A DNA stretch of 32,340 nt, from assembly GCA_945861935.1 (NCBI GenBank), contig CAMAVU010000015.1, positions 1-32,340 on the forward strand. The letters run 5' to 3'. This DNA is from Bifidobacterium breve (GTDB taxonomy: Bacteria; Actinomycetota; Thermoleophilia; Miltoncostaeales; Miltoncostaeaceae). The translations under genes were made by a program, and so were the position numbers. Positions within the stretch are counted from its first letter, which is position 1, and each line of letters opens with the position of its first letter. Below, one piece after another: positions 1-32,340 of this stretch. The notes under the pieces are model-generated. The model was not told the origin of the DNA. It saw only the letters and a program-made list of their open reading frames with translations, and ran no database searches.

Positions 1-358
<358 letters not shown>

Positions 359-384
359 TTGCTTCCTACGCCGCTATGCAGTCT

Positions 385-400
385 TGAGGGTTTACCCTCA
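385..400 (+). other. Hairpin in the 23S-5S spacer
   Basis: A perfect 6-bp stem (TGAGGG/CCCTCA) with a TTTA loop lies in the roughly 46-base spacer between 23S and 5S rRNA. Its place suggests a role in folding or processing of the rRNA precursor, but that is inference; it has no following U-run and is unlikely to terminate transcription. Confidence 0.45.
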
Positions 401-404
401 CGAA

Positions 405-524
405 TTCCCGGTGGTCAGGGCGAGCGGGAGACACCTCTTCCCATTCCGAACAGAGCAGTTAAGCCGCTCCGCGCCGATGGTACTCCGGACTCACGTCCGC
501 GGGAGAGTAGGTCGCTGCCGGGAT
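405..524 (+). rRNA. rrf: 5S ribosomal RNA
   Basis: About 120 bases with the standard 5S landmarks: the terminal helix TCCCGG (406-411) pairs with CCGGGA (518-523), the CCATTCCGAACAGAGCAGTTAAG block lies at about 441-463 (CCGAACagagcAGTTAAG core), and GCGCCGATGGTACT follows. It sits about 46 bases after 23S rRNA, as expected for the end of an rRNA operon. Confidence 0.96.
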
Positions 525-532
525 TCATCATT

Positions 533-560
533 CGAAGGGCCGCCAATGTGCGGCCCTTCG
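533..560 (+). terminator. Terminator-like hairpin after the rRNA operon
   Basis: CGAAGGGCCGC (533-543) and GCGGCCCTTCG (550-560) form a perfect 11-bp stem with a 6-base loop, nine bases after 5S rRNA. No clear U-run follows, which is common for terminators in GC-rich Gram-positive bacteria. The remaining stretch to 785 shows no further gene or clear signal. Confidence 0.75.
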
Positions 561-785
561 GCGTTCCCGGGGGCGTACCGCCGCTGTGTACCATCGGATC
601 AATGCCGCGCCGCCGTCCGCCCTCGCTCACGGTTGCCAGCATCCTCCGGATGCCATCCCCTGACCGGGTTCCCGCACATCTCCGGCCCACGTCGGTGCCG
701 TCGGGCCCCGGGGTCCGCTCCCCGTACCGGGGGGCGTGAGGTTTTGCCGGGCGGCGGGGGCAGGTGGGATGCAGGCCGGGGGGCG

Positions 786-1919
786 GTGCGGGCGCGGCTG
801 CCGACGTTGGCGTCAGAGATCTATCTGAACACCGGCGGCGCCGGCCCGCTGCCGGACGTTGCCGCAGATGCGATGCGGGCGATGGTTGATGAGCAGGCCA
901 CGCGCGGGCGGATGAGTCTGGGTGCCGGGGAGGACGCGCGGGAACGGCACTCCGCACTGCGCGCGGCGATCGCGGGGGTGGTCGGGCGTCCGCAGGCGGA
1001 GATCGCCATTGCCCAGTCATCGACGCACGCCATGAACGCGGTCATCTGGGGCCTGGGGCTTCGTCGTGGTGATGTCGTCGTGACGACGGGCATGGAGCAC
1101 CCCGGGCTCGCTGTGCCGCTGGCCGTCGCGACGGCCCGCGTGGGAGCGCGGCTGAAGATCGTGGATGCGGGGGATGGATCGGGGCCCCTCGAGGACGTGA
1201 TCGCCGCCGCCTGCACGACGCGCACACGGCTTGTCGCGCTGTCGCACGTCTCGTGGATGACGGGGGCCGTGCTTGATGTGGCCGGTGCGGCACGGGCCGC
1301 GGCGGCCGTGGGGGCGTTCACGCTCGTGGATGGCGCGCAGGGGGCGGGAGCGGTGCCGGTGGATCCTGCGGGCTGGGGTGTTGATGCGTACGCGATGCCC
1401 GCGCAGAAGTGGCTCCTCGGTCCCGAGGGGCTTGGCGCGCTGTGGATCCGGGAGGAGCACCTGGAAACGGTGGCCGTGGTGGTCACAGGGTTCGAGTCCG
1501 GTGAGGATCATGGGTGGGACGGATCGCTCACATTGCATCCCGATGCGCGGCGTTATGAGGCATCCACTCTCCCCGAGATCCTGCTGGCGGGGTGGACCGC
1601 GTCACTCGGATGGCTCGAGGCTCTGGGCTGGGCGCGCGTCCACGAGGGGACGGCGCGCGCGGCCGAGGCGTGCCGCGAGGCGCTGGCCGGGGTTCCCGGC
1701 GTGTGCCTGGATCCACCCGTCTCGTCGGAGTCAGGGCTGGTCGCCTTCTCCGTGCCCGGTCATGGATCCGAGCACGCTGCCGCCTGCCTGGCGGCCCGTG
1801 GGGTCGTCGTTCGACCGCTGCCTGCGCCGGGAGGCCTCCGTGCCTCGTGCGGGTTCTTCACCAACGCAGGGGATATCGAGCGTCTTGTGGAAGGCGTGGC
1901 CGAACTCGCGGCGTGTTAG
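786..1919 (+). CDS. Class V aminotransferase (cysteine desulfurase / selenocysteine lyase-like)
   Basis: A 377-residue PLP-dependent enzyme of fold type I, class V. The N-terminus begins with the family pattern [12 protein letters not shown]; a substrate/PLP segment SSTHAMN is at about residues 78-84, the PLP Asp-containing segment [14 protein letters not shown] lies mid-protein, and the Schiff-base Lys is in [13 protein letters not shown]. Class V members include cysteine desulfurases, isopenicillin-N epimerase-like proteins and kynureninase-like enzymes; the exact substrate cannot be read here. An open frame extends upstream to 354 but that would cover 5S rRNA, so I chose GTG at 786, just before the conserved region. 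Its stop codon TAG overlaps the putative murA -10 element. It is not HisC, which is a class I/II enzyme, despite the nearby his operon. Confidence 0.88.
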
Positions 1920-1922
1920 CGT
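1917..1922 (+). promoter_or_regulatory. Putative -10 element for murA (leaderless type)
   Basis: TAGCGT matches TANNNT and lies 8 bases before the murA GTG at 1931, so transcription would start at or next to the start codon. Its first three bases are the stop codon of the upstream aminotransferase gene. No convincing -35 is visible and no Shine-Dalgarno precedes murA. Confidence 0.4.
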
Positions 1923-1930
1923 GCCTGCCC

Positions 1931-3220
1931 GTGAGCCAGCAGTTCGTGATCCAGGGCGGGCACGCGCTGGCGGGCACGGTGGCCCCCTCGGGCAACAAGA
2001 ACGCCGCGCTGCCGATCCTTGCCGCCACCCTCCTCACTGACGAGGAGGTCATCGTCGAGAATGTCCCGGACATTCTGGACGTCCACGCGATGCTGGCGAT
2101 TCTGGATGACCTCGGGGTGTCCGTGCGCGAGGAGGAGGACGGGGCGCTCGCGTTCCGGGCCGACGGGATCCGCGGCACCCGGCTGGACCCCGAGTTGTGC
2201 AGGCGCATCCGCGCATCGGTGCTGTTCGCCGGGCCGCTTCTGGCCCGGGCGGGTTCCGTGACCCTCCCCCTGCCGGGCGGCGACTTCATCGGGCGTCGCC
2301 GGATTGATACGCACCTCATGGGCTTCCGGTCGCTCGGGGCGACGATCGACGCGTCCGATCGCGCGTACGCCATCACCCAGACCGGGCTTGTGGGAGCAGA
2401 GATCTTCCTGGACGAGGCATCCGTGACGGCCACCGAGAACGTGCTGATGGCGGCCGTCCTGGCCCGGGGCCGGACGACGATCCTCAACGCGGCCTCCGAG
2501 CCCCACGTGCAGGACCTCGCGACCTTCCTGGTGGCGATGGGTGCGCACATCGAGGGAATCGGGACGAACCGCCTGATCATTGACGGTGTCGAGCGCCTGC
2601 ACGGCTGCCGCTTCCGGATCGGTCCCGACTACATCGAGATCGCGTCATTCATCGGACTCGCGGCCATCACCGGGTCCGACCTCGTCATCTCGGAGGCCCG
2701 CCGGGAGGACCTGCGCATGATCCTCCTGGGATTCGGGCGTCTCGGCATCCGCGTGGAGTGGATCGGGGACGGCGCGCTCCGCGTGCCCCCGGACCAGTCC
2801 CTCGAGGTGGTGCAGGACGAGGGCGGCGCCATCCCGAAGATCGATGATGGTCCGTGGCCGGCGTTCCCCGCCGACCTGACGTCCATCGCGACGGCGGTCG
2901 CCACTCAGGCAAAGGGCGAGGTCATGATCTTCGAGAAGATGTTCGAGAACCGCCTGTTCTTCGTGGACAAGTTGGTGGCGATGGGCGCTCGCATCATTCT
3001 CTGCGACCCGCACCGGGTGGTGGTGAGCGGACCGACACAGTTGTACGGCGAGCGCGTTGACAGCCCCGACATCAGGGCGGGCATGGCCATGCTCATCGCC
3101 GGCCTCGCGGCGAAGGGAACGACCAGCATCGGGAACATCGGGCAGATCGACCGGGGCTACGAACGCATCGATGAGCGGCTCCGGTCCGTGGGTGCGCGCA
3201 TCGAACGGGTGGACGACTAG
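1931..3220 (+). CDS. murA: UDP-N-acetylglucosamine 1-carboxyvinyltransferase (Asp-type MurA)
   Basis: This cytoplasmic enzyme transfers enolpyruvate from PEP to UDP-GlcNAc, the first committed step of peptidoglycan synthesis. The 429-residue length fits the family. The substrate-binding motif [10 protein letters not shown] is at residues 21-30 (Lys23) and [13 protein letters not shown] at 94-106. The active-site loop reads [10 protein letters not shown], placing Asp118 (codon 2282-2284) where most MurA proteins have the catalytic Cys that fosfomycin alkylates. Known Asp-type MurA enzymes, for example in mycobacteria, are active and intrinsically fosfomycin resistant. An open frame continues upstream to 1592, but homology begins at [13 protein letters not shown], so GTG 1931 is the start. 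hisZ begins 4 bases after the stop. Confidence 0.95.
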
Positions 3221-3223
3221 GCG

Positions 3224-4441
3224 ATGACCGATCCGGTTGAACTGCCCGCCGGGGTACGCGATGTGCTGCCCGTGGAGGCGGCGGAGTTGCGCGCGTTGGG
3301 CGATGCGCTGGACGGCGCCTTCCGGGCCTTTGGCTACCGGGAGGTGATGACGCCGCTGATCGAACTCGCCGATGTGCTCGACAGGGCCGAGGACGAGGGG
3401 GTCGGACGGGCGTACCGCCTGTTCGATGATGAGGGGCGCGTCCTCGTGCTCCGGCCCGATCTCACGATCCCCATTGCCCGGCTCGTTGCCACGCGTATGG
3501 CCGACCACCCGGACCCGGTTCGCGTGTCGTACAACGCGCGCGCGGCCCGTCCGCCGTCGCCCGGCAAGATCGAGGGTGCCGAGCAGCGCCAGGCCGGCAT
3601 CGAACTGGTCGGCCCCGACGGGCCGGAGGCGGATGCCGAGGTGATCGCCGCGCTGTCCTACGCCCTTGCCGCCGCGGGCGTGCCGGATGCGCGCATCGCG
3701 ATCGGCTCGGTGGCCATCGTGTCCGCGGTACTCGATGGTGCCGGTGCCGATGGCCCGGTGCGGGCGTCTCTGTGGGGTGCGCTGCGCGGCCGCAGCGTCG
3801 TGGACTGGCGCCGGGCCGCGGAGGAGATCGGGGCCGAGGGGGACCTGGGGGAGGTACTGACCGGGCTCCCGGCGATGCGCGGCGGTCGCGAGCTCCTCGA
3901 CCGGATCGGGACGGCCGTGCCGCCCGCCCGGTCCGAGTGCGAGCGACTGGACGCGGTGCTCGACTGCGTGGCGCGGCACGGCGTGGCCCCGCCGATGGTG
4001 GACATGGGCGTGGTGCGCGACTGGAGTTACTACTCGGGAGTGGTCATCGAGGCGTATGCGATGGGAGCAATGGCCCCGGTAGCCGTGGGCGGTCGCTACG
4101 ACGGGCTGGGGGCGCGGTTCGGGCGGCCACGCGCTGCGGTGGGGGTGGCGGTCGCTCTGGACCTCCTCCACCACGCGGTGGGGCGGTCGGCCGAGCGGCC
4201 GGCAGCCGGGATCGTCCTCGTGGGGGGAGCCGACGATCTGGTGGCCGATGCGGTCGCCCTGCGCCGCGCCGGCACCGCGGTTCTCGCCGTGGCCTCCCTG
4301 CACCCGGACCCCGACGCGGTTGCGGTGGCGGATGGCCGGGGGTACGTCGTCAGACGCGTGGCCGACGGCTGGAGTGTCCGCGATGTCGCCACCGGATCGG
4401 ATGAGATCCTGAGTGACCTTGGGGCAGGCCCGTGGACCTGA
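3224..4441 (+). CDS. hisZ: ATP phosphoribosyltransferase regulatory subunit
   Basis: HisZ is a catalytically inactive paralogue of histidyl-tRNA synthetase that forms a complex with short-form HisG and is needed for the first step of histidine synthesis and its feedback control. The 405-residue protein has the class II synthetase-like core: AGVRDVLP near the N-terminus, LRPDLT at 76-81, a degenerate motif 2 region, RDWSYYSGVVIEAY and GGRYDGLGARFG. The last 95 or so residues form a separate C-terminal extension. The partner hisG follows directly with a 10-base overlap, which supports HisZ over a true HisRS. The ATG is 4 bases after the murA stop. Confidence 0.93.
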   Translation: MTDPVELPAGVRDVLPVEAAELRALGDALDGAFRAFGYREVMTPLIELADVLDRAEDEGVGRAYRLFDDEGRVLVLRPDLTIPIARLVATRMADHPDPVRVSYNARAARPPSPGKIEGAEQRQAGIELVGPDGPEADAEVIAALSYALAAAGVPDARIAIGSVAIVSAVLDGAGADGPVRASLWGALRGRSVVDWRRAAEEIGAEGDLGEVLTGLPAMRGGRELLDRIGTAVPPARSECERLDAVLDCVARHGVAPPMVDMGVVRDWSYYSGVVIEAYAMGAMAPVAVGGRYDGLGARFGRPRAAVGVAVALDLLHHAVGRSAERPAAGIVLVGGADDLVADAVALRRAGTAVLAVASLHPDPDAVAVADGRGYVVRRVADGWSVRDVATGSDEILSDLGAGPWT

Positions 4442-5067
4442 GGATCTGCGTACCGCTCGGCGCGCTTCTCGAGGGATCATTGGCCGCGATCGCCGCGGTG
4501 GGCCTGCCCGTGGAACCACTCCGTGATGCGGGTCGGCGCCTGATCGTCGAGGTGCCGGGCGGTCCGACGTACATCACCACGCGTCCTACCGACGTGCCGA
4601 CCTACGTCGAAAGCGGCGCCGCTGACATCGGCATCGTCGGCCGTGATGTGCTGCTGGAGCGCGAGCCCGACGTCTATGAACTCGCCGACCTCGGGTTCGG
4701 CGGTTGCACGATGTCGTGGTGCACGCCCGCCGGGGACGACCCGACGGCGCTGGCCATCGAACGCTTCGGTGTTGTGCGTGTGGCGACGAAGTACGTGAGG
4801 TGCGCCGAGCGGTTCTTCGAGGGGACGGGCCGGAAGGCCGAGATCGTGAAGGTGAATGGGTCGGTGGAACTCGCGCCGCTGGTCGGCCTGGCCGATGGGA
4901 TCGTTGACCTCGTGGCCACGGGTCGCACGCTGCGCGAGAACGGACTGGTGGAGCGCGAGGTCCTGTTCGAGTCCACGGCCCGGCTGATCGCCAACCGCGT
5001 GAGCCACAAGTTGCGCGCCGACGTGCTGGACGGTCTCGTCCGTGCGTTCGAGGCCGGGGGGGCGTGA
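4432..5067 (+). CDS. hisG: ATP phosphoribosyltransferase, short catalytic form
   Basis: HisG joins ATP and PRPP to give phosphoribosyl-ATP, the first step of histidine synthesis. At 211 residues this is the short form, lacking the C-terminal regulatory domain of long HisG; it therefore requires HisZ, encoded just upstream. Visible motifs: DIGIVGRD (65-72), VNGSVELAPLVGLAD (141-155) and the PRPP-binding segment DLVATGRTLRENGL (159-172). It starts with GTG inside the last codons of hisZ and ends in a GTGA overlap with hisD, pointing to coupled translation. Confidence 0.95.
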   Translation: MDLRICVPLGALLEGSLAAIAAVGLPVEPLRDAGRRLIVEVPGGPTYITTRPTDVPTYVESGAADIGIVGRDVLLEREPDVYELADLGFGGCTMSWCTPAGDDPTALAIERFGVVRVATKYVRCAERFFEGTGRKAEIVKVNGSVELAPLVGLADGIVDLVATGRTLRENGLVEREVLFESTARLIANRVSHKLRADVLDGLVRAFEAGGA

Positions 5068-6323
5068 CCGAGGTGCGGCGGATCACCCTCGCGGCGGGGG
5101 AGGGCAGAGCGCTGGGTCCGACCTTCCGCACGGCGGCAGCGGACGGCCCCAGCGCCGATGTCGCTGCCGCGCTCGCCGATGTCCGGCTCCGGGGCGATGC
5201 AGCGGTCCTCGACGCCATACGGCGCTTCGATGCCCCCGGGTTCGACCGGCCCTCCCCGGTCGTGGACCCCGCGGAGATCGTGGCAGCGGTGGATTCCCTC
5301 GATTCCCGCCTGCGCGATGCGATCTCGTTTGCGGCCGAACAGGTCCGGACCGTCGCCGAGGCGGGGCGTCCGCCGGAGTGGGAGGTGACCCTCCCACCGG
5401 GCCAGTCGGTGCGGATGAGAGTGGTGCCGGTGTCCGCGGCGGGCGTCTATGTGCCCGGCGGCCGGGCCGCATATCCCTCGAGCCTCATCATGGGGGTGGT
5501 GCCGGCCCAGGTCGCGGGCGTCTCCCGCATCATGGTGGCCAGCCCGCCGGGCCCGGACGGCCTGCCGAATCGCGTCGTGCTCGCCGCCGCCGGCCTGCTG
5601 GGCGTGCACGAGATCGTCGCGGCGGGCGGGGCGGCCGCAATCGGGGCCATGGCATTCGGCACCGGGACCATTCCGCCGGTTGATGTCATCGCCGGCCCCG
5701 GCAACGCGTGGGTGCAGGAGGCCAAGCGGCAGGTGTTCGGGCTCGTCGGGATCGATTCGGTCGCGGGTCCCAGCGAGCTGCTGGTGCTCGCCGATTCCAC
5801 ATCGGACCCCGAGGCCATCGCGGCCGACCTGCTGGCGCAGGCCGAGCACGGTCCCGACTCGCCCGCCGTCTGCGTGGCGTGGGACCGGGGGGTCAACGAT
5901 GCGGTCGAGGCCGCGCTCTTCCTCCGGCAGGGCCCGGTTGGTAGGATCACCCTCGTCGACTGCCCGTCTCAGGAGGACGCCATCGTCCTGGCCGAGGCCT
6001 TCGCGCCGGAGCATCTGCAGATCGCCCTCGCGGACGCCGCGGCCGTAGCGCCCCGGATCCACCGTGCGGGGTGCGTGTTCCTCGGGCCGCTCGGCGGCAC
6101 TGCGTTCGGCGACTACGTCGCCGGGTCGAATCACATCCTCCCGACGGGAGGCGCTGCGCGTTATGCCTCCGCCGTCGGACCCGCCACGTACATGCGCCGT
6201 ATGGCGCTCGTCGATATCCCGCAGGACGCCGTTGACGTCCTCACGCCGCACCTCGCGGCGCTCGCAGACGCGGAGGGGTTTCCCGAGCACCGGCGCTCAG
6301 CAGAGATCAGGTCATCACGATGA
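5064..6323 (+). CDS. hisD: Histidinol dehydrogenase
   Basis: HisD oxidises L-histidinol to L-histidine in two NAD-dependent steps. The 419-residue protein has PGGRAAYPSS at 131-140, GPGNAWVQEAK around 211-221, the zinc ligand pair Gln259 and His262 in LLAQAEHGPDS, the catalytic EH pair in FAPEHLQIA and a C-terminal His in FPEHRRS. Gln259/His262 fall at the same positions as in the E. coli enzyme. GTG start overlapping the hisG stop by 4 bases; the stop overlaps the hisB ATG by 4 bases. Confidence 0.97.
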   Translation: MTEVRRITLAAGEGRALGPTFRTAAADGPSADVAAALADVRLRGDAAVLDAIRRFDAPGFDRPSPVVDPAEIVAAVDSLDSRLRDAISFAAEQVRTVAEAGRPPEWEVTLPPGQSVRMRVVPVSAAGVYVPGGRAAYPSSLIMGVVPAQVAGVSRIMVASPPGPDGLPNRVVLAAAGLLGVHEIVAAGGAAAIGAMAFGTGTIPPVDVIAGPGNAWVQEAKRQVFGLVGIDSVAGPSELLVLADSTSDPEAIAADLLAQAEHGPDSPAVCVAWDRGVNDAVEAALFLRQGPVGRITLVDCPSQEDAIVLAEAFAPEHLQIALADAAAVAPRIHRAGCVFLGPLGGTAFGDYVAGSNHILPTGGAARYASAVGPATYMRRMALVDIPQDAVDVLTPHLAALADAEGFPEHRRSAEIRSSR

Positions 6324-6907
6324 GCAGAACAGCAACCATCCGACGTACCACCGGCGAGACCGATGTCGAGGTGCGTATTGACCTCGACGGGACGGGCGTG
6401 GCCGAGGCCGTCACCGGCATCGGCTTCTTCGACCACATGCTCATCCTGCTTGCCCGGCACTCGCTCATCGACATCTCCGTCGTGGCGAAGGGCGACCTCG
6501 AGACGGGCAGCCACCACACGGTGGAGGACACGGGGATTACCCTCGGACGGGCCCTGGACGAGGCCCTTGGCGATCGGAGCGGCGTGGAGCGCTACGGGAG
6601 TGCCCTTGTGCCGATGGACGAGGTGTTGGTGCAGGTGGCCATCGACCTTTCCGGTCGGCCGTACCTCGCGTTCGACGTGTCCTTGCCGCCGATGGTGATC
6701 GGGGGATTCGAGACCGACCTCACCGGCGAGTTCCTCCGGGGCGTGACGAACGCGGGACGGATGACCATGCACGTGGACCTGTTGAAGGCCGGTGGGCCCC
6801 ACCACGTCATCGAGGGGTGCTTCAAGGGGGTGGCACGGGCGCTCGGTGCGGCCGTGGCGCCGAACCCCCGGGTGCGCGGTGTGCCGTCGAGCAAGGGCGC
6901 CCTGTGA
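6320..6907 (+). CDS. hisB: Imidazoleglycerol-phosphate dehydratase
   Basis: HisB dehydrates imidazole-glycerol phosphate to imidazole-acetol phosphate, using two manganese ions bound by His and Glu residues. The 195-residue protein is the monofunctional dehydratase without the fused histidinol-phosphatase domain of enteric HisB. Metal-binding motifs are clear: FFDHML (36-41), GSHHTVEDTGI (63-73) and the second repeat GGPHHVIEGCFKG. It starts with ATG in an ATGA overlap with hisD and overlaps hisH by GTGA. The phosphatase must be encoded elsewhere. Confidence 0.97.
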   Translation: MSRTATIRRTTGETDVEVRIDLDGTGVAEAVTGIGFFDHMLILLARHSLIDISVVAKGDLETGSHHTVEDTGITLGRALDEALGDRSGVERYGSALVPMDEVLVQVAIDLSGRPYLAFDVSLPPMVIGGFETDLTGEFLRGVTNAGRMTMHVDLLKAGGPHHVIEGCFKGVARALGAAVAPNPRVRGVPSSKGAL

Positions 6908-7560
6908 CCCAGGGGGCCCCGGGCCCGGACGTGGCCCTGCTGGACTACGAGATGAGCAATCTGAGGAGCGTCGGCAAGGCGCTCGAGCGGTTGGGCGCAC
7001 GGGTGCGCGTCGCGGCGCGCCCCAGTGAGGCGGTGGGCTGCGATTGCATCGTGCTGCCCGGGGTCGGGCGGTTCGGGGCCGCGATGGAGCGCCTTTCGGA
7101 TCATGGCTTCACCGGCATGCTCCGCGACGAAGCCGCGGCGGGCACTCCGGTGCTCGGCATCTGCCTGGGTCTCCAACTGCTCTTCGACGAGAGCGAGGAG
7201 AGCCCGGATACCCCGGGCCTTGGGCTGATCGGAGGCAGGGTCGAGCGCCTTCGCACGGACCGGAAGGTGCCGCACATCGGGTGGAGCGAGGTCACGTGGG
7301 CGCCCGGGTCCGCCCTCGCCCCGCCGGACGGGGGGCCCGCCGAGCGCACGTACTACTTCGTGCACTCCTACGTGTGCGTGCCGACCGACCCGGGAGACAC
7401 CCTGGGTACCGCCGTGCACGGGACACCGTTCGTCGCGGCCGCGGGCCGGGGCAGCGTGTCGGGGTTGCAGTTCCACCCTGAGAAGTCGAGCACGGCGGGC
7501 CTCGCGCTGCTCGGTCGTTGGCTCGAGTCGGTGCGGGCGGGCATGGCGGTCACGACGTGA
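6904..7560 (+). CDS. hisH: Imidazole glycerol phosphate synthase, glutaminase subunit
   Basis: HisH hydrolyses glutamine and passes ammonia to HisF. The 218-residue class I glutamine amidotransferase has the nucleophile Cys87 in GICLGLQLLFDES, the oxyanion segment LPGVGRFG (51-58) and the catalytic pair His191/Glu193 in FHPEKSS. The open frame extends upstream inside hisB, but homology begins at VALLDYEMSNLRSVGKAL, so GTG 6904, overlapping the hisB stop by 4 bases, is the best start. The partner hisF lies one gene downstream. Confidence 0.96.
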   Translation: MTQGAPGPDVALLDYEMSNLRSVGKALERLGARVRVAARPSEAVGCDCIVLPGVGRFGAAMERLSDHGFTGMLRDEAAAGTPVLGICLGLQLLFDESEESPDTPGLGLIGGRVERLRTDRKVPHIGWSEVTWAPGSALAPPDGGPAERTYYFVHSYVCVPTDPGDTLGTAVHGTPFVAAAGRGSVSGLQFHPEKSSTAGLALLGRWLESVRAGMAVTT

Positions 7561-8297
7561 TCGAGCTCTACCCGGCGATCGACCTGCGTGACGGCGCCGC
7601 CGTGCGCCTCGTCCAGGGTGATTTCGAGCGCAGCACGGTGTTCAACGATGACCCCGTTGCACAGGCGCGTTCGTTCGCCCGCGAGGGCGCCACACACCTG
7701 CACGTGGTGGATCTGGATGGCGCGCTGGAGGGCCGTCCGGTGCATGCGCCGATCATCGCGCAACTCGCCGCGACATTTCCGGGGGCGGTCCAGTTGGGGG
7801 GCGGACTTCGCGACCAGCCTGCCGTCGAGACGGCCATGGCGACCGGGGTCGACCGGGTGGTGGTGGGAACGGCGGTGATCGAGGACGAGGAGTTCCTGCG
7901 CTGGGCGACAGCCCGTCTGGGGGATCGCCTGGTGGTGGCCCTCGACGCCCGCGACGGGAGGGTGGCGACGCATGGGTGGACCCAGATGTCCGACCGGACC
8001 GCGATGGAGGTGGCCGCCGACCTTGTCCGCACAGGCGTGCGCCACCTCCTCTACACCGACATCGGACGCGATGGCACGCTGGGCGGCCCGAACCTCGAGG
8101 CCCTCCGGCGCCTGTCGAATGCTGCGCCGCCCCTGACAATCCTCGCCGCCGGCGGGATCTCCTCGCTCGATGACCTCGTGTCCCTGATGCGTCTTCGCCT
8201 GCCGAACCTCCGGGGGGTCATCGTGGGCCGTGCGCTGTACGAGGGGCGCTTCACGGTGACCGACGCGATCGCCACGCTCTCAGGGGCGACGCGGTGA
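7557..8297 (+). CDS. hisA: Phosphoribosylformimino-5-aminoimidazole carboxamide ribotide isomerase
   Basis: HisA is a TIM-barrel isomerase (Amadori rearrangement of ProFAR to PRFAR). The 246-residue product begins [12 protein letters not shown], with general acid/base candidates Asp9 and Asp130 (VVALDARDG). The two phosphate-binding halves are visible: QLGGGLRD and, in the second half, [13 protein letters not shown] followed by [11 protein letters not shown]. In classical Actinobacteria the bifunctional PriA also serves tryptophan synthesis; whether this protein has TrpF activity cannot be told from the sequence. GTG 7557 overlaps the hisH stop by 4 bases. Confidence 0.95.
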
Positions 8298-9049
8298 TCA
8301 GGGTCATCCCGTGCCTCGACGTCGATCGGGGCCGGGTGGTGAAGGGCGTCAACTTCATCGACATCCGGGATGCCGGCGATCCCGTGGAGCTCGCCGCGCG
8401 GTACGACGCCGCCGGGGCGGATGAACTCGTCTTTCTGGATATCACCGCCACGCACGAGGAGCGGGACACCATCATCAACCTGGTCGAGCGGACGGCGGAG
8501 GAGGTCTTCATCCCCTTCACCATCGGTGGCGGCCTTCGGACGGAGGACGACATCCGCGCCGTACTGGCGGCGGGCGCCGACAAGATCTCTCTCAACTCCG
8601 CGGCGGTCCGCGACCCCGACCTCGTGGAGCGGGCAGCCATGCGGTTCGGGGACCAGTGCATCGTGGTGGCGATCGACGCGAAGCGCCGCGCCGACGGATC
8701 GGGGTGGGAGGTCTACCTCGCGGGCGGGCGGGTCGAGACCGGCCTCGAGGCGGTCGCCTGGGCATCGGAGGCCGTCCGCCGCGGGGCCGGGGAACTCCTG
8801 GTGACGAGTATGGACCGCGATGGCACTCAGGCCGGGTTCGACATCGACCTGCTCGCCGCGATCACCGACGCCACCACGGTCCCGGTCATCGCGTCGGGCG
8901 GTGCGGGGACGCTGGAGCATTTCGCCCAGGCCGTCACCCACGGGCACGCCGATGCCGTGCTGGCCGCGTCGGTCTTCCATGATGGCGTGTACACCGTGGG
9001 TGAGGTCAAGGCCGCGATGGCACGTGATGGCGTAGCAGTCAGGAGATAG
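8294..9049 (+). CDS. hisF: Imidazole glycerol phosphate synthase, cyclase subunit
   Basis: HisF uses ammonia from HisH to convert PRFAR to imidazole-glycerol phosphate and AICAR. The 251-residue TIM barrel starts [20 protein letters not shown], with catalytic Asp11 and Asp128 (VVAIDAKR). Phosphate-binding loops are [12 protein letters not shown] and [24 protein letters not shown] is also typical. GTG 8294 overlaps the hisA stop by 4 bases. It is the last his gene here; hisI, hisE and hisC do not follow. Confidence 0.97.
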
Positions 9050-9051
9050 CC

Positions 9052-9453
9052 GTGGCACACCGCATCATCCGCACGGACCAGGCACCCGCACCAGTCGCCG
9101 GTGCGCCGTACAGCCAGGCCATCGCCGCGCGTGGCGGCGAGGTGGTGTGGGTGTCGGGGCAGGTCCCGCTGGTCCCGGGCGGGGGGATCGTGGCGGAGGA
9201 CGTCGCCGGGCAGACGCGACAATGTCTGGCCAACATCGCGGCGATTCTGGACGCTGCCGGGGGGTCCCTCGATGACATCGTCAAGACCACGGTCTACATG
9301 ACGGACCTCGAGCGGTTTCCCGAGATGAACGTCGCGTATGCCGAGGCGTTCGCCGCGGCGCCACCCGCCCGTGCGACCGTCGGCGTCGCTGCCCTGCCCG
9401 CGGGCGCGATCGTCGAGATCGAGGCCGTTGCCGTGATCGGCCCGGCCGGATGA
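9052..9453 (+). CDS. ridA: RidA family reactive intermediate/imine deaminase
   Basis: RidA (YjgF/YER057c/UK114) proteins hydrolyse reactive enamine/imine intermediates such as 2-aminoacrylate made by PLP enzymes; they form trimers with active sites between subunits. The 133-residue protein has the family marks: GAPYSQAI with Tyr20, Arg107 in ARATVGVAALPAGA and Glu122 in IVEIEAVAV. It starts with GTG only 2 bases after hisF and has a clear Shine-Dalgarno, AGGAGA at 9041-9046, 5 bases before the start. Its location at the end of the his operon suggests co-expression with histidine synthesis. Confidence 0.94.
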   Translation: MAHRIIRTDQAPAPVAGAPYSQAIAARGGEVVWVSGQVPLVPGGGIVAEDVAGQTRQCLANIAAILDAAGGSLDDIVKTTVYMTDLERFPEMNVAYAEAFAAAPPARATVGVAALPAGAIVEIEAVAVIGPAG

Positions 9454-9457
9454 GCCG

Positions 9458-9709
9458 CTACTCGGTGAAGTACCGTCTCTCGATCAGGATCTCGACGGCC
9501 ATGCGGTCGAGGTAGACGGGGAGGTCGGAAATGGGCCGTCCGGCATTCGCGGGGTCACTGGCCCAGCGGCGGACCTCGGCGCGGATGCGCGCGGACTCGG
9601 AGAGCAACTCATCCAGTCCGCATGCCTCCCACCGGTCCAGCGCCTCGGCCAGGCCGGGTAGGGCGACCGGCGCCGACCTGCCGAGGTTCCCGCCGAGGTG
9701 ATCTCCCAC
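9458..9709 (-). CDS. Small conserved-looking protein of unknown function
   Basis: An 83-residue protein I do not recognise. The minus-strand frame is open well upstream of 9709, but that part only mirrors the nucleotidyltransferase gene, so I take GTG at 9707-9709 (complement). Supporting this start, TAGCAT on the minus strand lies 7 bases before it. Codon use is GC-rich at third positions like its neighbours. The product is charged and probably helical, with ESARIRAEVRRWASDP in the middle and a C-terminal segment ending IERRYFTE; there is no signal peptide or membrane segment. Its stop lies 5 bases after ridA in tail-to-tail order, and its start region is divergent from the nucleotidyltransferase gene. 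Confidence 0.6.
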   Translation of the reverse strand: MGDHLGGNLGRSAPVALPGLAEALDRWEACGLDELLSESARIRAEVRRWASDPANAGRPISDLPVYLDRMAVEILIERRYFTE

Positions 9710-9716
9710 GGCGCCG

Positions 9717-9722
9717 ATGCTA
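9717..9722 (-). promoter_or_regulatory. Putative -10 element for the small minus-strand gene
   Basis: Read on the minus strand this is TAGCAT, followed by 7 bases and the GTG of the 83-residue gene. On the plus strand the overlapping GATGCT (9716-9721) keeps the A2 and T6 positions of a -10 and lies 6 bases before the GTG at 9728, so the two divergent genes may share one nearly symmetric site. Confidence 0.35.
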
Positions 9723-9727
9723 CCCCG

Positions 9728-10906
9728 GTGGCGGAATGGGTCGCTCGTGACCCGGTGCTCTCGCGCATCCGGTGGCCGGACACGCCGCTCAGGGTGTGCC
9801 TGGTGGGAGGGGTCGTCCGCGACGCACTTCTGGGTGTGCCGCACGGACCGGACATCGATATCGTCGTTGAGGGAGATGCCATCGCGGTGGCGACCCTGGT
9901 CGGGCGCGACCTCGGTGGCCGCGTGATCACCCACGGGCGGTTCGGGACCGCGCGCATCGAACTGCCTCACGGGCGGCACGTGGACCTCGTCTCGGCGCGC
10001 CGGGAGACGTACGCACAGCCCGGGGCCCTGCCGGACGTATCACCGGGCACGCTGTCTGACGATCTGGGGCGTCGTGACTTCACGGTGAACGCCATCGCAT
10101 TCGTGCTCGCGGGGGATGGGGAAGGGGGAATGTGCGACCCGTACGACGGGCGATCCGATCTCACCGACGAGCGGATCCGCATCATCCGGGACGGAGCGTT
10201 CCGGGAGGACCCGAGTCGGGTCGTGAGGGCCCTCCGTTACGCCGCCCGCCTGGGGTTCCGAATGGATGCGCGCACTGAGGAGCAGGCGCGCGCCGCCGCG
10301 CCGGACGTGGACCTGCAGGCCACCCGGGTCGCCGACGAGGCCGCCCGGCTGCTCGGTGAGGAGTCCGCCCCGTCCGCGCTTGCCATGGGATCGGCTCTCG
10401 GGCTCAGATGGCCCGATCCGGATCCGCACCGCGACCAGCGCCTCGCCGCCCTCGCCGGAGCCCTCGGGCAGCCGGGTGCGCCCGCTCCGGCAGCGTGGGC
10501 GCTGCGCCTGGGCCTGGGTGTCGATCCCGGTCAGGCCGCGACGGCCGCGATGCCGCACTGGGCCCGGGGGGTGGCAGCCGAGGTGCGCTCGGGTCTCGAT
10601 CTCGCCGGGGCGATCAGCCAGGCGTCACGACCGTCCGAGGTGGACGCCCTGCTTCGTGCGCTGCCGGAGGCGCAGCAGATCGGCGTGCTCATTGGCGGGG
10701 CCGACGCCGTCACGCGGTGGTGGGCGGAATGGCGTGACCTGGTGCCCGATGTCACCGGGTCCGACCTCGTCGGGGCGGGCGTGGCCCCCGGGCCCGTGAT
10801 CGGGCGCGCCCTGTCGGCCGTGCGCGCCGCGCTCATCGACGGCGAGGTGTCGGGGCGGGGCGAGCAGATGGCGGTCGCCCTCGCCGTGGCCGGCCGCTTC
10901 CGGTGA
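9728..10906 (+). CDS. tRNA nucleotidyltransferase / poly(A) polymerase family protein (CCA-adding type)
   Basis: A class II nucleotidyltransferase of the CCA-adding/poly(A) polymerase family. The head domain shows CLVGGVVRDALLG, the metal-binding DIDIVVEGD (the DxD motif), HGRFGTARI and the RRDFTVNAIA motif. The neck domain shows DPYDGRSDL followed by FREDPSRVVRALRYAARLGF. After about residue 200 the sequence is poorly conserved and no HD phosphohydrolase motif is seen. tRNA 3'-end repair or CCA addition is the likely role, consistent with the tRNA-Pro gene at 26690 lacking an encoded CCA. An in-frame GTG at 9698 would add 10 residues; I favour 9728. pgeF starts inside the stop codon overlap. 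Confidence 0.87.
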   Translation: MAEWVARDPVLSRIRWPDTPLRVCLVGGVVRDALLGVPHGPDIDIVVEGDAIAVATLVGRDLGGRVITHGRFGTARIELPHGRHVDLVSARRETYAQPGALPDVSPGTLSDDLGRRDFTVNAIAFVLAGDGEGGMCDPYDGRSDLTDERIRIIRDGAFREDPSRVVRALRYAARLGFRMDARTEEQARAAAPDVDLQATRVADEAARLLGEESAPSALAMGSALGLRWPDPDPHRDQRLAALAGALGQPGAPAPAAWALRLGLGVDPGQAATAAMPHWARGVAAEVRSGLDLAGAISQASRPSEVDALLRALPEAQQIGVLIGGADAVTRWWAEWRDLVPDVTGSDLVGAGVAPGPVIGRALSAVRAALIDGEVSGRGEQMAVALAVAGRFR

Positions 10907-11667
10907 GTCCCGACGGTGTGATGGTCGTGGATCCCGGGTCCGCACCGGTGCGCGCCGCGTTCACCACCCGGCATCCGGGTCGGAGCGTGGGTGCGTTCGC
11001 CAGCGGTAACCTCGGGTCGGCCTGCGGCGATGACCCGGATGCCGTCCGGGCGAACCGGGTGGCGCTCTCCTCGCGTCTCGGCTTCGACCCGGATCGCGCA
11101 GTCACCCTCGATCAGGTGCATGGTTCCGCGGTCGTGACGATCGGCCGGGTGGGCGGCGACGGCGCGTTCACCGGCGCCATGACCGGGTTCGGAGATGCAG
11201 ATGCGGCGGTCACCGGCGCGCCCGGCGTGGCCCTCCTGGCGATGGGCGCCGACTGCCCCGTGGTACTCGCGTGGGACGCCGGCGGATTGGCGGTCGCCGC
11301 GGTCCATGCCGGTTGGCGCGGGCTGATCGGCGGCGTGCTGGAGGCGGCGGTCGTCGCGATGGGATCCCCCGTCACATCAATGCGGGCCGTCATCGGTCCC
11401 CACGTGCGCCCGTGCTGCTACCCGGTGGGGCAGGAGGTCCGCGCCGGCATTGCCACGCGATTCGGGCCAGATGTCGTTCGCGGCGCCTCGGTGGACCTCG
11501 GTGCGTGCTGCGAGGGTGCGCTCCTGGCGGCGGGCCTCTCGCCGGGAGCGATTGCCCGGGTCCCCGGCTGCACCGCGTGTGATCAGGACCGGTTCTTCTC
11601 GTACCGGCGCGACGGCGGCGAGACGGGCAGGCAGGCGGGCGTCGTGTGGCTACCGGCGCGGGGATGA
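10903..11667 (+). CDS. pgeF: Peptidoglycan editing factor PgeF (laccase-domain / YfiH family)
   Basis: A 254-residue protein of the Cu-oxidase_4/DUF152 family. E. coli PgeF is reported to remove wrongly built UDP-MurNAc-L-Ser precursors; purine nucleoside activities have been shown for relatives. The expected zinc site is present: His73 in LDQVHGS, Cys118 in MGADCPVVLA and His135 in AVHAGWRGLI. The C-terminus has CDQDRFFSYRRDGG, also typical. It starts with GTG overlapping the preceding stop by 4 bases, and is followed by yggS and sepF in an order common in Gram-positive bacteria. Confidence 0.93.
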   Translation: MSPDGVMVVDPGSAPVRAAFTTRHPGRSVGAFASGNLGSACGDDPDAVRANRVALSSRLGFDPDRAVTLDQVHGSAVVTIGRVGGDGAFTGAMTGFGDADAAVTGAPGVALLAMGADCPVVLAWDAGGLAVAAVHAGWRGLIGGVLEAAVVAMGSPVTSMRAVIGPHVRPCCYPVGQEVRAGIATRFGPDVVRGASVDLGACCEGALLAAGLSPGAIARVPGCTACDQDRFFSYRRDGGETGRQAGVVWLPARG

Positions 11668-12362
11668 TCGACGAGGATGCGCTGCGTGGGGCGCTCCTGC
11701 GGGTGCGGGAGTTGGTGGATGCGGCGTGCGTCGTCTCGGGGCGTCCACCCGGGTCGGCGGAGATCGTCATCGCGGGTAAGTACGCCGCACCGACCGAGTC
11801 CCAGGCCCTGGTGCGTGCCGGGGCCCGTGTGATCGGTGAAAACCGCCTGCAGGACCTGATCGCGAAGCAGGAGGCCATCGCGGACTCCGTGATGTTCGAT
11901 TTCATCGGTCACCTCCAGACGCGGAAGGTCCGGGATGTACGGCCGCGGGTCCGCCTGATCCACTCGGTGGACCGGCTTCCTCTCATTGAGGAGATCGCGC
12001 GGCGCGCAACCGGGAGAACGCGGGGGCTCCTGCAGGTGAACGTGGCACGGGAGGAGAGCAAGGCCGGGTTCGACCCGGTGGATCTGGACAGGGCGCTCGA
12101 TACGGCCGCGCGGTCAGGGGTGACGGTGGGAGGGTTCATGGCCCTCCCACCCGTCACGCGGGACCCGGAGGCCTCGCGGCCGTGGTTCGATCGGGTACGG
12201 GAACTGCGTGACCGGCTCGCCGGGTCGTGGTCGGGGGAGCATGACCTCCGTGACCTCTCGTTGGGGACATCGCAGGATTTCGTCGTTGCCGTGGAGGCTG
12301 GCGCTACCATGGTGCGCATCGGACGGGGAATCGTCGAGCACACCCGGATGGAGCAACCGTAG
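11664..12362 (+). CDS. yggS: YggS family pyridoxal 5'-phosphate homeostasis protein
   Basis: A PLP-binding protein (PLPBP/YggS/YlmE) that buffers vitamin B6 and has an alanine-racemase-like TIM-barrel fold without known catalysis. In the 232-residue product the PLP Lys is Lys39 in IVIAGKYAAPTE; FIGHLQTRKVRDV, the SVDR segment and LSLGTSQDF also match the family. ATG 11664 makes an ATGA overlap with pgeF and begins right before the homologous helix, so it is preferred over GTG 11646, which would add six residues. sepF starts on the next base after its stop. Confidence 0.93.
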   Translation: MIDEDALRGALLRVRELVDAACVVSGRPPGSAEIVIAGKYAAPTESQALVRAGARVIGENRLQDLIAKQEAIADSVMFDFIGHLQTRKVRDVRPRVRLIHSVDRLPLIEEIARRATGRTRGLLQVNVAREESKAGFDPVDLDRALDTAARSGVTVGGFMALPPVTRDPEASRPWFDRVRELRDRLAGSWSGEHDLRDLSLGTSQDFVVAVEAGATMVRIGRGIVEHTRMEQP

Positions 12363-12929
12363 ATGTCGATCAGCGATTACTGGCACAAGACGCTTGCGTA
12401 CTTCGGCATGGCCGATGACGGCGACGACGGATATGACGACTACGACGAGCACGAGGACCACGATCGCGAGACCAATGCGGGTGTGCGCGACGCCGCCCAC
12501 CGCAGCGAGCGCGCGTCGCGTGACCGCGGGTCGCGCCGCACGCACTCCGCTCGGGGCGATGACTTTGACGACATCTACTCCGACCCCGGTATCCCCTCGC
12601 CCTCCCGGAACCTCCGCTCAGTCGCAACGGCTCCGCCGCGCTCCTCCCGGGGCTCGGAGGTGACCCTCGTGATCCCCCGCAATTTCAACGACGCCCAGCA
12701 GGTGGCCGACAAGTTCAAGTCTGCGGTTCCGGTCATCCTCAACCTGCAGTCCGCCGACGCCAGCCTGTCGAAGCGCCTCATCGACTTCGCGAGCGGGCTG
12801 ACCTACGCCCTCGACGGGGGGATGTCCCGCATCGCCGACAAGGTGTTCCTGCTCACGCCACGGAACGTCGAGGTGTCGGCGGAAGAGCGGGCTCGCCTTC
12901 TTGAGAAGGGCTTCTTCAACCAGTCCTGA
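12363..12929 (+). CDS. sepF: Cell division protein SepF
   Basis: SepF tethers FtsZ to the membrane and is the main FtsZ anchor in Actinobacteria, which lack FtsA. The 188-residue protein has the expected three parts: a short N-terminal amphipathic helix (SISDYWHKTLAYFG) for membrane binding, a low-complexity linker of about 80 residues very rich in Asp, Arg and Ser, and a C-terminal DUF552 domain from about residue 98 (EVTLVIPRNFNDAQQVADKF to KVFLLTPRNVEV). It begins directly after the yggS stop codon. Neighbours yggS, proC and yggT are the classical ylm division cluster. Confidence 0.96.
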   Translation: MSISDYWHKTLAYFGMADDGDDGYDDYDEHEDHDRETNAGVRDAAHRSERASRDRGSRRTHSARGDDFDDIYSDPGIPSPSRNLRSVATAPPRSSRGSEVTLVIPRNFNDAQQVADKFKSAVPVILNLQSADASLSKRLIDFASGLTYALDGGMSRIADKVFLLTPRNVEVSAEERARLLEKGFFNQS

Positions 12930-12933
12930 CACG

Positions 12934-13698
12934 ATGAGCGCACTCGCCATTGGCGTCGTGGGCGTCGGCGCAATGGGAGGTGCGCTCGCCGCCGGCCTCG
13001 CCTCCCATGTACGCGTCGTCGTCGAGGATCAGGCCCCGGGCCGGGCTGCCGAGGTCGCCGCCGCCTATGGGGTGGACGCCGGGGACGCCGCCACGTGCGA
13101 CGTGGTGGTGATGGCGGTGAAGCCCCAGGACCTTGCGGGCGTGCTCGCGGATGTCGTGCCACGTATGCGCGGCGAGGCCATCCTGGCCTCGGTTGCCGCA
13201 GGTTGGACGATTGACCGGCTGTCCGCGGCTGCACCGGGGCACCCCGTGGTCCGGTTGATGCCGAATCTGGCCGTGGCGGGGGGAGCGGGCGTGGTGGCGA
13301 TGGCGTCACGTGGTCTCACCGGGGAGCAGGAGAGCGAACTGCGCGCGGTGCTCGATCCGCTGGGTTCGATCGTCGTGCTCGACGAGGTCCACTTCGCTCT
13401 TGCGACCGCGATCGGCGGGAGCGGACCGGGGTTCCTCGCGTATGTCGCTGCGGCTTTTGAGCGGGCGGCGGTGGACGGCGGGCTCGGAACTGCCGAGGCA
13501 CGCTCCATCGTCCATGGCGTTCTGGCCGGCACCGCACACCTGCTCTCGGGCGGCGAGGATCCGGCGGCGCTGCAGGCACGGGTGACATCGCCGGGAGGAA
13601 CAACGGCGGCGGGCATCGCCGTTCTCGAGGGACACGGCGTCTCCAGGGCCCTCGGCGCGGCTGTCGACGCCGCCGCCGCGCGCGCCGCCGAGTTGTAG
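12934..13698 (+). CDS. proC: Pyrroline-5-carboxylate reductase
   Basis: ProC reduces pyrroline-5-carboxylate to L-proline with NAD(P)H. The 254-residue protein has a Rossmann motif GVVGVGAMGGALAAGL at the N-terminus, VMAVKPQDLAGVL, RLMPNLAVAGGAGV and the C-terminal helical dimerisation domain with SGPGFLAYVAAAFERAAVD and TSPGGTTAAGIAVLE, the last being the family signature. ATG 12934 lies 4 bases after sepF; an upstream ATG in frame would overlap sepF and precede the homology. proC between sepF and yggT is a common arrangement. Confidence 0.95.
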   Translation: MSALAIGVVGVGAMGGALAAGLASHVRVVVEDQAPGRAAEVAAAYGVDAGDAATCDVVVMAVKPQDLAGVLADVVPRMRGEAILASVAAGWTIDRLSAAAPGHPVVRLMPNLAVAGGAGVVAMASRGLTGEQESELRAVLDPLGSIVVLDEVHFALATAIGGSGPGFLAYVAAAFERAAVDGGLGTAEARSIVHGVLAGTAHLLSGGEDPAALQARVTSPGGTTAAGIAVLEGHGVSRALGAAVDAAAARAAEL

Positions 13699-13706
13699 AG
13701 GGCCCC

Positions 13707-13979
13707 GTGGACCTCGTCGTCGACTACACGAACGCGCTGTTCACCGTGTTCCTGATCGTGATGCTCATCAGGATCCTGCTCTCCTGGTTGCCCTCGGAGC
13801 CGACCGGCCGGGTCACCTCGGCGTTGTACCGGTTCTTCCACGAGTCCACCGACTGGTATCTGCGGCCGTTCCGCCGGGTGATCCCACCGGTCGGGATGTT
13901 CGATCTCTCGCCCGTTGTCGCGCTGATCGTGCTCTACGTGCTCAATGCAGTTCTGGTGCGCGGCCTGACGGCGCTGTGA
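13707..13979 (+). CDS. yggT: YggT family integral membrane protein
   Basis: A 90-residue YggT/YlmG family protein with two predicted membrane helices, at about residues 6-27 (NALFTVFLIVMLIRILLSWL) and 67-88 (VALIVLYVLNAVLVRGL). The loop between them contains the family-typical segment FHESTDWYLRPFRRVIPPVG. The family is linked by location to cell division and to thylakoid and nucleoid organisation in cyanobacteria and plastids; its precise function is unclear. GTG start 8 bases after proC; the stop overlaps the DUF167 gene by 4 bases. Confidence 0.93.
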   Translation: MDLVVDYTNALFTVFLIVMLIRILLSWLPSEPTGRVTSALYRFFHESTDWYLRPFRRVIPPVGMFDLSPVVALIVLYVLNAVLVRGLTAL

Positions 13980-14293
13980 CTGCCTCTGCGGGCGAGTGGT
14001 TGCGACGGAGTGACCACGGCGTTCTGGTGACCGTAAAGGCAGTCCCACGGTCCCGCCGCACGGCGGTGGTGGGATTGCAGGATGGCGCGCTGCGGATTCA
14101 GATCGCTGCTGCTCCCCACAAAGGGCAGTCCAACGCCGCTCTGTGTGCCTATCTGGCAGCCGAAGCCGGGGTACGGCCGTCGGCAGTGCGCCTCCGCCGG
14201 GGGTCATCGGGGGCCCGGAAGGTGATCGAGATCGATGGCGACCCGGCGGAGATCGAGCGATCCCTCGCCGGGCTGGGCGTGGGGCCGTGGTGA
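13976..14293 (+). CDS. DUF167 / YggU family protein
   Basis: A 105-residue protein of the YggU/DUF167 family, whose function is unknown. Core signature: [17 protein letters not shown], then [20 protein letters not shown] and the segment [17 protein letters not shown]. Together with yggT it forms a conserved pair in many bacteria. GTG start in a GTGA overlap with yggT; the stop overlaps the lspA start by 4 bases. Confidence 0.92.
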
Positions 14294-14811
14294 GCCGGTA
14301 TGGCCGCAGCCCCCACGAGGCGCTGCCGGACGTGATTGCCCGGCGGAAGCGGCGCGAGGCCGCTGCCCGCTTCCGGTTGATGGGGCTCATTGCCCTCGCC
14401 GTGATCGTGGCCGACCAGATCGTGAAGCTGATCGTGAGGCAGGCGATCGAGCCCGGCTCGGTGGTGCACGTTCTTCCCGGGATCGACCTGGTGCATACGG
14501 TCAATACCGGGATCGCTTTCAGCCTCTTCGCGGGCAGCACGGGCCTCATCGCGGTACTCACGCTCGTTGCGATCGGAGGCATCGGGATCGCCCTCGTCGC
14601 GTACGTGGGGCAGCATCGGCTGGTGCCGATCGGCGGCGGACTCCTGCTCGGCGGGAGCATCGGCAACCTCATCGACCGGATGAGTCGCGAGGGTGTGACC
14701 GACTTCATCGCCATCGGGCCGTGGCCGCCGTTCAACGTCGCGGACATGGCCGTCACGTGCGGGGCGGTTCTGCTGGTACTGGCCATTGCATTGTCGGCCA
14801 GGGATGACTGA
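14290..14811 (+). CDS. lspA: Lipoprotein signal peptidase II
   Basis: LspA is the membrane aspartic protease that cleaves signal peptides of diacylglyceryl-prolipoproteins. The 173-residue protein has a basic cytoplasmic N-terminus and four hydrophobic segments. Signature regions: [10 protein letters not shown] in helix 1, [20 protein letters not shown] with catalytic Asp129, and FNVADMAV with catalytic Asp152. Two adjacent GTG codons (14287 and 14290) can start it; 14290 gives the GTGA overlap seen at neighbouring junctions. The open frame upstream only mirrors the DUF167 gene. Confidence 0.95.
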
Positions 14812-15736
14812 CGGCCGCACGATCCGCCTCGTGGTCTCTGCCGCGGACGGCGGGCGGCGCCTCGACGCCGTCCTTGGCGCGGCGGAGGGCATTGAGAGCC
14901 GGGCCGAGGCGCAGCGGTTGACCGAGCGGAGCGCGGTTCTCGTGAACGGGGTGGCGGTCCCCAAACGTCACCCGGTCGCGCCAGGTGATGTCATCGAGGC
15001 CCATCTGCCGGCCACCGCGGCAGCGACCGGGATCGCGCCGGAGGCCCTGGGAGTGCCCATCGTCTTCTCGGATGACCACCTCGTCGTCATCGACAAGCCG
15101 GCGGGAATGGTGACCCACCCATCGCGGGGGCACTCCACCGGAACCGTCGTCCACGCGCTTGTCGGTGCGGGTATTGGCGGGGGTGACGATCCCGAGCGGC
15201 CAGGCATCGTGCACCGTCTCGACCGCGACACGTCCGGGCTCCTCCTCGTTGCCCGGGACGACCTCACGCACCGGCGCCTGGGACGCATGATGAGAGAGCG
15301 CCGCATCGAACGTCGGTATCTGGCCCTCGTGTACGGCGACTTCCCGCCTGCGCTCACGGTGGACCGCCCGATCGGGCGTGATCCGCGCCGACGGACCCGT
15401 CAGGCCGTGGTCCCCGTGGGGGGCCGCGAGGCCGTCACGCACTTCCGTCGCCTGGAGCAGGTGGGCCCCCTCGTTCTCGTGGAGGCACGGCTGGAAACGG
15501 GCCGCACCCACCAGGTGCGGGTGCACCTCGAATGTGCCGGTCATCCGGTGTTCGGTGACCCGGTGTACGGCCGCGGGCGCCCGGCGCACGGGCTTGAACG
15601 GCAGTTCCTGCATGCCTATCGGCTGGCCTTTGATCATCCGGTGACGGGCGAGGCGCTGGGTTTCGAGAGCGCGCTCCCCGCCGATCTGCAAGGCGCACTG
15701 GCGGACGCCCGTGTCCGGGCGGGCGGAGGGGGCTAG
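14804..15736 (+). CDS. rluD: RluD-type large-subunit rRNA pseudouridine synthase
   Basis: A pseudouridine synthase of the RluA/RluD family, 310 residues. An N-terminal S4 RNA-binding domain occupies about residues 16-70 (RRLDAVLG to [10 protein letters not shown]). The catalytic domain has [14 protein letters not shown] and the signature [17 protein letters not shown] with catalytic Asp140, then [10 protein letters not shown]. By context after lspA it corresponds to the YlyB/RluD-like gene of Gram-positive bacteria; exact uridine targets cannot be inferred. ATG 14804 overlaps lspA by 8 bases. Its TAG stop is also the first half of a putative -10 for rpsB. Confidence 0.93.
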
Positions 15737-15739
15737 TAT
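15734..15739 (+). promoter_or_regulatory. Putative -10 element for the rpsB operon
   Basis: TAGTAT, a good TANNNT match, begins at the rluD stop codon. Transcription would start near 15746, giving a leader of about 130 bases before rpsB. I see no strong -35 hexamer at 16-19 bases upstream. Confidence 0.4.
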
Positions 15740-15746
15740 CTCCGGT

Positions 15747-15842
15747 CGGCCCCGAACGGGGCCGTTCCACGTACCCGATCCCGGGCGCGCGGACCCGGGG
15801 GGCGGTGACCGGTAGTGCCGGTTCCTCCCGGGGGCACCCGGG
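15747..15842 (+). promoter_or_regulatory. Structured leader of rpsB
   Basis: Four consecutive hairpins can be read: 15747-15753 with 15758-15764 (CGGCCCC/GGGGCCG, GAAC loop), 15780-15785 with 15794-15799 (CCCGGG/CCCGGG), 15808-15812 with 15818-15822 (ACCGG/CCGGT) and 15827-15831 with 15838-15842 (CCCGG/CCGGG). Ribosomal protein S2 often controls its own mRNA through the leader, so autoregulation is possible. High GC content makes chance hairpins likely, so this is tentative. Confidence 0.35.
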
Positions 15843-15863
15843 TGTATCCGACGCAACCAACCG

Positions 15864-15869
15864 AGGAGA
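15864..15869 (+). promoter_or_regulatory. rpsB ribosome binding site
   Basis: AGGAGA lies 8 bases before GTG 15878 and decides that start over the in-frame ATG at 15893, which would be 23 bases away and would remove five residues. Confidence 0.75.
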
Positions 15870-15877
15870 CGCGACCC

Positions 15878-16875
15878 GTGTCCGTCGTCACCATGAAGCA
15901 GCTTCTGGAGTCCGGGGTCCACTTCGGCCACCAGACCCGCCGTTGGAATCCGAAGATGAAGCGATTCATCTTCGGCGAGCGCAGCGGTATCTACATCATC
16001 GACCTCCAGCAGACGCTCACTCTCTTGGAGACGGCCCATCATGTCGCGCGCAACATCGCGGAGCGCGGTGGGACGGTCATGTTCGTCGGCACCAAGAAGC
16101 AGTGCCAGGACGCAGTGAGGGAGCAGGCAATTCGCGCCGGCATGCCCTACGTGTCCCACCGCTGGCTGGGTGGTCTGCTCACCAACTGGTCCACCATCAG
16201 CCAGCGCATTCGCCGCCTGCACGAACTGCGGGCGCAGAGCACCGGCGGCCAGTTGGCGCTGCTGCCGACCCGTGAGCGCCTCGCCGCCGAGGCCGAGCTG
16301 GTGAAGCTCGAGGCGAATCTGGGCGGTGTCGGGGACATCCAGAGGCGTCCGGACGCCATCGTGGTCGTGGACCTCAACAAGGAGGCCATCGGCGTGCGCG
16401 AGGCAAACCGCCTCGGCATCCCGGTGATCGGGCTGGTGGATACCAACTGCGACCCCGACGAGGCCAATTACGTCATCCCCGGCAACGACGACGCCATCCG
16501 GTCGTGTTCGCTCGTGCTGTCGGTGATCGCCGACGGCATCCGGGAGGGCAAGGGGCTGGATCCGCAGGGTGGATATGAGGAGGCCCGTGCCGCCGCCGCA
16601 ATCGCCCGGGCGGCTGGCGACCCTGACGCGGCCCGAGCCGCCCTCGCGGCCGAGCAGGCCGCCGCAGCGGAGGAGGCCCCCGACGAGGAGGCAGGTGCAG
16701 ACGCCACCCCGGAGCCCATCCGTGAGGTGGCGGTGGACGCGCCGGTCGAGGAGACCGTGGCAGAAGCCACCATCGAGGTCGCTGGAGAGGCACCCGTGGA
16801 GGAAGCCGTGGCGGACGCCACCCCGGAGCCCACCCCGGAGGTGGCCGTAGAGGCGCTGGCTGAGGAGGGTGCCGA

Positions 16876-16879
<4 letters not shown>
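15878..16879 (+). CDS. rpsB: 30S ribosomal protein S2 with a long acidic C-terminal tail
   Basis: Ribosomal protein uS2. The core begins [24 protein letters not shown] and includes [25 protein letters not shown] and the family signature [37 protein letters not shown] region. The protein is 333 residues, while S2 is usually about 230-260. The extra C-terminal part, from about residue 245, is rich in Ala, Glu, Val and Pro, strongly acidic, and contains DATPEP twice with related P-V-E-E elements; it is presumably disordered. GTG start with a clear Shine-Dalgarno; the stop overlaps tsf by 4 bases. Confidence 0.97.
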
Positions 16880-17473
<594 letters not shown>

Positions 17474-17484
<11 letters not shown>

Positions 17485-18241
17485 CACACAGCCCGATCGT
17501 GCCGACTGGTCCCGGGTGCTTCTGAAGCTCTCGGGCGAGGCGTTGATGGGCGAGCAGGGCTATGGGATCGACCCCGACCGCATCGGGGCCGTTGCACGGG
17601 TCATCAAGGGCGCGCACGCCCGGGACGTTGAGGTGGCCGTGGTCGTGGGAGCCGGGAACATCTTCCGGGGCGTCATCGGCGCCGCCAGTGGGATGGACCG
17701 GGCGACCGCGGACTACATGGGGATGATCGCCACGATGCTCAACGCATTGGCCATTCAGGACGCCCTTGAGGGGATCGGGGTGACCACACGCATCCAGTCG
17801 GCCATCGCGATGCAGGAGGTGGCCGAGCCGTACATCCGTCGGCGCGCGATCCGCCATCTCGAGAAGAAGCGGGTCGTCATCTTCGCGGCGGGCACCGGCA
17901 ATCCGTTTTTCACCACCGACACCACGGCCGCCCTGCGCGCCCTGGAAATCGGTGCGGAGTGCATTCTGATGGCCAAGAACATGGTGGAGGGGGTCATGAC
18001 CGCGGATCCCCGGGAGGATCCGTCGGCCACGCTCATCCCGGAGATCTCGCACATGGAGGTCATCGAGCGGGGCCTCACGGTCATGGACACCACCGCCCTG
18101 ACGCTGTGCATGGAGAATGATCTGCCCCTCCTCGTGTTCAACATGGAGGACGAGAACAACCTCGGACGCCTGCTTGATGGCGTGCGTGTGGGCACCATCG
18201 TCAGAAGTCCGGCGAGAGCCGGGGGGGGAGGGGCACCATGA
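17474..18241 (+). CDS. pyrH: UMP kinase
   Basis: Hexameric bacterial UMP kinase of the amino acid kinase family; makes UDP from UMP. The 255-residue product has [13 protein letters not shown] near residues 14-26, [11 protein letters not shown], the UMP-binding region with [14 protein letters not shown], and [20 protein letters not shown]. The start is not certain: TTG 17474, overlapping tsf, gives the usual short lead before the kinase core, whereas GTG 17516 would cut into the first strand. The Gly-rich C-terminus ends in an ATGA overlap with frr. Confidence 0.94.
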
Positions 18242-18792
18242 ACGAGAGGATCGAGGACGCCGAACGACGGATGCAGGGCGCCGTCAGGAATCTTGGCAGC
18301 GAGTTCGCGGCCCTCCGCACCGGGAGGGCGACGACGTCGCTCCTCGACCGCATTCAGGTGAATGCCTACGGCACGCTGACACCCCTGCCGCAGTTGGCGA
18401 AGATCCATGTGCCCGAAGCCCGTCTTCTCACCGTCCAGCCGTTCGACAGGTCAATGATCCCCGACGTGGAGAGGGCGATCATGGAGTCTGACCTCGGGCT
18501 GACCCCGGGTAACGACGGCACCACCATCCGGCTCCCGCTGCCGCAACTCACGGAGGAGCGCCGGAAGGATCTCGTGAAGGTCGCCCATCGCATGGCCGAG
18601 GAGGCCCGCGTTGCGGTGAGGAACATCCGGCGCGATGTCCTGAACGAGTTCAAGCGGGCGGAGAAGGAGGGCGAGGTCTCAAAGAATGCGCTGGGCCGCG
18701 CGCAGGACGAGGTGCAGAAGCGCACCGATGCGGAAGTGAAGGCTGTGGACGAGATGCTCGCCCGCAAGGAGGCCGAGATAATGGAGGTCTGA
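18238..18792 (+). CDS. frr: Ribosome recycling factor
   Basis: RRF splits post-termination ribosomes together with EF-G. The 184 residues match the usual size of 185. Typical segments are the N-terminal helix with [57 protein letters not shown] and the C-terminal helix bundle ending [14 protein letters not shown]. The ATG overlaps the pyrH stop by 4 bases. Its last codons hold GGAGG (18783-18787), a Shine-Dalgarno for uppS, whose ATG shares one base with the frr stop. Confidence 0.97.
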
Positions 18793-19550
18793 TGGCGCTC
18801 TTCTCGCGCCTGCGGGCCGTGCGCGCAGCGCTCGCCACCCGCACCTCCCCTGGCGACCGTGCCCCCGTGGACCGGGTGCCGGAGTCCGTGGCCATCATCA
18901 TGGATGGGAATGGCCGCTGGGCCCGCAGTCACCGGCTCCCCACTGCGGCTGGGCACCGGGCGGGTGCCCGAGCCCTCCGACGGGTGGTGCGCGCCGCCGG
19001 CGACATGGGCGTGCGCGACCTCACGGTGTTCTCGTTCTCCACCGAGAACTGGGCCCGGCCCCGTGAGGAGGTGGACGACCTCATGGTCCTGTTCTCGGAG
19101 TTGATCGACCGGGAGGTCCCGGATCTCGACGCGGAGGGGGTGGCCATCCGCTTCATCGGCCGCCTCGACCACCTCGCCCCCGCGCTCCGACGCAGGATCC
19201 GCGACGCAGAGGAGATGACGGCCCGGCACGAGCGCATGCGGCTCTTCATCGCGATGAACTACGGCGGGCGCGCCGAGATCATTGACGCTGCCCGCCGGTT
19301 CACCGCCGAGGCGGGCCCGGAGGCACCCGACGAGGAGTTCAGTCGCTTCATGTATGCGCCGGACCTGCGCGACCCGGAGCTCATCATCCGCACCAGTGGT
19401 GAACAGCGGCTCTCGAACTTCCTCCTGTGGCAGTCCGCATACGCCGAGCTCGTCTTCTCCGATCGCATGTGGCCGGATTTCGGTCCCGACGACTTGCGCG
19501 CGGCGATCGAGGAGTACGCCGCGCGCAGCAGGAGATTCGGGTCACGATGA
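18792..19550 (+). CDS. uppS: Isoprenyl transferase (undecaprenyl diphosphate synthase type)
   Basis: A cis-prenyltransferase that extends farnesyl or other allylic diphosphates with isopentenyl diphosphate to make the carrier lipid for wall synthesis. The 252-residue protein has the catalytic motif IIMDGNGRWA with Asp38, FSFSTENWARP and the IPP-binding C-terminal motif RTSGEQRLSNFLLWQSAYAE. The product chain length cannot be told from sequence, and some Actinobacteria have two such enzymes. Start ATG in a TGATG junction with frr; the stop overlaps cdsA. Confidence 0.94.
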   Translation: MALFSRLRAVRAALATRTSPGDRAPVDRVPESVAIIMDGNGRWARSHRLPTAAGHRAGARALRRVVRAAGDMGVRDLTVFSFSTENWARPREEVDDLMVLFSELIDREVPDLDAEGVAIRFIGRLDHLAPALRRRIRDAEEMTARHERMRLFIAMNYGGRAEIIDAARRFTAEAGPEAPDEEFSRFMYAPDLRDPELIIRTSGEQRLSNFLLWQSAYAELVFSDRMWPDFGPDDLRAAIEEYAARSRRFGSR

Positions 19551-20335
19551 TGAGCCGGGTCCTCGTGGCCGTTCCGGGTGTGGCGGTCATCCTGACGGCC
19601 GTGTACCTCGGCGGGCCGGTGTTCGCGGCGTTCGCATTGGCGGTGGCGGTGGCCGCACTTCATGAGTTCTATTCGCTCGCGGGCGTTCCCCTGCATCTCA
19701 GGTGGGCCGGGTATGCCACGGCGGTTCTGGCCGTGGTCCTCGCATGGACGGCCATGCCTGCCGAGCGCGGTCTGCTGCTGGCACTTGGCGCCGGCCTGAT
19801 CATCGCCGCTGCCGCCGCCCTCGGGCGGGGGAGCCGCGAAGGGGTTGCCCGGGGGGTGTCCGCCATCGTGATGGGGGCCATGTACATCGCGATGCCCGCC
19901 GGTGTGCTGGTGCTCACCCGCGAGATGCCGGATGGCGCCGGTGCCATCGTGATCCTGATGGTCGGCGTATGGGTGTTCGACACGGCGTCCTATGCCGCGG
20001 GCCGGCTGTGGGGCAGCCGCCCAATCGCCCCGCGCACGTCGCCGAACAAGACGTGGGAGGGGTTCATCGGGGGGCTCGTCGGGGGTACCGCCGCCGTGGC
20101 GTTCGCCGGCCTCTACATGGACTGGATCTCGTGGTGGCAGTCCATCGTCATCGGGATCGCCGTCTGCGTGGCGGCGTTCGCCGGGGACCTCTTCGAGTCG
20201 ATGCTCAAGCGCGATGCCGGGGTCAAGGACTCCGGGCGCATCCTGGGCGGGCATGGCGGAGTGCTCGACCGGTTCGACTCGATGCTGTTCGCGGTGCTCC
20301 CCGTGTACTTCCTCACCGCGTGGATGGTCCTGTGA
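19547..20335 (+). CDS. cdsA: Phosphatidate cytidylyltransferase
   Basis: CdsA makes CDP-diacylglycerol from phosphatidate and CTP in the membrane, the precursor of all phospholipid head groups. The 262-residue protein has about seven or eight hydrophobic segments. The C-terminal signature is complete: SMLKRDAGVKDSGRILGGHG followed by GVLDRFDS, as is SPNKTWEGFIGG. The open frame extends upstream within uppS; ATG 19547 in an ATGA overlap is chosen, with AGGAGA at 19530-19535. It ends in a TGATG junction with the peptidase gene. Confidence 0.94.
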   Translation: MMSRVLVAVPGVAVILTAVYLGGPVFAAFALAVAVAALHEFYSLAGVPLHLRWAGYATAVLAVVLAWTAMPAERGLLLALGAGLIIAAAAALGRGSREGVARGVSAIVMGAMYIAMPAGVLVLTREMPDGAGAIVILMVGVWVFDTASYAAGRLWGSRPIAPRTSPNKTWEGFIGGLVGGTAAVAFAGLYMDWISWWQSIVIGIAVCVAAFAGDLFESMLKRDAGVKDSGRILGGHGGVLDRFDSMLFAVLPVYFLTAWMVL

Positions 20336-21384
20336 TGCCCGCGCCCACCCACGAGACGGACTTCGACCTGCTTGCGGCGCTGTGCGAGGCTCCTGGCGCC
20401 CCGGGACGGGAGGAGCGCATCCGCGAGGTCGTCATCCGCGAGATCACGCCCTACGTTGACGAGGTCGTGGTGGACGCCATGGGCAACGTCGCCGCCACGC
20501 GGCGGGGGAACGGCGGCCCGCGGGTGATGCTCGCGGCGCACATGGATGAGCTCGGTTTCCTCGTCACCCACATTGACGACGAGGGGTTCATCCGGGTCGT
20601 TCCGCTCGGTGGGTTCGACCCCAAGGTCAAGGTGGCGCAGCGGGTCGTCGTCCACGGGCATGAGGACCTGCTGGGAGTGATGGGGGCGAAAGCGGTTCAC
20701 CTGATGACGCCCGAGGAACGGAAGCGTGCGCCCCTCCCGGGAGACCACTACATCGACGTGGGCCTGCCGGCCCAGGAGGTGCGCGCGATCGTGCGAAAGG
20801 GCGACCCCGTCACGCGGGAGCGTGGGTTCGCACGCCTCGGGAGACTCGTCACCTGCAAGAGCCTTGACAACCGCGCCGGCCTGTACGTGATGATCCAGGC
20901 CGTCCGGCGGCTGGCCACGCACGAGTGCGAAGTGATCGCCGTGGCCAGTACCCAGGAGGAGGTGGGGACGCGCGGTGCCCGCGTGGCGGCACAGCGGCTG
21001 CGCCCCGACATCGGTCTGGCGATCGACATCACCCTCGCGAACGACGGCCCAGGAGTCAAACCGCACGAGCGGGTGACAACCGTCGGCGGCGGCGCCGCCA
21101 TCAAGGCGTATGACTCCGGGGTGATCGTTCCGCGGGCCGTCATTGATCACCTCGCCCGCATCGCCGACGAGCGGGGCATCGCTCACCAACTCGAGATCAT
21201 GCCGCGCGGGGGCACCGACACCCGTGCGATCCAACTCGCGGGCGACGGGGCTCTGGTGGGCTGCGTCTCGATCCCCACACGGTACGTACACCAGGTAGTG
21301 GAGACCTGTGACCCCCGGGACCTCGGGGCATGCATCGCGCTCGTTGCCGCCTTCTGCGAGACGGCAGAGGACCTGCGGGCGTGA
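20335..21384 (+). CDS. M42 family metallopeptidase (glutamyl/deblocking aminopeptidase type)
   Basis: A 349-residue dinuclear zinc aminopeptidase of family M42, whose members form large tetrahedral (dodecameric) complexes. Expected residues are visible: His69 and Asp71 in LAAHMDELGF, Asp178 in CKSLDNRAG, the catalytic Glu pair 208-209 in STQEEVGTRGA, Asp231 in LAIDIT and a C-terminal metal His in PTRYVHQVVE. The upstream open frame only mirrors cdsA; ATG 20335 shares a base with the cdsA stop, so it is probably in the same transcript. It separates the cdsA and dxr groups, with no obvious metabolic link to either. Confidence 0.93.
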   Translation: MPAPTHETDFDLLAALCEAPGAPGREERIREVVIREITPYVDEVVVDAMGNVAATRRGNGGPRVMLAAHMDELGFLVTHIDDEGFIRVVPLGGFDPKVKVAQRVVVHGHEDLLGVMGAKAVHLMTPEERKRAPLPGDHYIDVGLPAQEVRAIVRKGDPVTRERGFARLGRLVTCKSLDNRAGLYVMIQAVRRLATHECEVIAVASTQEEVGTRGARVAAQRLRPDIGLAIDITLANDGPGVKPHERVTTVGGGAAIKAYDSGVIVPRAVIDHLARIADERGIAHQLEIMPRGGTDTRAIQLAGDGALVGCVSIPTRYVHQVVETCDPRDLGACIALVAAFCETAEDLRA

Positions 21385-21432
21385 CCGTGGCCGGGGACCA
21401 CCTGCGCCCCGATCGCTGACCGCGCACGGTGA

Positions 21433-21438
21433 TACCTT
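21433..21438 (+). promoter_or_regulatory. Putative -10 element for dxr (leaderless type)
   Basis: TACCTT lies 7 bases before the dxr GTG at 21446, so the transcript would begin at or beside the start codon. It stands in the 61-base gap after the M42 peptidase gene. No clear -35 and no Shine-Dalgarno are seen. Confidence 0.4.
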
Positions 21439-21445
21439 CGGCACC

Positions 21446-22549
21446 GTGACGCGCGTGCTCATTCTGGGCTCCACCGGGTCCATCGGCGTCCAGGCGCTCG
21501 ACGTGATCGACGGCGCGCCCGACATGCAGTGCGTGGGGCTCGCCTGCGGGTCCCGGGTGGACGCGATGCGCCTGCAGGCGGCCGCACGGGGGATCGACGC
21601 GACATCGGCAGCAGCCGGCGGTGGGACGCTCGCCCACACGTCCGACCTCGGCGACCTGATGGATGCCGCGCAGCCGGACATCGTGCTGAACGCCCTCGTG
21701 GGGGCTGCAGGGCTTCCCCCGACCCTCGCCGCGCTCGAGCGCGGTATCCCTGTCGCCCTGGCGAACAAGGAGTCGCTCGTGGCCGGTGGCGACCTCGTCG
21801 CGGCGGCCCGGACGCGTTCCGGCGCCGCCCTTGTGCCGGTGGACAGCGAGCACTCCGCTCTCTTCCAGTTGCTGGGGGGCGTCTCTCCCAATCGGGTGCG
21901 GACATGCATCCTCACGGCATCGGGTGGGCCGTTCCGCGGTCGGCGGGCCTCCGATCTCGAGGGTGTCGTGCCCGCCGATGCCCTTGCCCACCCGACCTGG
22001 AACAGGGGGGCGACGATCACGATCGACTCTGCGACGATGATGAACAAGGGTCTGGAGGTGATCGAGGCCCATCACCTGTTCGCCATGCCATACGAGCAGG
22101 TCGAGGTGGTTGTGCATCCGCAGTCCATGGTCCACGCGATGGTGCGGCTGGACGACGGGAGCATCCTCGCCCACATGGGCACGCCCGATATGCGCGTGCC
22201 GATCGGCTTCGCGCTGCGGTGGCCCGCCTCCCCTCCAGAGCGCCCCCAGACGGACATCACGGGGCTGCTCCTCTCCTTCGAGGCCCCGGATGTCGACGCG
22301 TTCCCGTGTCTCGGACTCGCCCGGCAGGCCGGTCTGGCAGGCGGCACGTCCCCGGCGATCCTCAACGCCGCGAACGAGGTGGCGGTGGCCGCGTTCCTCG
22401 CGGGCCGGATCGGGTTCATGGACATCCCCCGGGGTGTGGCGCACGCGCTCGACACGGTGCCCGCGGGACCTGCGGACTCGTTGGAGGCGGTGCTGGCGGC
22501 GGACGCCGCGGCACGCACGGCGGCGGCTGATCTGGTGGGCACGGCATGA
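21446..22549 (+). CDS. dxr: 1-deoxy-D-xylulose 5-phosphate reductoisomerase
   Basis: Dxr (IspC) converts DXP to MEP with NADPH, the committed step of the MEP isoprenoid pathway and the target of fosmidomycin. The 367-residue protein has the NADPH motif ILGSTGSIGVQAL, ALANKESLVAGGDL, VPVDSEHSALFQLL and TASGGPFRG, followed by NKGLEVIEAHHLF and HPQSMVHAMV. These include the metal-binding Asp/Glu and substrate residues. GTG 21446 starts right before the Rossmann motif; the frame upstream has no homology. ispG two genes downstream belongs to the same pathway, and uppS uses its products. Confidence 0.96.
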   Translation: MTRVLILGSTGSIGVQALDVIDGAPDMQCVGLACGSRVDAMRLQAAARGIDATSAAAGGGTLAHTSDLGDLMDAAQPDIVLNALVGAAGLPPTLAALERGIPVALANKESLVAGGDLVAAARTRSGAALVPVDSEHSALFQLLGGVSPNRVRTCILTASGGPFRGRRASDLEGVVPADALAHPTWNRGATITIDSATMMNKGLEVIEAHHLFAMPYEQVEVVVHPQSMVHAMVRLDDGSILAHMGTPDMRVPIGFALRWPASPPERPQTDITGLLLSFEAPDVDAFPCLGLARQAGLAGGTSPAILNAANEVAVAAFLAGRIGFMDIPRGVAHALDTVPAGPADSLEAVLAADAAARTAAADLVGTA

Positions 22550-23637
22550 CGCTCGGCTGGAACATCGTGGCTTTCGTGCTCATCCTCATGGTGCTGGTGG
22601 TGGTGCACGAGGCCGGCCACATGGTGGTTGCCAAGTGGTGCGGAATGCGCGTCGAGCGTTTCTCGATCTTCTTCGGGCGCCCCCTCGTCCGCTTCCGGCG
22701 GGGGGAGACCGAGTACGGAATCGGATGGCTGCCGCTCGGGGGGTTCGTGAAGATCACGGGAATGACTCGCGATGAGGACCTGCCCCGTGATCTCGTTCCC
22801 AGGGCCTATTACGCAGCCACGACGTGGAAGAAGGTCGCCACGATCTTTGCGGGGCCGTTCGTGAATCTGGTCGTGGCGTTCCTGTGCTTCGCCCTGTACT
22901 TCTGGATCGGCCCGCCGTCGTTCCTTGCGACCAATGGGGTGGAGGCGGTCACTGCGGGGAGCCCGGCCGCCGCCATCGGCATGGCGGCTGGCGACGACCT
23001 TCTGTCCGTGAACGGGATCTCCACCGCCGGGGACGAGGGGATGGCACGGGCGCGGGTGGAGTTGCAGTCGCGCCCCGGGCAGCCGGTGGTGGTGCGTTAC
23101 CGCCACGACGGGCTGGTGGAGACTCGCACCGTCACCCTGGCCACGGTCGAGGGCCCGGACGGGTCGGAGATCGGCAGGCTTGGGGTGCACTTCCTGGTCA
23201 CACCGGGGCCGCGCGACTCCGCGGGACCCGTCGGGGGGGTCACGACGGCCAGCCGGTACACGTGGTTTCTCATCGAGGAGAACGGAAAGGCCATTGGTCA
23301 ACTGTTCACCAGCGCTGAGGCGCGGGAGCAGGTGGGATCCGTGGTGGCCATCGGCGCCGTGTACAACGAGGTGGCGGATGACGGGCTGACCGAGATCATC
23401 CGCTTCATCGGTCTCATCAGCCTCGTGCTCGCCATTTTCAACCTCCTCCCGATCTTCCCCCTCGACGGGGGTCACATCCTGTTCGCACTGCTCGAGAAGG
23501 TGAAGGGTTCGCCCATCAGCACGCGGGTCTACGAGCGGTCCGCGATGGTCGGGTGGGCGGTCATCCTCATCGTGTTCGTGTTTGCGCTGCAGAACGACAT
23601 CGGACGCATCACCGGGGACGGCTTCCAGATCCGGTAG
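22546..23637 (+). CDS. rseP: RseP/Rip1-type site-2 zinc metalloprotease
   Basis: An intramembrane protease that cuts membrane proteins such as anti-sigma factors or signal peptide remnants. The 363-residue protein has HEAGH at residues 21-25 in the first hydrophobic helix, a PDZ domain at about 120-200 (VEAVTAGSPAAAIGMAAGDD), and the third metal-ligand motif FPLDGGHILFALLEKV near 305-320. At least four hydrophobic segments are seen. ATG overlaps the dxr stop by 4 bases. The order dxr-rip-ispG is the same as in mycobacteria (dxr, Rip1, gcpE), supporting orthology to Rip1. Confidence 0.94.
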   Translation: MTLGWNIVAFVLILMVLVVVHEAGHMVVAKWCGMRVERFSIFFGRPLVRFRRGETEYGIGWLPLGGFVKITGMTRDEDLPRDLVPRAYYAATTWKKVATIFAGPFVNLVVAFLCFALYFWIGPPSFLATNGVEAVTAGSPAAAIGMAAGDDLLSVNGISTAGDEGMARARVELQSRPGQPVVVRYRHDGLVETRTVTLATVEGPDGSEIGRLGVHFLVTPGPRDSAGPVGGVTTASRYTWFLIEENGKAIGQLFTSAEAREQVGSVVAIGAVYNEVADDGLTEIIRFIGLISLVLAIFNLLPIFPLDGGHILFALLEKVKGSPISTRVYERSAMVGWAVILIVFVFALQNDIGRITGDGFQIR

Positions 23638-23653
23638 GCAGCCGGTGGGTCGC

Positions 23654-23659
23654 TAGACT
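23654..23659 (+). promoter_or_regulatory. Putative -10 element for ispG (leaderless type)
   Basis: TAGACT sits in the 30-base gap after rseP, 8 bases before GTG 23668. The expected transcription start coincides with the start codon. No -35 match or Shine-Dalgarno is visible. Confidence 0.4.
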
Positions 23660-23667
23660 CCCGGCCC

Positions 23668-24900
23668 GTGGAGAGGCCCCGACGCACGAGCGCGCGCTGT
23701 CTGGTGGGCGCGGTACCCATCGGGGGCGGCGCGCCGGTTGTCGTGCAGTCGATGACCAACACCGACACGACGGACGCCGCCGGGACCGCCGCCCAGGTGG
23801 CCGACCTCGCGAGGGCGGGGTCGGAGATCGTGCGGATCACGGTGAACAACCGCGAGGCCGCTGCGGCAGTCCCCGAGATCGTCTCCCGCCTGCGGGATGA
23901 CCACGGGGTGGACGTACCCCTCGTCGGCGACTTTCACTACAACGGACACACGCTGCTCCGCGAGTTCCCCGACACGGCAGACGCCCTCGCGAAGTTCCGC
24001 ATCAACCCCGGCAACGTCGGCCGCGGCGCCCGCCATGACCGGAACTTCGCCACCATGGTCGAGGAGGCCATCGCCCACGGGAAGCCCGTGCGCATCGGCG
24101 TGAACGCGGGGTCTCTCGACCCCGAACTGCTCGACGGCCTCATGGACCGGAATGCGCGCCTGCCCGACCCGCGCCCGGCGGGCGCGGTGTTGCGCGATGC
24201 GATGGTGCGGAGCGCATTGACCTCGGCCGAGGCCGCAGAGGAAATTGGCCTGCCCCACGATGCCATCGTGGTGTCCTGCAAGGTCAGCCGTCTGCCGGAC
24301 GTGGTTGCGGTGTACCGCGACCTCGCCGTCCGCTGCGACTACCCGCTGCACCTCGGGCTTACCGAGGCCGGCATGGGCACCAAGGGGATCATCGCGACCA
24401 GCGCGGCCCTGTCCGTGTTGCTGGAGGAGGGAATCGGCGACACGATCCGCGCGAGCCTCACGCCCGAGCCGGGCGGGGACCGGACCCTCGAGGTGAGTGC
24501 CTGCCTCGACATCCTGCAGAGCCTCGGGCTCCGATCGTTCCGCCCCGATGTGACCGCGTGCCCGGGGTGCGGGCGCACCACGTCACGCGTGTTTCAGGAA
24601 CTCGCCCAGACCATTCAGGCGCATCTGGAGGCCCGTATGGACGTATGGCGTGACGAACGCCCCGGAGTGGCAGACATGCGCGTGGCCGTGATGGGCTGCA
24701 TCGTGAACGGGCCCGGCGAGAGCCGCGCGGCCGACATCGGCATCAGTCTCCCGGGCACGGGGGAGGAGCCACGTGCTCCGGTGTACGTGGACGGGGAGAA
24801 GGTCGCGACGCTGGAGGGCCCTGCCCTGGCCGACGACTTCATCCGGATGGTCGAGGAGTACGTCGAGAGCCGGTACGCACCTGCCGCGAGCGCGGCGTGA
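23668..24900 (+). CDS. ispG: 4-hydroxy-3-methylbut-2-en-1-yl diphosphate synthase
   Basis: IspG (GcpE) is the [4Fe-4S] enzyme that reduces MEcPP to HMBPP in the MEP pathway. The 410-residue protein starts with a TIM-barrel domain ([30 protein letters not shown]) and ends with the iron-sulfur domain: [10 protein letters not shown] supplies two Cys and [13 protein letters not shown] the third, plus the conserved Glu. [12 protein letters not shown] and [11 protein letters not shown] are also typical. Its start follows a putative -10 directly; its stop overlaps the proS GTG by 4 bases. Confidence 0.96.
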
Positions 24901-26675
24901 GCGATTCCGGTTCCTGGCGTCTGCCCGCGGCGCCGTATCGTGGATCATGGCGACTGGCGGGACGGTTCTGGCCCACAGTGCGGGATGACCCGGCGGACGC
25001 CGAGGCCGTGAGCCACCGGCTGTCGGTCCGTGCGGGTCTGGTGCGGCAGTTGGCGGCCGGCCTGTACACCGTCACGCCACTGGGTCTCCGGGTGATCGCG
25101 CGCGTGGAGGGGATCATCCGCGAGGAGATGGACCGCATCGGCGCGCAGGAGTTGCTGATGCCCATCATGCACCCCGCCGAGATCTGGGAGGAGACGGGGC
25201 GCTACGGTCTGGCCGAGCAGTTCCGGCTCGAGGATCGCAGCGGTCGCAGGATGGTCCTGGCGATGACCCACGAGGAGATCATCACGTGGCATGCCGCCCG
25301 TGAGTTGCGCTCGTACCGCGACCTGCCCCAGTCCTGGTACCAGATGCAGACCAAGCTCCGCGACGAGCCGCGCCCGAAGAGCGGAATGCTCCGTGTGCGC
25401 GAGTTCACGATGAAGGACTCGTACTCGTTCGATGCCGACGACGCGGGCCTGGACCGGTCGTATGCCGCCCACTCCGACGCGTACGCACGCATCTTCGACC
25501 GGGCGGGCCTCACGTGGTACCGGGTCGAGAGCGATGTCGGGATGATGGGTGGCAGCGGTGCGCATGAGTACATGGCACCCAGCGACGCCGGTGAGGACAT
25601 GATTGCGCGGTCCGCCGACGGCACCTACGCGGCGAACGTGGAACTGGCGGCGTCGGTGGCCGCAGACCCCGCCTTCGCCGATGTGCCGGATGCACCGGAG
25701 GAGTTCGCCACCCCCGGGATCGGGACCATCGGGGAGCTGGCGGGGTTCACCGGGCTCGCCCCGGCGGCCCTCGCGAAGGCCGTCGTCGTGGTATCCGACG
25801 CGGGGCCGGTGCTGGCGATGGTGCGCGGCGAGCACCAGGTGCACGAGAAGAAGTTGGCGCACGTCATCGGCCCCCACCGGGCGGCGCATCCCGAGGAAAT
25901 CCGCGGGTGGTTCGGCGCCGACCCCGGCTCGCTGGGGCCTGTGGGTCTGGACGGATCGGGTGTGCGCGTGGTCGCTGACACGACTCTGCGCACAGGGCAC
26001 TACGTCACGGGGGCGAACCGCGACGGGGTGCATCTCCGGGGTGTGGTGCTGGGCAGGGATTTTCAGGCTGAGGTTGCCGACATCCGCACGGTGCTGGCGG
26101 GCGAGGAGGCTCCCGGCGGGGGCGGCCCCATCGAGCTCGTGCCGGTGATCGAGATCGGGAACATCTTCCGGCTCGGGACGAAGTACTCGGATCCACTCGG
26201 CGCGCGCTACCTCGACGAGCATGGTCAGGAGCGGGTCATCGTGATGGGGTCGTATGGCATCGGTCCCGCCCGCGTGGCGATGGCGGCCATCGAACAGGGC
26301 CACGACGATGTCGGCATCATCTGGCCGACCGGTATCGCGCCGTTCGACGTGCACATCGTCCTCATCGGCGATGAGTACAGCCCGCAGGCCGACTACGCAG
26401 CCGCGCTCTGGGCGGAGTTGTCGGACCTCGGGCTTGAGGTGCTCCTGGACGACAGGCCGGGGCTGCGGCCCGGCGAGAAGTTCGTGGAGGCCGATCTGCT
26501 GGGGTGCCCTGTCCGGGTGACGGTGGGGAAGAGGACACTTCCTGACGGTCCTGTGGAGGTCCGTGTCCGTCGCACGCAGGAGGCGTCGGAGGTGCCCCTG
26601 GAGGGTGCCGCGCAGGCGATCGCGGCCCTCTGGAGGGGTCTGGCCGATGGATCCGGGGAACACCCCCCGTGCTAA
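24897..26675 (+). CDS. proS: Prolyl-tRNA synthetase (bacterial type)
   Basis: Class II synthetase charging tRNA-Pro. The 592-residue protein is the bacterial type with an inserted editing domain between motifs 2 and 3 (about residues 220-400). Motif 1 region [20 protein letters not shown], motif 2 [20 protein letters not shown] and motif 3 [14 protein letters not shown] are clear, and a C-terminal anticodon-binding domain begins near [12 protein letters not shown] 24897, overlapping ispG by 4 bases, gives about 12 residues more than the usual N-terminus; no ATG or GTG closer to the homologous start exists, so the true start is uncertain. A tRNA-Pro gene follows 14 bases after the stop. Confidence 0.95.
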
Positions 26676-26678
26676 TGT
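26673..26678 (+). promoter_or_regulatory. Putative -10 element for tRNA-Pro
   Basis: TAATGT starts at the proS stop codon TAA and lies 11 bases before the mature tRNA 5' end, a suitable distance for a short precursor. No -35 is evident, and read-through from proS is equally possible. Confidence 0.3.
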
Positions 26679-26689
26679 GCGCGCCGCTT

Positions 26690-26765
<76 letters not shown>

Positions 26766-26778
26766 ATTTGCAGGTGGC

Positions 26779-27351
26779 ATGAGCCCCCGGTTGAAGCGCC
26801 GGCTCAGGTGGGTGCCGAACGCCATCACCATTGGCCGACTGGCCGCGCTCCCCGTCCTCCTGTGGATGTGCGTGGTGGCGGATGGGCCCTCGTGGCCTCT
26901 CGCGATTGCGTTCGGGGCGGTTGCACTGACCGATTTCGTCGACGGCCGGCTGGCAGTGATCCTTGATGCGCGTACCCCCCTCGGGCGGATCCTCGATCCC
27001 CTTGCGGACCGTTTGCTGATGGTCGTGGGTTTGGTGGGTGTGTTGATCATGGCCCGCTTTGCATGGCCGGCGCCGGCGATCGTGCTCGTCCGGGACCTCG
27101 CCGCGATGGCCGGTTTCGTCTGGCTCGTGCGGCGGGGTATCCGAATGGAGATGGACGTCGCCGGGAAGGTCTCGTCGGGGTTGAACATGGGGTGCCTCGC
27201 CGTGGGGCTCGGGATTTCGGCGACATGGGTGGGCACGGTGTTCTGGTTCGCCGCCGCTCTCTCGATCCTGACTTTCGTGCGGTACGTCGCCATCGCGGTG
27301 CCGCGTGTACGCGCCCAGCGGAGCCGGGAGTTGCCCTCAACCATTGCTTGA
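26779..27351 (+). CDS. pgsA: CDP-alcohol phosphatidyltransferase (PgsA-like)
   Basis: A membrane enzyme that moves a phosphatidyl group from CDP-diacylglycerol, the CdsA product, to an alcohol such as glycerol-3-phosphate. The 190-residue protein has about five hydrophobic segments and begins VPNAITIGRLAALPVLL. The active-site motif spans residues 52-74: DFVDGRLAV, then G69, D73 and D77 at the canonical spacing of the DG-x2-AR-x8-G-x3-D-x3-D pattern. The Arg of the AR pair is replaced by Val60. The exact acceptor (glycerol-P or inositol-P) is not decided by sequence. A weak TATTTG at 26765 lies 8 bases before the ATG. Confidence 0.85.
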   Translation: MSPRLKRRLRWVPNAITIGRLAALPVLLWMCVVADGPSWPLAIAFGAVALTDFVDGRLAVILDARTPLGRILDPLADRLLMVVGLVGVLIMARFAWPAPAIVLVRDLAAMAGFVWLVRRGIRMEMDVAGKVSSGLNMGCLAVGLGISATWVGTVFWFAAALSILTFVRYVAIAVPRVRAQRSRELPSTIA

Positions 27352-27376
27352 GGGTTAGCCGGGGCAGGACTACAGT
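27348..27376 (+). promoter_or_regulatory. Promoter with -35 and -10 for the FHA-ftsR-apt unit
   Basis: TTGAGG (27348-27353) and TACAGT (27371-27376) are separated by 17 bases, the best two-part promoter in the window. The -35 overlaps the preceding gene's stop codon. The predicted transcript has a leader of about 50 bases before ATG 27433. An alternative weak TACCGG at 27419 lies 8 bases before the ATG. Confidence 0.55.
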
Positions 27377-27432
27377 GGTGCGCCCGCGAACGGGAGCCCA
27401 GTGGTAATCACCCCGCGATACCGGATGACCAG

Positions 27433-27888
27433 ATGGTGACGTGCCCGACGTGCCGGGCCGACCGACCCGAGGGCGACCGGTTCTGCGGCGCCTGTGGCTC
27501 GCCCATCCCGGATCCCGCAGCCGCCGCGCAGGCAACCGGCCCGATCGAAACCGTCGTGGATGCCGGGGTGACACCCCCGCGCGTGGGTCCCCGACTGGGG
27601 CCGGCGCTCGCCGTCCGGGTGTCCGGTGGACGCACCGGGGAGTTCTTCGCACTGGAGGCCGAGGTCATCACGATCGGGCGTTCCCCGGCGTGCGACATCT
27701 TCCTCGACGACATCACGGTCTCGCGGGTTCATGCCCGGGTGCGCACCCAGGCCGGGGGATGGGTTGTGGCGGACGACGGCAGTACCAACGGCACCTATGT
27801 GAACCGGCGCCTCATCGAGGGGCCGGAGATCCTCGGGGACGGGGACGAGGTGCAGGTCGGGAAGTTCCGTCTGGTGTTCATCGCGTGA
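27433..27888 (+). CDS. Zinc-ribbon plus FHA domain protein (GarA-like)
   Basis: A 151-residue protein with two parts. Residues 4-21 form a four-Cys zinc ribbon (C4-x2-C7 and C18-x2-C21). A linker rich in Ala, Pro and Gly follows, and residues 59-151 are a forkhead-associated domain that binds phosphothreonine: IGRSPACDIFLDD with Arg83, TVSRVHARV with Ser97/Arg98/His100, and GSTNGTYVN with Asn119. The FHA part closely resembles mycobacterial GarA (GDEVQVGKFRLVFI end), a regulator of 2-oxoglutarate metabolism controlled by Ser/Thr kinases. GarA has a phosphorylated Thr tail rather than a zinc ribbon; here only ETVV (39-42) might be a phospho-site. The ftsR-like gene follows with a 4-base overlap. 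Confidence 0.9.
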   Translation: MVTCPTCRADRPEGDRFCGACGSPIPDPAAAAQATGPIETVVDAGVTPPRVGPRLGPALAVRVSGGRTGEFFALEAEVITIGRSPACDIFLDDITVSRVHARVRTQAGGWVVADDGSTNGTYVNRRLIEGPEILGDGDEVQVGKFRLVFIA

Positions 27889-28637
27889 GGGGAGTGGGGG
27901 AGCAGACCGAGCTCCTCGGTGCCAGCGACGGGGACCACGCCCCGGGGATGACCATCGGTGCGGTCTGCGATGCCCTGCGGCCGGACTTCCCCGACCTCTC
28001 GATCTCCAAGTTGCGGTACCTCGAGGACCGGGAACTGGTGAACCCGCGCCGCACAAGCGGCGGCTACCGCCTGTACGGACCCCGGGATGTCGAACGCCTG
28101 CGAACCATCCTCAGGCTGCAGCGCGATGAATTCCTGCCCCTCAAGGTGATCCGCGACGAACTCGATGCCACGCGCACGGGTGCCGTCGCTGCGACGACCC
28201 CGGCGCGCCGCATCAAGCGGGAGACCCTCCGCCCGGTTGCAGGAGGACGGCGCCACGATGTCGCCCAGGTGCTTGCCGCGTCGGGCGCCGACCGGGAACT
28301 CATACGCGACCTCGACCGGTACGGGTTGATCCGCGGCACCGACGACCTCGACGACAACGACCTCGAGGTGGTCAAGGCGGCTGTCGAGTTGAGGGCCTAC
28401 GGCCTGGAACCACGCCACCTCCGCACACTGAAGGTCGCAGCCGAGCGTGAGGCCGGGTTGCTTGAGCAGGTGCTCTCAACGGCACTCCGCTCACCGAATG
28501 CCGGGCGCCGGCGCGAGGCCATGGACTCCCTCGAAGCGCTCGCCGCACTCGCGTCGCACATCCACCAACTGATGTTGGTCCAGGAGCTCCGCCGCGTGGC
28601 GTCGTCCGGCCCGGATCCGGCCCCCGAGACCGCGTGA
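27885..28637 (+). CDS. ftsR: MerR-family transcriptional regulator, FtsR-like
   Basis: A 250-residue DNA-binding protein. The N-terminal MerR winged helix-turn-helix is clear: MTIGAVCDALRPDFPDLSIS, KLRYLEDRELVNPRRTSGGY and RLYGPRDVERLRTILRLQ. A long C-terminal part contains further charged helices and no metal-binding Cys pattern, unlike metal-sensing MerR proteins. In Actinobacteria a gene of this type (Rv1828; FtsR in corynebacteria, an activator of ftsZ) follows garA, and the same order here supports the name. GTG 27885 overlaps the FHA gene by 4 bases; a second in-frame GTG at 27894 or ATG at 27948 would still keep the HTH. Confidence 0.85.
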   Translation: MRGVGEQTELLGASDGDHAPGMTIGAVCDALRPDFPDLSISKLRYLEDRELVNPRRTSGGYRLYGPRDVERLRTILRLQRDEFLPLKVIRDELDATRTGAVAATTPARRIKRETLRPVAGGRRHDVAQVLAASGADRELIRDLDRYGLIRGTDDLDDNDLEVVKAAVELRAYGLEPRHLRTLKVAAEREAGLLEQVLSTALRSPNAGRRREAMDSLEALAALASHIHQLMLVQELRRVASSGPDPAPETA

Positions 28638-29173
28638 CCTACGACATCAATGGAGCGATCCGCCGGATCCCGCACCACCCCAAGCCCGGGATCCTGTTCT
28701 ACGATCTCATGCCGCTCTTCGAGTCGCCCGCAGGGCTCGCGGCGTGTGTGGACGGCATCGCGGCCTGGGCGCGCCCCCGCCGCGTTGATGTCGTGCTCGG
28801 GGCCGAGGCCCGCGGGTTCATCCTCGGCGGCGCCATCGCACGCTCCCTCGATGCGGGTATCGCGTGTGCGCGGAAGCCCGGAAAACTGCCGTACGAGGTC
28901 ATCCGGCGCGAGTACGACCTCGAGTACGGGACGGACGTGCTTGAGGTTCACCGGGACGCGATCCGCCCCGGGCAACGGGTGCTGGTGCACGATGACCTCC
29001 TCGCCACTGGCGGTACCGCCGCCGCGAAGTGCCAACTCGTCGAGGAACTGGGCGGCGTGGTCGCGGGAGTCGCGGTGGTCGTGGAGTTGACCTTCCTGCC
29101 CGGCCGGGAGCGCCTCGCCGGCTATGACGTCATGGCGCTCGTGGCCTACGACAGCGAGGCTGTGGTCGAGTAG
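28634..29173 (+). CDS. apt: Adenine phosphoribosyltransferase
   Basis: Apt salvages adenine to AMP with PRPP. The 179-residue protein has the family opening IRRIPHHPKPGILFYDLMPL, GAEARGFILGGAIA, RKPGKLPYEVI and the PRPP-binding motif VLVHDDLLATGGTAAA. GTG 28634 overlaps the ftsR stop by 4 bases, so it is likely co-transcribed with the FHA and MerR genes. The last 28 bases overlap the 3' end of the M32 carboxypeptidase gene on the opposite strand. Confidence 0.95.
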   Translation: MTYDINGAIRRIPHHPKPGILFYDLMPLFESPAGLAACVDGIAAWARPRRVDVVLGAEARGFILGGAIARSLDAGIACARKPGKLPYEVIRREYDLEYGTDVLEVHRDAIRPGQRVLVHDDLLATGGTAAAKCQLVEELGGVVAGVAVVVELTFLPGRERLAGYDVMALVAYDSEAVVE

Positions 29174-30636
29174 GTGCGCTCGAGGTGGGCGATGAACGGG
29201 TCCGCCGACAGGGTGTGACCCGTGGCCTGCCGCATCAGGTCGGGGGTGTCCATCACCCGTCCATGCACGTGGACGTGGGTCCGGAGGAACGACAGAAGGG
29301 GGGAGGGCCCCTCCGAGGCAAGCACCTCGCCGATGGGGCCCACCTGATCCCCGAACGCCTCGGCGAGTTGCGCCGCGTAGAGGTTGCCGAGCGTGTACGT
29401 GGGGAAGTATCCAAAGATCCCCGCCGCCCAGTGGATGTCCTGCATCGCTCCCTCCGAGGGGGAGCCGGGGGTGATGCGGAGCAAACTGAGCATGCCCTCG
29501 TCGAACGCGCCGGGCAGGTCCTCGACCTCCATGTCTCCGAGGATGATGTGGCGCTCCAGCCGGGTGCGCAGGATGATGTGGAGGTCGTAGGTGACCTCGT
29601 CACTCTCCACGCGGATCGGCTGGCGCGCGACGCGGTTGAGCGCCCGGACGTAATCGTCTGCCGAGAGCCCGGCAGCCGCGCCGGGAAACGCCCTCGTCAG
29701 CGCGGGTTGGAGGCGTTGCCAGAACGCCGCCGTGCGTCCGACGTGGTTCTCCCAGAACCGGGATTGGCTTTCGTGCGCCCCGAGCGAGGGCGCATCCCCG
29801 GCAGCGGTACGGCGGAGGTCCTGCGGAATGCCCTGGTCATAAAGGGCATGCCCGCCCTCATGAAGCACGGCCATCACGCACGACAGCGGGTCGTGGGGAT
29901 CCACACGGGTGGAAAGGCGGGTATCCCCCGGCCCGAGCGCCATCGTCACCGGATGGGCGGTCCTCCCGACGGCACCCCGGGCCGGGTCGAACCCGATGTC
30001 GAGCGCGATCTCCTGCGCGACGGCCATTTGCTCCGCCTCGGGCCATGGCCCCCGGGGAAGGGTTGGCCCGCCGCGATCGGCCAACGAATCCAGGAGGGGC
30101 TGCACCCGCTCGGCGAGGTCGGCAAGGACGGGCTCGAGCATGGCATGGGTGGTTCCGGGCTCGTAGAGGTCGATCAGGGCGTCGTACGGGTCGCCCCCGT
30201 CCGCGAGTGCATGCCCCTGCTCGCGGGTGAGGGCCACAACTGGCACCAGAGCATCGAGCCACGCCCGGACGTCGCCTGAGGCGCGGGCCTCGGCCCAGAT
30301 CGCCACACTGCGGGACGAGGCCTCGGCCAGGCTCCGGACAAGCGCCTCGGGGACGCGCTCCGCGCGCCCGCGCTCCCGCATCCCGATCTGGGCACTCGCG
30401 CGCCGCCACGGGTCAGCCGACGCACCGAGCGCCTCAAGCGCGGGCTGCGCGGCGGGGTCGAGGAGGTGCCGGTGCCTGAGCCCGGCGAGTGTCGCCAACT
30501 GGGACCCCCGGGCCTCGGCGGCCCCCGGGGGCATCACCGTCTCCCGATCCCACTCGAGCACCGCTGATGCCCCGTCGAGATCGGCAAGCGTGCTCATCCA
30601 TCCGGTGGCGATCGTCCATGCCCGTTCTTCATCCAT
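29146..30636 (-). CDS. M32 family carboxypeptidase (thermostable carboxypeptidase Taq type)
   Basis: A 496-residue cytoplasmic zinc carboxypeptidase, the usual family length. The zinc site is HEGGH at residues 259-263 with the third ligand Glu289 in AHESQSRFWENHVG; IRVESDEVTYDLHIILR and YDALIDLYEPG are also family features. It would trim C-terminal residues of peptides with broad specificity. The ATG at 30634-30636 (complement) follows a TACGGT hexamer by 6 bases on the minus strand. It is divergent from the small membrane protein gene and convergent with apt. Confidence 0.94.
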   Translation of the reverse strand: MDEERAWTIATGWMSTLADLDGASAVLEWDRETVMPPGAAEARGSQLATLAGLRHRHLLDPAAQPALEALGASADPWRRASAQIGMRERGRAERVPEALVRSLAEASSRSVAIWAEARASGDVRAWLDALVPVVALTREQGHALADGGDPYDALIDLYEPGTTHAMLEPVLADLAERVQPLLDSLADRGGPTLPRGPWPEAEQMAVAQEIALDIGFDPARGAVGRTAHPVTMALGPGDTRLSTRVDPHDPLSCVMAVLHEGGHALYDQGIPQDLRRTAAGDAPSLGAHESQSRFWENHVGRTAAFWQRLQPALTRAFPGAAAGLSADDYVRALNRVARQPIRVESDEVTYDLHIILRTRLERHIILGDMEVEDLPGAFDEGMLSLLRITPGSPSEGAMQDIHWAAGIFGYFPTYTLGNLYAAQLAEAFGDQVGPIGEVLASEGPSPLLSFLRTHVHVHGRVMDTPDLMRQATGHTLSADPFIAHLERTYSTTASLS

Positions 30637-30642
30637 CCCGCC

Positions 30643-30648
30643 ACCGTA
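30643..30648 (-). promoter_or_regulatory. Putative -10 element for the M32 carboxypeptidase gene
   Basis: Minus-strand TACGGT ends 6 bases before the ATG at 30636, again the leaderless arrangement. It is only 11 bases from the opposing -10 at 30660-30665. Confidence 0.4.
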
Positions 30649-30659
30649 CCCGGGCGGCG

Positions 30660-30665
30660 TATCCT
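30660..30665 (+). promoter_or_regulatory. Putative -10 element for the small membrane protein gene
   Basis: TATCCT lies 7 bases before ATG 30673. The divergent -10 for the M32 gene is at 30643-30648, so RNA polymerase could hardly occupy both sites at once. Confidence 0.4.
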
Positions 30666-30672
30666 CGGGGAC

Positions 30673-30915
30673 ATGAGCACGCGTCCGTCACTCGTGGTCC
30701 GTTGGGAGGAACTGCATGTGGGCGTGCAGGTGGGGGTGGTATCCGTCCTCGGGATCATCGTGCTCTGGGCTGGCCACGTGCTGCTGCTCAACCAGCCCAT
30801 GGGGCGGGGGTTCCTCTATGCCCTGTTCTGGGCAATCCCGCTCACCATCATCGTCGTGGCCGGCACCCGCACCGAACGCGCCAGACGGCGACGGGCGGAG
30901 GGACGAGATCTCTGA
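30673..30915 (+). CDS. Small two-helix membrane protein of unknown function
   Basis: An 80-residue protein with two predicted membrane helices, at about residues 18-40 (VQVGVVSVLGIIVLWAGHVLL) and 46-63 (GFLYALFWAIPLTIIVVA), and a short basic tail (RTERARRRRAEGRD). By the positive-inside rule the tail should be cytoplasmic. I do not recognise the family. It starts with ATG 7 bases after a TATCCT hexamer and without a Shine-Dalgarno. The ferritin gene follows after 48 bases and may share the transcript. Confidence 0.7.
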   Translation: MSTRPSLVVRWEELHVGVQVGVVSVLGIIVLWAGHVLLLNQPMGRGFLYALFWAIPLTIIVVAGTRTERARRRRAEGRDL

Positions 30916-30963
30916 TGACGCGGCTCAGATCGCGTGTGCTGACAACCCGGGAAGGACACCACC

Positions 30964-31461
30964 ATGACGCCCGATGACGCCGTCCGGCAAGCGCTGTGCA
31001 CACATATGGGGCGCGAGTTCGCTGCCCACTTCCAGTATCTGGCCATGTCCGCCTGGCTCGCGGGCGAGGGCCTGCCCGAGACCTCCGGCTTCTTCGGCGG
31101 CCAGGCGTCGGAGGAGCATGTCCACGCCATGAAGTTCCTCCAGTTCATCGTGGACACGGGCGGGCCCGTCGAGATCCCCGCCGTGGATGCCCCGGCGGCG
31201 GCCTTCGCGTCGGCGGAGGCGTTGGTCGGGTCCGCCCTCGCGCAGGAGGAGCAGATCACCCGGTGGATCGAGGACCTCGTGCACCTCGCGCGTGACCACA
31301 GGGACCTGGCAACCGAGGCGTTCCTCCAGTGGTTCATCAGGGAGCAGGTCGAAGAGGTGGCGACCATGACCGAACTCCTCCAGGTGGTCCGCCACGCGGG
31401 ACCGAGCCTGCTTCTGGTGGAGGACTACGTGACCCGCTGGAAGCCGACCCGGGCCCGGTAG
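30964..31461 (+). CDS. ftn: Non-haem ferritin
   Basis: A 165-residue bacterial ferritin (FtnA type) that oxidises and stores iron in a 24-subunit shell. Ferroxidase-centre residues are in place: Glu18 in MGREFAAHFQYLAMSAWL, Glu51 and His54 in SEEHVHAMKF, Glu95/96 in AQEEQITRW, and Gln128 in REQVEE. No haem-ligand Met as in bacterioferritin is evident. The ATG is preceded by a good Shine-Dalgarno, GGAAGGA at 30950-30956, 7 bases away. It is followed by a strongly structured region at 31463-31556. Confidence 0.94.
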   Translation: MTPDDAVRQALCTHMGREFAAHFQYLAMSAWLAGEGLPETSGFFGGQASEEHVHAMKFLQFIVDTGGPVEIPAVDAPAAAFASAEALVGSALAQEEQITRWIEDLVHLARDHRDLATEAFLQWFIREQVEEVATMTELLQVVRHAGPSLLLVEDYVTRWKPTRAR

Positions 31462-31462
31462 G

Positions 31463-31556
31463 CCCATCTGAAATGGGGCGCTGCCGGGGCTCGTGAAGGC
31501 ATGTGTCGCGTCCCTGACGGGCTGTTTTCCGTCAGGGACGCAGACCCCGGCATCGC
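31463..31556 (+). terminator. Nested hairpin region after the ferritin gene
   Basis: The centre is a perfect 13-bp stem, GCGTCCCTGACGG (31508-31520) with CCGTCAGGGACGC (31529-31541), and an 8-base loop GCTGTTTT. An outer perfect 8-bp stem, TGCCGGGG (31482-31489) with CCCCGGCA (31545-31552), encloses it and extends by three more pairs past one mismatch. A small CCCAT/ATGGG hairpin (31463-31477) precedes it. A terminator for ferritin is the simplest reading, but no U-run follows, and a structured RNA element is possible. Confidence 0.6.
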
Positions 31557-31612
31557 AGCCGCAGCATGGGGCGGGACATACCCGGGTAGGTGCTACAGAC
31601 CTCCCATATCGG

Positions 31613-31618
31613 TACACT
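31613..31618 (+). promoter_or_regulatory. Putative -10 element for the repeat protein gene
   Basis: TACACT lies 6 bases before ATG 31625, fitting the leaderless pattern seen at other unit starts. No Shine-Dalgarno is present between them. Confidence 0.4.
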
Positions 31619-31624
31619 CCCCAC

Positions 31625-32014
31625 ATGACGGGTCCCCCAGGCACCCGAGGCCCACGCATCCCCCGGGCGCCCGCGGCCCTCCTCACCGCGAGCGCACTGC
31701 TGCTCCTGCCCGGCACCCTTGCGCTCGCCGGGGTGTGGGCCACCCCCCCGAGCGACCTCTCGGCCCCGGGCCAGAACGCCTACGTCCCCCAGATCGCCCC
31801 CGGCCCCTCAGGCGTCGTGACCGCCGTGTGGCGGCGCTCCAACGGCACGGCCTCCATCATTCAGGCCTCCCGGTACGCCGCCGGCGCGTGGAGCGCGCCC
31901 AGCGACCTCTCGGCCCCGGGCCAGGACGCCTACGCCCCCCAAATCGCCACCGACCCCTCAGGCGTCGTGACCGCCGTGTGGTACCGCTCCAACGGCACGG
32001 ACCTCATCATCTAG
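31625..32014 (+). CDS. Secreted tandem-repeat protein, cut short by an in-frame TAG
   Basis: The frame encodes 129 residues up to TAG 32012-32014. The N-terminus is a secretion signal: basic residues, a hydrophobic core (AALLTASALLLLPGTLALAG, about 17-36) and a possible cleavage site after VWA. Exact 50-residue repeats then follow (SDLSAPGQ, PQIATDPSGVVTAVW, SNGT, ASRYAAGAW). The same frame remains open after the TAG to the window end with the same repeat, so the original protein is longer. The repeat resembles extracellular beta-propeller-like blades (Asp/Pro-Ser-Gly turn then AVW strand), but I cannot assign a family. The gene could be a pseudogene, a readthrough gene or a sequencing error. 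Confidence 0.65.
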   Translation: MTGPPGTRGPRIPRAPAALLTASALLLLPGTLALAGVWATPPSDLSAPGQNAYVPQIAPGPSGVVTAVWRRSNGTASIIQASRYAAGAWSAPSDLSAPGQDAYAPQIATDPSGVVTAVWYRSNGTDLII

Positions 32015-32340
32015 GCCTCCCGGTACGCCGCCGGCGCGTGGAGCGCGCCCAGTGACCTCTCGGCCCCGGGCCAGAACGCCAGCGCCCCCCAGATCGCCAC
32101 CGACCCCTCAGGCGTCGTGACCGCCGTGTGGTACCGCGACAACGGCACGCACTGGGTCATCCAGGCCTCCCGGTACGCAGCCGGCGCGTGGAGCGCGCCC
32201 AGCGACCTCTCGGCCGCGGGCCAGGACGCCTACACCCCCCAGATCGCCACCGACCCCTCAGGCGTCGTGACCGCCGTGTGGTACCGCTCCAACGGCACGA
32301 ACTACATCATCCAGGCCTCCCGGTACGCAGCCGGCGCGTG
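31751..32340 (+). repeat. Tandem array of 150-bp coding repeats (at least 3.9 units)
   Basis: Unit starts at 31751, 31901, 32051 and 32201 (each AGCGACCTCT or AGTGACCTCT), so the period is exactly 150 bases or 50 codons. The last unit continues beyond the window. Units are nearly identical at the DNA level, including silent positions; differences cluster at two protein sites, after GQ(N/D)A and around the NGT motif. This indicates recent duplication or ongoing gene conversion. Confidence 0.93.
32015..32340 (+). pseudogene. In-frame continuation of the repeat protein beyond the TAG (partial)
   Basis: After TAG 32012-32014 the same reading frame stays open to the end of the window and encodes the rest of unit 2, all of unit 3 and most of unit 4, with protein sequence as well conserved as before the stop. 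At the equivalent position the other units have CAG (31862, 32162, 32312), so one C-to-T change explains the stop. Absence of further stops or frameshifts suggests the change is recent, suppressed or an error. Confidence 0.6.

What the first reader, a model, noticed from the sequence alone, without database searches (positions are those of the whole stretch)
31751..32340. Near-identical 150-bp repeat array with one nonsense unit
Four units of exactly 50 codons are almost identical, yet unit 2 has TAG (32012-32014) where the others have CAG. The rest of the frame is intact to the window end. Because units are so alike, unequal recombination or gene conversion could remove or spread the stop, giving an on/off or length-variable secreted protein. 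Variation between units is concentrated at two short sites per repeat, as if one face were diversifying. A recent pseudogene or an assembly error in a repeat are the plain alternatives.
Basis: partly seen in the sequence, partly recalled or inferred. Interest (0 to 1): 0.6.

Follow-up and report, generated by a model that had tools for sequence, protein, structure and literature searches.

The report
Disrupted copy of hypervariable propeller family
The repeats are the first four blades of a secreted ring-shaped (beta-propeller) protein, one of about eight related genes in this bacterium whose blades are nearly identical except on one face, where they vary as if selected to bind different things; the premature stop most likely marks a recently broken copy rather than a switch.

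Summary
Observation confirmed: an ORF from ATG 31625 with an apparent signal peptide, then 3.9 near-identical 150-bp units, with TAG (32012-32014) replacing an otherwise Gln codon. The window is a whole contig of a 78-contig draft assembly, and that contig ends inside the array. The same genome holds intact paralogues with 5, 7 or 8 units plus an FnIII domain and a shared C-terminal tail. AlphaFold of the 7-unit paralogue gives a beta-propeller (pLDDT 90.5; VIA Z 40 to CylK, about 30 to PLL lectins). Seven codons per blade, at one face of the ring, are hypervariable: in this gene and its three closest paralogues 18 of 18 blades differ there, pN 0.46 against pS 0.08, and largely the same sites vary in a TM6 homologue. 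A second paralogue (C5) has an in-frame TAA in blade 1, and a 27-codon remnant lies on C44. RF1 is present and TAG ends normal genes. Best reading: a recently inactivated member of a birth-and-death family of secreted propellers with a diversifying face; it resembles the fungal HNWD/HET-E repeat system. An on/off switch is not excluded but has no positive support. An assembly or consensus error at the TAG cannot be excluded without reads.

The parts
31625..32014 (+). Disrupted propeller gene: ORF from ATG to the premature TAG (129 codons)
   Evidence: translation; homologous to intact paralogues on C21, C18, C20 and the partial C9
31625..31729 (+). Apparent Sec signal peptide (basic start, Leu/Ala-rich stretch, ends ...LALA)
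   Evidence: by inspection of the translation; similar in C21, C18, C20, C17
31751..32340 (+). Array of 150-bp (50-aa) blade units, 3.9 copies, cut by the contig end
   Evidence: TRF; contig end
32012..32014 (+). Premature TAG at an otherwise Gln (CAG) position of blade 2
32015..32340 (+). Frame continues open beyond the stop (rest of blade 2 to blade 4), no further lesion
31775..31786 (+). Hypervariable site A of unit 1 (strand 4 to strand 1 turn); the same site at +150, +300, +450
31832..31855 (+). Hypervariable site B of unit 1 (strand 2 to strand 3 turn, xRxNGTxx); the same site at +150, +300, +450
30964..31461 (+). Neighbouring ferritin-like gene, ends with TAG (shows TAG is a working stop)
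   Evidence: Pfam PF00210 E 4.7e-34; stop codon

Best explanation
The array is the 5' part of a gene for a secreted beta-propeller protein, one of a paralogous family in this genome. Each 50-aa unit is one blade. Intact members have 5 to 8 blades followed by an FnIII domain and a roughly 100-aa C-terminal tail. Seven residues per blade, all in the two turns on one face of the ring, are diversified while the rest of the blade stays nearly identical. The inferred mechanism: blades are duplicated, lost and shuffled by recombination within and between paralogues, which keeps the framework uniform, while selection favours new residues on the binding face, so the family is a changing set of extracellular binding proteins. 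The target is not known; a glycan or a surface structure of other organisms is the likeliest guess from the lectin-like fold. Genes in such a family are born and lost often. The C15 copy carries a C-to-T nonsense change in blade 2, should give only a 129-residue fragment, and is most likely a recently inactivated member. Shown: repeats, stop, paralogues, predicted fold, site-specific variability, other broken copies. Inferred: selection as the cause, recombination as the shuffler, binding function, and that the stop is present in cells.
For: Paralogues with the same units: C21 (7), C18 (5), C20 (8), C24 (8), C17 (8), C9 (at least 2 and part of a third, cut by the contig end). AlphaFold of C21: pLDDT 90.5, four strands per unit; VIA Z 40.0, 340 aligned, rmsd 2.3 to the CylK propeller and Z about 30 to seven-bladed PLL lectins. 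Variable sites were ranked on genes outside the test group, then tested in C15+C21+C18+C9: pN 0.462 at these sites, 5.8 times the overall pS (bootstrap 4.2-8.9), other sites 0.83 times. Control against codon bias: counting G/C changes only, 0.25 at positions 1-2 of variable codons against 0.027 at fourfold sites; within C15 no fourfold difference in 136 comparisons but 54% at variable positions 1-2. The TM6 homologue, with A/T-rich third positions, varies at largely the same sites. Variable residues lie at the turns of one face: entropy 0.98 against 0.23 at the other face, p 0.0065. Units hardly track position across paralogues, which fits shuffling. Turnover: in-frame TAA in C5 blade 1, 27-codon remnant in C44, one-blade remnant in G004. 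RF1 present; TAG ends four normal window genes.
Against: No reads and no second genome of this species were available, so the TAG could be a consensus error or a minority allele. Only one, or two with C5, of about eight copies carry a stop, and the frame after it is clean, so decay cannot be demonstrated from further lesions. pN/pS is a simple pairwise count on repeats that recombine; strong codon bias (95% G/C at third positions) lowers pS and is only partly controlled for. In C24 and G2b the face contrast is not significant. Binding function is untested.
Confidence: 0.66

Rival explanations
1. The TAG is an assembly or consensus error in a collapsed repeat; the real gene is intact and reads CAG.
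For: The contig breaks inside the array 326 bases downstream, its last 75 bases are identical to C21, and several contig ends of this draft lie in or next to family members. The bases next to the TAG are otherwise those of C21 unit 2.
Against: No other copy has T there, so it cannot come from mixing known copies; a short-read graph assembler normally needs several reads to keep such a base (general knowledge). A second in-frame stop occurs in C5, in divergent sequence that is not prone to repeat collapse.
Confidence: 0.2
2. The stop is one state of a reversible on/off or length switch: unequal crossing-over or gene conversion between units removes or spreads it.
For: Units are similar enough for recombination (91% by TRF; exact stretches up to 82 bases with C21); unit number differs between paralogues; deletion of one 150-bp unit would keep the frame.
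Against: No second allele seen; nonsense copies are rare in the genus and family (four flagged rows, of which one is an ordinary gene end and one a remnant). Nothing indicates regulation.
Confidence: 0.07
3. Suppressed or read-through stop: TAG (and TAA in C5) are decoded as Gln.
For: Both stops sit at positions where most blades have Gln, one C-to-T change away.
Against: RF1 is encoded, and TAG or TAA end the aminotransferase, EPSP synthase, phosphoribosyltransferase, ferritin and ProRS genes of the window. C-to-T at Gln codons is a common route to nonsense.
Confidence: 0.02
4. A diversity-generating retroelement or similar targeted mutagenesis creates the variable codons.
For: Variation is confined to a few codons with almost no silent change.
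Against: No reverse transcriptase of PF00078 in the own genome (genome 95.7% complete); no repeat copy outside family genes.
Confidence: 0.02

Closest known systems
Highly repetitive ('nascent') beta-propellers, including disrupted ones (PMC9218822, PMC6805158)
   Same: Near-identical blades, varying blade number, members broken by in-frame stops or frameshifts; Actinobacteria among the main holders
   Different: The terms 'hypervariable' and 'positive selection' do not occur in the main text of the 2022 survey; here variability is concentrated at seven codons on one face of secreted proteins with an FnIII tail
Podospora anserina HNWD / HET-E WD40 repeat family (PMC1805685, PMC2873952)
   Same: Paralogous family, concerted evolution of repeats, variable repeat number, diversifying selection at pairs of codons flanking a conserved residue, in the D-A loop and a beta-turn of one face, pseudogene members
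   Different: Fungal NACHT-WD40 receptors; here secreted bacterial 50-aa blades, no NACHT, not WD40
PLL/PHL seven-bladed lectins of Photorhabdus
   Same: Seven-bladed propeller fold, Z about 30
   Different: 14-16% identity over the aligned part, no sequence match; sugar binding of this family untested
Asp-box / BNR sialidase-type propellers
   Same: Weak BNR_2/BNR_4 similarity, Foldseek matches to sialidases, Asp-box-like S.DYG.TWS in Anoxychlamydiales homologues
   Different: No SxDxGxTW motif in the window family, score below Pfam's cut-off

Membership tests
Highly repetitive beta-propellers | Beta-propeller fold | tested here: met
   AlphaFold of paralogue C21, VIA Z 40 to a solved propeller; the window copy itself was not folded
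Highly repetitive beta-propellers | Blades with high internal identity (60% or more) | tested here: met
   150-bp units with 91% matches
HNWD/HET-E family | WD40 repeats on a NACHT receptor | tested here: not met
   Architecture is signal peptide, blades, FnIII, tail; the only Pfam match over its cut-off is fn3
HNWD/HET-E family | Diversifying codons on one propeller face | tested here: met
   (works like it; membership not claimed)
Asp-box/BNR propellers | SxDxGxTW motif / Pfam cut-off | tested here: not met
   BNR_2 16.5 bits against cut-off 31.4; motif absent from C15 and C21 units
PLL-type lectins | Sugar binding between blades | not testable with these tools
   only fold similarity
Diversity-generating retroelement target | Associated reverse transcriptase | tested here: not met
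   PF00078 absent from the own genome
Phase-variable gene | Both on and off alleles in a population | not testable with these tools
   one genome per species, no reads

The most novel reading that the evidence does not exclude
A bacterial secreted recognition repertoire: paralogous propellers share a framework and exchange blades, selection diversifies one binding face, and silent (nonsense) copies such as C15 serve as donor stores of blades for expressed copies by gene conversion.
Probability: 0.12. Interest if true: 0.75.

Novelty: new variant of a known kind. Interest (0 to 1): 0.42.

Why it matters
Repetitive propellers that are amplified and broken are known, and in fungi such repeats form self/non-self receptors. 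A bacterial, secreted version with the same logic (fixed framework, variable face, changing blade number, several paralogues, broken copies) would be a compact system for asking what drives this diversification, since the ligand-facing positions can be read off the sequence. The stop itself matters little.

Tried and rejected
Genetic-code change: rejected (RF1 present, TAG and TAA end normal genes). DGR: no reverse transcriptase. Viral homologues: none with this query. PDB by sequence: the propeller part gives no match; the whole-family profile lists FnIII proteins. In-frame stops flagged in G016 and G004 were checked: an ordinary gene end, and a one-blade remnant whose 'stops' lie in another gene's region. 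The 3' part of the window gene could not be assigned: C66 holds one orphan tail, but C15 and C9 both lack theirs. The 5-unit paralogue C18 was folded: confident blades, but its N-terminal strand is not formed, so whether five units close a ring is open. NCBIfam names nothing convincing for C21 or C20. Literature: no paper found on diversifying selection in secreted bacterial propellers, which covers only the held open-access library.

Full report
1. Observation. In the frame of ATG 31625 the protein starts with an apparent signal peptide and continues as 50-aa units; TAG at 32012-32014 ends it after 129 codons, and the frame is otherwise open to the window end. Of 15 places in the genome with the motif ATCATYYAGGCCTCCCGGTACGC, only this one has TAG.

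2. Context. The window is the complete contig C15 of a 1.6-Mb, 78-contig draft genome; the window is 70% G+C, and the genus has 20 held genomes. The contig ends inside the array; its last 75 bases equal a stretch of C21. Other contigs break at the same family: C9 ends after 129 bases shared with C18, and C21 and C18 both start with the same 149 bases, which are also the end of C44. That shared start lies in the last codons of an upstream paralogue, so C21 and C18 each follow the tail of another copy: the family has spread partly as tandem or segmental duplications (inference from the contig ends).

3. Family. Intact paralogues are C21 (7 units), C18 (5), C20 (8), C24 (8) and C17 (8); C9 is cut by its contig end. 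The intact ones end with an FnIII domain (Pfam fn3 for C21, C17 and C5; similarity for the others) and a tail of about 100 aa. FnIII plus a related tail also follow a different kind of repeat on C49, C42 and C28. All 20 genomes of the genus have relatives at E 0.001 or better, and 30 of 42 of the family at 1e-8. Named relatives from the species collection: a candidate division TM6 bacterium (56% identity), Solirubrobacterales bacterium 67-14 (48%) and several Anoxychlamydiales (33-43%). The host's own taxonomy was not given; the Solirubrobacterales match and the high G+C suggest an actinobacterial lineage, but this was not tested.

4. Fold. The paralogue C21 was predicted at mean pLDDT 90.5 with four strands per unit. 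VIA-align gives Z 40.0 (340 residues, rmsd 2.3) to the propeller of CylK and about 30 to the seven-bladed PLL lectins. The 5-unit C18 keeps its blades, but its N-terminal strand is not formed in the model, so ring closure with five units is doubtful.

5. Hypervariable face. Counting from the Leu of LSAxG as 0, codons 6, 8, 9, 25, 27, 31 and 32 vary strongly. To avoid choosing sites on the test data, sites were ranked in the TM6, G9, C24, C17, C20 and G2 genes; the top seven (3, 6, 8, 9, 25, 27, 32) were tested in C15, C21, C18 and C9: pN 0.462, which is 5.8 times the overall pS (bootstrap 4.2-8.9), against 0.83 times for the other sites. Codon bias is strong, so a control counted only G/C exchanges: 0.25 at positions 1-2 of variable codons, 0.027 at fourfold sites; inside C15 no fourfold site differs (136 comparisons) while 54% of variable positions 1-2 do. 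In a four-stranded antiparallel blade the turns s4-s1 and s2-s3 are on one face, s1-s2 and s3-s4 on the other. The variable codons are at the first pair (strands). Entropy is 0.98 against 0.23 (p 0.0065); the contrast is also seen in C20, TM6, G9 and G2a, not in C24 and G2b. All 18 blades of the four close genes have different residue sets at the seven positions. Collinear units of two paralogues are scarcely more alike than other pairs, which points to shuffling or homogenisation.

6. The stop. RF1 is encoded, and TAG ends the aminotransferase, EPSP synthase, phosphoribosyltransferase and ferritin genes of the window, so the codon should terminate. Decay is not unique to this copy: C5, a divergent paralogue, has ATG, a signal-like start, then TAA at C5:43877-43879 where most blades have Gln, followed by 595 open codons; C44 keeps only the last 27 codons of a copy; G004 keeps one blade and a tail. 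This matches published highly repetitive propellers, a number of which are broken by in-frame stops or frameshifts soon after they arise (PMC9218822). Because no reads or second strain were available, an error at this base remains possible (about 0.2).

7. What it works like. The fungal HNWD/HET-E family shows the same set of features: exchange of repeats among paralogues, variable repeat number, diversifying selection at pairs of codons on one propeller face, and inactivated members (PMC1805685). It is a likeness in mode of evolution, not membership: there is no NACHT domain and the blades are not WD40. A DGR is not supported. Secretion and the lectin-like fold make binding of outside ligands the most likely role; this is inference.

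8. Verdict. Ordinary part: a nonsense copy in a repetitive propeller family. More interesting part: strong, face-specific diversification in a secreted bacterial propeller family.

Noticed in passing
L015:5755-7668 (G000:C5:43754-45667): Second disrupted propeller gene in the same genome: TAA at C5:43877-43879 in blade 1, then a long open frame.
   Followed up: partly
L067 (G000:C44:1-197): Remnant of the last 27 codons of a family member; the contig ends in the 149 bases with which both C21 and C18 begin: tandem or segmental duplication with deletion.
   Followed up: partly
L068, L069, L070 (G000:C49, C42, C28): A related FnIII plus C-terminal tail is fused to a different repeat type (GSAIVTGxFxGTATFGSTTLTSSG), also highly alike within each gene; the tail may be a shared anchoring or sorting module.
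   Followed up: no
L079 (LBOA01000002.1, TM6 bacterium) 2899-4482: Eight-unit homologue, 56% identical, in a host of another phylum with A/T-rich third positions, varying at largely the same sites; possible horizontal transfer.
   Followed up: partly
G029:C53:12405-13286: A family-level relative lies in an open frame of 6146 codons.
   Followed up: no
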